DNA from: Eubacteriales bacterium
GTDB lineage: Bacteria > Bacillota > Clostridia > Lachnospirales > Lachnospiraceae
Direction of reading: 5' to 3'
Length of the DNA stretch: 64,000 bases
Assembly (NCBI GenBank): GCA_030526005.1
Contig: JAUNDP010000008.1
Coordinates: 1 to 64,000 of the forward strand
A program made the position numbers and the translations under genes. Positions 1 through 64,000 of this stretch are shown here, in pieces. The notes beneath the pieces were generated by a model, which saw only the letters and a list, made by a program, of their open reading frames with translations, had not been told where the DNA came from and did no database searches. Within the stretch, counting starts at the first letter, position 1; each line of letters starts with the position of its first letter.

Positions 1-43
1 CCTTTTGTACCGTAAAAAATAATTTGAACAAGGAGGGAATAAG

Positions 44-280
44 ATGGATATCTTAGAAGCATATCTTAGTATTGATAATGTGAAATGTAAAGGATTTACC
101 CAGCAGGAAGTGGACATGATACAGGAATATGTAAATCAGAATCAACTAAGGATTGCCTCACCTGAATTTGTATACGGCTGTGCCGATGTAACCGGATGCA
201 CAGTAAGCCTGATTATAGGTGGGGAATGTCTGGTGTTGGTCAAGATGGAGGAGGAAGAACATGACAGAAGCAGAGCTTAG
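44..280 (+). CDS. Hypothetical small acidic protein (phage-like island)
   Basis: This is an open frame of 78 codons with a strong ribosome binding site (AAGGAGGG) just upstream of its ATG. I do not recognise a family. The protein is acidic with a hydrophobic central stretch near residues 45-66 and a very acidic end. It overlaps the next gene by 20 bases, which suggests co-translation, and it lies in a run of very short tightly packed frames typical of phage early or middle regions. Gene confidence is moderate; function is unknown. Confidence 0.6.
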   Translation: MDILEAYLSIDNVKCKGFTQQEVDMIQEYVNQNQLRIASPEFVYGCADVTGCTVSLIIGGECLVLVKMEEEEHDRSRA

Positions 281-464
281 GCAGGCTCATGAGATGTTCA
301 CAGATCTCTGGCGACTGTATAAGCGGTTTGGGGATAGCAACAATACAGATGAGTATTGGAACGCCTTAAGCAAGCAAGTAGAAGCTTACAGAAAAAAGCA
401 TACTTCAAGGCTATCCGATAATCTTCTGAATCAGATCTTAGATGAGTTTGAGAGAAGAGCATAA
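261..464 (+). CDS. Hypothetical 67-residue helical protein (phage-like island)
   Basis: The ATG at 261 is preceded by GGAGGAAGAAC, so I prefer it over an in-frame ATG further upstream that would lie inside the previous gene. The product is charged and probably all-helical (it begins MTEAELRQAH), with no recognised domain. It follows the previous frame with a 20-base overlap and is followed by a strong hairpin, so it may close a small transcription unit. Function is unknown. Confidence 0.55.
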   Translation: MTEAELRQAHEMFTDLWRLYKRFGDSNNTDEYWNALSKQVEAYRKKHTSRLSDNLLNQILDEFERRA

Positions 465-471
465 AATGGAA

Positions 472-501
472 ATCCCCTTGATCGCAGATTATCAAGGGGA
501 T
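472..501. other. Perfect 11-bp hairpin after the first small operon
   Basis: Arms 472-482 and 491-501 are exact inverted complements around an 8-base loop. No clear T-run follows on either strand, so a classical intrinsic terminator is not fully supported. It could be a processing or stability element, or a protein-binding palindrome. Confidence 0.5.
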
Positions 502-513
502 GAGATCGAGAAA

Positions 514-595
514 GTGGGAGTACCCTAAAATAAAAAAATAGTATCTTACCCAGCTTCTTCCATTCAATAGCCAAGATACAATTTATACTCCCCAC
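514..595. other. Nested inverted repeats in an intergenic stretch
   Basis: The outer arms 514-522 (GTGGGAGTA) and 586-595 pair with a single bulged base. Inside them, 541-547 (GTATCTT) pairs perfectly with 573-579 (AAGATAC). The segment 465-645 has no supported gene, so this may be a folded leader of the next operon. No named RNA family is recognised. Confidence 0.35.
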
Positions 596-645
596 AATCC
601 TTGATATTATATCATACTTCATAGAAAAAGAAAAGAGGTAGGCAA

Positions 646-972
646 ATGCTTAAATTAAATAGAAAGCAAATTGAAGAGAACAAGAAAACCAGAATGGAGA
701 TCATTGACTATATTATGGGTCTTAACAGTCCAAAGGCTTTGGCAGCAGTCAGGAACTTCGCTCTGCGTATGGTGATTAATACATACGGCGAAAACCCCAT
801 GACCGTTCTGGAGCTGGCCGGAAAGATCGTTGACACTGATCTCCGCAGGATCTTAAAGACATTAGAGAAAGCAGAGAAAGGGCAGAGAGCTATTGAACAA
901 ATGCAGGAAGCTTTTACAGATGCGTTGAGTAATTGGGAAGAGTCAGAGGAGGAAAGCAAAGATGAGTTATAA
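646..972 (+). CDS. Hypothetical protein, 108 aa (phage-like island)
   Basis: The frame is preceded by AAAGAGGTAGGCAA and begins MLKLNRKQIEEN. The sequence is predicted helical with a short hydrophobic core near residues 32-60 and a strongly acidic end. No family is recognised. It overlaps the next frame by 11 bases, consistent with one polycistronic unit running to about 1785. It is probably a phage accessory or regulatory protein, but that is inference from position only. Confidence 0.6.
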   Translation: MLKLNRKQIEENKKTRMEIIDYIMGLNSPKALAAVRNFALRMVINTYGENPMTVLELAGKIVDTDLRRILKTLEKAEKGQRAIEQMQEAFTDALSNWEESEEESKDEL

Positions 973-1153
973 AGATATGATGATTCAGATATTGGAGCAG
1001 TTGGAAGCAGATGAGACCAAAACAACAGGACAGTATATAAGTCTCTTCCGGATGCTGGGCAAAGTAGAACCGCGCATGATCCGGCAGATCAGGGCGCTGT
1101 TGTATGCGTATTTTGAAAGAAGAAATATGTTGGAGGAGTTTAAAGATGAATGA
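962..1153 (+). CDS. Hypothetical small protein, 63 aa
   Basis: This short frame starts inside the end of the preceding gene; GGAGGAAAGCAAAG lies upstream of the ATG. The product is helical and basic in its second half (RMIRQIRALLYAYFERR). It overlaps the next gene by 8 bases. No recognisable domain is present. The close overlaps on both sides support expression as part of the same phage-like operon. Confidence 0.55.
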   Translation: MSYKDMMIQILEQLEADETKTTGQYISLFRMLGKVEPRMIRQIRALLYAYFERRNMLEEFKDE

Positions 1154-1430
1154 TAATATCCGAGATATGTGGCAGACCTTAAAACAATTAAAAAGAAGAT
1201 CAGAAATGACAGAAATTGAGTTATTAGAAACTATCATTGAAGCAGAGGAATTGATCGAGACTATAGAAAGCAGTGAACTAAGAATCATGTTTCGGCTTTA
1301 TTATATAGATGATCTGACATGGGTGCAGACAGCGCACGCCATGAACAATATGTTCAAAAACAGGGTATATACAAAAGACAGTTGCCGAATGAAGAATGAA
1401 AGATTTTTTAAAAGTCTAAGAAAAAGATGA
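1146..1430 (+). CDS. Sigma-related phage transcriptional regulator (ArpU/RinA/DUF1492-like)
   Basis: The start at 1146 follows GGAGGAGTTTAAAG and gives 94 residues. The N-terminal half is an acidic helix. The C-terminal half (about residues 50-94) resembles a sigma region 4 helix-turn-helix, including the stretch LRIMFRLYYIDDLTWVQTA followed by a basic end. Short proteins of this layout, often called ArpU, RinA or DUF1492, control late gene transcription in Firmicute phages and commonly precede packaging and capsid genes. Here the capsid genes begin about 600 bases downstream. The family assignment rests on motif resemblance. Confidence 0.6.
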   Translation: MNDNIRDMWQTLKQLKRRSEMTEIELLETIIEAEELIETIESSELRIMFRLYYIDDLTWVQTAHAMNNMFKNRVYTKDSCRMKNERFFKSLRKR

Positions 1431-1457
1431 ATAAGTAAGCAGGAAAGGAGCAGAAAC

Positions 1458-1625
1458 ATGACAAAAAATGAGTGGGAAAGTATTATCATGGAGCAAAAGG
1501 AAATAAATAGAAAGCTGTTGAATTACGCTATCATGTTGATGAATCAGACAGGGGATCTATTAAAAGCAGTGGATCAGAACTTAAGCATATTGGAAAGGAT
1601 ATTGAAAGAAAACAAAGAGGAATAG
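1458..1625 (+). CDS. Hypothetical 55-residue coiled-coil protein
   Basis: The ATG at 1458 follows AGGAAAGGAGCAGAAAC, a good ribosome binding site. The product begins MTKNEWESIIMEQKE and is helical, rich in Glu, Lys and Leu, with heptad-like spacing that suggests a short coiled coil. It lies 27 bases after the sigma-like regulator and 10 bases before the next small gene. No family is recognised. Confidence 0.5.
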   Translation: MTKNEWESIIMEQKEINRKLLNYAIMLMNQTGDLLKAVDQNLSILERILKENKEE

Positions 1626-1635
1626 GAGGAGATCT

Positions 1636-1785
1636 ATGGTCAAGTTGAAAATTTCTTATGAGCAGTCACAGGAACTGGAAGTAGTATTGAAATTATTACA
1701 TCCAAGAATAAAGAGCTGGAAGCTTGCAAGGCAGCAGGACGGAAGATATAAGAAAGCTTATGTATACTTAAAAGAGAATCATTGA
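1636..1785 (+). CDS. Small basic phage protein, 49 aa
   Basis: The ATG at 1636 follows AGGAGGAGATCT. The product begins MVKLKISYEQSQELEVV, then has a basic second half ending KKAYVYLKENH. Short proteins of this pattern (a beta strand, a helix with ELE..LKLL, then a basic GRYKKAYV strand) recur in Firmicute prophages, but I know no function. The stop codon overlaps the -35 element of the promoter at 1782-1810, so it marks the end of the unit. Confidence 0.55.
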   Translation: MVKLKISYEQSQELEVVLKLLHPRIKSWKLARQQDGRYKKAYVYLKENH

Positions 1786-1810
1786 AACACTGGGGAATAT
1801 ATGGTATAAT
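1782..1810 (+). promoter_or_regulatory. SigA-type promoter for a candidate small RNA
   Basis: TTGAAA at 1782-1787 and TATAAT at 1805-1810 are separated by exactly 17 bases. The predicted start is near 1817. No open frame follows before the terminator-like hairpin at 1851-1905. Confidence 0.65.
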
Positions 1811-1816
1811 AAATAC

Positions 1817-1905
1817 ATAAAAAAGTACCCCAGCGAAGAGCTGGAAACCAAGAGGCACGGGAAAGATAGATCATTTTGATTATATCAATTCCGTGTCTCT
1901 TTTTA
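1817..1905 (+). ncRNA. Candidate structured small RNA upstream of the capsid genes
   Basis: The segment starts just after a near-consensus promoter and contains two helices. The first is 1830-1834 with 1840-1844 (CCAGC/GCTGG). The second is 1851-1860 with 1891-1900 (one G-T wobble), enclosing an inner 5-bp helix (1876-1880 with 1884-1888) and running into a T-run. The predicted transcript is about 90 bases. No ribosome binding site or frame is evident. The second helix could simply be a terminator; a named RNA family is not claimed. Confidence 0.45.
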
Positions 1906-2025
1906 TACCCCCCGTCAGGATAAAAACGGGTTTTAATGAGGAAACCAATGACCGGGGAAGGGGCTCGACAAAATAAATTGAAATAAATATGCGTAGGGGG
2001 GTGGTCTCTACGAGAAAGGAAAAAA

Positions 2026-2433
2026 ATGAAAAGTGCAGATATGATTGAATATGAAAAAAAACAGAAACAAGAGAAAATAAAGGAGTTATCCGGGAAAATC
2101 TTCAACCCAGATCAGAGCTACACGGCAGAGGAGATGGAAAGCTTAGCACAGGCAAGAATTGCCGAATTAAACCAGCTTCACCAAAATGAAATGAAAGAGC
2201 TGCAGAAAAAGATGATGGAGATGAGAAAAGAAAAATTCTCGGATAGACTGGAAAAAATGGGACTAGGCACAGGGCTGACAGATCTGTTAGATCTATCAAG
2301 TGAAGAAGCATGTGAAACAGCAATGAATACGATTACAGAGTGCATGTGTTCCGGAAAAAAAGAAGAAAAACCAAAAAAATATAAATTTCCCGATGCAGTC
2401 AGAGAAGTTATGGGAATCAAGAAAGGAGAATAA
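2026..2433 (+). CDS. Putative capsid scaffolding protein
   Basis: This 135-residue charged protein lies 3 bases upstream of the major capsid gene. Residues 1-75 are a lysine- and glutamate-rich helix or coiled coil. A short region around residues 80-105 (GLGTGLTDLLDLSSEE) and a basic end follow. Scaffolding proteins that template procapsid assembly usually have this composition and this position. No protease signature is seen, so a separate head protease is not evident. The ribosome binding site is AGAAAGGAAAAAA. The assignment rests on context and composition. Confidence 0.55.
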   Translation: MKSADMIEYEKKQKQEKIKELSGKIFNPDQSYTAEEMESLAQARIAELNQLHQNEMKELQKKMMEMRKEKFSDRLEKMGLGTGLTDLLDLSSEEACETAMNTITECMCSGKKEEKPKKYKFPDAVREVMGIKKGE

Positions 2434-2436
2434 ATA

Positions 2437-3318
2437 ATGGCGGTTGATTTAACACAGGTTTTTTTACCATATACGGATGAGATTTTTAAAGCAGAAAGCA
2501 AAAAGGCACTATTGACAAATGACAATTTTGTATGGACGGGAGCGCATACAGTTTGCCTGTATTCTGTCAACACTTCCCAGATGAATGATTATAAGAGAAA
2601 CCCAGAAAAAGGCTTTACGGGTTCAAGGTATGGGGAGATTGCCGGCTTAGAAACTACTTTGCAGGAACTCACATTGACGAAAGATAGATCTTTCACTTTT
2701 GCGATCGACAAACTGGATGAGGACGAAACAATGCAGCAGTTAGAGGCGGCGTCAGCACTGGCAAGACAGCAAAGAGAAGTGGTCATTCCAGAAATAGACA
2801 CTTATATCTATGAAGTCATGACACAGAACGCAGGAATCAAACCAAAAGTGAATGTTCCCTTAATGCCTGACAATATCTATGAAGAGATCACCAAAGCTTC
2901 TGCCGCTCTGGATGAGGCAGAAGTTCCGGAAGTGGGAAGAGTGCTGATTGTGACCCCAGATGTGTATTTTATGATGAAAAATTCCCCAGAGATCATGATG
3001 GACGTGGCAGTTTCCGAAGAAAAGCGCAGACTTGGAGTAATTTCTGTATTAGATGGCTGCGAAGTGGTAAAAGTCCCGACTAATAGATTACCGGAAGATT
3101 TTGGCTTTATGATGGTGCATCCGTCCGCAACGGTGGCGCCTATGAAGTTAGAGGAATATAAGATCCATCGTGATCCACCTGGAATCAGTGGCTCTTTAGT
3201 AGAGGGGCGAATCTGCTATGATGCTTTTGTATTGGAAAAGAAGAAAAATGGGATTTATTACCGTTTACTTGCCAGAACAGAAAGCGCAGTTAGTGAGTCA
3301 AAAACTACTTACTATTAA
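2437..3318 (+). CDS. Phage major capsid protein
   Basis: The 293-residue product resembles Firmicute phage major capsid proteins of the HK97 fold. It has an early GSRYGEIAGLETTL segment, a motif near residues 85-100 (RSFTFAIDKLDEDET) matching the conserved RSF/DxxDxxET strand of this family, and a C-terminal PGISGSLVEGR segment with a YDAFVLEKK strand. The N-terminus lacks a cleavable protease-delta region, as expected for a coat protein paired with a separate scaffold. It is the last structural gene visible; a terminator follows and no tail genes come after it. Length is typical for the family. Confidence 0.75.
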   Translation: MAVDLTQVFLPYTDEIFKAESKKALLTNDNFVWTGAHTVCLYSVNTSQMNDYKRNPEKGFTGSRYGEIAGLETTLQELTLTKDRSFTFAIDKLDEDETMQQLEAASALARQQREVVIPEIDTYIYEVMTQNAGIKPKVNVPLMPDNIYEEITKASAALDEAEVPEVGRVLIVTPDVYFMMKNSPEIMMDVAVSEEKRRLGVISVLDGCEVVKVPTNRLPEDFGFMMVHPSATVAPMKLEEYKIHRDPPGISGSLVEGRICYDAFVLEKKKNGIYYRLLARTESAVSESKTTYY

Positions 3319-3342
3319 AATAAGATTATAAAGAAATGATAG

Positions 3343-3373
3343 GGCTGCGGTAAAAATGCCGCAGCCTTTTTTT
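3343..3373 (+). terminator. Intrinsic terminator between capsid and sigma factor
   Basis: A perfect 8-bp stem (GGCTGCGG/CCGCAGCC, 3343-3350 and 3359-3366) with an 8-base loop is followed by seven T residues. The T-run touches the ribosome binding site of the sigma factor gene, so that gene depends on readthrough or an unseen promoter. Confidence 0.85.
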
Positions 3374-3387
3374 AGGAGGGCAGATCT

Positions 3388-4254
3388 ATGACCAACGAGC
3401 AACTTGTTATCCAGTTAAAAGCAGGTATACACACAGCGGAGTACATGAAACAGCTGTGGGAACAAAATAGAGGGATGATCGGGAAAATTGCGTATAAATA
3501 CAAAGGGTATGGTGATCTGGACGACTTAAAGCAGCAGGGCTTTCTTGGGCTGTATGATGCGGTGGAGGGTTATGAAGCGGATAGGGGAATCCCCTTTATT
3601 AACTATGCTACGTTCTGGATCCGTCAGAGTATACAAAGATATGTTGATGACTGCTGCAGTGTTGTGCGGATTCCATCCCATGCCAGAGAGCAGATCAGCC
3701 AATATAAAAAAGCAGTCAGCCAGTTTAAGAAATGGCACGGCAGAGAAGCCACAGACAAGGAAATAAGCTTACTTTTACGGATCAGCCTAAAACAGCTCGA
3801 CCAGCTTAAAAAAGATGCTCAGATGGGGCAAATAGGAAGCCTTGACAGTTTTACGCTTCAGGAAGAGGACGGCATCACGGTAGCTGATCTGGTTCCTGCT
3901 GCCGATGATGTGGAGGAAACTGTCCTTGATCGAGTACAGAAAGAACAGCTTAAAAAAGTGCTATGGGGGCTTGTGGATGATCTGGGAGAAGATCAAGCCG
4001 ACGTGATCCGTGCGAAATATCAGGATGGAAAGACTTTGAAATGTATCGCTGAGGAAACGAATAGATCTCTGGAAGAGATCCGGCAGCAGGAAAGGAAAGC
4101 AATGAGAGAACTCAGAAAGCCATCCAGAGCCGACAAGCTCAGACCATTCTTTGATAGTGAAACCTACAGTCAAGGCTTGAAAGGGAACGGAGTAGCAAGG
4201 TTTAACGTTACTTGGACAAGCTCAACAGAAAGAGTGGCTTTGGAAATGCTATAA
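3388..4254 (+). CDS. Sigma-70 family RNA polymerase sigma factor (island-encoded)
   Basis: The 288-residue protein has region 2 at about residues 38-92 (DLDDLKQQGFLGLYDAVEGY and the WIRQSIQRYV helix), region 3 at about 93-135 with the RIPSHAREQI segment, and region 4 at about 190-245 ending in RKAMRELRKPSR. A C-terminal tail of about 35 residues ending in a STERVALEML segment is extra. It should direct RNA polymerase to specific promoters, perhaps late genes of the island. It starts 15 bases after a terminator with ribosome binding site AGGAGGG, so its expression may be low or conditional. It is the last gene before the tRNA boundary. Confidence 0.85.
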   Translation: MTNEQLVIQLKAGIHTAEYMKQLWEQNRGMIGKIAYKYKGYGDLDDLKQQGFLGLYDAVEGYEADRGIPFINYATFWIRQSIQRYVDDCCSVVRIPSHAREQISQYKKAVSQFKKWHGREATDKEISLLLRISLKQLDQLKKDAQMGQIGSLDSFTLQEEDGITVADLVPAADDVEETVLDRVQKEQLKKVLWGLVDDLGEDQADVIRAKYQDGKTLKCIAEETNRSLEEIRQQERKAMRELRKPSRADKLRPFFDSETYSQGLKGNGVARFNVTWTSSTERVALEML

Positions 4255-4272
4255 GATTATACTTTATTAGGG

Positions 4273-4290
4273 TGTCCCCTTTTTGTCCCC
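4273..4290 (+). repeat. Tandem TGTCCCC repeat near the island boundary
   Basis: TGTCCCC occurs at 4273-4279 and again at 4284-4290, an 11-base period with T-runs after each copy. The spacing equals about one helical turn, and the pair lies 71 bases from the 3' end of tRNA-Leu. It could be an arm-type integrase or excisionase site; this is inference. Confidence 0.35.
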
Positions 4291-4318
4291 TTTTTTGAAA
4301 TAGATTAAAAAACGGCAT

Positions 4319-4348
4319 AAAAAAAGCCCTTAAAATAAGGGTTTTTTT
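4319..4348. terminator. Bidirectional terminator between sigma factor and tRNA genes
   Basis: CCCTTA (4327-4332) pairs with TAAGGG (4336-4341). A T-run follows on the plus strand (4342-4348) and an A-run precedes it (4319-4325), so it can end both the sigma factor transcript and the minus-strand tRNA transcript. Confidence 0.7.
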
Positions 4349-4360
4349 TAAAAAGTTCAA

Positions 4361-4447
4361 TGCCGGCGACCGGAATCGAACCGGTACGGGAGTATAAGTC
4401 CCGCAGGATTTTAAGTCCTGTGCGTCTGCCAGTTCCGCCACGCCGGC
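4361..4447 (-). tRNA. tRNA-Leu (anticodon TAA)
   Basis: Read on the minus strand, the 7-bp acceptor (GCCGGCG/CGCCGGC), a D arm, an anticodon loop CTTAAAA, a long variable arm and the TTCGATTC T-loop are all present, with discriminator A. The CCA end is not encoded. The long variable arm and TAA anticodon identify leucine. Its 3' end faces the phage-like island, a common integration target. Confidence 0.95.
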
Positions 4448-4454
4448 ATGAAAA

Positions 4455-4536
4455 TGGATGGTGGTGGATTCGAACCACCGAAGGCGTTGCCAGCAGATTT
4501 ACAGTCTGTCCCCTTTGGCCACTCGGGAAACCATCC
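4455..4536 (-). tRNA. tRNA-Tyr (anticodon GTA)
   Basis: On the minus strand the acceptor GGATGGT/ACCATCC, anticodon loop CTGTAAA, variable arm and GGTTCGAATCC T-arm are complete, with discriminator A and no encoded CCA. It is transcribed before tRNA-Leu with a 7-base gap, so the two form one unit. Confidence 0.95.
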
Positions 4537-4568
4537 ATATCATTGATCTTTTTCATATCAACGATATA

Positions 4569-4597
4569 TTTATATCATAAATTTTTCTGAAATGCAA
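4569..4597 (-). promoter_or_regulatory. Promoter of the tRNA-Tyr/tRNA-Leu unit
   Basis: On the minus strand TTGCAT (4592-4597) and TATAAA (4569-4574) are separated by 17 bases. The predicted start is about 26 bases upstream of tRNA-Tyr. Confidence 0.6.
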
Positions 4598-4605
4598 GAT
4601 ATTTT

Positions 4606-6720
4606 TCAATTTTCTGTCTTTTTAATCTTTTTCAGAACAACTGCTGAAAAAGGAGGCAATGTCAGAGATACATATCCTTTTTCCACTTCAAAGATCTCTG
4701 CTTTTGTCGAGAATCCTTCTTCGTCTGTGATCATCAGTCGAACCATTTGATCTTCCTCACCCACACCGATCTGCCATACTGGGATCGAAAGTCTTTTTTC
4801 TTCTCTGTTATTGTTAAATGCAACTGCCATCTGTTCTTCAAAGCTAAATCTTCCATAGCTCAGACAATTATATTCCGCTGTGAGAATTTTTATGCTTCCA
4901 TGGGTAAAGACAGGATACATCTTGTGGATCAGAATCATCTCTTTGTGGAAACGGATCAGTTCTTTGTCTTCCCTGCCCCAGGGATATGTTCTTCTGTTGT
5001 CCGGATCGGTAAATCCGCACAGTCCCGCTTCGTCCCCATAATAGATCGTCGGCGCTCCAGGCCAGGTCATCTGCATCACAACTGCTTCACGCATGACCGG
5101 CTTGCTCACATTCTGAGCTGCGGCTTCATTTCCCAGTCCTTCTACTCTTCCTACCATATGATTTGTTCTTGTCAGGAATCGGGAATGGTCGTGATTTGAC
5201 AATTCATTCATTGCTGTCTGGAGAGAGGGAGTCAGGAAATTTGACATATGATATGTCATCGCATCCACAAACGACTGCGCATTTCCAAGCATATCTTCTC
5301 TGAAATTGTCACTGTGCTTTTCCATTCCGGTAAAAAACCATGTCAGAGGCTCCATAAAAGCATCATAGTTCATCACCGTATCCCACTCATCACCCTTGAG
5401 CCAGCTTCCTGCATCTCCGTAGTGTTCCGCCAGAATGATCGCATTTGGATTCGCTTCCTTTACAACTTTGCGGAACTGTTTCCAGAACTTATGATTATAC
5501 TCATTGGAGAATCCAAGATCTGCCGCAACATCCAGACGCCATCCATCGGCATTAAACGGCGGTGATACCCATTTTCTTCCGATTTCCATAATATAATCTA
5601 CCAATTTTGGAGAATTTTCATACACAAGCTTCGGTAAGGTATCGTGTCCCCACCATCCGTCATAAAATGGATTATATGGCCACTCATGCTCATTGTTAAA
5701 TTTAAAGAAGCTTCTGTAAGGGCTGTCATGTGCGACATATGCTCCTTTTTCATAGCCTTCTTCTTTCTCATAAATCCGTTCTCTGTCCAGCCATTTATTA
5801 AACGATCCGCAGTGGTTGAACACGCCGTCCAGAATGATTTTCATTCCCCGCTTATGGATTTCTTCTACCAGTTTAATAAACAGCTGATTGCTTGCCTCCA
5901 GATTTTCTTTGTTTGTGACACGCTGAATATATTTTGTGGCATGGCGGTTGTCATGATCCCAGGACTCCAGCGTACGGCCGCCGTCTTTTACAATTTTTCC
6001 ATAATGCGGGTCCACATAGTCATAATCTTGAATATCATATTTATGGTTCGAAGGAGATACAAAAATCGGATTCAGATAGATAACATCAACTCCCAGATCT
6101 TGCAGATAATCCAGCTTGTCCATCACGCCCTGCAGATCTCCGCCGTAAAACTCACGAATCGCCATGGAAGTCGCCGGATACTGATCCCAGTTCTCGATTT
6201 TTTTTGTCTTTCCTCCTATATAAAAATATTCATCGTCCACCACATCGTTTGTCTTGTCCCCGTTGTAAAAACGATCTACAAAAATCTGGTACATCACTGC
6301 GCCCTTTGCCCAGTCAGGCGTCTTAAATCCCGGAGCAATCGTAAATGCATAATAATTCTGAAGGTTTCGGGATATTCCCTTTTTGTTGTAAAACAGACGC
6401 AGTTTTCCTGCTCTGATCTCAAAATAATAGTAGATCGGCTCTGTTCCCACTTCAATTTCCGTCTTATAATAATCAAATTTTCCTTCTGTTTTTTCATATT
6501 CCATCGCCTGACGCACTGCCCCGCTGATAAAAAATACGACATCTATATTATTTTTCGCAGCACGAAATCGAATTGTAACTTTTTCTCCAGGTTCTGGCTC
6601 GATTGGATCCATATAATATTTTGTCTGATCGCTGAACAGCGCTTCCATATTAAAGATCGGACGCATATCCATGATATATTTTTGCGTTTTTAATACCTTG
6701 TCTAATCGTTTATGATCCAT
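4606..6720 (-). CDS. GH13 alpha-amylase family enzyme (neopullulanase/cyclomaltodextrinase-like)
   Basis: The 704-residue protein hydrolyses alpha-glucans or maltodextrins. Residues 1-130 form an N-terminal beta domain like that of neopullulanases. The catalytic barrel begins near residue 138 (VMYQIFVDRFYNGD). Nucleophile Asp397 lies in GWRLDVA, acid/base Glu432 in AEHYGD, and the third acidic residue Asp511 in SNHDHSR; the ILDGVFNHCG segment is conserved region I. A C-terminal beta domain follows. There is no signal peptide, so it should act on imported maltodextrins in the cytoplasm. AAAAAGGAGAACACGC precedes the start. It is a single-gene unit; exact substrate preference is not readable. 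Confidence 0.9.
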   Translation of the reverse strand: MDHKRLDKVLKTQKYIMDMRPIFNMEALFSDQTKYYMDPIEPEPGEKVTIRFRAAKNNIDVVFFISGAVRQAMEYEKTEGKFDYYKTEIEVGTEPIYYYFEIRAGKLRLFYNKKGISRNLQNYYAFTIAPGFKTPDWAKGAVMYQIFVDRFYNGDKTNDVVDDEYFYIGGKTKKIENWDQYPATSMAIREFYGGDLQGVMDKLDYLQDLGVDVIYLNPIFVSPSNHKYDIQDYDYVDPHYGKIVKDGGRTLESWDHDNRHATKYIQRVTNKENLEASNQLFIKLVEEIHKRGMKIILDGVFNHCGSFNKWLDRERIYEKEEGYEKGAYVAHDSPYRSFFKFNNEHEWPYNPFYDGWWGHDTLPKLVYENSPKLVDYIMEIGRKWVSPPFNADGWRLDVAADLGFSNEYNHKFWKQFRKVVKEANPNAIILAEHYGDAGSWLKGDEWDTVMNYDAFMEPLTWFFTGMEKHSDNFREDMLGNAQSFVDAMTYHMSNFLTPSLQTAMNELSNHDHSRFLTRTNHMVGRVEGLGNEAAAQNVSKPVMREAVVMQMTWPGAPTIYYGDEAGLCGFTDPDNRRTYPWGREDKELIRFHKEMILIHKMYPVFTHGSIKILTAEYNCLSYGRFSFEEQMAVAFNNNREEKRLSIPVWQIGVGEEDQMVRLMITDEEGFSTKAEIFEVEKGYVSLTLPPFSAVVLKKIKKTEN

Positions 6721-6872
6721 GCGTGTTCTCCTTTTTTCTCTGCCTTATCTATGATTCACGTTTCTCTTAGTTTATACCATATCTTCTATTTTTACAACTG
6801 CCAGAGCTTTTATTGTTGTTATAAGCCTTTTTTATTCTGACAAATTTTATTCAAATTTTTCTGGATAAAATG

Positions 6873-6901
6873 AAAAAAGACAGCACGCAATGGCTGTCTT
6901 T
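6873..6901 (-). terminator. Terminator downstream of the ftsH operon
   Basis: The arms 6876-6884 and 6893-6901 form a 9-bp stem (AAAGACAGC). On the minus strand the stem is followed by a T-run (A residues 6873-6878). It lies about 170 bases beyond the ftsH stop. Confidence 0.6.
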
Positions 6902-6955
6902 CTTCGGAGAAGGTATTTCTTCTTATGGGGTGTAGCAAAAACTATATAATGTATT

Positions 6956-6964
6956 GGGGGGGGG
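6956..6964. repeat. G9 homopolymer in the ftsH-amylase intergenic region
   Basis: Nine consecutive G residues are followed by five T residues. The stretch 6721-7074 has no gene: it holds the amylase leader, the terminator at 6873-6901, this tract, and an imperfect inverted repeat at about 6972-6990. Such tracts are prone to slippage. Confidence 0.6.
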
Positions 6965-7074
6965 TTTTTACGATGTATAGTATATCATCGGTGTCATTTT
7001 AAGTGTGCACAAACTTCCCTTTTCTTTAAAATCTTTTTTGTATATTTTCGCTATCGTCCCGCTCTCATCGCTCG

Positions 7075-8901
7075 TCAATTTGCTTCATTTTCGTGAAAAA
7101 GCTGTTCAAATTCTTCTCCGCTGATTTTTTCCTTCTCTATCAGTAATTTTGCACTCTTATGCAGGACATCTTCATGCTCTGCAATAATTCTTTTTGCTTC
7201 TGCATATGCCTCATCAATGATCCGCTTTACTTCCTGGTCAATCTTTGTTGCGACCTCTTCTCCATATCCTCTTGTATGAGCCAGATCTTTTCCGATAAAT
7301 ACTTCGTCTCCGTCATCTCCATAGTGGATCAGCCCTATGCTGTCTGACATACCGAACTTTGTCACCATCGCTCTCGCCATGGCGGTAGCCTGTTTGATAT
7401 CCTGAGAAGCTCCTGTGGTGATATCCCCCATCACCATCTCTTCCGCAACACGTCCGCCTAAATCTACGATAATTTCCTGAATCATCTGTCCTTTTGTGCG
7501 GAACATCTCATCTTTTTCCGGCATCGGCATCGTATATCCGGCTGCTCCCATCCCTGTCGGAATAATCGAAATCGTATGAACCGGACCCACATCCGGCAGC
7601 ACATGAAACAGAATCGCATGACCGGTCTCATGATATGCTGTGATCCGTTTTTCTTTTTCAGACACCAGTTTACTTCTCTTCTCAGCGCCGATTCCTACTT
7701 TGACAAATGCCTGATTGATATCTTTCTGCATCAGATATCCTCTTGAATCCTTTGCCGCATAGATTGCCGCCTCGTTCAGAAGATTCTCCAGATCTGCGCC
7801 TGTAAATCCGGCTGTGGTCTGTGCAATTTCATCCAAATCTACATCTTCACCGAGAGGTTTTCCTTTGGCATGAACCTGCAAAATTTCACGTCTTCCCTTG
7901 CGGTCCGGTTTTCCAACGCCTACTTTTCGGTCAAACCGTCCCGGACGCAGAATTGCCGGGTCCAGAATATCGACACGGTTTGTCGCGGCCATGACAATGA
8001 TTCCTTCATTTGCTCCGAATCCATCCATCTCGACAAGAAGCTGGTTTAATGTCTGTTCTCTCTCATCATGTCCGCCTCCAAGGCCTGTGCCTCTTCGTCT
8101 TGCAACTGCATCAATCTCATCAATAAAGATAATACACGGTGCATTTTTCTTTGCTTCACTGAACAGATCACGCACTCTCGATGCCCCGACGCCGACAAAC
8201 ATTTCCACGAAATCTGATCCGGAGATGCTGAAAAATGGAACGCCTGCTTCACCTGCCACCGCTTTTGCAAGAAGTGTCTTTCCTGTTCCGGGAGGTCCCA
8301 CAAGAAGAACGCCCTTTGGAATTCTGGCTCCTACCTCCAGATATTTTTTTGGAGATTTCAAAAAGTCCACAATCTCCTCCAGATCTTCTTTTTCTTCCTG
8401 AAGTCCAGCCACTTCTTTAAAAGTAATTTTCTTGCTGTCCGGCATCATAATCTTCGCATGACTCTTTCCAAAATTCATCATCCGATTGTTTGATCCGCCC
8501 CCGCCTGACTGACGGTTCATAAAGAATACCAGCAAAATTACTACGATTCCCAACATCAGAATCGGGAATACAGAGGTCCAGAATACATTGTCCCGCTCCA
8601 TGTCAAATACATAAAACGGAATGTCTGCTTCCCCTAAAAGTTCTTCTACTTCTTTGATATCTGTCACATTCAGATCCTGGTAGGAACCGTCCTTCATGTA
8701 AATAATGATCCGTCCTGTCGGTACTTGCTGATTCGGGTGAATATCGACTTTATCTACATTTCCGTTTGTCACCGCATCACTGAACTGCTGATAAGTATAA
8801 TTATTGCGCGGTGTAAATCCTATTTTTAATACAATAAAAGCCAGGATCACAACAGCAATCATCATAAGATAAAAACCCGGACCCCTTGAATTTTTCTTCA
8901 A
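7075..8901 (-). CDS. ftsH: ATP-dependent zinc metalloprotease FtsH
   Basis: The 608-residue membrane protease degrades misfolded membrane and regulatory proteins. Membrane helices lie at about residues 11-28 and 110-128, with an extracytoplasmic domain between them. The AAA module has Walker A GPPGTGKT (202-209), Walker B IIFIDEID (to 264) and the second region of homology near 308-324. The zinc site HETGH is at 424-428, with the third ligand expected in the [11 protein letters not shown] region. Length is normal. It is last in the spoIIE-tilS-hpt-ftsH order conserved in Firmicutes, 16 bases after hpt. Confidence 0.97.
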
Positions 8902-8917
8902 TGCCTGTTTCTCCTTT

Positions 8918-9439
8918 CTACACTTCCACTACTCCAATATAAGGCAGATTCCGGTATTCCTGATCATAGTCAAGTCCATATCCTACAACAAATTCGTCTG
9001 GTATATTAAATCCGACATAATCTACCTTGACATCCACAACTCGTCTCTCTGGCTTGTCCAGCAAAGTACAAAGCGTCATACTATTCGGATTTCTCTTTTT
9101 CAGGATGTCCATCAGATAGCTCAGTGTTCTTCCTGAGTCAATAATATCTTCCACAATAATGACATCTTTTCCTTCCAGAGGCTGATCGAGATCTTTTACA
9201 ATCTTCACGATTCCGCTTGATGAAGTACCTGCACCGTAACTGCTGACAGACATAAAGTCAAGTGATACCGGCACTGTGATACGTTTTGCCAATTCACATG
9301 TAAAGAAGACTCCGCCTTTTAGTACACAGATCAAATGTACTTTTTTTCCTGCAAAATCCTGACTGATTTGTTCTCCGATTTCTTTGATTCTGTGATTTAC
9401 TTCTGACTCACTCAATAATACTTTAATCTTGTGTTCCAT
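8918..9439 (-). CDS. hpt: Hypoxanthine phosphoribosyltransferase
   Basis: The 173-residue enzyme converts hypoxanthine or guanine plus PRPP to IMP or GMP in purine salvage. The PRPP-binding loop VIIVEDIIDSGRTL is at residues 93-106, and a KGGVFF segment at 41-46 forms the active-site cap. Its start overlaps the end of tilS by 17 bases, so translation is probably coupled. This tilS-hpt-ftsH arrangement is conserved across Bacillota. Length is typical. Confidence 0.96.
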   Translation of the reverse strand: MEHKIKVLLSESEVNHRIKEIGEQISQDFAGKKVHLICVLKGGVFFTCELAKRITVPVSLDFMSVSSYGAGTSSSGIVKIVKDLDQPLEGKDVIIVEDIIDSGRTLSYLMDILKKRNPNSMTLCTLLDKPERRVVDVKVDYVGFNIPDEFVVGYGLDYDQEYRNLPYIGVVEV

Positions 9440-10817
9440 CTTTATTCTCCTTTGTGATTTGTATTTTTAAAATATGTTTTGTGCTTTCTTTTACCTTACA
9501 TGCCTCGCTGATCCGAAAACCGACGACCCATAAAATATGAGAGCCATCAGCGAGAAGAAGAATCGAATCCCGTTCTTCTCTTGGGACTTTCCTGTCAATC
9601 AGATAATCTTTCAGCTTTTTCTTTCCGCCCTCCTTATTTATGATCAGATAATCTCCAGGAAGTCTGCTGCGTAAGATTAACCTGCTTTTTATTGTATCAT
9701 AATCAATCCATTTCGTATATGATTTTTCTGGAATTCTTTGACATTTCGTCTCTTCCAGGGTAAATTCTGCCATGCCATTTTCCAGTTGTACGATACCTGG
9801 GACCGGGACTTCTATAAAAATATTTTTCTTCTCCCGGCAATCCGTTTCTGCCTGAGATAAAATCAAAAGCCCTTTTTCTTTTCTTCCGATTACGCCCCCG
9901 GGCAAATTTGTCTGAGCTTGTTCTGCCCCGCGCGCAATCTTTAAAAGCGCTTCCATATGTCTGTTTGTAAAATCTTTTAATCCGTCCGAGACTTCACTGA
10001 CCGCTCTTCGGATCAGATATTCCTGGATGATCGCTTCCTGATTCAAAAATGGTTCTATTTGGATTCTGGCGCTGTTTTCACTCCGTTCCAGACACACTTC
10101 CTGTGCCTGATCCGTCATCTTCTGCAAAAAGGCTTCTGCTTTCTGAATCTTCTGTCCAGCCTCTGCAATATGGCGGACTGCCTGCGCATTGATCCCCTCT
10201 TTCAGTCTGGGAATGATCTGATGTCTGATCTTATTTCTTGTATAAATCTCCTCCAGGTTTGTTTTATCCTGACGCGTCTCAATCTCATTTTCTTCAAGCC
10301 ATTGTTCAATCTCTGTCCTGGATGTTGTAAGCATTGGGCGAATCAGTTTTCCTCTGACAGGCTGCATGCCGCACAGTCCCGCCAGTCCGCTTCCTCTCGC
10401 CAGATTCCACAGAATAGTCTCTGCCTGATCGTCCTCATTGTGCGCGATCGCAATCTTATTTGCGCCCGATCTGCGGCATACCTCCTCAAAAGCATGATAT
10501 CTTAAGATCCTACCTGCCTCCTCTGTGGAAATCTTTTTTGTTCTTGCCTCTTTTTGCGCATCCACCTCGAACAGAAAAAATGGCAGTTCCATCTTTTTGC
10601 AAAGCCGCTGTACAAACTGTGCGTCCTCCCTGCTCTCCTGACCGCGTATCCCATGTTCTACATGAACGACGCTGATCGAAAACGGAACGCTCTTTTGATA
10701 CTGCGTCAATAAAAAAAGCAGGTATACGGAGTCAGGTCCTCCTGATACACCTGCTATAACATGGTCTCCTTCTTCGATCATACGATATTGGCGGATCATT
10801 TCTATTCCTTTTTTCAT
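9423..10817 (-). CDS. tilS: tRNA(Ile)-lysidine synthase
   Basis: TilS attaches lysine to the wobble cytidine of tRNA-Ile(CAU), which changes its codon meaning and is essential. The N-terminal PP-loop SGGPDS (residues 25-30) binds ATP, and AIAHNEDDQAETIL with the downstream RPMLTTSR segment is characteristic. The C-terminal domains of the longer bacterial form are present (464 residues), including a RSRLPGD segment. It lies between spoIIE and hpt in the conserved order. Confidence 0.95.
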   Translation of the reverse strand: MKKGIEMIRQYRMIEEGDHVIAGVSGGPDSVYLLFLLTQYQKSVPFSISVVHVEHGIRGQESREDAQFVQRLCKKMELPFFLFEVDAQKEARTKKISTEEAGRILRYHAFEEVCRRSGANKIAIAHNEDDQAETILWNLARGSGLAGLCGMQPVRGKLIRPMLTTSRTEIEQWLEENEIETRQDKTNLEEIYTRNKIRHQIIPRLKEGINAQAVRHIAEAGQKIQKAEAFLQKMTDQAQEVCLERSENSARIQIEPFLNQEAIIQEYLIRRAVSEVSDGLKDFTNRHMEALLKIARGAEQAQTNLPGGVIGRKEKGLLILSQAETDCREKKNIFIEVPVPGIVQLENGMAEFTLEETKCQRIPEKSYTKWIDYDTIKSRLILRSRLPGDYLIINKEGGKKKLKDYLIDRKVPREERDSILLLADGSHILWVVGFRISEACKVKESTKHILKIQITKENKDGTQD

Positions 10818-10915
10818 TGATCTTTGTCCATTCCTCTGATTTTTGCTTTTTTTCTACTATACAAACTTTCGCAAAAAAATGCAAGCCTCTTTCCTCTTCC
10901 ACTTTCCGGAAATTT

Positions 10916-12397
10916 CTATTTTTTCCAGACAGATCCGATCAGAATAGTCATGTCATCTTCCGCTCTGCGGCATCTCTGCCTCAATATGGCATCCAGCAGT
11001 TCCTCCGCCATCTCTTTTGCATTCGTCGTCTCAGACTGCAAAATCCACTCCCCAATCGTCTCCTCCGCTCTTCTCGCCGGCATCGCATCGAGTACTCCGT
11101 CAGAGACCATCACGATAAAGTCTCCATTATATAATTTTTTCTGTGTATGTTCATAATCTACATTCTGCATGACTCCTACCGGCAGACTGGTCGATCGGAT
11201 TGCTTCAATCTGATCCCCATGGCGTATGAAAGTTGTCGATGCACCGATTTTCAGCAGTTCGCACATCCCCGTGTACAAGTCTACGGCGCACAGATCAATC
11301 GTTGAAAAAATAGACTCGTCTTCCCGCAGCACCATCACGGAATTAATCATTCTCACCGCCGTCTCCATGCCAAATCCGGCATCCAGAAACTGCTCCAGAA
11401 GTTCTATAACCGTCTCGCTCTCTTTGCTTGCGCCGATTCCCGATCCCATTCCGTCACACAGGCTCATGATAACCTGTCCATTGTCTTTTGTCAGAAATGT
11501 AAAATTATCTCCTGAGATCATTTCTCCGTCTCTCGTTGCCCTTGCGACACCATTGAGCATATAATAGACCGGTTCCTCCACAAACAGCACCGTACCGTAT
11601 TCCCTGCTGATAATTCTCTTGCTGTCGGGAGCCGGCGTCATCTGCGTCTTATAAACCTCTGTCAAAATGGTTGCCGCCTCTCTTGTGGAGACACATTCCC
11701 CCCGTACGGTTCGCATCGTCACATATACTTTTCTGTGTTCTTGATTCTGTATCAGAATTTCACGCACCTGTACATTTTTTATCTTTAGTTTCAGTTTGAT
11801 CTGCTGTTTCTGCAGCTCGTCCGGTTCTTCCACGCTGTAAATTCTTGATGCCAGACCATCCATCAGACACGCCGTCTCATACAGCTGAGAGGCGATGACA
11901 GAACGATTCTCCAGCATTCGATTGCTCCACATCAGATTCAGCTTTGCACGGTGAAACAACTGGGTCATCTCTTCCAGCATCTGATCTACATACAGACATC
12001 GCTCGCAGAATCTCTGTGTCATCTCAGCGCCTTCCACTTCTCCTTCTTCTTCCGCCGCCGCCAGCATCTCATACATCATTCTGTATGTCTGATAGTACTC
12101 TCTTTTCCAGCATTCTCCCCACTTTTCACATTTTCGGCAGATATGGCCTTCAATTTCTCCGAAAATATCCTGTACTTCCTCTTCAGATAATTTTTCTTTT
12201 TTTGCAGGCATTTCCTGAAACGTCTGGGCAAGCTGCAAAAAAGAATCTGAATATTTCAGGATCAATTCTCTGCCTGGCCCCGCCAGAGTCGCTGCTGTCT
12301 GTTTCTGATCTGTCTCCTCCTGCATTCTTCCCTTATAATAGCACCACAGACTGCTTCCTACAAAGAAAACCATCAGACAAACAATCCATATCCCCAT
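10916..12397 (-). CDS. spoIIE: Stage II sporulation protein E, short single-span form
   Basis: SpoIIE is the PP2C-type phosphatase that dephosphorylates SpoIIAA to activate sigma-F in the forespore. I place the start at 12397 because GGAGGGGAG precedes it and the promoter lies inside any longer frame. The 493-residue product has one membrane helix (about 3-20) where typical SpoIIE has about ten. A Cys-rich region with the CRKCEKWGECW motif follows, then a complete PP2C domain with MSLCDGMGSG and MVSDGVLDA metal-binding motifs and EDDMTILIG near the end. Its position before tilS is conserved. The missing multi-pass region is the main oddity. Confidence 0.88.
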   Translation of the reverse strand: MGIWIVCLMVFFVGSSLWCYYKGRMQEETDQKQTAATLAGPGRELILKYSDSFLQLAQTFQEMPAKKEKLSEEEVQDIFGEIEGHICRKCEKWGECWKREYYQTYRMMYEMLAAAEEEGEVEGAEMTQRFCERCLYVDQMLEEMTQLFHRAKLNLMWSNRMLENRSVIASQLYETACLMDGLASRIYSVEEPDELQKQQIKLKLKIKNVQVREILIQNQEHRKVYVTMRTVRGECVSTREAATILTEVYKTQMTPAPDSKRIISREYGTVLFVEEPVYYMLNGVARATRDGEMISGDNFTFLTKDNGQVIMSLCDGMGSGIGASKESETVIELLEQFLDAGFGMETAVRMINSVMVLREDESIFSTIDLCAVDLYTGMCELLKIGASTTFIRHGDQIEAIRSTSLPVGVMQNVDYEHTQKKLYNGDFIVMVSDGVLDAMPARRAEETIGEWILQSETTNAKEMAEELLDAILRQRCRRAEDDMTILIGSVWKK

Positions 12398-12433
12398 ATT
12401 CTCCCCTCCTGACAATCCGGTTATCAAGAGAAT

Positions 12434-12515
12434 ATTATACGTTCTTTCCTCTGAAATATCTGTCAAAATCAGTCATCATTTTCTTCAAATTTATTGACAA
12501 AATCGAACTGACAAT
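12434..12515 (-). promoter_or_regulatory. Spo0A-type spoIIE promoter with 0A-like boxes
   Basis: On the minus strand TTGACA (12461-12466) and TATAAT (12434-12439) are 21 bases apart, the unusual long spacing known for Spo0A-activated spoIIE and spoIIG promoters. The plus strand reads TGTCAAA at 12461-12467, TGACAAA at 12495-12501 and TGACAAT at 12509-12515, each close to the 0A-box core TGNCGAA. Confidence 0.7.
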
Positions 12516-12625
12516 CTGAAATTTCAACATGATTTTTAAGCAGAATAAAGCATCCCGATTTTAAATTTTTCTGTCTGCTGCGAATCGCATCAGCGACATA
12601 TCTCTATAAAAATTTCCATGAAAAC

Positions 12626-12654
12626 AAAAAAACTGATGTACTTCTGTACATCAG
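12626..12654 (-). terminator. Terminator after tRNA-Met
   Basis: A perfect 9-bp stem (12633-12641 with 12646-12654) has an A-run at 12626-12632, which gives a T-run for minus-strand transcripts. T residues also follow on the plus side, so it may work both ways. Confidence 0.75.
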
Positions 12655-12664
12655 CCCTTTTTCA

Positions 12665-12738
12665 TAGCGGAAGGGAGATTTGAACTCTCGACACCACGGG
12701 TATGAACCGTGTGCTCTAGCCAACTGAGCTATTCCGCC
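12665..12738 (-). tRNA. tRNA-Met (anticodon CAT), elongator type
   Basis: On the minus strand the 74-base gene has acceptor GGCGGAA with TTCCGCT (terminal G-T wobble), a TAGCTCAGTTGG D arm, anticodon loop TTCATAC and a GAGTTCAAATCTC T arm, with no encoded CCA. The sequence resembles elongator tRNA-Met rather than initiator or lysidine tRNA-Ile. A tRNA-Met next to spoIIE is also seen in Bacillus subtilis. Confidence 0.92.
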
Positions 12739-12782
12739 ACACAGTTTGAAATTATACCCGACTTTTTCTTTTCTGTCAAGCA

Positions 12783-13097
12783 CTAATTTTCCTCTTCAAA
12801 AATAATCTCATCTTTTGGCACCAGTCCTAATTTTTCAATCGCAATTTCTTCTATGTACTCATCTGTGTTTACTTTTTCTTTCAACTCTTCGATCTCGTTT
12901 GTGCGCTCGCTCTCTGCTTCGCTCATCTTTTGAAGTTCCTGGTCTCGTTCCTTGTATGTATTGTAGATCTGGCTTTGATTGTATGTCTGAATCATCATCA
13001 CTGCTGCCAGGATAATCAGGACTGCCGAAATCCCGCCTACTGTGAGACGACTTCCGATTCGTATTCTTCTTTTTCTTTTCTTTTTTCTCGCTGCCAT
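12783..13097 (-). CDS. divIC: Septum formation initiator DivIC/FtsB-like
   Basis: The start at 13097 follows AAGGAGAAG and gives 104 residues. A very basic cytoplasmic head (residues 1-16) is followed by one membrane helix (about 20-40), a coiled coil (about 41-80) and an IAIEKLGLVPKDEIIF end that matches the DivIC/FtsB family. The protein joins the FtsL-DivIB division complex. It sits after yabP-yabQ as in Bacillus. The out-of-frame tail of yabQ overlaps it by 239 bases. Confidence 0.85.
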   Translation of the reverse strand: MAARKKKRKRRIRIGSRLTVGGISAVLIILAAVMMIQTYNQSQIYNTYKERDQELQKMSEAESERTNEIEELKEKVNTDEYIEEIAIEKLGLVPKDEIIFEEEN

Positions 13098-13566
13098 TCT
13101 TCTCCTTCTTTCGCTCTCTGGCTTTCCTTCGCTCTTCCCGCATCCTGCATTTTTTCTTTTTCCTGTCGCTCTTTCTTTTTTTCTCCCATCGTCCCAGCTC
13201 AACAAAAGGTTTTCCCAAAATATTGCTTATTTTTTTTATTCCTTTTTTCAGCGATAGAAAAACAGACGACATGACTTTCACGAAAATTCGACTGACTGTC
13301 TCATGATAAAAAAATGCTCCCAGGAACATCCCTGCCATCGAAAATCCTCTGATGATTCCCTCATTGCTGCGAAACATCAGATAACAAACACAAATTCCAG
13401 CTAAAATCCAGTAAAAAAAATCTTCTGCATTAATCACATGAATATTGTGGCGGACTACTTTTCTGAAAATAATCAGGCAGTCATAAAGACACCACAGCGC
13501 TCCTCCTGCCGCCACCGACTGCAAAAAGAGCATGGCTTCCCGGCTGATTGCATGGCTGACACTCAC
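12859..13566 (-). CDS. yabQ: Spore cortex protein YabQ with extended out-of-frame tail
   Basis: The GTG start directly follows the yabP stop. Residues 1-110 match YabQ: a first helix beginning near REAMLFLQSV, the LYDCLIIFRK segment and further membrane helices near 50-90. YabQ is needed for spore cortex formation and localises to the forespore membrane. The frame then continues through a lysine-rich stretch and overlaps divIC out of frame for 239 bases to residue 235. The last 80 residues have the composition of shadow coding, so an original stop may have been lost by a frameshift in the A-rich linker. Confidence 0.8.
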   Translation of the reverse strand: MSVSHAISREAMLFLQSVAAGGALWCLYDCLIIFRKVVRHNIHVINAEDFFYWILAGICVCYLMFRSNEGIIRGFSMAGMFLGAFFYHETVSRIFVKVMSSVFLSLKKGIKKISNILGKPFVELGRWEKKRKSDRKKKKCRMREERRKARERKKEKNGSEKKEKKKKNTNRKSSHSRRDFGSPDYPGSSDDDSDIQSKPDLQYIQGTRPGTSKDERSRERAHKRDRRVERKSKHR

Positions 13567-13848
13567 TTATTTAAACAGCCTTCCGAGGAGAGACTCTCCC
13601 TGCTTGTGGTGTCCGCCTTCCGAGTACGTCAGGCTGTCTACCATACCTTCGATATCAACCTCTCCCTTTTCCAGCGTCAGTCGGTTCACATGAAGATCTT
13701 TTCCTTTAATCATCAGCATTCCCATCTCCGTCTCCAGAACTATTTCCGTCACATCAAAAGAAACGACATCCGAGACGCCTGTGATCATTCCAAACTGCCT
13801 GCCAGTCAGAGAAATACGGTGGTTTTGCATATCCGGCTTCTCTTCCAT
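13567..13848 (-). CDS. yabP: Sporulation protein YabP
   Basis: The start at 13848 follows GGGAGGAAAGC; a further ATG 18 bases upstream lacks such a site. The 93-residue product has the YabP/YqfC fold signature: HRISLTGRQFGMITGV, a central VVSFDVTEIVLET strand and the MIKGKDLHVNRLTLEKGEV motif. YabP is required for spore cortex assembly, controlled by sigma-E in Bacillus. It abuts yabQ without a gap. Confidence 0.92.
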   Translation of the reverse strand: MEEKPDMQNHRISLTGRQFGMITGVSDVVSFDVTEIVLETEMGMLMIKGKDLHVNRLTLEKGEVDIEGMVDSLTYSEGGHHKQGESLLGRLFK

Positions 13849-13917
13849 GCTTTCCTCCCGCTTCACATTCTTACTGTAATCTATGCAAAAATAAGCCCAT
13901 TTATGCTTGGACTCTTT

Positions 13918-14157
13918 TTAGAGATAACGGTATAATTCCTTTGCCTCATCTTTTTTTACCGTCTCCTGCACATTCAGAACTTCCACTTTAACTGATTTTG
14001 TCCCGAACTGAATCTCAATGATGTCTCCTTCTTTGACTGCCGCAGACGCCTTTGCCGGCTTCTCATTGATCAGTACTCTTCCCGCGTCACACGCTTCATT
14101 TGCCACGGTACGCCTCTTGATCAGTCTTGATACTTTTAAATATTTGTCCAGTCTCAT
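13918..14157 (-). CDS. rqcP: S4-domain RNA-binding protein RqcP (YabO/HslR-like)
   Basis: The 79-residue protein is almost entirely an S4 domain (MRLDKYLKVSRLIKRRT and the DAGRVLINEKPAK segment). RqcP stabilises peptidyl-tRNA on the 50S subunit and supports C-terminal alanine tailing in ribosome-associated quality control. It lies between hup and yabP, as yabO does in Bacillus. Length and motif order are normal. Confidence 0.9.
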   Translation of the reverse strand: MRLDKYLKVSRLIKRRTVANEACDAGRVLINEKPAKASAAVKEGDIIEIQFGTKSVKVEVLNVQETVKKDEAKELYRYL

Positions 14158-14222
14158 TTTTTACCTCCCGCTTTGCCTGCCCCAGAAAATCTTTATTCTC
14201 TGGAAAATTTTCCCTTTCAGAC

Positions 14223-14252
14223 AAAAAAGGCTGCCGCAGTTACGCAACAGCC
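14223..14252 (-). terminator. Terminator after hup
   Basis: GGCTG (14229-14233) and CAGCC (14248-14252) pair, extended by GC pairs within the loop region. The minus strand then reads six T residues (A 14223-14228). It lies 22 bases from the hup stop. Confidence 0.7.
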
Positions 14253-14273
14253 CCTTTTTCTCTATCTATTTTC

Positions 14274-14549
14274 TTATTCGTTGATCATATCTTTTAAAGC
14301 TTTTCCTGCTTTAAATTTTGGAGCTTTTGATGCTGCAATCTTCATTGTCTCCCCTGTCTGAGGATTTCTTCCTTCTCTTGCTGCTCTTTCAGATACTTCA
14401 AATGTTCCAAATCCAACCAGCTGTACTTTTTCCCCTTTTTTCAGTTCTTCAGCAACTACATCTGTGAAAGCTTTTAAAACTTTTTCTGTATCTTTCTTTG
14501 TTAATTCTGTTTTAGCTGCAACTGCTGTGATTAATTCTGTTTTGTTCAT
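14274..14549 (-). CDS. hup: HU family DNA-binding protein
   Basis: The 91-residue histone-like protein bends and packages DNA. It starts [20 protein letters not shown], contains the [22 protein letters not shown] arm region (with the conserved RNP segment of the DNA-binding loop), and ends in [12 protein letters not shown]. Length is exactly that of bacterial HU. GAGGAGGAAATAATCC is the ribosome binding site. A consensus-like promoter lies 173 bases upstream, and a terminator follows, so it is probably expressed alone. Confidence 0.97.
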
Positions 14550-14721
14550 GGATTATTTCCTCCTCTTACTTCTGGTTATGCCTGACGCTGCATCATAAGA
14601 TCATGCCATGCGGGTCAAGGTCAAATTTTCTTTTTTCGCCAGCTGTTCCGCAGTCGGTCAGCGGCATTCGTTCTATTTTGAGTTTCTGCCATTTATCCGG
14701 CTGTCAAAACTCTTACGTCTA

Positions 14722-14750
14722 TTTATAACCTCTTCCCTATTGTTTGTCAA
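14722..14750 (-). promoter_or_regulatory. Promoter of hup
   Basis: On the minus strand TTGACA (14745-14750) and TATAAA (14722-14727) are separated by 17 bases. The remainder of the 339-base hup-mazG gap is GC-poor leader and mazG downstream sequence; no other gene is seen there. Confidence 0.75.
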
Positions 14751-14888
14751 GAAATTTTCTGAATTTTTATCCTGCTTTTTAGCGACGCAATGTCCTTGTG
14801 TTCAGCAGGGCAAATGGTACGCTCTTCTGCCTCAAAATACAGTTCTCAACAAAATGTATGATCTGGGAATATCATCTGTCCAGCGCTG

Positions 14889-15401
14889 TCAATCCATGTC
14901 ATCTGATCCGTGCTTTTCTGTTTCCTTTTCCAGATAATGGATCATCTCTTTTTGGACATGGAACAGAATTTTTTTCTGTTCCTGAAAAAAGCTGTCGCTT
15001 TTTCCACTCTTTTCCTGTCTTTTTATTTCTTCCCAGCTCAGATTTTTTCCTCTGTTTTCCTGATCTGGAAAAACGTGCGGATGACGCCGGATCATCTTTT
15101 TTTCGATGCCGTCAATCACATCCTCCAATGTAAATATTCCCTCTTCCTCAGCAATTTTGCTCTGAAGCAGGATCAGGAAAAGCAGATCCCCCAGTTCTTC
15201 ACACAGATTTTCCGGATCACCCAGTCTTTCATACAGCTCTGCTGCCGCCAGCGCTTCCGCCGTCTCGTCAATCATACACGATCCAAGGCTTCGATGCGTC
15301 TGTATCTTGTCCCATGGACACTTCTCTCTCACTTTCGAGACAACGTCCCAAAGCTGCTGCATTCTTTCCGGCTTCTGCCTGTCCGAATCAAAGCATTGCA
15401 T
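14889..15401 (-). CDS. mazG: MazG family nucleoside triphosphate pyrophosphohydrolase
   Basis: The 170-residue enzyme hydrolyses NTPs or dNTPs to monophosphates and may cleanse the pool. The CPWDKIQTHRSL motif starts the fold. Metal ligands are in MIDETAEALAA and EELGDLLFLILL, and RRHPHVF closes the core. It is a single-domain form with an extra helical tail, shorter than the two-domain E. coli enzyme. It overlaps the phosphoglucomutase stop by 14 bases. In Bacillus the neighbouring yabN also has a MazG domain. Confidence 0.9.
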   Translation of the reverse strand: MQCFDSDRQKPERMQQLWDVVSKVREKCPWDKIQTHRSLGSCMIDETAEALAAAELYERLGDPENLCEELGDLLFLILLQSKIAEEEGIFTLEDVIDGIEKKMIRRHPHVFPDQENRGKNLSWEEIKRQEKSGKSDSFFQEQKKILFHVQKEMIHYLEKETEKHGSDDMD

Positions 15402-17121
15402 TGATCATCTCCAGAACTTTTTCGCCCAGAGCGGCTGATTTCTGGTCTGCATCTTCCAGGGAAGTGCCTTTTATGCCATAGTAGAATTTTACTTTCGGCT
15501 CTGTTCCGGATGGTCTTACGCACAGCCATGCGTCGTCTGTCAGATCATAGTACAGAACGTTTGAGTTTGGAAGTCCTGTCGGTGTCACTTCCCCTGTTTC
15601 CAGATTGCGGATCGTATCTTTCTTGTAATCTCTTGCAGAAATCACTTTGTAATCTCCGATCTGTGCCGGAGGATCGTTTCTCAGTGTCTCCATGATCTCC
15701 TGAATCTTTGCAAGACCTTCGATGCCTTTTAATGTGATCGATTTGATATCGTCTTTATAATATCCGTATTTCTCATACATATCCACCATCGCATCCCACA
15801 ATGTCTTGCCTTTTGTCTTGTAATAAGCTGCTGCCTCTGCGAGAGCCATCGTGGCCACGATCGCATCTTTATCTCTTGCATGAGTTCCGATCAGACAGCC
15901 GTAGCTCTCCTCAAATCCAAACAGATACGTTCCTTTTCCGCTCTGCTCGAATCCTAAAATCTGCTGTCCGATAAATTTAAATCCAGTCAGAACCTCAATC
16001 AGTCTGATTCCGTAGAATTTTGCAATCGCATCTGCCATATTTGTTGTAACGATTGTCTTGATCAAAGCGCCGTCCTCCGGAAGACCTTTTAATTCTTTTC
16101 TCTGTCCGATTTCATAATCTGCAAGAAGGCATCCTGACATATTTCCTGTCAGAGAGATATATTCTCCGCTCTTTGTATCTTTTACATAAACGCCAAGGCG
16201 GTCTGCATCCGGGTCTGTTGCCAGAACAAGATCTGCGTCGATCTCTCTCGCCAGCTTTAATCCCAGCTCAAATGCTTCCTTTGCCTCTGGATTTGGATAG
16301 CTTACCGTAGGGAAGTTTCCATCTGGAAGTTCCTGCTCTTTTACAACGTAAACATTTTCAAATCCCAGCTCTTTTAACACTCTTCTGGCTGGAATATTTC
16401 CTGTTCCGTGCAGAGGACTGTATACAATTTTGATGTCTTTCTGAGCTTCCTTGATCGCATCCCAGTGAATCACCTGACTTTTCAGCTCCTCAATGTAAGC
16501 ATCGTCGATCTCTTTTCCAATCACTTCATAAAGACCTGCGCTCTTTGCCGCTTCTTTGTCCATTGTTTTTACAGCCGCATAATCTGTTACCGCTTTTACC
16601 TCAGCCATGATTCCTGCATCATGAGGAGGCGTGATCTGTGCGCCGTCTTCCCAGTAAACCTTGTATCCGTTATACTCCGGCGGATTATGGCTTGCTGTGA
16701 TATTGATTCCTGCGATACAGCCTAATTTTCTGACTGCATAGGAAAGCTCCGGTGTCGGTCTGAGGCTCTCAAACACATATGCTTTGATTCCATTTGCAGC
16801 CAGGCACAGTGCGGCTTCGTCTGCAAATTCCGGAGACATTCTTCTGGAATCATATGCAATCGCAACCCCTTTTGACTGCTGTCCTACTTTTGTAATATAA
16901 TTTGCAAGTCCCTGTGTCGCTTTTCTGACTGTATACACATTCATTCTATTTGTTCCGGCGCCGATGATTCCTCGCAGACCAGCTGTTCCAAATTCCAGAT
17001 CTGCGTAAAAACGCTCTTTGATTTCATTTTCATCCTGTGCAATACTGCGCAGTTCTTCTTTTGTAGCTTCATCGAAATATGGGTTTTCCAACCATTCCTG
17101 GTAAATATTCTTATAGTCCAT
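15388..17121 (-). CDS. pgcA: Phosphoglucomutase/phosphomannomutase (alpha-PGM type)
   Basis: The 577-residue enzyme interconverts glucose 1- and 6-phosphate, supplying UDP-glucose and glycogen pathways. The start at 17121 follows GGGAGGTATTAGG; an upstream in-frame ATG lacks a site. The phosphoserine loop is TASHNPPEYNGYK, the metal loop DPDADRLG, the sugar loop GFEESYG, and the phosphate-binding loop RPSGTEPK at the end. Length fits the PgcA subfamily. It is followed by mazG with overlap. Confidence 0.93.
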   Translation of the reverse strand: MDYKNIYQEWLENPYFDEATKEELRSIAQDENEIKERFYADLEFGTAGLRGIIGAGTNRMNVYTVRKATQGLANYITKVGQQSKGVAIAYDSRRMSPEFADEAALCLAANGIKAYVFESLRPTPELSYAVRKLGCIAGINITASHNPPEYNGYKVYWEDGAQITPPHDAGIMAEVKAVTDYAAVKTMDKEAAKSAGLYEVIGKEIDDAYIEELKSQVIHWDAIKEAQKDIKIVYSPLHGTGNIPARRVLKELGFENVYVVKEQELPDGNFPTVSYPNPEAKEAFELGLKLAREIDADLVLATDPDADRLGVYVKDTKSGEYISLTGNMSGCLLADYEIGQRKELKGLPEDGALIKTIVTTNMADAIAKFYGIRLIEVLTGFKFIGQQILGFEQSGKGTYLFGFEESYGCLIGTHARDKDAIVATMALAEAAAYYKTKGKTLWDAMVDMYEKYGYYKDDIKSITLKGIEGLAKIQEIMETLRNDPPAQIGDYKVISARDYKKDTIRNLETGEVTPTGLPNSNVLYYDLTDDAWLCVRPSGTEPKVKFYYGIKGTSLEDADQKSAALGEKVLEMINAML

Positions 17122-17196
17122 CCTAATACCTCCCGATGTATTTTTCTTGTTTGTCTTATTTTTCATTATATAATAATTTGTGTTAAAAGGGAATAT

Positions 17197-18177
17197 TTAT
17201 TCCAATAATTTCAAAAACGTTTTTCGTTTTTCCTGCTGTCTGATCAGAGATTCCAGTTTTTCTGTATTTTTATCAGGAACCCATGCTTTGTTCGTATTAT
17301 AATAGCAGTTCACCAGTTTAAAAAATTTCTCCGGATAGATCATCGATATTTTTAAATACATTCTCTCTTCTTCTGAGATCGCACGCACACGGTCATATTC
17401 TTCAATCATTCTTAATCCCGTTCTTATATCCCAGTTCTGTTTCTCCATGATTTTTCTTAAAAACTGATAAAAATCGCTGATTGCCACTCCGTAGCAGCAC
17501 TTGTAAAAATTCGTTGTGGCAATCCCGTTTCGGTTCAGAATGACGTTGTGCTGATTGTATTCCCCGTGGCAAAGCTGTCCTTTCTCAATGCTAGCCTCCA
17601 GATATGCTTTTCCCTGCGCCGCACCGGCACACTGTTCTGCTTCAGCGGCCTGCTCAAAAAATTCCGAAAAACTGTTTAAAAACAGTTCTTCAAACTCATT
17701 TTTCTTTCTTCTTTTTCTGGCAAATCCATAGACTTTTCTCAGCTGACGGCTGTGTTTTCTCATCTCCTCCTCCAGAGGCATCTGCGTATATCGAAGTGAC
17801 TCTTTGTGCGGTATATAGCAGAGGATTTTATGAAGCCGCGCCAGATTACGCACTGTGCTTAAAATATCCTCTTCATTTTTCGTATCACATTCCCTTCCCT
17901 CAAACCAGTCCTTCACGATATATCTTGTCTCTTCCCGATCCTGTGAAAACAGCTCTCCTTCTCTGTTTTCCATCACAAGATCTACAAAAGGATACCCTTC
18001 CTCTTTCAAATGAGCAAGTATCTGATTTTGAAATTCCAGTTTTTTAGGCGCTCCTGAAAACTCCGTCACCAGTTTCAATCCGCGATCCGTCTCACAGATC
18101 CAGGAATTTCTCCCTCTTCTGCTGTTATATACTGTCAAATCATACTGTTCTAAAATTTTCAGACCTTTTTCGTTCAC
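17197..18177 (-). CDS. CotS-like spore coat kinase-fold protein
   Basis: The 326-residue protein has the kinase-like fold of the CotS/YsxE spore coat family. Signatures are the N-terminal NSWICETDRGLKLV strands, YIVKDWFEGREC (hinge), the catalytic-loop equivalent CHGEYNQHNVI near residue 205, and TTNFYKCCYGVAISDFYQFLRK. CotS members usually bind the coat under CotE/CotG control. In the catalytic loop Glu replaces the Asp commonly found after HG, so catalysis may be absent. No sigma-E or sigma-K promoter was searched for. Family confidence is good; biochemical role is unknown. Confidence 0.8.
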   Translation of the reverse strand: MNEKGLKILEQYDLTVYNSRRGRNSWICETDRGLKLVTEFSGAPKKLEFQNQILAHLKEEGYPFVDLVMENREGELFSQDREETRYIVKDWFEGRECDTKNEEDILSTVRNLARLHKILCYIPHKESLRYTQMPLEEEMRKHSRQLRKVYGFARKRRKKNEFEELFLNSFSEFFEQAAEAEQCAGAAQGKAYLEASIEKGQLCHGEYNQHNVILNRNGIATTNFYKCCYGVAISDFYQFLRKIMEKQNWDIRTGLRMIEEYDRVRAISEEERMYLKISMIYPEKFFKLVNCYYNTNKAWVPDKNTEKLESLIRQQEKRKTFLKLLE

Positions 18178-18217
18178 TTCGATTCCCCCTGTTTGGCTCT
18201 GTTCCCTCTATCTTATG

Positions 18218-19507
18218 TCACCGCTGAACAGAATATAACAGGTATTCCCTTGTATTGTGGTCGGGATGCTCCAGCACATCCAAAAGCATTTTTTCCAGAC
18301 AGATTCCCAGATCTTTTCCCGGTTTCATTCCAGCCAGAATCAGATCTTTTCCGGTAACAGCCAATGTTTTCAGCGAAAGGCAGTCTCCGTCTTTTACAAT
18401 CTCCTCATACAGCTGTTCGATCCGCTGACATTCTATAATCTTCTCCTCTGAGTAATCAGAAGTCCGATATTTTGCCACCTCCTGATTGACTCTGCGAAAC
18501 TGCAGCAGCATCGGGAACAAGTCTTCCCCTGTCCGGTAGATGATCTTTCTGATTTCTGCCTTGTCGGGCTCGATCACCAGATCATGAAACCGTATGAGAT
18601 GCGTTGTTTTTTGAATCGTATCGTTGTCAAATTTCAGCCGTCTCAAAATATTTTTTGCCTTCACTGCGCTTTCCTGCCCATTTTTTCCAAGTATCTGAAG
18701 GACAGCTGCCAAACGGATGCTTTTCTCATTCGGATACAGCTTCAGCGCTTCCAGCTCTTTCTCTGTTTTCTCTCTCTCTTCGGTCTCCATAATGGAAAAA
18801 TCTGGCAGAACTTCATCCAGTTCCGGCATCACCGTTTTTATAATCCCCAGCTGGGCGGCAGTGCAGATCATCTGTGGATTTTGGGAGACAAGCAATTTTA
18901 CAAGCTCTGTATGAATTCGCTCTGCGCTGATCGCTCTGAGAGAAGGAGCCAGTTTTCTTATCGCATCGCTCGTCTGCTCTTCAATTTCAAATCCAAGCTG
19001 CGCCGCAAAACGGACGGCGCGCATCATGCGCAGGGCATCTTCTCCGAATCGCTCCTCGGCAATTCCAACACAGCAAATCTTTTTTTCTCTCAGATCTCCA
19101 ATGCCGTCAAATTCATCCACAAGACCGTCCGTCTCATTGTAAGCCATCGCATTGATCGTAAAATCTCTGCGCTTTAAGTCTTCGATGAGATTTGAGGTAA
19201 AAGAAACTTCTTTCGGATGGCGGCTGTCTGTATACTCCCCGTCAATCCGATACGTCGTCACTTCAAATCCCTCATGATCCATCATAACGGTCACTGTTCC
19301 ATGCTCGATTCCTGTATCAATCGTTCTGTCAAACAGCCTTTTCGTCTCCTCTGGTTTCGCCGAAGTTGTGATATCCCAGTCATCCGGCGTTCTTCCCATC
19401 AGAGAGTCCCTGACACATCCTCCGACCGCATATGCCTCATATCCAGCATTGTGAAGCGTCTTCAAAATATGGCTTACTTTCTCAGGCAATTTTATCTCTG
19501 TATTCAT
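18218..19507 (-). CDS. cca: CCA tRNA nucleotidyltransferase
   Basis: The 429-residue enzyme adds CCA to tRNA 3' ends, which is needed here because the three tRNA genes in the window lack encoded CCA. The start at 19507 follows AAAGGGGAAAATT. The class II core shows GGCVRDSLMGRTPDDWDI, the RRDFTINAMAYN motif, the EERFGEDALRMMRAVRFA segment and the ISAERIHTEL segment. A C-terminal HD-like region includes LIRFHDL. Confidence 0.93.
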   Translation of the reverse strand: MNTEIKLPEKVSHILKTLHNAGYEAYAVGGCVRDSLMGRTPDDWDITTSAKPEETKRLFDRTIDTGIEHGTVTVMMDHEGFEVTTYRIDGEYTDSRHPKEVSFTSNLIEDLKRRDFTINAMAYNETDGLVDEFDGIGDLREKKICCVGIAEERFGEDALRMMRAVRFAAQLGFEIEEQTSDAIRKLAPSLRAISAERIHTELVKLLVSQNPQMICTAAQLGIIKTVMPELDEVLPDFSIMETEEREKTEKELEALKLYPNEKSIRLAAVLQILGKNGQESAVKAKNILRRLKFDNDTIQKTTHLIRFHDLVIEPDKAEIRKIIYRTGEDLFPMLLQFRRVNQEVAKYRTSDYSEEKIIECQRIEQLYEEIVKDGDCLSLKTLAVTGKDLILAGMKPGKDLGICLEKMLLDVLEHPDHNTREYLLYSVQR

Positions 19508-19640
19508 AATTTTCCCCTTTTTTGTTGTTTGTTTTATCATATCACATCGTATTTATGAACTCAATGTTCTGCTTCATTCTATTCCGACTTTTCCCCTTAT
19601 TTTTCAGCATTTTTATTGCATATGGGATGGAGAAAATATC

Positions 19641-19669
19641 TTGACAATACGATTTCCAGAAGATATAAT
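19641..19669 (+). promoter_or_regulatory. Consensus promoter of the cold-shock gene
   Basis: TTGACA (19641-19646) and TATAAT (19664-19669) are both perfect and 17 bases apart. The predicted start near 19676 leaves an untranslated leader of about 135 bases. Confidence 0.85.
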
Positions 19670-19701
19670 TAGAATGCAACAAGATTTATTGGATGTTGAA
19701 T

Positions 19702-19775
19702 AATTCACTAGTTATTAGAGATTATATGGACACTTCCTTAAACCTATGTAATCTTTAATAGCTGGTGAATTTTTT
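19702..19775 (+). promoter_or_regulatory. Long hairpin plus T-run in the csp leader (attenuator or thermosensor)
   Basis: Arms 19702-19717 and 19756-19771 pair over 16 bases with two G-T type pairs, and the helix continues inward (about 19719-19730 with 19743-19755). Six T residues follow at 19770-19775. The structure looks like an intrinsic terminator and may be temperature sensitive, as csp leaders are in other bacteria. Confidence 0.6.
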
Positions 19776-19810
19776 ATCATCAGTTTTATTATTTGAATGG
19801 AGGTACCACA

Positions 19811-20011
19811 ATGAACAAAGGTACAGTAAAATGGTTTAGCGCAGAAAAAGGATACGGATTCATCACAGGAGAAAATGGAGGAGATGTATTCGTACATTTC
19901 TCAGGCATTGCCGGAGAAGGCTTCAAATCCCTGGAAGAAGGACAGGCTGTTTCTTATGATTTAACAGAAGGCCCACGCGGAATGCAGGCTGTAAACGTAG
20001 TTAAAGAATAA
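19811..20011 (+). CDS. cspA: Cold-shock protein
   Basis: The 66-residue single cold-shock domain binds single-stranded RNA and DNA. It shows the RNP-1 motif KGYGFITGE and the RNP-2 motif VFVHFS. I choose [10 protein letters not shown] at 19811 because GGAGGTACCACA precedes it; an in-frame ATG 18 bases upstream overlaps that site. Length is typical. The long structured leader and perfect promoter suggest strong but conditional expression. Confidence 0.96.
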
Positions 20012-20041
20012 TTTTCAGATAAATTTATTTCTAGCGTAAAA

Positions 20042-20087
20042 AAGACGCTGCATACCATTCCGAAAGGAATTGAGATGCAGCGTCTTT
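20042..20087. terminator. Bidirectional terminator between csp and nrdD
   Basis: Arms 20042-20053 and 20075-20086 pair (AAGACGCTGCAT), with an internal ATTCC-GAAA-GGAAT hairpin at 20057-20070. T-runs exist on both sides, so it can end both convergent genes. Confidence 0.85.
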
Positions 20088-20114
20088 TACTTTCTCTTTT
20101 TTTATTTTGAAGAT

Positions 20115-22478
20115 CTATTTATGGTCTACATAGCGCTTGATATTGGACGCATTCACATATTTTTTCATCTCTCCGTTTTCTACCACCACAAGCGTCGGCG
20201 CCTGCATAATTCCATACTTTGTCACAAGCTCTTTATTTTCCTCTGCATCAATCACCTGATAGTTCTCCTCTTTGAGCATCTGTTTTGCAATCTTACAGTT
20301 TGGACACGTCTTTGTCGTAAACAAATATTTTACGGAATCCATCGGCTGAAAATGAATCTCATCTTCTTTCATTGTGATCACGCTTCTTGAAATCGGATTC
20401 AGATGAGAATGTTCTGCATTATATACTTTTCTGTTTTTATATTCCTGTGTTTTTCCATCATTCCAGTTCTGCACAGGACGATAATATCCTGTAATTCTGC
20501 TGTAAACTTCAGCCGGCTCTCCGCATTTTGGACAGGTGAAATGTTCTCCGGCGAGATAGCCGTGTTCTTTGCAGACGGAATACGTCGGAGACAGCGTATA
20601 GTAAGGCAGTTTATAATTTTCTGCAATCTTGCGCACCAAAGATGCCGCAGCCTTCCAGTCAGGCAGTTTTTCACCTAAAAATGCGTGAAATACCGTTCCG
20701 GAAGTATACAATGTCTGCAATTCATCCTGAATGTCAAGCGCTGAAAAAATGTCTTCTGTGTAATCTACCGGGAGATGCGAACTGTTTGTATAATATGGCA
20801 CATCGTTCTCTTTTCCTGCTGTTTTGATATCCGGATATCGTTCACGGTCATGCTTTGCAAGACGATACGCCGTAGATTCCGCCGGCGTCGCTTCCAGATT
20901 GTACAGATCGCCATACTCTTCCTGATAGATCACAAGACGTTCTCTCATATGAGTCAGGACTTCTCTTGTGAACTTCTGCGTCTCCGGATAAGTCAGATCT
21001 TTTCCGATCCATGCGGCATTCAGACCAGCCTCATTCATACCGACAAGACCGATCGTTGAAAAATGATTGTCAAAGTTTCCAAGATATCGTTTTGTATATG
21101 GATACAGTCCCTCATCCAGCAGTCTGCTCACCACGGTTCTCTTGATTTTCAAAGAGCGCGCTGCGATATCCATCATATGGTCGAGACGCTTGTAAAATTC
21201 CTCCGGTGTCTTCGACAGATATGCAATCCTCGGCATATTGATCGTTACAACACCGATTGACCCTGTACTCTCCCCTGATCCGAAAAATCCTCCCGTCTTT
21301 TTTCTCAGCTCTCTCAGATCCAGTCTCAGGCGGCAGCACATACTGCGCACGTCGCTCGGCTCCATATCACTGTTGATATAATTTGAAAAATAAGGCGTTC
21401 CATACTTTGAAGTCATCTCAAATAAAAGACGGTTATTTTCTGTATCTGACCAATCAAAGTCTTTTGTGATAGAGTATGTCGGAATCGGATACTGGAATCC
21501 TCTTCCGTTTGCATCGCCTTCAATCATCGTCTCAATGAAAGCGCGGTTGACCATATCCATCTCTTTCTTGCAATCTTTATAGCAGAAATCCATTTCTTTT
21601 CCGCCCACAATCGCCGGGAGCTCTGCCAGATCATCCGGTACTGTCCAGTCCAGTGTGATATTGGAAAACGGAGCCTGTGTTCCCCAGCGGCTCGGTGTGT
21701 TGACTCCATAGATAAAGGACTCAATACATTTCTTTACTTCCGGATAGGTCAGATGATCTGCTTTCACAAAAGGTGCAAGATAAGTGTCAAAAGAAGAAAA
21801 TGCCTGCGCGCCTGCCCATTCATTCTGCATGATTCCCAGGAAATTTACCATCTGATTGCATAAAACAGACAGATGTTTTGCCGGAGAGGAGGTAATCTTT
21901 CCATTGATTCCTCCAAGTCCTTCTTTAATCAGCTGTTTTAAAGACCATCCGGCACAGTATCCGGTCAGCATCGACAGATCATGAAGATGAATATCCGCAT
22001 TTCGATGTGCATTTGCAATCTCCTCATCGTAGATCTCGGACAGCCAGTAATTTGCTGTGACCGCTCCGGAATTGCTTAGAATCAGTCCTCCCACCGAATA
22101 AGTGACTGTGGAATTTTCTTTCACACGCCAGTCTTCCACTTTCACATAACTGTTTACGATGTCCTTATAGTCTAAGATCGTAGATTTCATGTTTCTGATC
22201 TTTTCTCTTTGCTTCCGGTAAAGGATATACGCTTTTGCCACCTCCGCATAACCAGTCTGTACAAGAACGTGCTCGACACTGTCCTGAATCGCCTCCACAT
22301 CAACAGCATCTTTCTTTATCTGTTTCTGAAAGTCAGAAGTCACTCTCAGAGAGAGCAGTTCAATCATATCTGTATTATAGTTCGTATCTGTTGCTTCAAA
22401 TGCTTTCTCTATCGCAGAACTGATTTTTTTCAGGTCAAAATCTGCGATCTCCCCATCTCTTTTTATCACTTTGAACAT
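20115..22478 (-). CDS. nrdD: Anaerobic ribonucleoside-triphosphate reductase with fused C-terminal redoxin
   Basis: The class III reductase makes dNTPs from NTPs without oxygen. I favour the start at 22478, where AAGGAG precedes MFKVIKRDGE, over longer in-frame starts; this gives 787 residues. An ATP-cone covers about residues 1-95. The large barrel contains MCCRLRLDL and GSIGVVTINMPRIAYL. A zinc-type CPKCG lies near the end, followed by the predicted glycyl-radical segment ITGYYRPVQNWN. Then comes a thioredoxin/glutaredoxin-like domain of about 75 residues with CPNC and a cis-Pro segment APTLVV. The redoxin fusion is unusual. No activase nrdG is found in the window. Confidence 0.93.
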   Translation of the reverse strand: MFKVIKRDGEIADFDLKKISSAIEKAFEATDTNYNTDMIELLSLRVTSDFQKQIKKDAVDVEAIQDSVEHVLVQTGYAEVAKAYILYRKQREKIRNMKSTILDYKDIVNSYVKVEDWRVKENSTVTYSVGGLILSNSGAVTANYWLSEIYDEEIANAHRNADIHLHDLSMLTGYCAGWSLKQLIKEGLGGINGKITSSPAKHLSVLCNQMVNFLGIMQNEWAGAQAFSSFDTYLAPFVKADHLTYPEVKKCIESFIYGVNTPSRWGTQAPFSNITLDWTVPDDLAELPAIVGGKEMDFCYKDCKKEMDMVNRAFIETMIEGDANGRGFQYPIPTYSITKDFDWSDTENNRLLFEMTSKYGTPYFSNYINSDMEPSDVRSMCCRLRLDLRELRKKTGGFFGSGESTGSIGVVTINMPRIAYLSKTPEEFYKRLDHMMDIAARSLKIKRTVVSRLLDEGLYPYTKRYLGNFDNHFSTIGLVGMNEAGLNAAWIGKDLTYPETQKFTREVLTHMRERLVIYQEEYGDLYNLEATPAESTAYRLAKHDRERYPDIKTAGKENDVPYYTNSSHLPVDYTEDIFSALDIQDELQTLYTSGTVFHAFLGEKLPDWKAAASLVRKIAENYKLPYYTLSPTYSVCKEHGYLAGEHFTCPKCGEPAEVYSRITGYYRPVQNWNDGKTQEYKNRKVYNAEHSHLNPISRSVITMKEDEIHFQPMDSVKYLFTTKTCPNCKIAKQMLKEENYQVIDAEENKELVTKYGIMQAPTLVVVENGEMKKYVNASNIKRYVDHK

Positions 22479-22596
22479 AGCCGCATTCTCCTTACCCATT
22501 CTCTTTATCATACCAGCTTTTTTATCATAGGTCAGAATCGTTTTGCTCTTTGGATTCTGCACATAGTCAAGAACATGATCGCTGGTGGCTTATCCC

Positions 22597-22625
22597 ATTT
22601 TAGCAAAATTTTTATAGTGAGTCAA
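22597..22625 (-). promoter_or_regulatory. Promoter of nrdD
   Basis: On the minus strand TTGACT (22620-22625) and TAAAAT (22597-22602) are separated by 17 bases, immediately downstream of the paired NrdR-like boxes. Confidence 0.65.
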
Positions 22626-22632
22626 CAGAAAA

Positions 22633-22680
22633 GACACTATATCTTGTATATTTTATACATATCACACAAGATATAGTGTC
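22633..22680 (-). promoter_or_regulatory. Paired NrdR-like boxes upstream of nrdD
   Basis: The 15-base arms 22633-22647 (GACACTATATCTTGT) and 22666-22680 are exact inverted complements. Each contains an ACACTATAT-type core like the known NrdR box, and their centres are 33 bases apart, about three helical turns, as for known NrdR pairs. A hairpin terminator for hflX is an alternative but no T-run follows. The wider gap 22563-22905 holds no gene. Confidence 0.6.
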
Positions 22681-22905
22681 TCATTTCATTTTGATGATTT
22701 TTCTTTTCCTGTCATGAATTTTTAAAATCCAGCCTCCATTTTCACTGGATTTTCAGCGTTTTTCATCCTCTTTCCTTTTTCTGTCACAGCTCTTTTCTGC
22801 AAAAAGTGATGTTTCAGGCATCCGATCTTCTGCCCCATCTTTCATATTTTATGTGCTGTTTGGCGATGCGCCGCTATACGTTCGTCTGCTGTCACGTTCT
22901 GCTTT

Positions 22906-24153
22906 TCAGCATACGCTTCCATACAGTTCTGTCGGCACATAGGCTTTTACATAAATTCCATCCGCCTGATATTCTTCTTCTAAAAGCTGTCCGAATTTTC
23001 GGATCTGCTGAATCTTTCCTGCTTCATTATAAGGATACACGCGCTCAATTAAAATCTGTTTTTCTTTCAGTACCTGTTCCAGAATGCTTTTTAACTCTTC
23101 CAGCCCTTCTCCTGTCTTTGCTGAAATTTTCACTGTGTGGTCTGCCTTAAAGTCACGAAGCGTCTCCTGCTGCGTCACTTTGTCCTGCTTGTTAAACACA
23201 GTGATCACCGGCTTATCATACACTCCCAGCTGTTTCAGCGTTTCATACACAACCGCCATCTGAACTTCCATCTGCAGATTGGACGCATCCACTACATGGA
23301 GAATCATATCTGCATACTTTGCCTCCTCCAGCGTACTGCGAAACGCCTCGATCAGATGATGCGGAAGCTTGCGGATAAATCCAACCGTATCCGTCATCAG
23401 GATTTCCTGTCCGCTCTCCAGCTCCAGCATCCGCGTCGTAGGGTCAAGGGTGGCAAACAACTTATCCTCTTCCAGAACTCCTGCCCCCGTCAGCTTATTC
23501 AACAGTGTCGATTTCCCGGCGTTTGTATATCCTACAATCGCAGCGACCGACACATGTTCCCTGCTTCTCTTTGATCGAATAACTTCTCTGTGTCTTTTTA
23601 CTTCTGCCAGTTCTCTGTTGAGCTGGGCGATGCGATCCTTGATGAGACGACGGTCCATCTCCAGTTTCTTTTCTCCCGGTCCTCTCGTACCGATTCCGCC
23701 TCCCAGCCTTGAGAGAGAGCTTCTAAGACCTACCAGTCTCGCCAGACGGTATTTCAGCTGCGCCAGCTCTACCTGAATCTTTCCTTCACTTGTGGAAGCG
23801 CGCGCCGCAAAAATGTCAAGAATCAGCAGCGTTCTGTCCATCACTTTCGTTCCAAGACCTTCCTCCAGATTTTTCAGCTGTGCCGGTGAAAGTTCATCGT
23901 CGCAGATCACGCCTGTCGCTCCCGTCTCCGCAATCAGATTACAGATCTCTGCGATCTTTCCCGTTCCAATATAAGTGCCCTGCTGAATCTGCGGCAGATT
24001 TTGAATTACTTTGCCGACTGTGACAGCGCCTGCGGTATCTGCCAATTCTTCCAGCTCATCTAAGGATTCTTTCATCATATCGCTGTCACCGGTGCTTACT
24101 CCGATTAAAATTACTTTTTCTACTGTCTGTGTAATATCATAAAGCTCTGCCAT
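22906..24153 (-). CDS. hflX: Ribosome-associated GTPase HflX
   Basis: HflX binds the 50S subunit and splits stalled or hibernating ribosomes under stress. The 415-residue product has the HflX N-terminal domain (DDELSPAQLKNLE), the glycine-rich linker GGGIGTRGPGEKKLE, and a GTPase domain with G1 GYTNAGKST, G3 DTVGFI, and G4 NKQD. Start choice is uncertain: an in-frame ATG at 24177 lies close to the upstream stop with a weak site, while 24153 matches the usual N-terminus better. It follows a TPR lipoprotein gene. Confidence 0.93.
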   Translation of the reverse strand: MAELYDITQTVEKVILIGVSTGDSDMMKESLDELEELADTAGAVTVGKVIQNLPQIQQGTYIGTGKIAEICNLIAETGATGVICDDELSPAQLKNLEEGLGTKVMDRTLLILDIFAARASTSEGKIQVELAQLKYRLARLVGLRSSLSRLGGGIGTRGPGEKKLEMDRRLIKDRIAQLNRELAEVKRHREVIRSKRSREHVSVAAIVGYTNAGKSTLLNKLTGAGVLEEDKLFATLDPTTRMLELESGQEILMTDTVGFIRKLPHHLIEAFRSTLEEAKYADMILHVVDASNLQMEVQMAVVYETLKQLGVYDKPVITVFNKQDKVTQQETLRDFKADHTVKISAKTGEGLEELKSILEQVLKEKQILIERVYPYNEAGKIQQIRKFGQLLEEEYQADGIYVKAYVPTELYGSVC

Positions 24154-24183
24154 AATTTTTTGCTTTCTTCCCTCCATCTCTTT

Positions 24184-25227
24184 TTATCGTGTCGATAAAA
24201 ATTCATATTCTTTCTGTCCCTGTTCATCCGACGGATACAGCGCCACATACGCTTCTGCTTTCGCCTTTGCCGTCTGGAAATCCAGTTTCTTTTCATATGC
24301 CACAATCTCATTAAACAGCAAATCCTGTTTTCCATCCTCCATGCCAAGCGCCAGTCCTTTGTTGATCTGTTCCAGCGCCGCATCATAGTTTTCCTGCGCC
24401 ATATATACAAGCGCCATCACATTATAGACGTGCGGCGTCTCTCCAATCTCTGTCAGATACTGCTGCGCCAAAGTCTGTGCACTTTCCATATCGTTTGTCT
24501 CAATATTGACCTGACTTAGCAGTAAAATGGCCGGACCATGGCTCTGCACGGCTGCGCCTGAAAGCTGCTCTTTTGCTTTCTCATAATTTCCGAGATAATA
24601 ATAGATTCTTCCTCTCTGGTATAAATCTTCTGCTTCGCTTCCGCCAATCGCAAGCGCCTGCTCCAGATATTTCCCCGCATCGGAAGAAAGATTTTTTTCC
24701 TTGTATATTTCATAAATATTTAAATACAAGTTGTAATCCTGTGGATTCAGACTGACTGCCTGATCAAAATCTGCTTCCGCTTCCTGCTCCTGTCCTTCCT
24801 CCATCTTACATGCGCCTCTGAGATAGTATGCCTCATATAATTCTTCTACAGCCAGAAGTTCTGTGCATGTCACTTTGCATCCTTCATACTCGCCCATCTG
24901 ATACTGCGCCGATGCCTTATACAGACGAAGATCCTGAATCAGTTCTGTCTGACTCGGTTTTGCGGCGTTTAAAGCATTTGTAAAAGAAGTGACTGCTTCT
25001 GCATAGTTTCCCATTCCCATATAGGCGATTCCTTCTCCACGGTAAGCCTGAGTCAGATCTTCCTGTTCGTTCAGCGCTGTCTGGAAGCTTCCCAGAGCCT
25101 CCTCATAATATCCCTTTCCAAGAGAACTATTTCCCTGATCGATATTTTCTGTACTCTTCGGTGTCTTTGTACATCCGGACAAAGCAAAAGAACATACCAA
25201 TATTAAAACAATTTTCCACTTTTTCAT
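24184..25227 (-). CDS. TPR-repeat lipoprotein
   Basis: The 347-residue protein starts with a lipoprotein signal (MKKWKIVLILVCSFALSGC); the lipobox LSGC predicts anchoring at the outer face of the membrane. The rest consists of tetratricopeptide repeats, seen as repeated motifs such as GSFQTALNEQEDL, GNYAEAVTSF and GQEQEAEADFDQAVSL. TPR arrays bind partner proteins; no catalytic residues are seen. GGAGGAATAAGATC supports the start at 25227. It lies 30 bases upstream of hflX. The specific partner is unknown. Confidence 0.85.
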   Translation of the reverse strand: MKKWKIVLILVCSFALSGCTKTPKSTENIDQGNSSLGKGYYEEALGSFQTALNEQEDLTQAYRGEGIAYMGMGNYAEAVTSFTNALNAAKPSQTELIQDLRLYKASAQYQMGEYEGCKVTCTELLAVEELYEAYYLRGACKMEEGQEQEAEADFDQAVSLNPQDYNLYLNIYEIYKEKNLSSDAGKYLEQALAIGGSEAEDLYQRGRIYYYLGNYEKAKEQLSGAAVQSHGPAILLLSQVNIETNDMESAQTLAQQYLTEIGETPHVYNVMALVYMAQENYDAALEQINKGLALGMEDGKQDLLFNEIVAYEKKLDFQTAKAKAEAYVALYPSDEQGQKEYEFLSTR

Positions 25228-25312
25228 GATCTTATTCCTCCGCCATCTTATTCTCGGATTAGTATACCAGAGATCAAACACTTCTGTCAGCTCTTTTCTG
25301 TAAATTTTTCAC

Positions 25313-25341
25313 TTGCATTTTCGACATCCTTTTGTTATAAT
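25313..25341 (+). promoter_or_regulatory. Promoter of the queuosine-salvage operon
   Basis: TTGCAT (25313-25318) and TATAAT (25336-25341) are 17 bases apart. The predicted start falls a few bases before the riboswitch. Confidence 0.65.
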
Positions 25342-25355
25342 CGGTTCGATTTCTT

Positions 25356-25397
25356 CAGACAGTTCGTGACCATCCTGTCTATAAACAAAACTAGGGA
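25356..25397 (+). promoter_or_regulatory. PreQ1-I riboswitch aptamer
   Basis: Stem P1 is AGACAG (25357-25362) with CTGTCT (25375-25380) and a 12-base loop beginning TTC. An A-rich tail, ATAAACAAAACTAGGG (25381-25396), follows. These lengths and the tail closely match preQ1 class I aptamers, including those of the ACAAAACAAGG type. The downstream genes fit queuosine-precursor handling. Confidence 0.8.
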
Positions 25398-25434
25398 CCT
25401 TACAAAAACAGAACTGACCTCTCAGAAAATAAAA

Positions 25435-25478
25435 AGATCTCCGGTTTTATTGCGTCACGGAGATTTCTATTATTTTTA
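25435..25478 (+). terminator. Riboswitch-controlled terminator
   Basis: AGATCTCCG (25435-25443) pairs with CGGAGATTT (25458-25466) and is followed by a T-rich run to 25478. It lies between the preQ1 aptamer and the start codon and is the probable expression platform. Confidence 0.7.
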
Positions 25479-25491
25479 AGGAGGTTTTTTT

Positions 25492-26217
25492 ATGTCATCA
25501 GAATTTGATCCTGTGCGTTACAGTATCATTGAAGAAAAAAACAAACGTGAAATTGTCATGCTGCGCGGCAGCGGCTGTAAATGGAGAAAATGTCGTTTCT
25601 GCGATTACCATCTCGACTTCTCCAGAGATGAAAATGCAAACTTTGAATTAAACAAAAAACAGCTTGAAAAAGTAACGGGAAAATATCAGAAGCTGGAAGT
25701 CATCAACTCCGGAAGTTTTATTGACCTCGATGAGCGGACCATGAATCTGATCGAACAAGTCTGCATCGAAAAACAGATTTCTGAACTTCATTTTGAATGC
25801 CACTGGATGCACCGCAGCAGCATTCCGGCTCTGCGCGCCCGCTTCTGGAACCATAAAATCAATGTCAAAGTTAAAATCGGAGTTGAAACGTTCGATTCGG
25901 ATTACAGAGAAAATATTTTAAGAAAAGGACTGGACGAGGACGATCCGAAAGAGATCGCTGAATATTTCGACGAAGTGTGTCTCCTCTTTGGATTGGAAGG
26001 TCAGACTGCGCAGTCCATGAAGCACGACGTCGAGACAGGGCTCCAGTATTTTGAACGTGTCTGCATCAATATCATGGTCAAAAATACGACAAAAATTCTG
26101 CCTTGCCCTTCTGTGATTGAGATCTTCCGCAAGGAAATTTATCCGCTGTATCAGCACGACGACCGTGTCGATATCTTATTTGAAAATACAGATTTTGGTG
26201 TGGGAGGAGAGTCATGA
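25492..26217 (+). CDS. Radical SAM-like protein, candidate queuine lyase (QueL-like)
   Basis: The 241-residue protein has a cysteine cluster CKWRKCRFC (residues 28-36), which reads CX4CX2C rather than the usual radical SAM CX3CX2C. It is followed by an aromatic residue, a glycine/serine-rich strand (VINSGSF) and GVETFDS, consistent with a small radical SAM barrel. Regulation by a preQ1 riboswitch and overlap with yhhQ suggest queuosine salvage; QueL converts queuine to preQ1 in some Clostridia, and this is my leading assignment. AAGGAGGTTTTTTT is the ribosome binding site. Function is inferred from context; the sequence alone does not prove it. Confidence 0.6.
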   Translation: MSSEFDPVRYSIIEEKNKREIVMLRGSGCKWRKCRFCDYHLDFSRDENANFELNKKQLEKVTGKYQKLEVINSGSFIDLDERTMNLIEQVCIEKQISELHFECHWMHRSSIPALRARFWNHKINVKVKIGVETFDSDYRENILRKGLDEDDPKEIAEYFDEVCLLFGLEGQTAQSMKHDVETGLQYFERVCINIMVKNTTKILPCPSVIEIFRKEIYPLYQHDDRVDILFENTDFGVGGES

Positions 26218-26912
26218 GCAACGAACTTTTACTGATTTTTGCACTGGTTGTCACTTTTTCAGGCGTTATTTTATTTTACTACTTCTTTGGAAAAAGTGGT
26301 CTTTACTGTTTTACTGTGCTTGCCACAATCTGTGCCAATATCGAAGTTCTGATCCTCGTTGAGGCCTTTGGAATGGAGCAGACGCTTGGCAATATTTTAT
26401 TCGCCTCCTCCTTCCTTGTCACAGATATTTTAAGTGAAATCTACGGAAAAAAAGCATCGGAAAAAGCGGTATGGCTTGGCATTGCAGCCTCGTTTGCTTT
26501 TATTATCCTTTCACAGATCTGGCTGCATTACACACCTTCCGCAAATGACTGGGCAATGCCGCATATGCAGGCAATCTTCAGCAACACTCCGCGCCTGATG
26601 CTGGCAAGTTTCCTTGTCTATGCTGTGTGCCAGCGTTTCGACGTCTGGGCATACCATAAATGGTGGGACTTCACGACACGGCTGTGCCATGACCGCAAAA
26701 AATATCTGTGGGTGAGAAACAACGGTTCTACTCTGATCTCACAGCTTTTAAATACCGTTCTGTTTACATTTGCCGCTTTCTGGGGCGTACATGAAATGCC
26801 TGTCCTGCTTGAAATCATCTGGTCCAGCTATGTGATCTTTATCGTGACGAGCCTGGCAGATACGCCGGCTATTTATATTGCGCGCAAGATCAAATCCCGC
26901 GCAGATTCTTAA
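26214..26912 (+). CDS. yhhQ: Queuosine precursor transporter (YhhQ family)
   Basis: The 232-residue membrane protein has about six helices and family signatures: ANIEVLILVEAFGMEQTLGNILF, FLVTDILSEIYGKKAS, and RNNGSTLISQLLNTVLFTF. YhhQ proteins import 7-cyano- or 7-aminomethyl-7-deazaguanine or queuine. Its start overlaps the previous stop by four bases (ATGA), indicating coupled translation under the preQ1 riboswitch. Imported queuine could be cleaved by the upstream enzyme. Terminator hairpins follow. Confidence 0.9.
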   Translation: MSNELLLIFALVVTFSGVILFYYFFGKSGLYCFTVLATICANIEVLILVEAFGMEQTLGNILFASSFLVTDILSEIYGKKASEKAVWLGIAASFAFIILSQIWLHYTPSANDWAMPHMQAIFSNTPRLMLASFLVYAVCQRFDVWAYHKWWDFTTRLCHDRKKYLWVRNNGSTLISQLLNTVLFTFAAFWGVHEMPVLLEIIWSSYVIFIVTSLADTPAIYIARKIKSRADS

Positions 26913-26943
26913 GCAACAGAAAAAAAGAAACATTTTCTTTGAA

Positions 26944-26975
26944 TCTCTCATGGCGAAAGTCATGAGAGAAATTTT
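26944..26975 (+). terminator. Terminator after yhhQ
   Basis: TCTCTCATG (26944-26952) pairs with CATGAGAGA (26961-26969), followed by AATTTT. The T-run is short, so termination may be partial. Confidence 0.5.
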
Positions 26976-26998
26976 CCCAAAATTTCAGGCGTATAAAG

Positions 26999-27038
26999 AA
27001 GGAAGAGAAACGCATCCCTGCCGTCTTCTCTTCCTTTT
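26999..27038. terminator. Bidirectional terminator between yhhQ and the XRE regulator
   Basis: AAGGAAGAGAA (26999-27009) pairs with TTCTCTTCCTT (27026-27036). T residues follow on the plus strand; the minus strand reads a T-rich TTCTTTAT. It serves the two convergent transcripts. Confidence 0.65.
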
Positions 27039-27051
27039 GAATTTACCCTTT

Positions 27052-27381
27052 TTATTTTGCCAGTTTCAGTGCATATTGAATCAGCTCATTCAGATCATTC
27101 TGTTTTCTTTTCGGACACTGATCAATCACTAAATCAAAACTTACCACAGGATGTTCTTTTCCTGTCAACAGATAGGTTGGATCAATATTCAGGCATTCAT
27201 GAGCAAGAACCAGCTTTTCCAAAGAAATTCCGCTGATCCCACGTTCGATCTGTCCATAATACGTCAGTGACATTCCTAACTTTTCCGCCATCTTCTCCTG
27301 CGTATATCCCAACTTCATTCTTTCGCTTCTCAGCCTCTCTCCCATGGCGCTGTATAATTCTTCTTTACTCACCCTTATCAC
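27052..27381 (-). CDS. XRE-family transcriptional regulator
   Basis: The 109-residue protein has an N-terminal helix-turn-helix of the Cro/CI type: GERLRSERMKLGYTQEKMAEKLGMSLTYYGQIERG. The rest includes a conserved SLEKLVLAHECLNIDPTYLLTG segment. Starts are ambiguous: GTG at 27381, GTG at 27372 and ATG at 27345 are in frame. Upstream, short inverted repeats (AACCA-GAAA-TGGTT at 27402-27415 and GTTAT-TATC-ATAAC at 27391-27404) may be its own operator. Targets are unknown; it may control the neighbouring S8 protease, which is inference. Confidence 0.85.
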   Translation of the reverse strand: MIRVSKEELYSAMGERLRSERMKLGYTQEKMAEKLGMSLTYYGQIERGISGISLEKLVLAHECLNIDPTYLLTGKEHPVVSFDLVIDQCPKRKQNDLNELIQYALKLAK

Positions 27382-27617
27382 CCCACTTCAGTTATTATCA
27401 TAACCAGAAATGGTTTGTATATTAACAATCGATTTGTTTTTATTTTAAAAACGATTAATTGCTATTTTTTCAAAACAGAAGAATTTGCTTTCTTTCTTTT
27501 TCAGTGTGACAACATATTTTTTGTATTACCTTTTTCTATCTTTTTCCTATGTATTTCTTCCATTATACTATCTTTTAAAAATATAATATTCTTTATTTGG
27601 AGCTATTATGGAATATT

Positions 27618-29351
27618 TTATATTGGCAGACTGTTTTTCACACAAAGCGTCCCATATCCCACTGTCGGATTCGGCCATTCTTCAAAGTTTGGCAGATGAA
27701 CGGCTCCTTTTCTCAGATAAGCTTTCACCTTCTGCCCATACAGATACGGATCGTTTTCATCCACAATTCCCCATTGCATCAGCATCGCTGCCGCTCCTGT
27801 CACAAACGGCGCTGCAAAAGATGTTCCGGTCACTCGGACATATCCCCCATTGACAGCTGTTGTCATGATATCGACGCCGGGCGCCACCAGATCCGGTTTC
27901 ACCTGATTGTTGTCTCTTGTATAGCCTCTCCCCGAAAACGGCGCATAGGTGAGAAGTCTTGAATCGTATGCCCCCACGGAGATTCCTCCCCTTGCTGTTG
28001 AGGGAATGGTCAGTGTCGTTTGAGGAACCGGTTGATAGAACCGTGTCTGAGGATTGAGAACTCCTGCTTCCGGCAGCCACATATCATATCTTCCAGTCAC
28101 GATTGTGCGCGGAATCAGCTGTATCCCCCAGACACCGCTGTCCACATAGGCACCGATCGGCAGAAAGGAAATATAAATTTCCTGAGAAGTGCTGTACGGA
28201 CTTGGCGTTCCATAATATACCAAAAGTTCTGTATTTCCGGCGACATATCTCTGTGTTCCCAGCCGTTTCTGAAACGGACCGATTTTCTGTCCTGACGGAT
28301 GAATCATCACAAGATCAAAATCATCTTCGTACTCTTTCCAAAGCTGAAGATTCAAAGACAATTCGTATTGCCCGATTCCAAATTCTACCAGCTTTGGCTG
28401 CCCTGGCTGCAAGACGCCTTCTGTGTGCCCTGCTGCCTCCCCTTCGTTTCCAGTTCCAATGACAATCACAGATTTGCCGATCTGCGCCATATTGTCAAGA
28501 TACGTCTCCAGTATGGAAAGCCCGTCATGGGAGCCATATACATTTCCAAAACTGAGATTGATCACATATGGCATCCCATATTCCTGTGCCTTCTGCGTCA
28601 CATATGCCAGAGCTTCCATCAGCTCTGTCGTCCTCGGAAACGAGTCAGATCGGGGCTGTCCCAATTTTACAACGAGAATATCGCTCTCCCATGCCACGCC
28701 TCTGTATCTGCCATTCGAAGCGCGCCCGTTTCCTGCTGCGATTCCAAGCACCTGTGTGCCATGACCGCTCAGATCCCTTACAGGAACGATTTTTCTTCCT
28801 TCCGCTTCATTGGCCACACTCAGCGCCTCATTGATCTGTTCTCTCGTATACTCTGTTCCCGTTTGAAATCCTTTCGGTGGATTCTCCTGCCCTGTCTGAT
28901 CCCAGATATTTAAAATTCTGGTACTTCCGTCCTGATTGCGAAAATCCGGGTGAAAATAATCCACTCCAGAGTCAATCACTGCCACTAAAATCCCTCTTCC
29001 ATTCAGCATTTTTTCTCCTGATTGCAAAGGATTCATGCAAGAGGCTGTCTTTCCCTGATTTACAGAGAAAAACAGCCTCTTTGGTTTTTCAATATATTCA
29101 ATTTCTGGCTGAAGCGCAAATTCTGGTATCATTCTCTCCGGAATTGTCACAATCGCATATCCGGCATACAGCTGGGCAATCTGTATCTGCGGTGTCTTAA
29201 GACGCGAGATGTCTCCATGGTACCGCACAATGAGATCCCATACCTTGTCCTCCTTATCATATCCTACATTCAATTCCAATGACCGCTCTCGCTCCTCTTC
29301 GGTCGCATTTAAAGCTAAATTCAGCATATTTTCTATTTTCTGATCAGGCAT
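27618..29351 (-). CDS. S8 family serine protease, Csp-type (spore germination-related)
   Basis: The 577-residue protease has a propeptide-like first 90 residues, then the catalytic triad: Asp in VIDSGVD (near residue 127), His in GHGTQV and Ser in GTSFAAP near the end, with a long insertion typical of the clostridial Csp family (CspB/CspA/CspC), which processes or regulates the cortex hydrolase SleC. All three catalytic residues are present, so this copy is likely active. No signal peptide is visible. Alternatively it is a cytosolic subtilisin-like protease of unrelated role; no sleC is in the window. Confidence 0.8.
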   Translation of the reverse strand: MPDQKIENMLNLALNATEEERERSLELNVGYDKEDKVWDLIVRYHGDISRLKTPQIQIAQLYAGYAIVTIPERMIPEFALQPEIEYIEKPKRLFFSVNQGKTASCMNPLQSGEKMLNGRGILVAVIDSGVDYFHPDFRNQDGSTRILNIWDQTGQENPPKGFQTGTEYTREQINEALSVANEAEGRKIVPVRDLSGHGTQVLGIAAGNGRASNGRYRGVAWESDILVVKLGQPRSDSFPRTTELMEALAYVTQKAQEYGMPYVINLSFGNVYGSHDGLSILETYLDNMAQIGKSVIVIGTGNEGEAAGHTEGVLQPGQPKLVEFGIGQYELSLNLQLWKEYEDDFDLVMIHPSGQKIGPFQKRLGTQRYVAGNTELLVYYGTPSPYSTSQEIYISFLPIGAYVDSGVWGIQLIPRTIVTGRYDMWLPEAGVLNPQTRFYQPVPQTTLTIPSTARGGISVGAYDSRLLTYAPFSGRGYTRDNNQVKPDLVAPGVDIMTTAVNGGYVRVTGTSFAAPFVTGAAAMLMQWGIVDENDPYLYGQKVKAYLRKGAVHLPNFEEWPNPTVGYGTLCVKNSLPI

Positions 29352-29399
29352 CTTTTTTCCCCTTTTTCTTTTAGCTTATTCAAAGCCTGTCCGAAATAG

Positions 29400-29894
29400 T
29401 CACACTGTCCACTTTTTTATTCGCTTTATCAGTTCTCCTCCTGCAATTCCGATGAGAGCCCCAGTCACAACTCCGCTTATAATCAGAACCGGAAGATAAT
29501 ACAACACCTGCTCTGTTTCCAGAATCGCCATTGCCATCAAAATCTGTCCTACGTTATGGAAGATTCCTCCTGTGATACTGACGCCGATCTCATCCAGCCA
29601 TCCTGTCTTTTTTATCAAAATCATCATGATAAGGCTGAGCATACCGCCTGCAAGGCTGTACATCATTGCAGCCATATTTCCAAAAGTCAGACTGACGAGA
29701 AGAATACGGATTGCCGACAGCGCCAGCGCCTCTTTTTCTCCCCAGCAGTACAAAGCCGTCACTACTACGATGTTTGCAAGTCCCAGTTTCATTCCCGGAA
29801 CAGGAAGCTGCAATGGAAGAACAGATTCCACATAGCTCAGGATAAAAGCAAGCGCCGTCAGCAGTCCAAAGTTTGTCATTTTCTTTACCGACAT
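29400..29894 (-). CDS. Gx transporter family membrane protein
   Basis: The 164-residue protein has five or six membrane helices and the signature MTNFGLLTALAFILSYVES and PGMKLGLANIVVV, matching the family once called heptaprenyl diphosphate synthase component I and now Gx transporter. It resembles ECF S components, so a substrate uptake role is likely, substrate unknown. The start at 29894 follows GGAAAGAAGAGG. It is partnered with the NusG-II domain protein upstream, as is common in Firmicutes. Confidence 0.8.
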   Translation of the reverse strand: MSVKKMTNFGLLTALAFILSYVESVLPLQLPVPGMKLGLANIVVVTALYCWGEKEALALSAIRILLVSLTFGNMAAMMYSLAGGMLSLIMMILIKKTGWLDEIGVSITGGIFHNVGQILMAMAILETEQVLYYLPVLIISGVVTGALIGIAGGELIKRIKKWTV

Positions 29895-29937
29895 CCTCTT
29901 CTTTCCTTTCTGCCTCTCTTTCCTTTCATTTGTTTTT

Positions 29938-30321
29938 TTAATTTGCGATAGAATCAAAATCGCTCTGTTTCTCTCCTTCTACTTCCACCACAATCTTATG
30001 CGGCAGACATACGATGGTCTCCCCCACCTTGTCGATCTCTTTTTGATTCACACATAATTGATCCGGACAGTCCGCATAGATCATGTCTGCGCTGCCGTCC
30101 CTGATTCTCAGAATATTTTTTCCTTCCTGGTTTTCCTGATTAAGCGCAATCTCTACGTCCTGCTCTTCTGACAACAGATATCTCCCCTGTTCCGCTCCAT
30201 CCTGAAATACAATCACCTGACTTCCCTGTTCTCGGCCCATCTTCGCCGCAATTCCGGCGCCCGATGCCGCAAGGATACAGACAGCTCCCAGAATAAAGCT
30301 GTTTCTTCTTTTTTTATCCAT
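29938..30321 (-). CDS. NusG domain II-containing membrane-anchored protein
   Basis: The 127-residue protein has one N-terminal membrane helix (about 8-26) and then a NusG-II-like beta domain with the CPDQLCVNQ motif and the CLPHKIVVEV strand. Proteins of this type lie next to Gx transporters in many Clostridia and may be extracytoplasmic redox or flavin-related parts, though function is not established. The two cysteines could form a disulfide outside the cell. Confidence 0.8.
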   Translation of the reverse strand: MDKKRRNSFILGAVCILAASGAGIAAKMGREQGSQVIVFQDGAEQGRYLLSEEQDVEIALNQENQEGKNILRIRDGSADMIYADCPDQLCVNQKEIDKVGETIVCLPHKIVVEVEGEKQSDFDSIAN

Positions 30322-30343
30322 GTTTTATCTTTTCACCTCTGCT

Positions 30344-31210
30344 TTATTCTGTTGTCTCTCTTTCCTCTTCGTCATCCCCTTTTCTGTCATACGTCTCCAG
30401 AAAATGATGCACTTTTCCATCTTTTTTATACGCGATCACGGTATTTAAATTTACATTTTCCACGCTTCGGAAGATGTTCGATTCGATATGAGGATTGATC
30501 GTCCGGAATTTTCGGATCAGCTCCTTCATCTCCTGCCGCTTTGAATTGCTGACGCCCTCCTCATCTACCTCACGCTTTTCTGTAAATCTGCACGCGCACT
30601 GAATAAAATGGAGATCATTGTAGCGCGCCCATTCTATGATATCGTCTTCTTTTATCATATACATCGGTCGGATCAGCTGCATCCCTTCAAAGTTTGTACT
30701 GTGCAGCTTTGGCATCATCGTCTGAATCTGTCCTCCGTACAGCATTCCCATCAAAATGGTCTCTATCACGTCATCAAAATGATGACCCAGCGCAATCTTA
30801 TTGCATCCTAATTCTTTTGCCTTGCTGTACAGATAGCCGCGCCGCATTCTGGCGCATAGATAGCATGGGGAATTTTCAATGTTGACAACTGCGTCAAAAA
30901 TTTCCGACTCAAACATAGTGATGGGTACGTTTAAAATCTTGGCATTGTCAATAATCCGCTGTCTGTTTGCCGGATTATATCCAGGATTCATCACAAGAAA
31001 TACCATCTCAAATGGAAATTTTCCATGTCGTTTCAGCTCCTGCAATAATTTTGCAAGAAGCATGGAATCCTTTCCGCCTGAGATACAAACTGCAATCTTG
31101 TCTCCCTCCTGAATCAGATCATAATCCTGAATGCCTCTTATGAAGGGACGCCATAATTGTTTTCTGAACTTCTTGATAATGCTTCGCTCGATTTCCTGAT
31201 ATCTCTCCAC
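30344..31210 (-). CDS. ttcA: tRNA 2-thiocytidine biosynthesis-like PP-loop protein (TtcA family)
   Basis: The 288-residue enzyme has the PP-loop SGGKDS (residues 45-50), GHHFDDVIET, and a CYLCARMRRG CxxC motif with a third cysteine in FIQCACRF, matching TtcA/TtuA enzymes that thiolate tRNA with an iron-sulfur cluster. The likely target is cytidine 32 of tRNA, but TtuA-like 2-thiouridine formation is possible. Length is typical. It precedes the NusG-II protein, perhaps in one transcript. Confidence 0.8.
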   Translation of the reverse strand: MERYQEIERSIIKKFRKQLWRPFIRGIQDYDLIQEGDKIAVCISGGKDSMLLAKLLQELKRHGKFPFEMVFLVMNPGYNPANRQRIIDNAKILNVPITMFESEIFDAVVNIENSPCYLCARMRRGYLYSKAKELGCNKIALGHHFDDVIETILMGMLYGGQIQTMMPKLHSTNFEGMQLIRPMYMIKEDDIIEWARYNDLHFIQCACRFTEKREVDEEGVSNSKRQEMKELIRKFRTINPHIESNIFRSVENVNLNTVIAYKKDGKVHHFLETYDRKGDDEEERETTE

Positions 31211-31277
31211 GCTTTTTCTTCCTTTCTTCTGTCTCTTTTCTTATTCTCTTCTGCTTCTGTTTTTATCTTGTCATCAC

Positions 31278-31310
31278 AAAACGGCAGTGCATCTTACGAC
31301 GCACCGCCGT
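31278..31310 (-). terminator. Terminator after the cytidylate kinase-like gene
   Basis: ACGGCAGTGC (31281-31290) and GCACCGCCGT (31301-31310) pair with one mismatch. On the minus strand four T residues follow, so strength is moderate. Confidence 0.5.
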
Positions 31311-31325
31311 CCCAATAGATTCGAT

Positions 31326-31952
31326 CTATGAAAAACGCACCTTGATATACGCTTTGATCTCCTCCACACATTTTTCAAAGCCCAGCTTACTGCTGTTTAA
31401 ACACAAATCATAATTCTGAGCATCGAGCCAGTTTCTGCCTGTGTAATAATGATAGTAATCGCTTCGGAATTTATCTGTCTTCGCCATAAACCGCAGCATT
31501 TCTTTCTCATTCATGGAAGAACGTTCCAGCGCTCTTTGCAGACAGTAATCCTTTGGCGCATGTACAAACACGCTAACTACATTTGGATTGTCTTTCAAAA
31601 TAAAATCTGCACACCGTCCGATAAAGACGCAGGATTCCTTTTCTGCAAGTTCCCGGATGATCTTTGCCTGATAATTAAACAGGTTGTCATTGGAAACAAA
31701 TCCGTCGCTTTCCGGCGGAATTACTTTTCCTTTATATGCTCCCTTTGCCTTGCCAAAAAGATGAATTCCTTTCAGTTTTTCATCTGCCTGATTGAACAGC
31801 ATCTCATTGATTCCGCTGTCCTCTGAAGCCATTCTCAAAATTTCTCTGCTGTAGCACGGAATCTGTAAATCCTCGGCAAGCATCTGTCCAATCGTCTTTC
31901 CGCCGCTTCCATACTGGCGTGCAATCGTAATAATTACTTTCTGGTCTCCCAT
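31326..31952 (-). CDS. Cytidylate kinase-like family protein
   Basis: The 208-residue protein has an N-terminal P-loop-like segment IARQYGSGGKTIGQ and a CVFIGRCADFIL strand, as in the cytidylate kinase-like family found in gut Clostridia. True Cmk has a different GPxGSGKST loop, so the substrate here is uncertain. The start at 31952 follows GGAGGGGGTTACG. It lies just downstream of the liv operon, 60 bases after the livF stop in transcription order, and ends with a weak terminator. Confidence 0.8.
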   Translation of the reverse strand: MGDQKVIITIARQYGSGGKTIGQMLAEDLQIPCYSREILRMASEDSGINEMLFNQADEKLKGIHLFGKAKGAYKGKVIPPESDGFVSNDNLFNYQAKIIRELAEKESCVFIGRCADFILKDNPNVVSVFVHAPKDYCLQRALERSSMNEKEMLRFMAKTDKFRSDYYHYYTGRNWLDAQNYDLCLNSSKLGFEKCVEEIKAYIKVRFS

Positions 31953-32012
31953 CGTAACCCCCTCCATTCCTATGTTTACTGATCTGACAGGCATTCGCAT
32001 CTCAATGATAAT

Positions 32013-32723
32013 CTATTCTCCAAGATATGCTTTCTTGATGGAATCGTCGTTCATCAGCTCATCTGCCGATGCGCTCTTGACAATTTTACCTGTCTCAAGA
32101 ACGTATGCACGGTCTGCGATTTCCAGGGCTTTCTTTGCATTCTGCTCTACCAGAAGAACCGTTGTTCCGCTGGCGCTCACCTGCTTTATGATGTCAAAGA
32201 TCTCATTTACAAAGATCGGTGACAATCCCATGGAAGGTTCATCCATCAGAATAATCTTCGGATGCGACATCAATGCACGTCCCATGGCAAGCATCTGCTG
32301 CTCTCCTCCGCTCAATGTCCCCGCAAGCTGTGTTTTTCGCTCCTGCAATCGTGGGAATCTTCTATATACCATCTCCAGAGTTTTACTGATCTCTTCTTTA
32401 TCTTTTCTGGTATACGCGCCCAGAATCAGATTTTCATAAACGCTCAGATCTGCAAAAACTCTTCGTCCTTCCGGCACATGAGCCATTCCAAGCGTCACAA
32501 TCTTATGTCCCGGCATTTTTGTGATATCGGTTCCCTCAAATTCTATTTTACCAGATTTTGCTCTCAAAAGTCCAGTCACTGTATGAAGAATTGTTGTCTT
32601 TCCGGCGCCGTTTGCCCCGATCAGCGCAATGACTTCCCCCTGGTTTACCTCAAAGGAAATGCCTTTGATTGCCTGAATCACTCCATAATATACGTTTAAA
32701 TCGCTAACTTTCAACATTGCCAT
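32013..32723 (-). CDS. livF: Branched-chain amino acid ABC transporter ATPase LivF
   Basis: The 236-residue cytosolic ATPase powers uptake of leucine, isoleucine and valine with LivG. Walker A is GANGAGKTT, the signature is LSGGEQQML and Walker B is IILMDEPSMGLSP, followed by the switch His replaced in the usual VLLVEQNAKKAL form. It is the last gene of livK-livH-livM-livG-livF. GGAGGAAAAACGG precedes the start. Confidence 0.95.
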   Translation of the reverse strand: MAMLKVSDLNVYYGVIQAIKGISFEVNQGEVIALIGANGAGKTTILHTVTGLLRAKSGKIEFEGTDITKMPGHKIVTLGMAHVPEGRRVFADLSVYENLILGAYTRKDKEEISKTLEMVYRRFPRLQERKTQLAGTLSGGEQQMLAMGRALMSHPKIILMDEPSMGLSPIFVNEIFDIIKQVSASGTTVLLVEQNAKKALEIADRAYVLETGKIVKSASADELMNDDSIKKAYLGE

Positions 32724-32735
32724 CCGTTTTTCCTC

Positions 32736-33494
32736 CTACTCGCCCAGATATGCGGTGATTACTTTTGGATCATTCAAAACGACATCCGGCGTTCCATTTG
32801 CCAGCTCTGTTCCGAAGTTCAGAACATACAAATATTCGCAGATTCCGGATACCAGTTTCATATCATGTTCAATCAGAAGAATTGTGACGCCAAATTTCTT
32901 TCGGATCAGTTCAATCGTCTCCATCAATTCTGCCGTCTCGTTCGGATTCATTCCTGCGGCGGGCTCATCAAGCAGAAGCAGTTTTGGATTTGTCGCAAGG
33001 GCGCGCGCAATCTCCAGTTTTCTCTGTTTTCCATAAGGCAGGTTCGATGCGAATGTATTGGCATAGGAATCCAGCTCGAATACCTTCAGGATCTCCATCG
33101 CCTTCTCATCCATCTCTTTTTCTTTTGCCTTATAAGATCCCAGATGAAGAATACTTTCTGCCAGACTATATTTGATCTGATTATGCAAGGCTGTCTTTAC
33201 ATTGTCTTTCACACTCATTTTATTGAAAAGTCTGATATTCTGAAATGTTCTGGCAATTCCTGCCTTACAGATCTCAGAAGGTGTCTTTCCAATCATATTC
33301 ACCCCATCCAGTGTGATTGTGCCGTCCGTAGGACGGTACACACCTGTCAGAAGGTTAAACGCTGTCGTTTTTCCGGCGCCGTTTGGTCCGATCAGACCGA
33401 CAAGACTTCCCTTTTCAAGGCTCATATTTAAGTTGTCCACTGCACGCAGACCTCCAAAGGAGATTCCAAGATTTTTTACTTCCAATAATGCCAT
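32736..33494 (-). CDS. livG: Branched-chain amino acid ABC transporter ATPase LivG
   Basis: The 252-residue ATPase pairs with LivF. Walker A GPNGAGKTT, signature LPYGKQRKLEIARAL (the LivG form of the LSGGQ motif), Walker B LLLLDEPAAGMNP, and switch His in LIEHDMKLV are all intact. GGAGGGAAATTGAG precedes its start, which lies one base after livM. Confidence 0.95.
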   Translation of the reverse strand: MALLEVKNLGISFGGLRAVDNLNMSLEKGSLVGLIGPNGAGKTTAFNLLTGVYRPTDGTITLDGVNMIGKTPSEICKAGIARTFQNIRLFNKMSVKDNVKTALHNQIKYSLAESILHLGSYKAKEKEMDEKAMEILKVFELDSYANTFASNLPYGKQRKLEIARALATNPKLLLLDEPAAGMNPNETAELMETIELIRKKFGVTILLIEHDMKLVSGICEYLYVLNFGTELANGTPDVVLNDPKVITAYLGE

Positions 33495-33495
33495 C

Positions 33496-34470
33496 TCAAT
33501 TTCCCTCCTTCTGCAGTCTTTCCATTACTTTTCTGTTTTTCTTTTCCATCAGTGCAGCATTGAACTTTGAATTTCTAAACAGCATCATCGCAATCAGAAC
33601 AATCGCATAAATCAGCATACGATAATCGGCTGCACCTCGAAGCAGTTCCGGAAGCGCCGTCAGAATGACAGCGGCCACGATCGTTCCTTTGATATTGCCC
33701 ATACCTCCTAAAACGACCATAACAAGAATTTCGATGGATGTATTATAGTCAAAATTTGCCGGTTTCAAAATACCTGTGTTGTGTGCATACACAACGCCTG
33801 CCATTCCGGCAAGAAATGCTGAAACCACAAAAGCTAAAATTTTAAATTTGCTGACTGGAATACCAGATGCCTCAGCCGCAATATAATTGTCACGGATTGC
33901 GCATACGGCGCGTCCGTGTCTGGAATTTACGAGATTGCTGACAACAACAATTACAATTAAAGTTAAAATAAATACGATTGTAAAATGCTTATGATTTGTC
34001 ATTCTCTCAATTCCGGAAAGACCTCTTGCTCCTCCTGTGATGTCCATGGAGTTGATCACGGAACGGATAATCTCTCCGAATCCCAGCGTCACAATCGCCA
34101 GATAATCTCCTCTCAGACGCAGAACCGGCATACCAATGATGAGTCCGGCAACAGCTGCGACACATCCTCCCACAACCAGTGCGATAAGCAGAGAAACGTA
34201 TGGAGGGAACGGCAGATTGATGGTGACAAGAGCTCCCGCATATGCGCCCAGCGACATAAATCCGGCGTGTCCCAGTGTCAGTTCTCCCAGAAATCCGACA
34301 ATCAGACACAGGGAAACTGCAAGCATCACATTTGTACAGATCGGCGTGAGCAGAGATCTCATCTGACGGTTTAAAATTCCTTTATTCAGCAAAACCATGA
34401 TTACAGCGTAAACTGCGACAGCAATCATTGCGTCGATCAAAAGTTTTTTCTTCTTTTCCATCTTCTGCAC
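33496..34470 (-). CDS. livM: Branched-chain amino acid ABC transporter permease LivM
   Basis: The 324-residue permease has about nine membrane helices and the conserved SLCLIVGFLGELTLGHAGFMSLGAY and LRLRGDYLAIVTLGFGEI motifs of LivM. A GTG directly after the livH stop (34470) and an ATG at 34461 preceded by TAGGTG are both possible starts. It forms the channel with LivH. Confidence 0.94.
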   Translation of the reverse strand: MQKMEKKKKLLIDAMIAVAVYAVIMVLLNKGILNRQMRSLLTPICTNVMLAVSLCLIVGFLGELTLGHAGFMSLGAYAGALVTINLPFPPYVSLLIALVVGGCVAAVAGLIIGMPVLRLRGDYLAIVTLGFGEIIRSVINSMDITGGARGLSGIERMTNHKHFTIVFILTLIVIVVVSNLVNSRHGRAVCAIRDNYIAAEASGIPVSKFKILAFVVSAFLAGMAGVVYAHNTGILKPANFDYNTSIEILVMVVLGGMGNIKGTIVAAVILTALPELLRGAADYRMLIYAIVLIAMMLFRNSKFNAALMEKKNRKVMERLQKEGN

Positions 34471-35358
34471 CTACACTTTCTCTATCTTCATCTTGCCAAG
34501 CAGTCCTGACGGTCTTACTAAGAGGACGATAACCAGAACGCCGTATACAATCGCATCTGCAAGCTGTGTAGAAATATAAGCTTTTGACAAACTTTCAATG
34601 ATTCCGAGGATAATACCTCCAAGCATTGCTCCAGGAATACTTCCGATTCCTCCCAATACTGCTGCGACAAACGCCTTGATACCTGGCAGAGCTCCTAATG
34701 TCGGCATCAATGTCTCATACTGAGAAATATATAAGATTCCTGCTACCGCTGCTAATCCTGATCCAATCGCAAAAGTCAGTGAAATAGTGCCATTCACACT
34801 GATTCCCATCAATTCTGCCGCTCCTCTGTCCTCTGATACCGCTCTCATTGCTCTTCCTGCTTTTGTCTTATTGACAAACAGTGTCAAAGCAATCATAGAA
34901 ACCGTTGTCACACCTAAAGTGACAAGCGTTGTACCAGAGATATACAGACTTCCCAGATGAATTCCAGGAACATTTATAATTGACGCAAATGGAATCGGCG
35001 TCGCTTTAAATATCAAAAGCGCGATATTCTGCAGTAAAAAGCTCATACCGATCGCTGTGATCAATACCGCCAGCGGCGGTGCATTTCGAAGTGGTTTATA
35101 CGCAATCTTTTCTGTCACAATTCCAAGTACAGAGCAAGTCAGCACTGTCAGAAGAATTGCCACGATGACAGGCAGTTTCAATACAGCGGAATATACATAC
35201 AGGGAATAGGCGCCAATCATAATGATATCCCCGTGAGCAAAGTTGATCATTTTCGCAATACCATATACCATGGTATATCCGATTGCGATCAGTGCATAAA
35301 TGCTCCCTGTTCTCAGCCCGTTGATGAACTGCTCTAAAATACTGTTTAATAGGCTCAT
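34471..35358 (-). CDS. livH: Branched-chain amino acid ABC transporter permease LivH
   Basis: The start at 35358 follows GGTGGAAAGAG and gives 295 residues. Membrane helices and LivH motifs are present: NGLRTGSIYALIAIGYTMVYG, MINFAHGDI and the loop RAMRAVSEDRGAAELMG. It abuts livM. A stem-loop at 35489-35527 between livK and livH probably lowers expression of the membrane parts relative to the binding protein. Confidence 0.94.
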   Translation of the reverse strand: MSLLNSILEQFINGLRTGSIYALIAIGYTMVYGIAKMINFAHGDIIMIGAYSLYVYSAVLKLPVIVAILLTVLTCSVLGIVTEKIAYKPLRNAPPLAVLITAIGMSFLLQNIALLIFKATPIPFASIINVPGIHLGSLYISGTTLVTLGVTTVSMIALTLFVNKTKAGRAMRAVSEDRGAAELMGISVNGTISLTFAIGSGLAAVAGILYISQYETLMPTLGALPGIKAFVAAVLGGIGSIPGAMLGGIILGIIESLSKAYISTQLADAIVYGVLVIVLLVRPSGLLGKMKIEKV

Positions 35359-35488
35359 CTCTTTCCACCTTTCTCCAATCATAATTTTTTATTTTTTCTC
35401 TCGCCAGGTTAATTTTTATTCTAATATAATTGCCTGACGCTGACAAGAATAAATGCAGAAAAAAGTATGTTTAATCCACATTTCACGC

Positions 35489-35527
35489 AAAAGAGGAACT
35501 TTCGCCCAAAAGCTACAGCTCCTCTTT
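35489..35527 (-). terminator. Partial terminator between livK and livH
   Basis: AAAAGAGGA (35489-35497) and TCCTCTTT (35520-35527) pair over eight bases. On the minus strand the stem ends in TTTTG. The surrounding gap 35359-35606 holds no gene. It fits differential expression in ABC operons. Confidence 0.5.
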
Positions 35528-35606
35528 GAAATTACATATTTATACGTTATCATACACACACATCCACACTGTGCATGAATGATCTACCGTCTGAAAGCAT
35601 ATGTTT

Positions 35607-36836
35607 TTATTCTACATACTGATACTGTCCGTCTTTGATCTCCACATATTTGATCTCTTTGTTCGGAACACCCTCAGCTGTGAAAGTAATCTCTTCACCT
35701 GTCAGACCGTTTACTGTAATTTCTGTCATTGCTGCAATCAGATCTTCGCTCTCGATAGAACCGGCCTGTTCCATAGCTGCCTTGATCGTATAGACTGCAT
35801 CGTAAGCGTCTGCCGCAAACTGATCTGGTGTTGCACTGTAAGCTGCCTCATAAGCATCAACGAAAGCCACTACTTTCGGGTCGTCAACAGCTGCACAGAA
35901 CGGGCTTGCAAAAATAGCTCCCTCTACAACAGAAGGATCCGATACTGTGCTTAACACACCATCCCATCCGTCGCTTCCGATAAATGGAAGCTCCATTCCC
36001 ATGTCAGCAGCCTGTTTTGTGATATATGTGATATCCTGATAGTAAGCTGGAATAAATAATGCTTCTGCGTCTGTTCCTTTGATCTTTGTCAGCTGTGTAT
36101 TGAAATCGGTATCACCTGTTGTGAAAGATTCGCTTGCCACGATCTCTCCGCCTTTTTCTTCTACACGCGCCTCAAACGCCTCATCCATACCTGCGCTGTA
36201 ATCATCTGCATTGTTGTAAATCACAGCAATCTTTGTGTATCCCAGAACGTCCATTGCGTAGTCAGCCATCGCAACACCCTGATCTGGGTCGCTGAAGCAG
36301 ATACGGAAAGCGTTGTCATACTGAATGCATTCCGGCGCTGATCCAGAAGGAGTAATCTGTAAAATACCATCGTCTGCCGTCAGATCTGTGATGGCGATGG
36401 TAGATCCGCTTGTCGTCGCTCCCATCATAACCTGGATTCCTTCATCCATCAATGTATTGTATGCCTGAATCGCCTTATCTTCTGTCGCTTCGTCATCCTC
36501 AAATGCCAGCGCCAATGTATAATTTACGTCGCCCACTGTTACACCGCCTGCTGCATTGATCTCCTCAATCGCAATCTCAGCGCCCTGTTTTACAGAATTT
36601 CCATAGGAAGCTGCTGCTCCTGTCAGAGGTCCCATGCCGCCGATCAAAAATTCTTCTGATTCCCCTGATTTTGTCGTCTCTTTTTCTGTCGTCTCTACAG
36701 TCGCTGTCTCAGACTCTTTTTCTGTCTTTTTTTCTGTCTCAGTCTCTTTTTCTTTGTCATTTCCGCATCCGGTCAGAGAAGATACTGCTAATGTTGCCGC
36801 AACTGCTCCAACCATTACTTTTTTAAATTTTTTCAT
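35607..36836 (-). CDS. livK: Branched-chain amino acid ABC transporter binding lipoprotein
   Basis: The 409-residue extracytoplasmic binding protein has a lipoprotein signal (lipobox LTGC), a Thr/Glu/Lys-rich linker to about residue 60, and a periplasmic-binding type I fold beginning FLIGGMGPLTGAAASYG with AVIYNNADDYSAG and PAYYQDITYI segments. It captures branched-chain amino acids or similar for LivHMGF. AAGGAGGAAAAGATT precedes the start at 36836. It is the first and probably most abundant product of the operon. Confidence 0.93.
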   Translation of the reverse strand: MKKFKKVMVGAVAATLAVSSLTGCGNDKEKETETEKKTEKESETATVETTEKETTKSGESEEFLIGGMGPLTGAAASYGNSVKQGAEIAIEEINAAGGVTVGDVNYTLALAFEDDEATEDKAIQAYNTLMDEGIQVMMGATTSGSTIAITDLTADDGILQITPSGSAPECIQYDNAFRICFSDPDQGVAMADYAMDVLGYTKIAVIYNNADDYSAGMDEAFEARVEEKGGEIVASESFTTGDTDFNTQLTKIKGTDAEALFIPAYYQDITYITKQAADMGMELPFIGSDGWDGVLSTVSDPSVVEGAIFASPFCAAVDDPKVVAFVDAYEAAYSATPDQFAADAYDAVYTIKAAMEQAGSIESEDLIAAMTEITVNGLTGEEITFTAEGVPNKEIKYVEIKDGQYQYVE

Positions 36837-36903
36837 AATCTTTTCCTCCTTCATCCTGCCGCTCTATTTCTTTAGCGGAATACATTGTTAAATTATTTGT
36901 TTT

Positions 36904-36932
36904 ATGATAACCCTAAATATTTTCTTTGTCAA
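36904..36932 (-). promoter_or_regulatory. Promoter of the liv operon
   Basis: On the minus strand TTGACA (36927-36932) and TATCAT (36904-36909) are separated by 17 bases. Confidence 0.75.
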
Positions 36933-37021
36933 TCATTGTTTTCACTAATTTTACCGCTTTTTCAGGAATATCGGAAAATCACTCTCCCAGAAAATATTTT
37001 CTGCTTAATTTTTAATTTCAC

Positions 37022-37051
37022 TGTACAACTCCGCTGTGTTTGTTGTACAAT
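37022..37051 (+). promoter_or_regulatory. Inverted repeat overlapping the pfp promoter
   Basis: TGTACAAC (37022-37029) and GTTGTACA (37042-37049) are perfect inverted copies 12 bases apart. The second arm overlaps a -10-like TACAAT at 37046-37051. This looks like an operator; the cognate regulator is not in view. Confidence 0.5.
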
Positions 37052-37058
37052 AAGAAAT

Positions 37059-37079
37059 AGAGTGTCTTGCACTCTTTTT
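37059..37079 (+). terminator. Short hairpin with T-run in the pfp leader
   Basis: AGAGTG (37059-37064) pairs with CACTCT (37070-37075), followed by a T-run to 37079. It lies at the very start of the predicted transcript, 26 bases before the start codon, so it may be a leader attenuator or a 5' stabiliser. Confidence 0.4.
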
Positions 37080-37104
37080 ATTGAAACGAAAGGGGTATTA
37101 ATGG

Positions 37105-38319
37105 ATGAAGAATTTAATCGTTGGACAATCCGGCGGTCCTACTGCCGTGATTAACAGCAGTCTTTTTGGAGTAATCAAAGAAAGTATGAAACAGGAAGAG
37201 CATGTTGGACGTGTTTACGGTATGATTCATGGAATCGAAGGATTTTTAAAGGACCAGTATATGGATCTGGGAAAAGAACTGACACCGGAGCAGCTGCAGT
37301 GTCTGCGCACGACGCCGGGAGCATTTCTGGGTTCCTGCAGATACAAACTTCCGGAAGATCTGTCCGATCCCGTTTATCCGAAGTTATTTGAAAAATTCAA
37401 CGCCCTGAATATCGGTTACTTTTTCTACATCGGAGGAAACGACTCCATGGATACCGTCAGCAAGCTTTCCCGATATGCTGAGTCTCATGGAGAATCTACA
37501 CGCATCATCGGCATACCAAAGACCATTGACAATGACCTCATTCTGACTGATCACACACCTGGTTTCGGCAGTGCCGCAAAATACGTTGCCGCCTCTGTTG
37601 CTGAAATTGGTATAGATGCCTCTGTATATGAGGCAAAATCGGTCACTATCATTGAGATCATGGGCCGCCACGCCGGATGGCTGACTGCCGCCAGCGTACT
37701 TGCCAGAAAGTTCAAGGAGGACAATCCTGTTCTGATCTATCTGCCTGAGGTTCCTTTTGATCTGGATCAGTTCCTGAAAGATCTGGAGAGATCCTTCCAG
37801 AAGCGAAACAATCTCATTGTCTGCGTATCAGAAGGAATTCACGATAAAGACGGAACCTTTATCTGCGAATATGCCGGCGAAGCTGGCGTTGACACATTTG
37901 GCCACAAAATGCTGACCGGATGCGGCAAATATCTTGAAAATTATATCAAAAGCCATATGAAAGTCAAAGTACGTTCCGTTGAATTAAATGTGAATCAGCG
38001 CTGTTCCACATTCTCACAGTCTCTGACCGACGCAAAAGAAGCGGCGCTTGCCGGCTCTTTCGGCGTTTGTGCCGCTTTAAACGGAGCTACCGGAAAAATG
38101 GTTTCCTTCGTCCGTCAGGAAGGACCGGGATACGATTTATCCTGTGACCTTGTCGATGTCAACGAGGTATGCAACAAAGAAAAAGCTGTCCCGCTCGAAT
38201 GGATTGTAGACGGATGCGATATCAGCGATGAATTTGTCGCATATGCGCTTCCTCTGATTCAGGGTCATCCGGTGATTCCGATGAAAGACGGACTGCCAAA
38301 TTATACTTACCGCCGATAA
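37105..38319 (+). CDS. pfp: 6-phosphofructokinase, PPi-dependent type
   Basis: The 404-residue glycolytic enzyme phosphorylates fructose 6-phosphate. It keeps GQSGGPTAVINSS, GGNDSMD and PKTIDNDL; the Asp in GGNDS and Lys in PKTIDND, in place of the Gly residues of ATP-dependent enzymes, indicate pyrophosphate as phosphoryl donor. MGRHAGWL forms part of the substrate site. GAAAGGGGTATTA precedes the chosen ATG, which overlaps an alternative ATG four bases upstream in another frame. It is divergent from liv. Confidence 0.9.
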   Translation: MKNLIVGQSGGPTAVINSSLFGVIKESMKQEEHVGRVYGMIHGIEGFLKDQYMDLGKELTPEQLQCLRTTPGAFLGSCRYKLPEDLSDPVYPKLFEKFNALNIGYFFYIGGNDSMDTVSKLSRYAESHGESTRIIGIPKTIDNDLILTDHTPGFGSAAKYVAASVAEIGIDASVYEAKSVTIIEIMGRHAGWLTAASVLARKFKEDNPVLIYLPEVPFDLDQFLKDLERSFQKRNNLIVCVSEGIHDKDGTFICEYAGEAGVDTFGHKMLTGCGKYLENYIKSHMKVKVRSVELNVNQRCSTFSQSLTDAKEAALAGSFGVCAALNGATGKMVSFVRQEGPGYDLSCDLVDVNEVCNKEKAVPLEWIVDGCDISDEFVAYALPLIQGHPVIPMKDGLPNYTYRR

Positions 38320-38373
38320 TCAGAAAAAAGAATCGAACAGGAAAAATCTGTTGAATCTTATAAAGGACAAAAA

Positions 38374-38411
38374 AGAAAACTTCCGTGAGCATTGTTTCAC
38401 AGAAGTTTTCT
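38374..38411. terminator. Bidirectional terminator between pfp and the ProX-like gene
   Basis: AGAAAACTTC (38374-38383) pairs with GAAGTTTTCT (38402-38411), extended by GTGA/TCAC inside. A T-run follows on the plus strand and an A-run precedes it. Confidence 0.75.
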
Positions 38412-38486
38412 TTTTATAAATTTAAAATTTTCTTTCTTGTTCTGTCAAGTCCCCTTGTAAAGCCCTGAACTTTCAAAATAGAAACT

Positions 38487-39035
38487 TTACAGTTCGACTG
38501 CCGTATATTCATGCCCTGTATAAGGCAAAAATTTATTCAGCACATCGTCCATTTTTATTTTCAGGCTCGTCGTATTGATGCAGGGATGACAGCCGATATA
38601 TTCTGCTTCCAGAATCGTCTTTTCTATCAGGAGTCTGACATTGTGTTCTTTGTCATTCATCAGGCCCAGAACGCTGACAGACCCCGGCGTCACTCCAAGA
38701 TACTGTTCCATATGGTCTGCATCCGCAAAGGACAGTCTGGCGCTTCCGATCTGATGCGACAGATCTTTTGTCTTAAATTTCTTATCCCCTGAAATCAGAA
38801 GCAGATAAAATTTTGTCTTCTGCGCATTGCACAGAAACAGATTTTTACAGATTTCTGTCTGAAGAAGACGATCAATCTCATGACACGCTTCGATCGTTGG
38901 CGTCACGTCATGATCCACTCTCTGAAACGGGATTTCCAGCTTTTCCAGAAGATCATATACATCCCGCTCTCTTTTCAGACGTCCTGTCTCATCCGCAGGA
39001 CGCCCGTCATACAGCTTTAATTTCTCTTCCATCAT
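38487..39035 (-). CDS. proX: Prolyl-tRNA editing deacylase (YbaK/ProX family)
   Basis: The 182-residue single-domain protein hydrolyses mischarged Ala- or Cys-tRNA-Pro. It matches the free-standing INS-like fold: VDHDVTPTIEACHEIDRLL, the KNLFLCNAQKTKFYLL lysine-containing segment, and GVTPGSVSVLGLMND. Its ATG overlaps the last base of the proS stop, so translation is coupled. The adjacent ProRS lacks the internal editing domain, so this gene likely provides editing in trans. Confidence 0.88.
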   Translation of the reverse strand: MMEEKLKLYDGRPADETGRLKRERDVYDLLEKLEIPFQRVDHDVTPTIEACHEIDRLLQTEICKNLFLCNAQKTKFYLLLISGDKKFKTKDLSHQIGSARLSFADADHMEQYLGVTPGSVSVLGLMNDKEHNVRLLIEKTILEAEYIGCHPCINTTSLKIKMDDVLNKFLPYTGHEYTAVEL

Positions 39036-40468
39036 CAATATGCTTTTCCCCAGTAAACCATATGTTTTGCCGGTTTGCCGCAGTGGATGCACGTTCCTGT
39101 GATCTCTTCCTGCTGGAATGGGATACAGCGGGAGGTAACGCCTGCTTCTTCTTTCAAAGCATCCTCGCACTCCTGACATCCGCACCACATTGCTTTGATA
39201 AATCCTGGCTTCTCATTTGCAATCTGTTTGAATTCATCCATTGTCTTTGCTGTATAAGTATGAGCGTCTCTGTGAGCTCTTGCGCGCTCCAGCATTTCTT
39301 TCTGCATGGTTTCCAATACTTCTCCAACCTTTGCAGCCAGCTCAGGGATTGGTGTCACAATTTTTTCTCTCGTATCACGACGGACAATTACAGCCTGATT
39401 TGCCTCAATGTCCTTTGGACCTACTTCGATACGCAGCGGAATTCCTCTCATTTCCTGCTCAGAGAATTTCCATCCTGGGCTCTTATCGGTGTCGTCCACT
39501 TTTACACGGAATCCGGAAAGCATATTTTTTAATTCATATACTTTGTCAAGAACGCCTTCTTTTTTCTGCTGAATCGGAATCAGCATCACCTGTGTAGGCG
39601 CAATTCTCGGCGGCAGAACGAGTCCGCTGTTGTCTCCGTGAACCATGATGATTGCGCCGATCATACGCGTTGTCATTCCCCAGGAAGTCTGGTGAACATA
39701 TTTTAACTGATTGTCTTTATCTGTAAACTGAATGCCGAATGCTTTTGCAAAGCCGTCTCCAAAATTATGGCTTGTTCCGGACTGCAGCGCTTTTCCGTCG
39801 TGCATCAGAGATTCAATCGTATACGTTGCCTCAGCGCCTGCAAATTTTTCTTTATCTGTCTTGCGTCCGCGAACTACAGGGATCGCAAGCACTTCTTCGC
39901 AGAAATCAGCATATAAGTTCAGCATCTGGATTGTTCTCTCCTCTGCTTCCTCAGCAGTTGCGTGCGCAGTGTGTCCCTCCTGCCATAAAAATTCTCTGGA
40001 ACGCAGGAACGGTCTTGTCGTCTTTTCCCAGCGCACAACAGAACACCACTGATTGTATACCTTTGGAAGATCGCGGTAAGACTCGATATCTTTCTGGTAG
40101 AAGTCACAGAACAGCGTCTCTGACGTCGGTCTGACGCACATTCTCTCCTGAAGCGGTTCCAGACCTCCATGCGTCACCCATGCTACTTCCGGAGCGAATC
40201 CTTCTACATGATCTTTTTCTTTCTGAAGTAAGCTTTCCGGAATAAACATCGGAAGATATACATTCTCCACGCCTGTCTCTTTAAAGCGGCGATCCAGTTC
40301 ATGCTGGATATTCTCCCAGATCGCATATCCTGCCGGTTTGATTACCATACAGCCCTTTACGCTCGTGTAATCGATCAGTTCTGCCTTCTTTACGACGTCC
40401 GTATACCACTGGGCGAAATCTTCTTCCATAGAAGTAATCTCTGATACTAATTTCTTCTCTTTTGCCAT
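39035..40468 (-). CDS. proS: Proline--tRNA ligase, short (archaeal/eukaryal-like) type
   Basis: The 477-residue class II synthetase charges tRNA-Pro. Motif 2 ([26 protein letters not shown]) and the anticodon-binding domain with the [10 protein letters not shown] segment are visible; a C-terminal extension contains the cysteine pairs CGCQEC and CIHCGK. It lacks the roughly 180-residue editing insertion of E. coli-type enzymes. It is controlled by the upstream T-box and overlaps the trans-editing gene. Confidence 0.95.
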
Positions 40469-40616
40469 GCCTCATTCTCCTTTTCTTTCTCACGGTCAGA
40501 CCCGTTTTTATTCCTTTTTAAATATAATGCAAATACAAATGCAATAAGACGTCCGACAAAAATCATAAAATCCCTCGCGAAACTTTTTTGTTTCTTAGGA
40601 AATAAGATTTTTTCTA

Positions 40617-40858
40617 AAATAAAAAAGCCTTCCATCCCAAAAAGGGACCGAAAGGCTTCGGCGGTACCACCCTGATTAACCGTAAGATCACGGTTCTCTC
40701 ATCTTCCGTTATCGCCGGAATTACGCTGTATTTTCATACAGGACTCCAAGGCAGGTTCCACATTTCTCTCATAAGAATCTCTCAGCCGCGGATTCTCTCT
40801 CTGTGAATCGATTCATGTGTACTAATCCTTTTCTTCGTCGCATCGTCTCATTTACTTG
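40617..40858 (-). promoter_or_regulatory. T-box leader for proS with CCU specifier
   Basis: On the minus strand the leader contains GAACCTGCCTTGGAG, where CCT (40753-40755) is the proline specifier, and the conserved T-box AGGGTGGTACCGC (near 40660-40673). The terminator arms lie at about 40623-40657 and are followed by T residues. Uncharged tRNA-Pro should allow readthrough into proS. Confidence 0.92.
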
Positions 40859-40864
40859 TAGGCT

Positions 40865-40893
40865 ATTTTATGTCACAATAAGTTTTTTGTCAA
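40865..40893 (-). promoter_or_regulatory. Promoter of the proS T-box transcript
   Basis: On the minus strand TTGACA (40888-40893) and TAAAAT (40865-40870) are separated by 17 bases. Confidence 0.75.
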
Positions 40894-40903
40894 GCTCTGA
40901 CTA

Positions 40904-40932
40904 TGGATATCTTTACCGTCTTTTGCTATAAT
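40904..40932 (+). promoter_or_regulatory. Probable promoter of the DUF402 gene
   Basis: TATAAT at 40927-40932 is perfect; TGGATA at 40904-40909 is a weak -35 at 17-base spacing. The promoter is divergent from the proS promoter. Confidence 0.5.
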
Positions 40933-40985
40933 AGATCTTACAAGAATACGCATGAAATATATGGAGACACAAAGGAGGGAATTAT

Positions 40986-41465
40986 ATGGATCAGCCGATT
41001 CTTTACCGCAAACGTCTGATACCAGAAGAATGCGTTCTGCTCAAGGACGACATCATTCTGTTTCAGGATGAAAAACTCATTATCACAAAGTGGAATACGC
41101 TCCATCCAAAAAAAGATCTGCACCACGGATATTCCTGCTACTGCCTCGACAAAGGCATCAAGATCAGCAAATTTCTCGATGCAGACGATCATCTTCTGTG
41201 CTGGTACTGCGATATCATCACCTATTCGTTTGATCCTGTCGAAAATGCCTACGTCTTTACCGATCTTCTGGCCGACGTCATTCTAAAGCCGGGAGAGCAG
41301 ATCGAAGTGGTTGACCTCGACGAACTTGCCGATGCGTGCGAGCTGGAGCTGATTACTCCGAAACAGCTCATTCTGTCGCTGAGACAGCTCGACGAACTTT
41401 TAAAGTGTATCCAGAGCGGTGAATTTTCCGTCTATCAATCACTTTTGAATCAGTTTGACAAGTAG
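40986..41465 (+). CDS. DUF402 domain protein
   Basis: The 159-residue protein matches DUF402: GYSCYCLDKGIKISKFLDADDHLLCWYCDIITYSFDP and VFTDLLADVILKPG with an acidic VVDLDELADA metal-binding strand. Members include nucleoside di- and triphosphate phosphatases, so a nucleotide hydrolase is plausible. GGAGGGAATTAT precedes the ATG. It stands alone between the proS leader and the convergent dCMP deaminase. Confidence 0.75.
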   Translation: MDQPILYRKRLIPEECVLLKDDIILFQDEKLIITKWNTLHPKKDLHHGYSCYCLDKGIKISKFLDADDHLLCWYCDIITYSFDPVENAYVFTDLLADVILKPGEQIEVVDLDELADACELELITPKQLILSLRQLDELLKCIQSGEFSVYQSLLNQFDK

Positions 41466-41565
41466 ACAGAGCGTCTGACAAGATGGAAGAAAGGCGCCTT
41501 GGAAGTCAAAAAATGACTTTCAAAGCGCCCTCCATTTTTCCTGTCTTGTTTTTTATTCTTGTTTT

Positions 41566-42051
41566 TTATAATTCCAGCTCAATCCTGCGGTGTGTCTTTT
41601 CATATTTCTGATAGACAACCCCCGCTGCATCCAGCATTCTCTTTGATGCAATCACAGAAGGCTGGTGCGCATACTTATCGCAGTCATACACAATTCTTTT
41701 AATTCCAGCCTGAATGATCGCCTTTGCACATTCGTTGCACGGAAAAAGCGATACATACAATGTGGAACCCTCCAGACTGCCTCCGCGGTAATTTAAAATC
41801 GCATTCAGTTCACTGTGCGTGACATACAGATATTTCTGATCCAGCTCTTCTCCTGTCTTTTCCCACGGGAATTCATCGTCTGAGCATCCGATCGGAAATC
41901 CATTGTATCCCATCGATAAAATTTTATGATCCGGACTGACAATGCAGGCTCCCACCTGTGTGCTCGGATCTTTAGAACGCATACCGGAAAGCATCGCAAC
42001 TCCCATAAAATATTCGTCCCATGAGATATATCCTTCTCTTTTTCCGCTCAT
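41566..42051 (-). CDS. dCMP deaminase family protein
   Basis: The 161-residue zinc enzyme converts dCMP to dUMP for thymidylate synthesis. Zinc and catalytic residues are in THSELNAIL (HxE) and LFPCNECAKAI (PCxxC), with the GACIVSPDHKILSMGYNGFP segment ahead. Length and motifs are typical of the deoxycytidylate deaminase family; ComE-type deaminases are related but usually lie with com genes. It follows upp with a nine-base gap. Confidence 0.9.
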   Translation of the reverse strand: MSGKREGYISWDEYFMGVAMLSGMRSKDPSTQVGACIVSPDHKILSMGYNGFPIGCSDDEFPWEKTGEELDQKYLYVTHSELNAILNYRGGSLEGSTLYVSLFPCNECAKAIIQAGIKRIVYDCDKYAHQPSVIASKRMLDAAGVVYQKYEKTHRRIELEL

Positions 42052-42060
42052 AGCGCCCTC

Positions 42061-42690
42061 CTATTTTGTGCCGAAAATACGATCTCCCGCATCTCCCAGT
42101 CCAGGCACGATATATCCATGATCGTTCAATTTTTCGTCAAGCGCTCCGATATATAAGTCGACATCCGGATGTGCTTCCTGCATTCTCTTGATTCCTTCCG
42201 GAGCTGCAATAATGCACATAAAATGAATATTTTTTACTCCTTTTTGTTTCAGCATCTGAATCGCAGCTTCCGCTGATCCGCCTGTCGCGAGCATCGGATC
42301 AACCACATACACTTCTCTCTCAGAAGAATCTGCCGGGAGTTTACAGTAATACTCTACCGGCTCCAATGTCTCCGGATCGCGGTACAGACCGATATGTCCG
42401 ATTTTTGCAGCCGGAATCATCGCCAGCATTCCTTCCACCATTCCAAGTCCTGCGCGCAGAATCGGCACAACGGCAAGCTTCTTTCCGCTCAGTTCTTTTG
42501 CAGTCATTTTTGCGATCGGTGTCTCGATCTCTACGTCAGACAATTTCAGATTTCTTGTCGCTTCGTAGCACATCAACATCGCAATTTCCTTGATCATTTC
42601 CCGAAATTCTTTTGAACTTGTATCCTTTTTACGGATAATTCCAATCTTATGCTGAATTAACGGGTGGTCCATCACATGCACATTTTCCAT
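42061..42690 (-). CDS. upp: Uracil phosphoribosyltransferase
   Basis: The 209-residue enzyme makes UMP from uracil and PRPP. The PRPP loop [16 protein letters not shown] and the uracil-binding end [17 protein letters not shown] are complete, with [11 protein letters not shown] near residue 75. It follows rpiB in the conserved ywlC-ywlE-rpiB-upp order. Length is normal. Confidence 0.97.
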
Positions 42691-42729
42691 GTTTACCTCT
42701 TTCTTCCGGTGAATGCCGGATCTTGTCTT

Positions 42730-43158
42730 TTATCCTTCGATCATTGCTATTCTGCGTTTATGACGATCATCTCCTGAAAATGGCGTATCTAGGAATGTAT
42801 CTACGATTTTCAGAGCCAGTCCTGTTCCGAGTACTCTTCCGCCCATCGCAAGGACATTTGCATCATTGTGCAGACGTGTCGCCTCCGCACAGAAACAGTC
42901 TGTACAAAGAGCTGCACGGATTCCTTTCATTTTATTTGCGGTGATTGAAATACCGATTCCTGTACCGCAAATTAAAATTCCTTTGTCACAGGAGCCATCC
43001 TGAATTGCTTTTCCTACTTTTTTTGCATAAACCGGATAATCCACAGCCTCTTCACTGTAGCATCCAAAATCCTGATATGCAATTCCTCTCTGATCCAAAT
43101 GTTTTTTAACTTCCTGCATCAGCGCATATCCGCCGTGATCGCATCCAAGTGCTAACAT
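42730..43158 (-). CDS. rpiB: Ribose 5-phosphate isomerase B
   Basis: The 142-residue pentose-phosphate enzyme has the RpiB signature MLALGCDHGGYALMQEVK, catalytic Cys in GILICGTGIGISI and the NDANVLAMGGRVLG segment. Its start overlaps the upstream phosphatase-like gene by seven bases, so translation is likely coupled. Confidence 0.95.
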   Translation of the reverse strand: MLALGCDHGGYALMQEVKKHLDQRGIAYQDFGCYSEEAVDYPVYAKKVGKAIQDGSCDKGILICGTGIGISITANKMKGIRAALCTDCFCAEATRLHNDANVLAMGGRVLGTGLALKIVDTFLDTPFSGDDRHKRRIAMIEG

Positions 43159-43613
43159 AAAAGTTCCTCCTCGTTTAATACTACTACCAGGCGAGTGATA
43201 AATTCATCCAGCCTCTGATAGCATTCTTCATATGTCTCAAGTGTTCCGCCGTACGGGTTTGTGATATCCCCCTGATATCCGATAAATTCTGCCAGTGTAT
43301 AGACATTTTCATAATGCTCATATTCTTCGAGAATTTTCAGTTTCTGCGCCAGTTCCATAGTGAGAACCAGCGTTCTGTCACCGATATCGGTTTCCTCCAG
43401 ATGCGCAGAGGCATGGTCCTGCATTGTCAGCCCTCTTTTTTGCAAAATTTCCTCCGCTTTCGGATTTACAGGTTCCGGAAACAATACAATCAGCCCTTTT
43501 GAATCAATTTGCAGTTCTTCCAGCAAAAACTTGCTTTTTAAAATGGTTTCCGCCATAGGGCTGCGACATGTATCGCTTGTACTCACAAAAATTAATCTGT
43601 CATAGCGTTTCAT
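43152..43613 (-). CDS. Low molecular weight phosphatase-like protein lacking the catalytic cysteine
   Basis: The 153-residue protein has the LMW phosphatase fold and occupies the place of ywlE, the arginine phosphatase, between sua5 and rpiB. The expected loop C-x5-R-S reads S-T-S-D-T-C-R-S (residues 11-18), so the nucleophilic Cys is Ser (AGT). The DP-type acid loop is replaced by a DITNPYGGTLETYEE segment. The codon is clear on the minus strand. It may be a pseudophosphatase or a binding protein. The rest of the fold, including DHASAHLEETD, is preserved, so it is not obviously decaying. Confidence 0.85.
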   Translation of the reverse strand: MKRYDRLIFVSTSDTCRSPMAETILKSKFLLEELQIDSKGLIVLFPEPVNPKAEEILQKRGLTMQDHASAHLEETDIGDRTLVLTMELAQKLKILEEYEHYENVYTLAEFIGYQGDITNPYGGTLETYEECYQRLDEFITRLVVVLNEEELLC

Positions 43614-43625
43614 AATTTTTTCTCC

Positions 43626-44672
43626 TCATACCTCGATCAGCTGATGACCCGCCGCCTTCATCAGTCGATTCATAATCGCCGTTCCAAGAACGGGAGTTTC
43701 AAATGTCTCAGAAAAAATGGACGAGACTTTCTCTTCATCAAACTCTCGCAGCGCGCCGTACAGATGGCGGCTGATCGTGAGTTCCTCACGGAGTGTACCG
43801 ATCTTTTTTATCATTCCTTCCGGATAAAGGTGCGCTGTCTCTTCCGCGCAGAGAATACCTGGCTTTCTTCCCTCTTTCAGCTCTTCTTCGACAAGCTGTT
43901 TGATTTTTTGTGCCACCTTTTCTTTTTCTCCGCGAATCAGAATCATATTCGCCTTTGGAGCATAATGTCTGTACTTCATTCCGGGAGCCTTTGGATGTAC
44001 TTTGGAATTGTTGTCAATCAAGGCTGCATCAATTTCCACTCTTCCAATCACATCCGCAAGCATCTGCTGCGTGATAAAACCAGGACGAAGGATGGTCGGA
44101 ATCTCCTCGCTCAGATCAATGATCGTAGATTCCAGACCGATTCCCACACTTCCTCCGTCTAAAATCATATCAATCTTTCCATTCATATCCTCCGCAACAT
44201 GGGATGCCATCGTCGGACTTGGTCTTCCAGAAGTATTTGCGCTCGGAGCTGCAATAAATCCTCCGCCTGCTCTGATCATTTTCAGCGCAATATCATGATT
44301 CGGCATTCTGACCGCTACTGTTTCCAGTCCTCCTGTCGTACCATAAGGCACTTTTTCGTTTTTTCTCATAATCATTGTCAGAGGTCCCGGCCAAAATGCA
44401 TCGGCAAGCTTCTTTGCCTCCTCCGGAACCTCCTCCACAATCTTCTCCAGATCTGAAAAATCTGCAATGTGTACGATCAAAGGATTGTCTGACGGTCTTC
44501 CCTTTGCAGAATAAATCTTTGCAGCTGCTTCCTCATCCAGCGCATTCGCGCCCAGACCATATACAGTCTCTGTCGGGAAAGCGACAAGCCCTCCATTTTT
44601 TAAGATCTGTCCTGCCTCCTCGATCCATTTCTCCTCATGATCTTCCTTTATCCGCACTATTTTTGTCTCCAT
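43626..44672 (-). CDS. sua5: Threonylcarbamoyl-AMP synthase (Sua5 type)
   Basis: The 348-residue enzyme forms the TC-AMP intermediate for t6A modification of ANN-decoding tRNAs. The YrdC domain shows GLVAFPTETVYGLGANAL, SAKGRPSDNPLIVHI and the SANTSGRPSPT motif; a C-terminal Sua5 domain begins after PGMKYRHYAPK. An in-frame ATG at 44732 is possible but the METKIVRI start at 44672 better matches the family. It heads the ywlC-like block. Confidence 0.93.
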   Translation of the reverse strand: METKIVRIKEDHEEKWIEEAGQILKNGGLVAFPTETVYGLGANALDEEAAAKIYSAKGRPSDNPLIVHIADFSDLEKIVEEVPEEAKKLADAFWPGPLTMIMRKNEKVPYGTTGGLETVAVRMPNHDIALKMIRAGGGFIAAPSANTSGRPSPTMASHVAEDMNGKIDMILDGGSVGIGLESTIIDLSEEIPTILRPGFITQQMLADVIGRVEIDAALIDNNSKVHPKAPGMKYRHYAPKANMILIRGEKEKVAQKIKQLVEEELKEGRKPGILCAEETAHLYPEGMIKKIGTLREELTISRHLYGALREFDEEKVSSIFSETFETPVLGTAIMNRLMKAAGHQLIEV

Positions 44673-44835
44673 TGCCTGCACCAAACCTTTCCGGCGAATC
44701 TTTTTCCATTGTAAACTCGGTATCTGATCCATGTCCTGTAAAAGAGCAAGGACATCTCATAGACTCCATCTGTGCCTATTATAACACCTGAGACAAAAAA
44801 ATAAAACTGTTTTCTCTGCGCATTGTTTTTAGACA

Positions 44836-44885
44836 AAATAAAAAGAGCTGCTGCCTCAGATGTCTCCACCATGAAAGCAGCAGCT
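44836..44885 (-). terminator. Terminator after the TlpA-like gene
   Basis: AGCTGCTGC (44846-44854) pairs with GCAGCAGCT (44877-44885). The A-rich 44836-44844 becomes a T-run on the minus strand. Confidence 0.75.
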
Positions 44886-44926
44886 TCTATCTTCTGTATA
44901 TCTCTGTCTTCTATCTATTTTGACTC

Positions 44927-45463
44927 TTATTTTTCAATACTTTCGATTCGCTTGTTCAGCGTATCTTCCTGCCCTTCGACTACGCCGATAATAGGCGCTC
45001 CGACGATATTTCCTTCCTTGTCCACCACATAGGTAGTCGGATATCCACCGATCTCTGAGATAAAATCTTTATATAACTCATTGTCCGGATCTGGCGAGAT
45101 ATTGCAATAGGTCACGCCTTTTGCCGAAAGAATTTCCTGCGCAGTTGCCAGTTCTTCTTCTCCCTGACCGGAATCTGTTCCAACGCCGATCAGATTGATG
45201 TTTTTATCTTTAAATTCTTGATACAGTTCTTCCAGATATGGCATTTCTTCGACGCAGCTGCCGCATCCATTACTCCAAAAATTTACAATCGTTGCGTCAT
45301 AGTCCGAAAAAATATCGCTTGTGACGATATTGCCTTCCATATCTTTTTCAGAAAATTCCGGGAAAGGTTTTTTTGTCACCAGATCATCGCTTTTCTGAAC
45401 GCATCCTGTCAAAGAAAAAGCCATCATTGCAAGAACCAGTGAAACAGAGGCTATTTTTTTCAT
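44927..45463 (-). CDS. TlpA/ResA-like thioredoxin-fold lipoprotein
   Basis: The 178-residue protein is a membrane-anchored thiol-disulfide protein. It has a lipoprotein signal (MKKIASVSLVLAMMAF, lipobox LTGC), the redox motif WSNGCGSC near residue 65-72, and the cis-Pro segment GGYPTTYVV. GAAGGAGGAAAAATC precedes the start at 45463, which overlaps the previous stop by four bases. It is the last gene of a four-gene redox operon with a 4Fe-4S membrane protein and a CXXC micro-protein, which likely form an electron relay across the membrane. Confidence 0.88.
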   Translation of the reverse strand: MKKIASVSLVLAMMAFSLTGCVQKSDDLVTKKPFPEFSEKDMEGNIVTSDIFSDYDATIVNFWSNGCGSCVEEMPYLEELYQEFKDKNINLIGVGTDSGQGEEELATAQEILSAKGVTYCNISPDPDNELYKDFISEIGGYPTTYVVDKEGNIVGAPIIGVVEGQEDTLNKRIESIEK

Positions 45464-46350
45464 GATTTTTCCTCCTTCGGTGAATAAAGTGAAAATGATT
45501 TTGAAATCGCTTTGTGCGGACAAGTACGGATACAGTCTCCGCATCGAATACATTCTGTATGATTTGGCGTCTTGTATACATCGACGTCCATCTTGCAGAC
45601 ACGGCTGCACGCGCCGCATGAGGTACACTTTTCTCTGTCTATGCGGAAACGGTACACGGAAACTTTATTAAACAGCGCATAGAAAGCTCCCAGCGGACAG
45701 ATCCATTTGCAAAACGGGCGATAAAAAAAGACCGCAAGCAAAATAACAGCCAGTAAAATACAGCTTTTCCATGTAAACAGCCATCCCAGACTTGCACGGA
45801 TTCCCTCATTTGCAAGGGATAATGGAATTCCTCCCTCCAGAATACCTGCTGGACAGATATATTTACAGAAAAATGGATCTCCCATGCCCACTTCATTTAC
45901 AACCGTCATCGGCAGCACAAACACAAAGACCACCAGAATCACATATTTGAGATACGTCAGCATATGCAGACGTTTTGTGCTGAATTTTTTCGTCGGAATC
46001 TTATGGAGCAGTTCCTGAAACCAGCCAAATGGGCAGAGAAATCCGCAGACCACTCTTCCCAGCAGCACGCCGATAAAAATCAGCAATCCCACAATGTAGT
46101 ACGAAAATTTAAATTTTGAGGAGCCGATCACGGCCTGAAGAGAACCGATCGGACACGCTCCAGCCGCCGCTGGGCAGGAGTAGCAGTTCAGTCCGGGAAC
46201 GCAGATACTTTTCAGCTTGCCTTTGTAAATTTTCCCGCTGAAAAAATTCATCAAAAGGGGATTGGTCGCCAGCGTGGCTAATAATTGAATTTTCCAGCGG
46301 TTTCGGTTTATTTTTGTATTCTTTTTCTTCTTATCAGCCAATGCCGACAC
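45460..46350 (-). CDS. Membrane 4Fe-4S binding protein (NapH/CcoG-like)
   Basis: The 296-residue protein has about five membrane helices and conserved cysteine groups: CYSCPAAAGACP, VCGFLCPFGWF, CKYICPAG, CKWICPLGAF and two ferredoxin clusters at the end (CTSCGACSRVCK and CIRCGDCIRTCPHK). Such proteins pass electrons across the membrane. The start is GTG at 46350, overlapping the micro-protein gene by 17 bases. Together with the TlpA-like gene it suggests reductant delivery to extracytoplasmic thiols. Confidence 0.85.
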   Translation of the reverse strand: MSALADKKKKNTKINRNRWKIQLLATLATNPLLMNFFSGKIYKGKLKSICVPGLNCYSCPAAAGACPIGSLQAVIGSSKFKFSYYIVGLLIFIGVLLGRVVCGFLCPFGWFQELLHKIPTKKFSTKRLHMLTYLKYVILVVFVFVLPMTVVNEVGMGDPFFCKYICPAGILEGGIPLSLANEGIRASLGWLFTWKSCILLAVILLAVFFYRPFCKWICPLGAFYALFNKVSVYRFRIDREKCTSCGACSRVCKMDVDVYKTPNHTECIRCGDCIRTCPHKAISKSFSLYSPKEEKS

Positions 46351-46465
46351 ACTCCAGACAAATATTGATTGCTTTGTTCAGCACGGTTGCCGTCTCATCC
46401 CGATAAATTCCAATCCCGATCATAATCAGGGAGACAGCCAGTAAAAATCCTGTCATCTTTCTCAT
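46334..46465 (-). CDS. CD1871A-type CXXC motif micro-protein
   Basis: The 43-residue product reads MRKMTGFLLAVSLIMIGIG, followed by a short soluble end with ICLECVGIG. A single membrane helix (about 4-20) followed by a CxxC pair matches the CD1871A family, which is always linked to the membrane 4Fe-4S protein. It may shuttle thiols or tune that protein. It lies between the lipoprotein (3 bases) and the 4Fe-4S gene (17-base overlap). Confidence 0.8.
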   Translation of the reverse strand: MRKMTGFLLAVSLIMIGIGIYRDETATVLNKAINICLECVGIG

Positions 46466-46468
46466 ATG

Positions 46469-47155
46469 TTATCCCATTACAGCCGCCGCTGCTGTGCCCT
46501 CATTTCCATCATCTGTGCTGCTGTTCCGCTCATCCCAAATATTTTTATATGCTTCTGCATCTGTAATCAGACTCTCTGATTCTACTTTTGCATTCCAGGC
46601 AGAATAGAAAGCTTCGCCCACATACCATACCCCTACGTTTGGCATTCCTTCAATCATGTCTTTATAGTTTTCGGTCGCTTTTTTCAGGGAATCATTATAT
46701 TCCAGTACAGGAAACGGCGTGTCTTCAAACATGGATGTTTCTTCTCCATTTTTATTGCATACAACAATCTCTCCTCCGTTTTTCTTTACACCTTCATATG
46801 CGCTTGTCAGTCCATCATAGAAAGCCTGCGCATCCTTGTCTGATGAATCCATAAAAGCGAAAAATGTTACAGGTGAAATATCTTCTTTTGTAAATTCTTC
46901 TCCCAAAAGCGTTGTCGTTGAGAAATCACCGATCGCATTTGCCGTCATTTTATCAGCTGCCGGTACGACTCGCTCTTCATTGTATTCATCCACCCACTCT
47001 TGTGTAACCCATCCTTTTTCAAGAGCGTCTTCCACCGTCACATTTCCCTCTTCAATCGACTTTTCTACTTCCTCCAAACTTGGTTCTTTGCTTCCGCACG
47101 CTGTGAGAGAAAATGTGCACAGCGCTGCGATCATGATTCCTGCAAATTTCTTCAT
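46469..47155 (-). CDS. Secreted lipoprotein of the redox operon
   Basis: The 228-residue lipoprotein has a signal peptide with lipobox LTAC. The mature part has a SLEEVEKSIEEGNVTVEDALEKGWVT segment and a thioredoxin-like region (VTFFAFMDSSDKDAQAF, GEIVVCNKNGEE) but lacks a CxxC pair. I do not recognise a named family beyond a thioredoxin-like fold suggested by strand pattern. It is the first gene of the operon, and a hairpin that covers its ribosome binding site lies just upstream. Confidence 0.65.
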   Translation of the reverse strand: MKKFAGIMIAALCTFSLTACGSKEPSLEEVEKSIEEGNVTVEDALEKGWVTQEWVDEYNEERVVPAADKMTANAIGDFSTTTLLGEEFTKEDISPVTFFAFMDSSDKDAQAFYDGLTSAYEGVKKNGGEIVVCNKNGEETSMFEDTPFPVLEYNDSLKKATENYKDMIEGMPNVGVWYVGEAFYSAWNAKVESESLITDAEAYKNIWDERNSSTDDGNEGTAAAAVMG

Positions 47156-47204
47156 AAAAAAATATACTCCTTTTCTTCCGCTTCTGCGTTTTTAAGGAGT
47201 ATAT
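47156..47204 (-). promoter_or_regulatory. Terminator-like hairpin covering the redox operon ribosome binding site
   Basis: ATATACTCCTT (47162-47172) and AAGGAGTATAT (47194-47204) are exact complements. On the minus strand the second half includes the AAGGAG site and ends in a T-run directly before the ATG at 47155, so one structure could both end transcription and hide the start site. Upstream, CTTAACAT and CTTTATAT eleven bases apart may be OmpR-type half sites. Confidence 0.65.
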
Positions 47205-47226
47205 CACAGTCCATATAAAGCTGATG

Positions 47227-48348
47227 TTAAGCTGGAAAATCTATCTTAAAAATACATCCGCACGGATGATTCGGCATCACGCAGATCGCGGCATGGTGAC
47301 GTTCCAGAATCTTTCTGCACACGGCAAGTCCCAGTCCGCTTCCCCCGATTGCACGGCTTCTCGATTTATCAATCCGAAAAAATGGCTCAAAGATCAATTC
47401 CCGGTATTCCTTTGGAATGCCTTCTCCCTGATCTGCCACTGTCACTTGTGTCTTTTGGGAAAATTGCTCAATTTCTACTTTAATGCTTGTGTCAGACGCA
47501 CTGTACTTGATTGCATTTTCAATTAGATTATAAAAAACCCGTTCCAGAAGACGATCCTGTCCTGTCACACAGCAATCCACACCTGTAATCTGTATCGAAA
47601 TCCGCTTTTGCGCTGCCAGTTCTGACAGCTCGTCCGCAACGTCTTCCAGCAACGGAAGAAGCGGTACAGACTCTACCGTTTCCAGCGGCAGATCCCGACT
47701 GAACCAGAGCAGATCTTCAATCAGTTTTGTAAGACGCCCCAGCTGATCCTGCAAAGCGGCTACTGCTTTTTTTGTCTCTTCATCTTTATTTTCTGCCGAG
47801 AGAGAAAATACATCCAGTTTTGTCTGCATCACTGCCAGAGGTGTCCGCAGTTCATGCGCCACATCCGCTGAAAACTGTCTCTGCATCGTGAAAGAACGCT
47901 GAAGTTCTTCTAATAATTGATTAAAGGAGACCGTCAAATCCTGAACCTCATCGGCGCTGACCGGCACAGGAATCATTTGAGCAAAATTATTGATGTTTCG
48001 TTTCTTCACTTCCTGCGCAAGACTCTTTATCGGTTTCAGAACGTATCCTGCCGCCAGATACGTCGCAATCCCACCGATCAATACAATCATGCACGTCGCA
48101 ACGATACTCTCATTGCGAAAAATTTCATAGGATGTCTGCGCTGCATCAAAAGCTGGCAATGTATTCTGCGCCTGCATCACTTCAGTAAGTTCCCTTTTTT
48201 TTTCTGCTGAAAAACTGGGCTGAATCTCAATGGCAGCCACCATCTTATTTGCTGAAAAATTTGAGAGAAATGTCAGTACTGTGCAGGAAATCAGCAGAAA
48301 AATACTTGCCGTCAAAGTAAATCGAATGCGAAGCGATAATTTTTTCAT
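47227..48348 (-). CDS. Sensor histidine kinase
   Basis: The 373-residue kinase has helices at about residues 7-29 and 82-103, a short extracytoplasmic loop (about 30-81), a HAMP region (about 101-152), the phospho-acceptor His165 in DVAHELRTPL, N box NLIENAIKYS, and G boxes DQGEGIP and GGSGLGLAVC. It overlaps the regulator gene by four bases and ends just before the redox operon, whose leader lies 72 bases further, so that operon is the likely target. The stimulus is unknown. Confidence 0.9.
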   Translation of the reverse strand: MKKLSLRIRFTLTASIFLLISCTVLTFLSNFSANKMVAAIEIQPSFSAEKKRELTEVMQAQNTLPAFDAAQTSYEIFRNESIVATCMIVLIGGIATYLAAGYVLKPIKSLAQEVKKRNINNFAQMIPVPVSADEVQDLTVSFNQLLEELQRSFTMQRQFSADVAHELRTPLAVMQTKLDVFSLSAENKDEETKKAVAALQDQLGRLTKLIEDLLWFSRDLPLETVESVPLLPLLEDVADELSELAAQKRISIQITGVDCCVTGQDRLLERVFYNLIENAIKYSASDTSIKVEIEQFSQKTQVTVADQGEGIPKEYRELIFEPFFRIDKSRSRAIGGSGLGLAVCRKILERHHAAICVMPNHPCGCIFKIDFPA

Positions 48349-49010
48349 CTCAGTCTATATCCCTCCCCTATCTTTGTCTGAATTGGATCATATCCCAGAA
48401 CATTTTTCAATTTTTTGCGCATCGCAGACAGATGCACTCTCACAGAGTTGCTGAACGGGTCAGAATCTCCATTCCATACATGGTCAATGATCTCCTGCTG
48501 TGTGATCAGCCGTCCTTGATTTAAAAGAAAATATTCTAAAATCGCAGTCTCTTTTGCGGTAAAAAAGACATTCTCCCCTTTTACTGTAACACATCTGCTA
48601 AATGTATCCATGGAGATGTCCTGATACGTCAGATGACTTGGCGACTGCACAAATCTGCGGTTCAGCAGAACGCGTATACGCGCCTCAAGTTCTTCAAAAT
48701 GAAACGGCTTCGTCAGATAGTCGCTCGCTCCGAGCTGAAATCCGGCAAGTTTCGTCTCCAGATGATGATTGGCTGACAAAATCAAAACCTTTGTCTGCGG
48801 CTTCTCCTCTTTCAACCTTTCTAAAATTTCCAGCCCATCCATTCCAGGCAGATTCAAGTCTAAAATGATCAGATCATACGTTTCATCCATCGCCATCTGA
48901 TATCCTTTCATCCCTGTTTCTGCCTGATCCACAGCATACCCTTTCCAGGTCAATCCTTTCGCCAGATCACATAAAAGTTCCTGTTCATCTTCTATAATCA
49001 AAATCCGCAT
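48345..49010 (-). CDS. OmpR-family response regulator
   Basis: The 221-residue regulator has a receiver with phosphoacceptor Asp51 (LIILDLNLPG), acidic pocket IEDEQ, and the conserved Lys in YLTKPF, followed by a winged-helix DNA-binding domain (TAKETAILEYFLLNQGRLITQQEI and SNSVRVHLSAMRKKL). The start at 49010 follows GGGAGACAGACAG. It precedes the kinase gene. Confidence 0.93.
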   Translation of the reverse strand: MRILIIEDEQELLCDLAKGLTWKGYAVDQAETGMKGYQMAMDETYDLIILDLNLPGMDGLEILERLKEEKPQTKVLILSANHHLETKLAGFQLGASDYLTKPFHFEELEARIRVLLNRRFVQSPSHLTYQDISMDTFSRCVTVKGENVFFTAKETAILEYFLLNQGRLITQQEIIDHVWNGDSDPFSNSVRVHLSAMRKKLKNVLGYDPIQTKIGEGYRLR

Positions 49011-49053
49011 CTGTCTGTCTCCCTTCTGAACATACAACATTTGATCTATAACA

Positions 49054-49890
49054 TTACACTTTTTCTCCGTTTTTTATACTTTTTATGTGACCTTCCGTCT
49101 CTTTTTTAAATTGTTCAAACAGATCCTCAATCGCATCAAATTCATAGTCCGGGACAAATCTTGTATTTTTCACGTCTTCCCTCGTCGCTTCTCCCGTATA
49201 AACGACGCATGTCTCCACTCCCGCTGCGATTCCGCACGCAATGTCCGTGTACAGCCTGTCTCCGATCACAATCGTCTCTTCCACTGAAAATTTTGTCAGT
49301 TCCAGACAGTAATTCACAACCTCTTTGTCTGGTTTTCCCAGATACCTTGGACTTTTTCCCGTAGAATTTTCGATCATCTGGCAGATCGATCCGCAGTCTG
49401 GTATAAATCCGAAAGGCGCCGGACAGCACAGATCCGGATTTGTCGCCAGATATGGGATATTTTCTTTCGATAAAATTTCACAGACACGCTCCAGCTTTTC
49501 ATATGTCAATTCACTGTCATATCCAACCAGAACACACGCAATTCCCTCCTCCACACATTGTGTGACGAGAATTCCCTGCTCTCTCAGATTTTTTATAAAC
49601 GATGCCGTCCCCATGACAAAAATCTTTTTTCCTGCAAAGTTCTCTTTCAGATACTGCGCCGCAATAAAACCAGATGTGACAAACTGCCATTCTTCCGTTC
49701 TCAGATTCCACCCTTCAAATTTCTTTACATAATCTTCTGTACTCTTCGTCGAATTATTCGTAATATAGATTGCTTTTCCTCCGACTTTCTCAATCAGCTC
49801 AAGCAGTTCCTTCGTTCCCCTATACAATTTATTTCCCGTTGCAATCGTCCCGTCGATATCAAATAAAAATAATCTTTTGTTCTTCAGCAT
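49054..49890 (-). CDS. HAD-IIA family hydrolase (NagD/PNPase-like)
   Basis: The 278-residue phosphatase has motif I LFLFDIDGTIATG, motif II YITNNSTKS, and motif III/IV GKPDKEVVNYCLEL with VIGDRLYTDIACGI. The cap is the large C2a type of HAD-IIA (NagD, pyridoxal or p-nitrophenyl phosphatases). No partner gene shows the substrate. It is about 44 bases upstream of the response regulator gene. Confidence 0.88.
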   Translation of the reverse strand: MLKNKRLFLFDIDGTIATGNKLYRGTKELLELIEKVGGKAIYITNNSTKSTEDYVKKFEGWNLRTEEWQFVTSGFIAAQYLKENFAGKKIFVMGTASFIKNLREQGILVTQCVEEGIACVLVGYDSELTYEKLERVCEILSKENIPYLATNPDLCCPAPFGFIPDCGSICQMIENSTGKSPRYLGKPDKEVVNYCLELTKFSVEETIVIGDRLYTDIACGIAAGVETCVVYTGEATREDVKNTRFVPDYEFDAIEDLFEQFKKETEGHIKSIKNGEKV

Positions 49891-50086
49891 AATTTTCCCC
49901 TGATCTTTTTTCTGTTTTCTTTGCTTATTTTAATACAGCGCCGTTTCTGTGTCTATCTTTATTCTTCGATCTTTTTCAGGGAAAAACAGAAATACGCTCC
50001 CCAGATTTTTGACTTTCGTCAGGAAAAATGACTGTAAACATCTTGATCTTGTCTGTCTTCTGCCTTTTGCCAGGTGATCCAAAATT

Positions 50087-50671
50087 TTATTTTCCCAGAG
50101 TGGAAGCGTATGCGATCATACCATCCTTTATTGCCTGCGCTACTTTTGTCTGATATTCCTCGGACATTAAAAGTTGTGCTTCCCTCTGATTACTTAAAAA
50201 TCCACACTCCGCAATCACAATCGGACTTTCCGTCTTTCTCAGAATATAATAGCTGTCATTTTCTTTGATCTCCCTGCACCTTGCCACTTCCAGCTCCTTG
50301 TTCAGAGACTCCTGTATCACAGCTGCCAGTTTCCGTCCCGTATCGGAATGAGAATAGTAAAATACCTGCGATCCCTGCACGCTCTCATCCGGATAACTGT
50401 TCTGGTGAATGCTGACTGTAAACAGCGGATCTGCCTCGTTTATCTTCTCGCATCTTTTCTTCATATCCTGCTGCTTTTTGCTTCCGCTGCCCTCATCGTA
50501 CAGTCCCCCGTCTTCCTCTCTCGTCATCACAACGGTAAATCCTTCTTCCTCCAAAAGAATCTGCAGTTTTTTGGCGATTGCAAGATTAATCTCCTTTTCT
50601 TTCGCTCCATTGACACCGATCTTTCCGGGATCATCTCCGCCATGGGGCGGATCTAAGATGCGCAAAGCCAT
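50087..50671 (-). CDS. cwlD: 3' part of the spore cortex amidase CwlD with a new start
   Basis: The 194-residue product is an N-acetylmuramoyl-L-alanine amidase (Amidase_3) with the four zinc ligands His10 (PPHGGDDPG), Glu25, His89 (TVSIHQN) and Glu155 (AECGFLSN). It matches clostridial CwlD from just after the first strand. It lacks the signal anchor and the first beta strand; the missing piece, ending VIDAGHGG, is encoded at 53650-53850. The new N-terminus MALRILDPP happens to restore a plausible strand. It starts 12 bases after the Spo0A-like gene, so it may be translated with it. If active, it would be cytosolic. Confidence 0.8.
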   Translation of the reverse strand: MALRILDPPHGGDDPGKIGVNGAKEKEINLAIAKKLQILLEEEGFTVVMTREEDGGLYDEGSGSKKQQDMKKRCEKINEADPLFTVSIHQNSYPDESVQGSQVFYYSHSDTGRKLAAVIQESLNKELEVARCREIKENDSYYILRKTESPIVIAECGFLSNQREAQLLMSEEYQTKVAQAIKDGMIAYASTLGK

Positions 50672-50683
50672 GTCGTTGATCCG

Positions 50684-51130
50684 TCACTGCAAAAGTACAT
50701 CCGTATCCTTTTCCACTTTTTCTAAGAGCCAGTCCAGCAATTCCATATAAACTTGTTTTTTCAACTCGATTCTCTCTCTGCTGTACGCAGCATTTTTTTC
50801 TGAAAATCGCCCGTTATTCTGTCGGGTCTTCAAATATAATGTTCTTAAGAGATTTGAATTCTGCGTATTGGAAAGATCTAGATATCGTTTCAGCTGATCT
50901 TCATCCCCTTTTTTGATCGCTGTCACAAACGCATGGCGGATCGCACGTTCTACTCTTGAAGAAGTGCTGTCTCTTTTCTTTGCAATCTCATGATACAAGA
51001 CGCCAATTTTACCCCCTGCATAATATGGATCTTTATCGAACATTTCCATCGCATCACAAATATAAGTAAATCCCTTTGTTCCCGCCGGAATTCCTATACT
51101 CAGCAATACGTCTACTATATTCATATCCAT
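50684..51130 (-). CDS. Receiver-less Spo0A DNA-binding domain protein
   Basis: The 148-residue protein matches the C-terminal domain of Spo0A and has no receiver domain. Its start resembles the domain boundary (VDVLLSIGIPAGTKGFTYICDAM), and the recognition helix SSRVERAIRHAFVTA (57-71) is nearly as in Spo0A. A helical C-terminal extension (about 90-148) follows. It may bind 0A-like boxes and interfere with or bypass Spo0A. It shares an operator with the XRE gene and lies just upstream of the cwlD fragment, both inside the cwlD interruption. Confidence 0.82.
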   Translation of the reverse strand: MDMNIVDVLLSIGIPAGTKGFTYICDAMEMFDKDPYYAGGKIGVLYHEIAKKRDSTSSRVERAIRHAFVTAIKKGDEDQLKRYLDLSNTQNSNLLRTLYLKTRQNNGRFSEKNAAYSRERIELKKQVYMELLDWLLEKVEKDTDVLLQ

Positions 51131-51192
51131 GATTAAAATCCTCTCTTTCCTTTTCCTATATCACATTATGCCACGATATATATGTCGTGACC

Positions 51193-51260
51193 ATTATATG
51201 TTTTATCGCAACATTTGTCAACATATCTTTGTTGACAACGCATCTATTTTGCCGTATTAT
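51193..51260. promoter_or_regulatory. Divergent consensus promoters sharing one palindrome
   Basis: The inverted repeat TTGTCAAC (51215-51222) and GTTGACAA (51231-51238) contains both -35 elements. To the right, TTGACA (51232-51237) and TATTAT (51255-51260) are 17 bases apart. To the left on the minus strand, TTGACA (51216-51221) and TATAAT (51193-51198) are also 17 apart. One bound regulator could control both genes. The TTGTCAA core also resembles a 0A box. Confidence 0.8.
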
Positions 51261-51341
51261 AAAAGTATTGTAAAAGCTGAGCAATCCGCTTTAACCTTAT
51301 ATGACAGCTTCAGGAAATTGGGAAAAAAGAGGTAAAAAAAT

Positions 51342-51713
51342 TTGAAAGATCGAATAAAACTTATCAGAAAAAACGCTGGTTTAACCCAGCAGGAATTTGC
51401 CAGTAAAATCGGGGTGTCGAGAAATACGATCGCTACTTATGAGACAAGTGTGCGTATTCCGATTGATGCAATCGTAAAATCGTTATGTCGGGAATTTGGT
51501 GTCAATGAAATATGGCTGCGCACCGGCGAAGGCAATATGTATTTGGAGACAAGCCCTGACCTGGCGCTTTCAAAATGGTTCGGTCATCTGCTTCGTGAAA
51601 ATCCCGATTCTTTTAAAAAACGTTTTGTCATGACACTTTCCAGATTATCGGACAGCGAATGGCATGTGCTTGAAAAAATGATTGACACGCTGCATTCAAA
51701 AAAAACGGAATAG
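51342..51713 (+). CDS. XRE-family repressor-like regulator
   Basis: The 123-residue protein has a canonical helix-turn-helix (MKDRIKLIRKNAGLTQQEF, then IGVSRNTIATYETSVRIP) and a helical tail with LSDSEWHVLEKMIDTL. The start is TTG, preceded by AGAGGTAAAAAAAT. Its promoter overlaps the palindrome that also covers the divergent Spo0A-like gene, so it is probably autoregulated and represses its neighbour. This layout is typical of small regulatory switches. Confidence 0.88.
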   Translation: MKDRIKLIRKNAGLTQQEFASKIGVSRNTIATYETSVRIPIDAIVKSLCREFGVNEIWLRTGEGNMYLETSPDLALSKWFGHLLRENPDSFKKRFVMTLSRLSDSEWHVLEKMIDTLHSKKTE

Positions 51714-51778
51714 AGCAAAGAATTTCGCAAAGCGTTTTCTCTTCGCAGCAAATGATATTCTCTGTTAAAGTTAAAAAA

Positions 51779-51802
51779 GAGCGGTTTTTATACCGCCCTT
51801 TT
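51779..51802. terminator. Weak terminator between the XRE and esterase genes
   Basis: GCGGT (51781-51785) pairs with ACCGC (51792-51796), with T residues after on the plus strand and an A-run before. It serves two convergent genes. Confidence 0.5.
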
Positions 51803-51813
51803 CTGATTCTTTT

Positions 51814-53334
51814 TTATTTTGACTGTGCATTCATCCATGCAAAGAGATTTGTATACTCTCCAGCTGGCAATGTTCCGCCGCCTTCATTTGTAGGAGTTGT
51901 TCCAAATGTTTCATTATCTGTTGAAGCGACAATCGCTTCTTTGTCCTGAACTCCTGTCACCTGATTATTCAGCACATAAACCCATGAGAAATGTCCCATA
52001 TAAGTTGCATCCGGACTGTCTGTTCCGACAACGGATTCATACAGAGACAGCCAGCTGTTTTCAGATCCTGCCTGCACAAGCGCACGATATGTAGGAAGTG
52101 CAAATGCTTTTGGATCTACTACAGGGTCATCGACTGACAATACAAACCAGATCGGAATGTCTTTGATTGCTTCTATCTTTTCTTCTGACATCCATCTTTC
52201 TCCTGTCAGCTCAAATGCAGAAGTTCCCATTCCTGCCTCTTCATTTTTCTTATAAGTTCCATCTTCATTTCTGGCATACTCATCAAACGCATATGCCTCA
52301 CAGATCGGGTAAGCTGCCGCAAAATAGTCTGGATAGTTCACAAGCATATTGACCGTCATATAGCCGCCGTTTGAGCATCCTCCCAGATAGATACGATTCG
52401 GGTCTACATCCGGATTGGCTTCTACATAATCTTTGATTGTGTCCATTAAAATCTCTGTGTATCTTGAGACGCCGCTTCCATTTCCATTCGTTCCGTCTCC
52501 TTCATCCATCCAGTAGGTCTCGCACTGAACAGCAAGAACGTAGCTTCCCACTTCCTCACCTGCTGTGAAGTAAGACTGAATTTCTTCCCTTGCAAGTGCG
52601 CACACTTCATTGCCGAGAATCTCGATGTCAGGATCTGTGCCGCCTTCCCCCTGTCCGTGCAGCCAGATCACCAGAGGATTTTTCTCTCCGCCTGCAATGT
52701 CTTCCGGCTCATATGCCGCTGTGCGCAGTGTAACTTCTTCTTCCTCTCCGGTAAAATGATTCAGATACGTTCCTGTGAAAGAATCTCTGTTTGAAAATCT
52801 CTCTGTGTCAGGACAGATACGGTTTTCAATACAGTCTTTTTTTAATGAAATTTTGTATGCTGTTCCGTCCACTGTGAAATTTTCACACTCTACAGATACT
52901 TCATACGTCTCCGCCCATTTGTTCATCATCACAGACATATCATATGTGAATGGCGATCCGGATACCTGATAGGTTGTCTCCATCTCAACAGCCACATACT
53001 TGGAAGCTCCTTCTGCTTTTTCCCCGTTCTCATCGCACAGATATACGTCTTTGACGGTACGCTCTGTTCCGGCAGTCACAACTTTGCATCCCTCTGCACT
53101 GACCTCAGATGCTTCCTCCTGTAATTCTAAAACAATTTTAGGAACTCCTGGTCCCCATTCATATCCCTGTACAAAAATAGATGTTCCTGCAATTATACCC
53201 GTTTCTTCAGAAGCTTCTGCTGTTGTTGCATCTGGCACTGTGGCATCTGCCTCTGTTGCAAAAGATACCATGGATGTCGCTCCCAATGCGAGACATCCTG
53301 CTGTCAAAAAGGCCATCAATTTTTTTCTGTTCAT
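51814..53334 (-). CDS. Secreted serine esterase/hydrolase
   Basis: The 506-residue protein has a signal peptide (MNRKKLMAFLTAGCLALGA...) and an alpha/beta hydrolase domain. The oxyanion region is LVIWLHGQGEGG and the nucleophile elbow GGCSNGGYM; a SVDDPVVDPKAF segment (Asp) and MGHFSW (His) are candidates for the rest of the triad. This resembles the PHB-depolymerase/feruloyl-esterase-like enzymes of gut Clostridia. The N-terminal 170 residues form a separate beta domain. AAAGGGGGAAATACA supports the start at 53334. The substrate may be plant or host ester material; not proven. It lies within the cwlD interruption. Confidence 0.8.
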   Translation of the reverse strand: MNRKKLMAFLTAGCLALGATSMVSFATEADATVPDATTAEASEETGIIAGTSIFVQGYEWGPGVPKIVLELQEEASEVSAEGCKVVTAGTERTVKDVYLCDENGEKAEGASKYVAVEMETTYQVSGSPFTYDMSVMMNKWAETYEVSVECENFTVDGTAYKISLKKDCIENRICPDTERFSNRDSFTGTYLNHFTGEEEEVTLRTAAYEPEDIAGGEKNPLVIWLHGQGEGGTDPDIEILGNEVCALAREEIQSYFTAGEEVGSYVLAVQCETYWMDEGDGTNGNGSGVSRYTEILMDTIKDYVEANPDVDPNRIYLGGCSNGGYMTVNMLVNYPDYFAAAYPICEAYAFDEYARNEDGTYKKNEEAGMGTSAFELTGERWMSEEKIEAIKDIPIWFVLSVDDPVVDPKAFALPTYRALVQAGSENSWLSLYESVVGTDSPDATYMGHFSWVYVLNNQVTGVQDKEAIVASTDNETFGTTPTNEGGGTLPAGEYTNLFAWMNAQSK

Positions 53335-53649
53335 TGTATTTCCCCCTTTTTTTAATTTAAGCGCCCACTTCAAACCGTGTACGGACTCATCAGTGGGGAG
53401 TTTCCTCTGTACAGCATATCCTTCCTCTCTATCAAAAACGATCAAAAACAAAACGTGACTCACCCCATCGGATATCCTGTATTTCGCTCATGACAGTACC
53501 CAAAACATAAACTGCCTGATTGTATCAAACAATTCAGACAGTTTATGGCTTGCGGTCTGTACCTTTTCAGTATATCCCGTTTTTTTCTGTTCGTCAAATA
53601 TTTTTCGTATATTTTATCTAATATTTTATTCTTTTTTTATATTTTTCAG

Positions 53650-53850
53650 TCATTTTATACATACTCTATTTTCTCCCTTTTGCCTCATTCTTCCTCCCCC
53701 GTGCCCTGCGTCAATCACAACCACCTTTTTTTCTTCTTTCTGCATCATAACTGTCTGAACGGTCTTTTTCAATCCCATTGTTGACAGTATAGCGACTGCC
53801 AGCAACAGTACCATTCCCATCCACATTTCCCATTTCTTTTTTTCTCTCAT
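53650..53850 (-). pseudogene. cwlD: 5' fragment of cwlD (signal anchor and first strand)
   Basis: The 66-residue frame starts with MREKKKWEMWMGMVLLLAVA, a signal anchor, and continues KKVVVIDAGHGG, the first strand and zinc-binding His of Amidase_3. It then leaves the family at GRMRQKGENRVCIK and stops. The remainder of CwlD resumes at 50645 on the same strand (HGGDDPGKIG). AAGGAAAGATA precedes the ATG. It is the detached front of the split gene and cannot be an amidase by itself. Confidence 0.8.
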
Positions 53851-53977
53851 TATCTTTCCTTTTTCTGTCTCTCTTTTTTATAGTTTATCCGTGTTTTCCC
53901 TGATTTATCACACATTTTTTCTTTTCGCACTGTCTTTTTGGTCTTCGCATCTTTGCACAAAGTCAGGTGAAATGCGC

Positions 53978-54006
53978 TTGAGAATCGTATGGAACAATGA
54001 TATAAT
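53978..54006 (+). promoter_or_regulatory. Promoter of yitT
   Basis: TTGAGA (53978-53983) and TATAAT (54001-54006) are separated by 17 bases. Confidence 0.65.
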
Positions 54007-54060
54007 AAAAGTACTCTATTTATACTTTTTTAATAATTTACATACTATCAGGAGGATTTT

Positions 54061-54906
54061 ATGGTTAATAAAATCAAAGAATTTATTCTTTTAACTGTCG
54101 GTATCCTGATCATGGTTGTCGGCATTTATTTCTTCAAATTTCCAAACAATTTTTCCTTTGGAGGAGTGACCGGTATCGCAATCGTCGTTTCCGAATATCT
54201 CCCTATTTCAAGAGGTGTCATCACAACCATCATCAACGTTGCCCTCCTGATTATCGGCTTTCTTTTGCTTGGAAAGGGATTTGGCATTAAGACTGTTTAT
54301 ACCAGTCTGCTCATGTCCTTCGGGTTGTCCTTTCTGGAAAAATTCTGCCCGATGACACATCCTCTGACCGACGAAGTAATTCTGGAACTGGCTTTTGGTA
54401 TCTTCCTTCCTGCTGTGGGATCTGCTCTCCTGTTCAATATCGGCGCTTCCAGCGGCGGAACGGATATCGTGGCAATGATTTTGAAAAAATATACGAGCAT
54501 CAATATCGGAAATGCCTTGCTCCTGACGGATCTGATCATTGTGGCAGCGACCTTCTTTGTATTTGATATCAAAACAGGTCTTCTCTCCACACTCGGTCTT
54601 TTCGTCCGTTCCTTTATGATTGACGGTGTGATTGAAAATATTAACCTTCAAAAATACTTCACTGTTGTGTGCAGCGATCCTGAACCGATCTGTGATTTTA
54701 TCACGCTCGATTTGGGCAGAAGTGCAACTGTCTGCGAAGGGATCGGAGCTTTTTCACATGACAAAAAATATGTAATCTACACGGTAATGAGCCGTGCCCA
54801 GGCAGTGCGCCTGCGTTCTTTCATTCACGTTCAGGACCCTTCTGCCTTTATTCTCATCTCAGATACAAGTGAGATTATCGGAAAAGGTTTCCGAGGTTAC
54901 CATTAA
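54061..54906 (+). CDS. YitT family membrane protein
   Basis: The 281-residue protein has five or six membrane helices (about residues 1-170) with the family motif FGGVTGIAIVVSEYLPISRG and NIGASSGGTDIVAMIL, and a cytosolic DUF2179 domain (about 195-281) with the ALRSFIHVQDPSAFILISDTSEI-like segment. The function of YitT proteins is not known; a transporter is likely. AGGAGGATTTT precedes the ATG. A strong bidirectional terminator follows. Confidence 0.88.
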   Translation: MVNKIKEFILLTVGILIMVVGIYFFKFPNNFSFGGVTGIAIVVSEYLPISRGVITTIINVALLIIGFLLLGKGFGIKTVYTSLLMSFGLSFLEKFCPMTHPLTDEVILELAFGIFLPAVGSALLFNIGASSGGTDIVAMILKKYTSINIGNALLLTDLIIVAATFFVFDIKTGLLSTLGLFVRSFMIDGVIENINLQKYFTVVCSDPEPICDFITLDLGRSATVCEGIGAFSHDKKYVIYTVMSRAQAVRLRSFIHVQDPSAFILISDTSEIIGKGFRGYH

Positions 54907-54967
54907 AAAAATACTGCTGCAGTCTGCATCTCTCACAATGAGATCTGCTTTCTGCAGCAGTATTTTT
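54907..54967. terminator. Bidirectional terminator between yitT and the GH18 gene
   Basis: A 16-base arm 54907-54922 (ending TACTGCTGCAG) pairs with 54952-54967. A- and T-runs flank both sides. Confidence 0.85.
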
Positions 54968-54972
54968 ATTTT

Positions 54973-56658
54973 CTACGATATGTATTTCAAGATTATATTC
55001 CAGACAGATGGCTCTTCCAATCCAAGCTTCCATCCTGCGATTCCGCCAAGCTCATATTCCTGTACCAGTTTTGCTCTTGCCTCGACAGATTTGTCATTTT
55101 CCAGCCATACCTGATACAGCGATCCATCGCTTCCTGTCCACTGCGCGTAATCCTGTCCTGCGCTTTCATCCCATACGATCTCCGCTCCGGCTTCTTCCAC
55201 CGCATTTTTCGCCGCAGCCATGCTGACCGCCTCACTGGAGATATTGCCCTCTGAATCTGTATTCCAGATCCGCACATAAAATGGAATGGCATTGATTACT
55301 TTATTGGACGGAACTTGAGCTACCGTATCATTCACACCGTTTGTGACAAAATCCATAGTCGCCACAGAACCCACATCAGAACCGGCATAATGCTCATCAT
55401 ATCCCATGATAATCACATAATCTGCGACAATTCCCTGTTCTTCTCTGTCATAATGCGCCGTATACGGCTGCGGAACAGGATTGTCAACGGATAAGATGAT
55501 CTCGTTCACTCTGCATTTTATGGACATTTCTCTGATGAACTGAATATAGTCGTCGCCTGCTGATTCTGGTATCGTCTCAAAATCAATATTGATTCCATCC
55601 AGTTTGTACTTGAGCGCTTCCTCGATCAACTGGTCCTGAATATTTTTTCTTGCACTCATAGAAGACAGAACCGTCTCGGTATCCACAGCCGTATTAAAAT
55701 TGTCAATCAGCCCCCATACCTGCATTCCGCTTTTATGCGCTGTTGTCACATACTCTTTGTCTGCGAGAGAGGAAATATTTCCTTCGTTGTCTATAATCGA
55801 AAACCAGGTCGGAGAGATGACATTGACTCCTTCCACTTCGGAGATATCACTTTTCAGGCTGTCATTTGCATCTGCATTTGTGACTTGATGCCACACCAGA
55901 TTAATCTTTTCATCCTGAGTCAGACTTGTATAGACAGGCTCTTTGAAATCAGGAATCTCAAGTGTTGTCTGACTCTGTTCTCCCAGAGTATTATTTCTGA
56001 CATATCCCAGATATCCGTCCTTGGTCAGCACTTTTGTCCAGTCTTCCATCACATCCACGATCATCACCACATCGCCTTTGCTGACTTTCGTTAGAATCGG
56101 ACTTTTTATTCCTCCCTGAAAGCGCACGCTTGTACTTTTCTTCATCTCGGCAGCCGTCTGCGGTTCTTTCTCATAGCGAATCACTGCCCTGTTTGGCTCT
56201 TCCAGAAGATCATACTCCATAAATGTAAATTTCTTCACAAATTCAGCATCCAGGTAACGCAGATCCCCTTCCTGAAATGCAATCACATATTCTTCCGTCT
56301 TCTTTTCATCATTTACGGTATATTCCTTGCTCTCAAGCGGAATCTCATACAGCTCTGTCGGCGTTGTAAACAAAAACAAATCTGCACTTTCATCCCAGTA
56401 AAATCGTTTATTCAGATATTCCTGCACCGCCTCATGTTCCAGATAAAGTCGTTCATCTCTCAGCAATCCTTTGTAGCGCACAAGCTGATCCTGCATAATC
56501 AATGCCGTCTCCTCTCCCTGCACGTCAAAATATTCCTGCTGCTCCATCCATTTATTGGACGGAATGTACCGGCTCACGATCCTTCCAAGCACGGCTGCCG
56601 CCGCAATTACGATCAATGCGGAAATAATGGGAAACACGATCCTGCGTTTCTTTTTCAT
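54973..56658 (-). CDS. Glycoside hydrolase family 18 protein with SH3-like domain
   Basis: The product of about 561 residues has a signal anchor (about 6-26), an SH3-like wall-binding region near residues 195-235 (SKGDVVMIVDVMEDWTKVL) and a GH18 barrel from about 250. The catalytic motif is LDGINIDFETIP with the catalytic Glu present, and the last barrel strand is GGIAGWKLGLEEP. Family members include spore cortex or wall hydrolases (SleL/YaaH) and chitinase-like proteins. Several starts lie close (GTG, ATG, ATG); I choose 56658, with GGAGG seven bases upstream. Context does not define the substrate. Confidence 0.85.
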   Translation of the reverse strand: MKKKRRIVFPIISALIVIAAAAVLGRIVSRYIPSNKWMEQQEYFDVQGEETALIMQDQLVRYKGLLRDERLYLEHEAVQEYLNKRFYWDESADLFLFTTPTELYEIPLESKEYTVNDEKKTEEYVIAFQEGDLRYLDAEFVKKFTFMEYDLLEEPNRAVIRYEKEPQTAAEMKKSTSVRFQGGIKSPILTKVSKGDVVMIVDVMEDWTKVLTKDGYLGYVRNNTLGEQSQTTLEIPDFKEPVYTSLTQDEKINLVWHQVTNADANDSLKSDISEVEGVNVISPTWFSIIDNEGNISSLADKEYVTTAHKSGMQVWGLIDNFNTAVDTETVLSSMSARKNIQDQLIEEALKYKLDGINIDFETIPESAGDDYIQFIREMSIKCRVNEIILSVDNPVPQPYTAHYDREEQGIVADYVIIMGYDEHYAGSDVGSVATMDFVTNGVNDTVAQVPSNKVINAIPFYVRIWNTDSEGNISSEAVSMAAAKNAVEEAGAEIVWDESAGQDYAQWTGSDGSLYQVWLENDKSVEARAKLVQEYELGGIAGWKLGLEEPSVWNIILKYIS

Positions 56659-56859
56659 CATCACACCTCCGTTGTCGCCTCTGGCGACAATTCAATTTGA
56701 TGCTATTATATCATGAAAATACCATATGTAATTACATTCTTCGACATCTTAAGAAATTCCTAATCTAATACGTTTCCTCTTTAGGACCGGATCTGTCTGC
56801 GACCTGTAAAAATTTTCAGCTTCATACTCTGTTTTACGCACTGGAGGACTTTGCAGGGG

Positions 56860-57069
56860 TTATTTTATTTTTACGCGGTCAAATCCTACTCCGATCACAT
56901 GATTATTTTCATCCTGAATGTAATCTCTCATATAGCTATTCTCCTCTTCCAGCATACATGCCTGAACAATGCTCTTGGGATCGCTCTTCTTTCCATTCAG
57001 CATCAGATACTTTCCTTCTCGGATATAATGATCCAATTCTTTTTTTAATTTTTTCTTCTGCTTGATCGT
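56860..57069 (-). CDS. Conserved-looking small protein with an ACG start or a lost start codon
   Basis: The minus strand encodes an uninterrupted 69-residue helical, charged sequence (…KELDHYIREGKYLMLNGKKSDPK… then IVQACMLEEENSYMRDYIQ and HVIGVGFDRVKIK). No in-frame ATG, GTG or good TTG start precedes it; an ACG at 57069 sits 5 bases after an AGGTG site, where a mutated ATG would be expected. It may use a rare start, have lost its start, or begin at an internal TTG. I know no function. Gene confidence is moderate. Confidence 0.5.
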   Translation of the reverse strand, partial: TIKQKKKLKKELDHYIREGKYLMLNGKKSDPKSIVQACMLEEENSYMRDYIQDENNHVIGVGFDRVKIK

Positions 57070-57447
57070 ATCACCTGCCTTCTATCCGATTTTCGTCTCG
57101 TTCTTCGTCCGAAAGTCTGAAACGGTCTCACCATCTTTTTACGGATCCTACGCATTCTTTTCAGTGCTGTGATATACTATTTATACGAATTCTCAAAACA
57201 ACATATCGGACAAAATGAAGAGAAAGGAAAGCCTCTAAAACAATTTTTTGTTCTTTTATCTTATTTTTTAAGAGTGGAAATTTGCGAAGAAACTCGCAGA
57301 TACAATAAAAAATGACGGGAAATAGAAAAAATCAGATTAAAAAGCCTCCTTTCATCCGGCTTTCCTTTCTCTTGTTCTTATTATATACAATATGTTGCAA
57401 ATAATCAAGTGATTTGTGATCTGTTTTGATCTTTTTTTTTCATATTA
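57070..57447. other. Gene-free stretch with one weak hairpin
   Basis: No supported gene is seen here. AAAGCC (57341-57346) pairs with GGCTTT (57358-57363) and is flanked by A- and T-rich DNA, a possible weak terminator. The remainder is AT-rich and leads into the mecA promoters. Confidence 0.4.
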
Positions 57448-57476
57448 TTGACTTCTCAAAAAAGATTGGATATACT
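57448..57476 (+). promoter_or_regulatory. Upstream promoter of mecA
   Basis: TTGACT (57448-57453) and TATACT (57471-57476) are separated by 17 bases. Confidence 0.6.
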
Positions 57477-57519
57477 AATTGTTCAAATGGAAGAGATGTT
57501 TCTTATACCACAATTTGCT

Positions 57520-57548
57520 TTGCATCTTCTCTTCTATTCGTATATAAT
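57520..57548 (+). promoter_or_regulatory. Downstream promoter of mecA
   Basis: TTGCAT (57520-57525) and TATAAT (57543-57548) are separated by 17 bases, 72 bases after the first promoter. Confidence 0.6.
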
Positions 57549-57619
57549 ATAAGTAAGGAACAATATCAATTTATCCAGATATCTATATTTGGAAATTCGA
57601 TCAGTTAGGATGTGATTAT

Positions 57620-58354
57620 ATGAAGATAGAAAAAATTAATGACAACCAGATTCGCTGTACTCTAACCAGAGAAGATCTGGAGACAAGAGAACTGAAATTA
57701 AGCGAACTTGCATATGGGAGTGAAAAGGCGAAATCTCTGTTTCAGGATATGATGCAGCAGGCAGCGTATGAATTTGGATTTGAAGCCAACAATATCCCTC
57801 TGATGATTGAAGCGATTCCGGTTTCTTCTGAGACAATCATCCTGATTATCACCAAAGTAGAAGATCCTGAAGAATTAGATACACGCTTCTCCAAATTTTC
57901 TTCTTTTACAGAGAGTGCTGAGAATGATTCCAGCTCCTCCATGCCAAAATTGGAAGGAGCAGATGAAATTCTCGATTTATTCCATAAAATCAAACAAGTG
58001 GGCAAGACGCTCGACAAAGCTTCCTCCGCCTCAAATGAAAAACTGGATACTTCGCATATCCAGATTGCGAAAATGTATCAGTTTCGTGACTTGGATGTTT
58101 TAATCCGTGCAGGCAAAGCTCTTCAGGGATTCTACAACGGTCGTAATTCGATTTTTAAGGATGAAATGAACAAAGATTATTTTCTTGTGATTTTCAAGTC
58201 CGATCATACTCCGGAAGAATTTAATAAAGTCTGCAATATTCTGTCAGAATATGGCATTCCATGCAAGTTTTCTTCTGCAGCGGAAGCTTATTTTTCAGAA
58301 CATTACACGATGATCTTGGGTGATTCTGCGCTTCAGCAGCTTGCCTCCCTTTAA
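57620..58354 (+). CDS. mecA: Adaptor protein MecA
   Basis: The 244-residue adaptor delivers substrates to the ClpC-ClpP protease. The N-terminal substrate-binding part is MKIEKINDNQIRCTLTREDL with the ELKLSELAYGSEKAKSLFQDMM helix; a flexible acidic linker spans about 100-140, and a C-terminal ClpC-binding domain includes YQFRDLDVLIRAGKAL and ISEYG-like NILSEYGIPCKF. Length and motif order match clostridial MecA. Two promoters and a terminator suggest single-gene expression. Confidence 0.9.
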   Translation: MKIEKINDNQIRCTLTREDLETRELKLSELAYGSEKAKSLFQDMMQQAAYEFGFEANNIPLMIEAIPVSSETIILIITKVEDPEELDTRFSKFSSFTESAENDSSSSMPKLEGADEILDLFHKIKQVGKTLDKASSASNEKLDTSHIQIAKMYQFRDLDVLIRAGKALQGFYNGRNSIFKDEMNKDYFLVIFKSDHTPEEFNKVCNILSEYGIPCKFSSAAEAYFSEHYTMILGDSALQQLASL

Positions 58355-58419
58355 TCGCAAAGATGTGAAAAAACATTCATGATTCAAATCACGAACGTTC
58401 TTGCCTGATTGATAAAGCA

Positions 58420-58453
58420 GGGACAATGGGATGATCTCCCATTGTCCCTTTTT
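58420..58453 (+). terminator. Terminator after mecA
   Basis: GGGACAATGGGA (58420-58431) pairs perfectly with TCCCATTGTCCC (58437-58448), followed by five T residues. Confidence 0.9.
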
Positions 58454-58484
58454 CGTCAGAATTTTTATTCTGTTTTTTTGCTGT

Positions 58485-58691
58485 TTATTTATTTAAGCTG
58501 TCTAAAAATGCGTTGATTCTTGCCACTAATAACTCAGGCTCTATCCCATGAACCAGTGCAGCCTCTTCCAGAGATTCTCCCTGAGCGGACGGACATCCGA
58601 TGCAGTGCATTCCGCTTGCCATCAGAAATGGAGCCATCTGAGGATCAATCTGAAGAATTTCTCCGATTAACATTTCTTTTGTCACTGTCAT
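58485..58691 (-). CDS. DUF1858 domain protein
   Basis: The start at 58691 follows AAGGAGGTACGAATT and gives 68 residues. The domain matches DUF1858: [38 protein letters not shown] with a CxxC pair. Such domains bind or accompany hybrid-cluster and iron-sulfur proteins, though the role is not settled. It is divergent from the ferredoxin gene. Confidence 0.85.
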
Positions 58692-58863
58692 AATTCGTAC
58701 CTCCTTCATTAAATATTGTTTCATTATAATACTTTTCTATTCTTTATGCAATACTTGGCGAAAATTAAAAAGTTTTCTCTTGTATAATTGATACAGATGT
58801 ATTAGAATAAAGAAAAGATCTCAAAATCAGATCTTATTTGACAATATAAGGAGGATATTTACT

Positions 58864-59034
58864 ATGGCATACGTTATTACAGATGAATGTGTAAGCTGCG
58901 GAACATGTGCAGATGTTTGCCCAGCAGAAGCAATCAGCGAAGGTGATGCAAAATACGTTATCGACGCAGATGCTTGCTTAGACTGCGGAACATGCGAATC
59001 TGAATGTCCAACAGGCGCAATCGTAGCTGAATAA
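58864..59034 (+). CDS. 2[4Fe-4S] ferredoxin
   Basis: The 56-residue protein is a clostridial ferredoxin with two CxxCxxCxxxCP groups: CVSCGTCADVCP (residues 9-20) and CLDCGTCESECP (38-49). It carries low-potential electrons in anaerobic metabolism. It begins MAYVITDECV; AAGGAGGATATTTACT precedes the ATG, and a -10-like TATAAT is at 58783-58788. Codon choice and length are typical of a highly expressed ferredoxin, and a strong terminator follows. Confidence 0.96.
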   Translation: MAYVITDECVSCGTCADVCPAEAISEGDAKYVIDADACLDCGTCESECPTGAIVAE

Positions 59035-59052
59035 TTTTGACAGGCATTAAAA

Positions 59053-59084
59053 ACGAGTAGGAGTTCTTCTCTCTACTCGTTTTT
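59053..59084 (+). terminator. Terminator after ferredoxin
   Basis: ACGAGTAG (59053-59060) pairs with CTACTCGT (59073-59080) and a T-run follows. A-runs on the other side allow bidirectional action with the convergent MerR-like gene. Confidence 0.85.
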
Positions 59085-59090
59085 TCTTTT

Positions 59091-59753
59091 CTATATAACA
59101 GACTTCTTTTTTCTGCGAAACAATAAAAACTTTTTCTTTGGCATCTCTTCCTTTGTCGCAGCTGCAAGTCCCCTTCCTTTCTGGCGTGCCCGAATTGCCG
59201 CATCGAGCTGACGATACCGCTCTTCCTCTCTCTCTTCCTTGAGCTTCATCAGGTATGTCATTTCTCTCTCCACACTCTTGCTCACCATCTGGGCCAGTTC
59301 CTGATTGTTTTTCTCCAAAGCATGACCTAAAATCTGATCCATAATTGCCTGAAACTGACTGATATTTTCAGATGGCTCCGGATTGTTTGGAAACTGCATC
59401 ACCACAGAAGTCGTATGCTCCTGTTTCTCCTCTGTTTCAGAAATTCTGCTTTCCATCTCCTCCGCCGCTCTCTGAGTCAGTTTTTCTTCCAGATCAATAA
59501 TATGGTCTGCGCTCTTTTGTCCTTTTTTTATGATTTCAGGCAGAAGCACTTTGATCGCTTTCAGCTGAAAACCACGTTCTTTTAGTTCTTTAATACTCTG
59601 AAAAATCCGAATATTTTCCTCGGTGTAGTATCGGTGCCCCATTTCATTTCTGGCGATCGGCAGTTCCAGCTCTTCCTCCCAATATCGGAGTACATGCGCT
59701 TCTACTTCCACCTTTTTAGCCGCATCAGAAATCATATATCTGGTTTCCTCCAT
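59091..59753 (-). CDS. MerR-like DNA-binding protein with coiled coil
   Basis: The 220-residue protein has an N-terminal MerR helix-turn-helix (YMISDAAKKVEVEAHVLRYWEEE, then RNEMGHRYYTEENI) followed by a long coiled coil (about 85-195) and a very basic end (KKKFLLFRRKKKSVI). This layout recalls RacA-like chromosome-anchoring proteins more than small-molecule MerR sensors. A promoter lies at 59835-59862. Target DNA is unknown. Confidence 0.8.
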   Translation of the reverse strand: MEETRYMISDAAKKVEVEAHVLRYWEEELELPIARNEMGHRYYTEENIRIFQSIKELKERGFQLKAIKVLLPEIIKKGQKSADHIIDLEEKLTQRAAEEMESRISETEEKQEHTTSVVMQFPNNPEPSENISQFQAIMDQILGHALEKNNQELAQMVSKSVEREMTYLMKLKEEREEERYRQLDAAIRARQKGRGLAAATKEEMPKKKFLLFRRKKKSVI

Positions 59754-59834
59754 ACTTCGCCTCCATCAGAAATATTCTTTTATTCGCCGTCTATGCAAAT
59801 CGGCTCTTGGAACCGTGCTTACTGCGTTATCTTA

Positions 59835-59862
59835 AGTATATCATATTCATTCTCAAATGCAA
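59835..59862 (-). promoter_or_regulatory. Promoter of the MerR-like gene
   Basis: On the minus strand TTGCAT (59857-59862) and TATACT (59835-59840) are separated by 16 bases. Confidence 0.55.
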
Positions 59863-59896
59863 CGGGTAGCTTTTGTAACAATAGCGTAGTTTCTGT

Positions 59897-61225
59897 CTAT
59901 TTCTGTATATTTGCGAATTTTGTATAGTTCGGCAGCCATACAAGATTTACGGTACCGATCGGACCGTTTCTCTGTTTTGCGATCATTACTTCTGCGATTC
60001 CTTTCATATCAGAATCTTTATTATAATAATCATCTCGATACAAAAACATCACGACATCGGCATCCTGTTCAATCGCACCGGATTCACGCAAGTCTGAAAG
60101 CATCGGTCTGTGTTCCGGTCTTTGTTCCACCGCACGGCTGAGCTGTGAAAGTGCGACAACCGGAACATTTAGTTCTCTTGCCAGCTCTTTCAGAGAACGA
60201 GAGATATCAGAGATTTCCTGCTGCCTGGAGTCCGTTTTCTTGCTCCCTGTCATCAGCTGGAGGTAGTCGATCATGACAATGCCCAGATTATTCTCCAGTT
60301 TGTATTTTCTGCATTTGCTCCGAAGCTCTGAGATGGAGATACCTGGAGTATCATCAATAATCAGATTCGATTTTCCGATTGTTCCGGCTCCCTCGATCAG
60401 TTTCGCCCAGTCGTCATCCGAGAGATTTCCGGTACGGATTGACTGGGAATCCACCTTGGATTCCAGAGAAAGCAGTCGATTGACCAGCTGTTCTTTTGAC
60501 ATCTCCAAACTGAATACAGCAACCGTCACATCGTTGTGAAATGCCATATACTGTGCGATATTCAAAACGAAAGCGGTCTTTCCCATAGAGGGACGGGCCG
60601 CAATCAAAATCAGATCAGATGGCTGAAAGCCTGAAGTTTTATAATCCAAGTCGGTAAATCCTGTCGGAATTCCTGTTACGCTTCCTTTCATGCGAGACGC
60701 CGCTTCAATACGGTCAAGCGCATTGAGCACAACTGTCTTAATCGGAACAAACTCTTCACTTCCTGTCTGCTGAAGAAGCTGGAAAATCTTTTTCTCTGTC
60801 ATTTCCATGATATCTTCCACTCTCTGATTTCCCAGATAACACACATTGGCAATCTCTTCGTTCACTTTAATCAATTTTCGCAGCATGGACTTTTCTTTGA
60901 CAATTTTTGCGTGCTCCCTCACATTTGTCGTGATGGGAACCGCTGCGATCAGATCTCTGGCAAATTCCAGACTGCTCACCTCAGGCGGAACATTCTTCTC
61001 TCTCAGGCGGTCCTGTAATGTCACTATATCGACTGGTTTTGACTCATTGTACAGTTCCGTCATTGTCTCAAACAAAATTCCGTACTGCTGCTGATAAAAG
61101 TCTTCCTTGTTCACGATTTCCGAAGCTGCCATGATCGCCTCTTTGTCTATCAGCATTGCCCCAAGGACCGACTGTTCTGCTTCTATGCTGTGGGGCATTA
61201 CTCGTTTTATAAGTGCCTCATCCAT
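59897..61225 (-). CDS. dnaB: Replicative DNA helicase DnaB
   Basis: The 442-residue hexameric helicase unwinds DNA at the fork. The N-terminal domain (SIEAEQSVLGAMLID) is followed by a RecA-like core: Walker A ARPSMGKTAF, Walker B VMIDYLQLM, and the SQLSRAVEQRP segment. It is in the conserved gdpP-rplI-dnaB order. Length is normal for Firmicutes. Confidence 0.96.
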   Translation of the reverse strand: MDEALIKRVMPHSIEAEQSVLGAMLIDKEAIMAASEIVNKEDFYQQQYGILFETMTELYNESKPVDIVTLQDRLREKNVPPEVSSLEFARDLIAAVPITTNVREHAKIVKEKSMLRKLIKVNEEIANVCYLGNQRVEDIMEMTEKKIFQLLQQTGSEEFVPIKTVVLNALDRIEAASRMKGSVTGIPTGFTDLDYKTSGFQPSDLILIAARPSMGKTAFVLNIAQYMAFHNDVTVAVFSLEMSKEQLVNRLLSLESKVDSQSIRTGNLSDDDWAKLIEGAGTIGKSNLIIDDTPGISISELRSKCRKYKLENNLGIVMIDYLQLMTGSKKTDSRQQEISDISRSLKELARELNVPVVALSQLSRAVEQRPEHRPMLSDLRESGAIEQDADVVMFLYRDDYYNKDSDMKGIAEVMIAKQRNGPIGTVNLVWLPNYTKFANIQK

Positions 61226-61242
61226 CGTTATTCCTCCCAGGC

Positions 61243-61689
61243 TTAAGCTTCTTTTACCATCACTCTCAGTTCTGCTGTTACCTTCGGGTGAAGTTTAATC
61301 GGAACCATCGTTGTTCCCAGCGCCTTGATCGGGTTTGGAAGCTGCATTTTTTTCTTGTCAATTTCATATCCAAGCTGTGCCTTTGCCGCCTCCTGAATTT
61401 CTTTTGACGAGATAGAACCGAATACCTTTCCGCCTTCGCCCACTTTCACAGACAGTACGACCTTTTTATCTTTTAATTCCTCCGCAAACGCTTTTGCCTC
61501 AGCTAAGATTTCCTGTGCCACTTTCTCTTCATGTGCTTTCTGAAGCTTCAGATCATTGATATTTTTCGGAGTTGCTTCCAGCGCATATTTTTTTGGAAAC
61601 AGACTGTTTCTGGCATATCCATCGCTGACATTTACAATTTCTCCTTTTTTTCCAAGAGACTTCACATCTTCTATTAAAATTACTTTCAT
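61243..61689 (-). CDS. rplI: Ribosomal protein L9
   Basis: The 148-residue 50S protein has the N-terminal RNA-binding domain ([21 protein letters not shown] and [15 protein letters not shown]), a long helix and a C-terminal domain with [15 protein letters not shown]. It starts two bases after the gdpP stop and ends 17 bases before dnaB. Confidence 0.97.
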
Positions 61690-61691
61690 TG

Positions 61692-63749
61692 TTAAATCGC
61701 TCCTTCTTTCTTCATTTCTAAAATTACTTTTTCAAGTTTTTCTTTTGCTTCATCTATGGAAACGCCTTCCATCTGAGCGCCTGCGATATTCATGTGTCCG
61801 CCGCCGCCCAGACGTTCCATGATAATCTGAACGTTGACCTCATCAATCGCACGGGCGCTGATATAGATTCGGTTGTTGTATTCCGTGATCACAAAAGAAG
61901 CCTTGATGCCGATGATATTTAAAAGTTCATTGGCTGTCTGTGCTCCTACAATCGTCGGGCTTTCCAGATTCTCGCTCGGACAGGTACTGATTGCATACGC
62001 ATTTTCAAAAACTTCCGCATGGCGCACTGCCTCAGCGCGCGCTTTGTAAGACTGCATATCATTGCGGAACATTTTCCGCACGCGTGTCACATCCGCCCCG
62101 CATCTTCGCAGGAATGCCGCCGCCTCAAATGTACGCACACCCGTTTTTGTCACAAAATTATTTGTGTCTATAATCATTCCGGCATAGATACAATCTGCCT
62201 CAACAGCCTTTAACTTGATCCCCTCTGCAAAGTACTGTAAAACCTCCGCAACCATCTCGCACGCTGAGGAAGCATACGTCTCGATATACGACAGAACCGC
62301 ATTCTGTATCACATCGCTGCTTTGTCTGTGATGATCGAGCACTACGATTGTCTTTGTCTGTTTCAGAAGCTGTTCGCACTCTGTCATTTTCGGTCTGTTC
62401 GTATCAACTACAACCACAACAGTCTTCTCTGAGACAAGCTCCATTGCTTCCTCATGATTTACAAACATATCTTCATCGTAGTCTTTATTATTCAAAAACA
62501 TATTGACCCACGGCCGGATCGACGCTGTAATATCTCCCAGTACAATATGCGCCTTCTTGTCCATCAGTTTTGCGGCGCGATAGATGCCGATGGAAGCGCC
62601 AAAGGAATCAATATCTGTATTTTTATGGCCCATGACGACAACATTTTCTTTGCTTCCGATGAATTCCCGAAGCGCCTGCGCTTTCACTCTCGCCTTGACG
62701 CGCGTGCTCTTCTCTACTTGCTGAGACTTGCCTCCATAGTAGGAAATCTGCTCATTTTCCTTTACAACCGCCTGATCTCCTCCTCGTCCGAGCGCCAGTT
62801 CCATCGCCACTCTTGCGAATTCATAATTCTGAAGATAGCTGGAGCCATTGAGACCGATTCCGATACTGAGCGTCACCTTCATCTCATTTCCGATATTGAC
62901 CGTCTTTACTTCCTCAAGAAGAGAAAATCTGTTTTTCTCCAGTTCCTGCAGTCTTCTCTGCTGAAAAATCACAAAATACTTGTCTTTCTCTAACTTTTTT
63001 ACAATTCCATCCATATTTGCCATATATTTATTGATTTTTCTCTCGATCAGAGCAACCAAAAGAGCGCGGCGGCCCTCCTCGATACTCTCAAGAGCTTCCT
63101 CATAGTTGTCAATATAGATCAGACCTGTGACGAGTCTCTGTTCCTGATTCTCTCTAATATAATAGTTGATCTCTGTTTTGTCAAACAGATACAGAGCAAT
63201 CATCGCATTTTTTTCTTTCGGAATATCGACGATCTGAATTTCTTCCATCATCACTTCTGTGCTGATCCACTGCATTTTTGCAGAAAAATCCAGATTCCCG
63301 ATTTGAATCTCCACCTCTTTTTCTTCCTCATTTTTTGGAAGCACGTTTCGATTGATATGCGGGATTACAGTCGTAATATTTCTTCTGTAATTGGTATCTT
63401 TTCCAACTGCCTTTGAAAATGCTTCATTCATCCACAAAATATTTCCGTCGACGTCCAAAATTGCATACGGAACCATAAATTCCTGAAGAATGATCTTCTG
63501 CACCTGTGCATACTGCGCTGCAAAGGAAGTCATCTCTCTTAAGATTCTGGGTTTGTAATACTGATAAATAAAGCCCACGCTGAGACCATACAGGACAACA
63601 AAAACAGAAACCAAAAATCCAGCTTTCACATTCACCACATAGACCAGTATATTCATCACAATCAGCATTACTGTCAGATACCACGACCATTGCAGATATA
63701 GCTTTAACTTTCCGCCATATTTTACCTTCTGCTTCATACTTTTTTTCAT
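61692..63749 (-). CDS. gdpP: Cyclic-di-AMP phosphodiesterase GdpP
   Basis: The 685-residue membrane enzyme degrades c-di-AMP. Two membrane helices (about 20-60), a PAS-like sensor (about 75-160), a degenerate GGDEF domain (about 195-330), and DHH and DHHA1 phosphodiesterase domains are visible: [30 protein letters not shown] and [24 protein letters not shown] precedes the start. It heads the gdpP-rplI-dnaB operon. Confidence 0.95.
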
Positions 63750-63876
63750 GTTTGTACCTCTGATTTTACCTTTCCTTCACCTTAAACCCCTTTTCACTAC
63801 TCTATCATATTTTAGCCAATGTTTCCAGTCTTTTATACATACGGTATCTCTTCCTTCTTCTTTCTACTTCTTTTTA

Positions 63877-63904
63877 TTGACAATCTCTTTCTTTGTGATA
63901 TAAT
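63877..63904 (+). promoter_or_regulatory. Promoter of the ArsR-type gene
   Basis: TTGACA (63877-63882) and TATAAT (63899-63904) are separated by 16 bases. Confidence 0.8.
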
Positions 63905-63912
63905 TCAGTTAA

Positions 63913-63936
63913 ATATTTAGATAATTATCTAAATAT
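63913..63936. promoter_or_regulatory. 24-bp perfect palindromic operator
   Basis: ATATTTAGATAA and TTATCTAAATAT are exact complements without a spacer. It lies at the predicted transcription start of the following ArsR-like gene, matching TTAGATAATTATCTAA-type sites of autoregulated ArsR family repressors. Confidence 0.8.
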
Positions 63937-63975
63937 CTATTTTTAAAATTTTATAGAATAAAAAAGGAGGTCTTT

Positions 63976-64000
63976 ATGCTTAATGATGCCTTTAAAGCAC
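63976..64000 (+). CDS. Start of an ArsR/SdpR-type regulator (cut by the window edge)
   Basis: Only the first eight codons are visible: MLNDAFKA, after AAAAAGGAGG. Small ArsR-family repressors of the SdpR type commonly begin with a FKALxDPTRR segment, so the first residues together with the palindromic operator and consensus promoter support this call. The rest lies outside the window. Confidence 0.55.

Follow-up and report, generated by a model that had tools for sequence, protein, structure and literature searches.

A candidate skin-like element without its own recombinase divides cwlD in a Lachnospiraceae genome

The divided cwlD gene and its intervening DNA

The window, the whole 64,000-nucleotide stretch of DNA analyzed here, carries a cwlD gene in two pieces, with 3059 bp separating two copies of the CA of a single histidine codon. 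The features of the locus are as follows.

54973..56664, minus strand: GH18/SH3 protein
53702..53850, minus strand: 5' segment of cwlD, covering the signal anchor and the first strand as far as the His codon, with 49 codons before the CA
53682..53703, minus strand: N-side junction, core CA plus the 20-nt half-site CGGGGGAGGAAGAATGAGGC
50645..53703, no strand assigned: putative non-autonomous intervening element, without a recombinase
53569..53597, minus strand: sigma-A-like promoter of the esterase, TTGACG-N17-TATACT
51814..53334, minus strand: cargo, secreted esterase (EstA Ig-like domain plus alpha/beta hydrolase)
51342..51713, plus strand: cargo, XRE-type regulator
50684..51130, minus strand: cargo, orphan Spo0A C-terminal (DNA-binding) domain protein
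50643..50664, minus strand: C-side junction, half-site (CGCA at -18) plus core CA
50087..50644, minus strand: 3' segment of cwlD, Amidase_3 domain from the His codon on

The 5' half lies in an ORF at 53850-53650 (minus strand, MREKKKWEMW...VVVIDAGHGG), and the 3' half in an ORF listed at 50671-50087 (minus strand) that contains PPHGGDDPGKIG; these positions bear out the sequence-only reading, in which both pieces lay on one strand in the correct order. The core CA is at 53703-53702 on the N side and at 50644-50643 on the C side, and the minus-strand junction sequences are CACGGGGGAG and CATGGCGGAG, respectively. The same reading had cwlD cut by about 3.06 kb, and the interruption is real, being found at the identical codon in all three species of the genus compared (G000, the genome studied here, and G001 and G002), with differing cargo. 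Agreement among three independent assemblies rules out an assembly error. The gene is also interrupted at that codon in other genera, and in 30 of 35 other loci it is uninterrupted, the two pieces forming one gene.

TIGR02883 (CwlD) is the best family for both the joined protein (208.1 bits) and the 3' half alone (199.9 bits), neither of which reaches the curated cut-off of 221.55 bits. Seven intact relatives also fall short (195.2-212.9 bits), so this cut-off seems strict for these bacteria. Our assignment to cwlD is based on the best family match and on the gene neighborhood, in that a homologue of the GH18/SH3 protein adjoins cwlD in many relatives; its role in the spore we take to be that of the family. 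No second intact cwlD was found in the G000 assembly (95% complete, 68 contigs), where two of the four Amidase_3 matches are 3' halves only and two are whole but of other types.

Joining at the CA restores the cwlD frame in all three species, and in each both frames are open up to the junction. Purifying selection acts on each half throughout the genus, with pN/pS of 0.26-0.39 for the 5' half and 0.19-0.23 for the 3' half over a divergence of pS 0.59-0.83, and a simple loss of function is therefore not favored. The spore genes present in G000 include those for SpoIVA, SASP, GerA and sigK. SASP and SpoIVA seemed to be split in G001 as well, but their matches fall at the ends of contigs and this reading was rejected.

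In line with the claim made from the letters, none of the three proteins encoded in the insert has a recombinase domain; none has an intein or intron-protein domain either. The esterase is the one cargo gene common to all three species (pN/pS 0.18-0.20 across the genus), whereas among them the regulator and the Spo0A-type protein occur only in G000. The esterase promoter gave a shuffle p of 0.12 in the window, and at the corresponding position of 0.025 in G001 and 0.01 in G002. The window's insert contains no conjugation or transfer genes and does not belong with the integrative conjugative elements.

Two further split genes, one recombinase and shared half-sites

A second amidase gene (Amidase_3 plus SPOR, CwlC-like as judged by architecture, and here called amidase 2) also has its interruption at the same codons in each of the three species. 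Its element carries its own large serine recombinase (LSR), and in G000 this lies as follows.

G000:C44:23658-25163 (contig 44): LSR inside the element splitting amidase 2

This is the only LSR detected in the 68 contigs of G000, and its Resolvase, Recombinase and zinc-ribbon domains all exceed their Pfam cut-offs. Joining at the core is in frame in all six amidase loci (cwlD and amidase 2); on the element side of amidase 2 in G000 the codon is CAG, and the joined gene regains its histidine if the crossover falls at the CA. The LSR assignment is less certain in G001 and G002 because each has nine LSR matches, yet the amidase 2 LSR is the only one whose location is common to all three. At either amidase gene, other genera carry LSR kin of 88% identity, in one clade (support 100/99); the contigs of LSR kin at cwlD in two genomes (G029 and G177) also carry a VirB4-type AAA_10 ATPase.

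A third gene is split in all three species, and joining is in frame at three of three of its first junctions. Like the cwlD insert, its first insert is without a recombinase. The 3' part scored below the PdaB cut-off (TIGR02764, 237.4 bits) both in G000 (194.7) and in G031 (204.9), each being a piece and not a whole gene; we call the gene pdaB-like. The products of G000 and G001 are without the usual histidine motif, which G002 keeps. The LSRs that G289 and G132 carry at pdaB-like genes have different arms, and they were set aside.

The nine inserts (three genes in three species) share similar mirrored half-sites with the consensus CGCA-N14-core-N14-TGCG. CGCA stands at -18 in eight of the nine and CGCT in the other, and TGCG stands at +15 in seven; with random anchors the best word sharing was four of nine in 2000 draws. 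Identity between mirrored half-sites is 111/234, against a null mean of 53 and a value reached in 0 of 5000 trials. When a matrix was trained only on the ends of amidase 2 and the pdaB-like gene, with cwlD held out, the window's C-side junction ranked 1 and its N-side junction 2 of 127,960 positions, and the two were also first as a pair. The ends thus have the shared core and inverted repeats of attachment sites, the weakest case being the cwlD N side in G001, which scores low (rank 35 of 35,960, the true pair not being recovered). Worn N-side words are found at both trans loci of G000, with TGAG at cwlD, where most elements have TGCG, and AGAG at the pdaB-like gene. Some of the likeness between half-sites may reflect common descent.

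The imperfect 10-base match first noticed between the two cwlD junctions does begin at the crossover core, but it is weak as evidence alone. There are 31 direct-repeat families in the 5.5 kb around the split, the 20 listed are all longer than this match, and we dropped it as stand-alone evidence since longer chance repeats lie nearby. What places the junction match above chance is the recurrence of the split at one codon within and beyond the genus, along with the held-out ranks of 1 and 2.

Proposed rejoining during sporulation and its alternatives

We consider it likely (a probability of about 75%) that the cwlD insert is a non-autonomous skin-like element, excised in sporulation by the LSR acting in trans. 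Its ends, at the codon of a zinc-ligand histidine of CwlD, would be the two halves of an attP-like serine-recombinase site with CA as the core, and the contig 44 LSR would fit a site of the CGCA-N14-core-N14-TGCG form. In the sporulating cell, most likely the mother cell, and presumably with a directionality factor, the enzyme would recombine the two CA cores, excising its own amidase 2 element in cis and the cwlD and pdaB-like elements in trans and so restoring the reading frames. The match between the ends of the cwlD insert and those of the other two split genes suggests that all three are probably rejoined by the same enzyme during spore formation. That this amounts to a trans-acting, multi-locus programmed rearrangement, in which a recombinase inside its own target reassembles cwlD, the Amidase_3 plus SPOR amidase and the pdaB-like gene in the dying mother cell with active-site codons as attachment sites, is a broader proposal that we favor less firmly. 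With the mother cell dying and the spore retaining the unexcised genome, growing cells could use cargo such as the esterase from within a spore gene at little cost. Recombination between cwlD and amidase 2 would be in frame, because core and codon are shared, and could yield chimeric amidases.

Small ORFs lie near related LSRs, one of them (69 aa) in the pdaB insert of G000, their likeness being judged by eye; as candidate directionality factors, none of the eight scanned had a Pfam family over its cut-off. Promoters for sporulation sigma factors were sought in front of amidase 2, the LSR and cwlD, with no signal consistent across species relative to shuffles, and the sole promoter with some support was the sigma-A-like one of the esterase.

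There is a minor chance that the halves are instead remnants of an ancestral element that disabled cwlD and then lost its recombinase, perhaps under a relaxed need for cortex germination. The lack of a recombinase in the insert, the two worn half-sites of G000, the altered appearance of the histidine motif in the G000 and G001 PdaB-like products and the want of an intact cwlD elsewhere in G000 are all compatible with such decay. Against it stand the purifying selection on both halves over that synonymous divergence, the open frames and kept half-sites of three species and the retention of the four spore genes in G000. Less probable again is excision by a different recombinase or outside sporulation control, for instance by the LSR of a visiting mobile element or by one missed in the incomplete, 68-contig assembly; the nine LSR matches in each sister species would leave room for this, but only the amidase 2 LSR keeps its place in all three, its own element ends share the half-sites and its kin use cwlD elsewhere.

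That the pieces are independent genes, the 3' one working from a new start and the 5' one encoding a small membrane protein, is improbable. The new start proposed for the 3' piece does exist in G000, as an ATG at 50671, nine codons before HGG, and the catalytic domain lies within that piece; the starts are not conserved, however, and in G002 a stop immediately precedes HPSHGG and no usual start precedes HGG. Moreover, the 3' product would be without a signal anchor, and in all three species the last residues of the 5' piece are from the first half of the active-site motif. Rejoining of RNA or protein, by an intron, trans-splicing or an intein, would also suit two conserved, ordered halves on one strand but has a negligible chance, given no Rfam match at gathering thresholds in window positions 49000-55500, no intein or intron-protein domain in the insert (on which grounds an intron or intein was rejected), mirrored half-sites of the recombinase type and the occurrence elsewhere of LSR genes at this very codon.

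Relation to known elements

Known spore-gene elements have been described each with its own cognate recombination unit, as far as the cited portion of the source goes (PMC6957869). Skin in sigK, SPbeta in spsM and, in the partial accounts drawn on here, vfbin, phi3T in kamA and yin in yabG likewise split a spore gene within its coding sequence, and the gene is rejoined by a serine recombinase, as is proposed for ours; the cwlD and first pdaB inserts, by contrast, are without a recombinase, and three genes share one site type. Precise excision would restore the frame as in the skin type, since the joined frames are open in three species, and it is the lack of a recombinase of its own that leads us to class the cwlD insert as a putative non-autonomous variant rather than a standard member. 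SprA (YokA) of SPbeta is among the solved relatives of the contig 44 LSR.

In the spore-gene rearrangements described so far, a single gene holds a single element, which brings its own recombinase. In the present case one split gene houses the recombinase and the other two appear to have its sites only, so that three spore-wall steps would depend on one enzyme. If true, this would reveal a route by which mobile elements give up their autonomy and are turned into an obligatory network, would provide nine natural sites for one serine-recombinase specificity and would yield a direct prediction that can be put to the test in gut commensals. All three genes would be annotated as broken, so that the capacity of such genomes for sporulation may be misjudged. 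Among the matches listed in a literature search of titles and abstract starts, with most subscription journals and all preprints outside it, none dealt with an interrupted cwlD, cwlC or pdaB or with several spore genes sharing a recombinase.

The gin element in gerE of B. cereus ATCC10987 resembles the cwlD insert, in the portion of the source cited, in being a non-phage element that splits a spore gene, in its use of a serine recombinase, as is proposed here, and in having an att site whose central dinucleotide is flanked by imperfect inverted repeats; it differs in being 28.6 kb long with three recombinase genes and a directionality factor, as opposed to 3.06 kb with none (PMC5595907). The heterocyst elements of nifD, fdxN and hupL also leave their genes by programmed excision in terminal cells, as is proposed here, in another phylum and cell type; the smallest barely hold a recombinase, and the survey, in the part cited, tracked elements by the recombinase gene they contained (PMC4874684). 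XisF is a family match of the contig 44 LSR, below its cut-off. Among the solved relatives of this LSR, the catalytic domain of TnpX (2mhc, E=2.4e-26) ranks first. TnpX/Tn4451-type elements and LSR-bearing integrative conjugative elements differ from the window's insert, which is without transfer genes and belongs to a set of fixed positions kept across the genus. In a metagenome-assembled genome of Acetatifactor muris, cwlD is split at the same codon by an element with a distant LSR and different arms, which is therefore probably of separate origin.

A split cwlD gene in the window and its relatives

The spore cortex amidase gene cwlD was read from open frames as two pieces:

53850 to the His codon at 53703, minus strand: cwlD 5' piece
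His codon at 50644 to 50087, minus strand: cwlD 3' piece

Counted from CA to CA of the His codon the insert is 3059 bp, in agreement with the ~3.06-kb split proposed from the sequence-only reading, and the accompanying proposal that it holds no recombinase was borne out, as a domain scan found no recombinase domain in any of its proteins. The scan identified a secreted esterase, an orphan Spo0A C-terminal-domain protein and, on the other strand, an XRE regulator; the insert gave no Rfam match. The protein encoded at 50684–51130 is the Spo0A DNA-binding domain alone, found within the cwlD insert of the window's genome (G000) only.

Joined CwlD matched 252 of 397 family genomes at E ≤ 1e-30. We compared 35 loci (29 obtained among 44 other genomes with a match, and six on named contigs), and the uninterrupted cwlD that the earlier reading had suggested seeking in relatives was found in 30, where the frame upstream of HGG is open from the N-terminal stretch. 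The frame is cut at HGG in five: two sister species of the same genus (G001 and G002), G029, G034 and the locus L040. The 5' half was found for all of these except G029, on whose contig it was not found. Among the matches listed, those of G201 and G167 likewise begin at HGG, and G177 is a further case cut there. L040 (JAMPFR010000008.1, 5117–8001) has the same codon split by a 2.9-kb insert encoding a distant large serine recombinase (LSR) and a PIN-domain protein; its arms differ, and it is seemingly an independent use of this codon.

The cwlD split is old and constrained. It falls at the identical codon in all three species of the genus that were compared. In each the esterase comes immediately after the 5' half, and the inserts measure 3059 (G000), 6584 (G001) and 1960 bp (G002). 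The remaining cargo comprises the XRE and Spo0A_C proteins in G000 and another esterase-like gene together with a GHKL kinase and AraC and LytTR regulators in G001; nothing beyond the esterase was noted in G002. Joined at CA, the halves form a single open frame in all three. Between species, pN/pS is 0.26–0.39 for the 49-codon 5' half and 0.19–0.23 for the 3' half (pS 0.59–0.83), compared with 0.20–0.25 and 0.08–0.12 for the flanking HAD and YitT genes. In G002 a stop lies immediately 5' of HPSHGG, so there is no usual start for translating the conserved 3' half with its first histidine.

Two further split genes

The LSR-specific domain PF07508 matched a single protein of G000 (contig 44) and nine in each of G001 and G002. 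The G000 LSR, 502 amino acids long with Resolvase, Recombinase and zinc-ribbon domains, is encoded within another amidase gene, amidase 2, at the junction MAKIVIDPG / HGGKDPGAVYEGRQEK...; once joined, the product is Amidase_3 plus SPOR. G001 and G002 have LSR-bearing inserts at this same codon, and all three inserts (1773, 1647 and 1551 bp for G000, G001 and G002) contain almost nothing else. The G002 LSR frame is continuous with amidase 2's own start. In G000 the element side of the junction reads CAG (Gln), and crossover at CA would give back His in the joined gene. In L125 (G148:C5, 11800–16450), a 4640-bp insert in amidase 2 holds an LSR and a gene for an 897-residue protein with a signal-like start.

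LSR relatives of other genera led to a third split gene, encoding a pdaB-like deacetylase, which is interrupted at the same codons in G000, G001 and G002 (FDAAWG / WGNEDT in most) with core TG, the core being the dinucleotide shared by both junctions. These inserts (1740, 2388 and 1553 bp) each carry two ThrE-type genes (by Pfam in G001, by likeness in G000 and G002), and no LSR was found within them. The PdaB-like product of G002 keeps the HSxxH-type histidines, which are absent from those of G000 and G001. In L155 (G001:C164) and L156 (G002:C37) a second interruption near the PPYG codons leaves the gene in three pieces; the G000 gene is uninterrupted there. This interruption carries another LSR type (L067 and L072, sisters at 100/100) and is a further system.

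Attachment sites and recombinase relatives

With positions numbered from the core, the arms of the elements in cwlD (core CA) and amidase 2 follow CGCA-N14-CA-N14-TGCG with few departures. Across nine elements (three genes in three species), position –18 has CGCA in eight and CGCT in one, and TGCG stands at +15 in seven, the exceptions both being in G000 (TGAG at cwlD, AGAG at pdaB); the best sharing in 2000 random-anchor sets was 4/9. The two half-sites (element-side arms) of an element mirror one another, with a summed identity of 111/234 (null mean 53, maximum 81; 0/5000). When cwlD was left out and a matrix was built from the 12 half-sites at amidase 2 and pdaB alone, the cwlD junctions ranked first (C side) and second (N side) of 127,960 positions in the window, and first (N) and ninth (C) of 38,962 in G002, their pair being first in both. 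In G001, among 35,960 positions, the C side ranked first and the N side 35th; the true pair was missed because the N half-site fell below the score floor. Outside the genus, 14 C-side arms have at –18 CGCA (six), CGTA (two), CGCT (one), CACA (two) or another word (three: L040, G289, G132), and TGCG is at +15 in three of five N-side ends, L040 and G250 lacking it. The likeness of half-sites may stem partly from common descent.

LSR matches (E ≤ 1e-120) occurred in 20 of 299 sampled family genomes, the G002 LSR being known from the PF07508 search instead. Nine adjoin an amidase 3' half (G000, G001, G029, G034, G148, G166, G167, G177, G223), one (G250) an amidase 5' half on the opposite strand, and five pdaB-like pieces (G028, G031, G083, G132, G289; two by family scan, the others by motif). 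For G018, G108, G121, G195 and G201 no target gene was recognized in the stretch read. Two LSRs located in cwlD (G029 and G177) and one in amidase 2 (G166) share 88% identity in each pairing and group as a single clade (100/99); judged by sequence, the same specificity appears to serve two genes. Those of the window's genus form a separate clade (100/100) with 48–53% identity to these LSRs of known amidase target. The element's ancestor may have been an ICE, since the contigs of the LSR kin in G029 and G177 also hold a VirB4-type AAA_10 ATPase; G029 additionally has a lysozyme/NlpC_P60 protein.

Proposed excision during sporulation

The best-supported model, drawn from sequence comparison, is excision during sporulation by the contig 44 LSR, which would cut out its own insert at amidase 2 in cis and those in cwlD and pdaB in trans, with excision at all three genes timed to sporulation. 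In G000 a GerA protein, SpoIVA and a SASP are present, as is sigK, which exceeds its cut-off from profile position 24 onward; the search of G001 yielded no match to GerA, and its SpoIVA is in two pieces at contig ends. As further LSRs are present in G001 and G002, assignment to the contig 44-type LSR is less firm there. The half-site words are worn at both trans loci of G000, and the histidines are missing from the PdaB-like products of G000 and G001, so some components may be in decay in certain species.

In B. subtilis these genes act in the mother cell, which would explain why loss of the cargo is cheap. According to PMC6957869, spore-gene elements lie almost all in mother-cell genes and carry a cognate recombination unit. 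The latter does not hold for the system here, and the cwlD insert, having no such unit, is classed as a non-autonomous variant.

From PMC5595907 and PMC5025042, such excision would be expected to involve a directionality factor; none was identified, the eight small ORFs scanned having no Pfam family over the cut-off. By eye, the proteins from L154:6719–6928 and from small ORFs next to LSRs in L060, L103, L114, L155 and L156 resemble one another, Tyr-x-Val/Ile-x-Arg ... Glu-Glu-Leu ... Ile-Ile, and these proteins are possible directionality factors. Near a contig end in L121 (G201:C8), the cwlD 3' half, on the reverse strand, is directly preceded by what, again by eye, resembles a broken LSR piece; a whole LSR of G201 is on a different contig (C14), with no amidase seen adjoining, perhaps another stage of losing autonomy.
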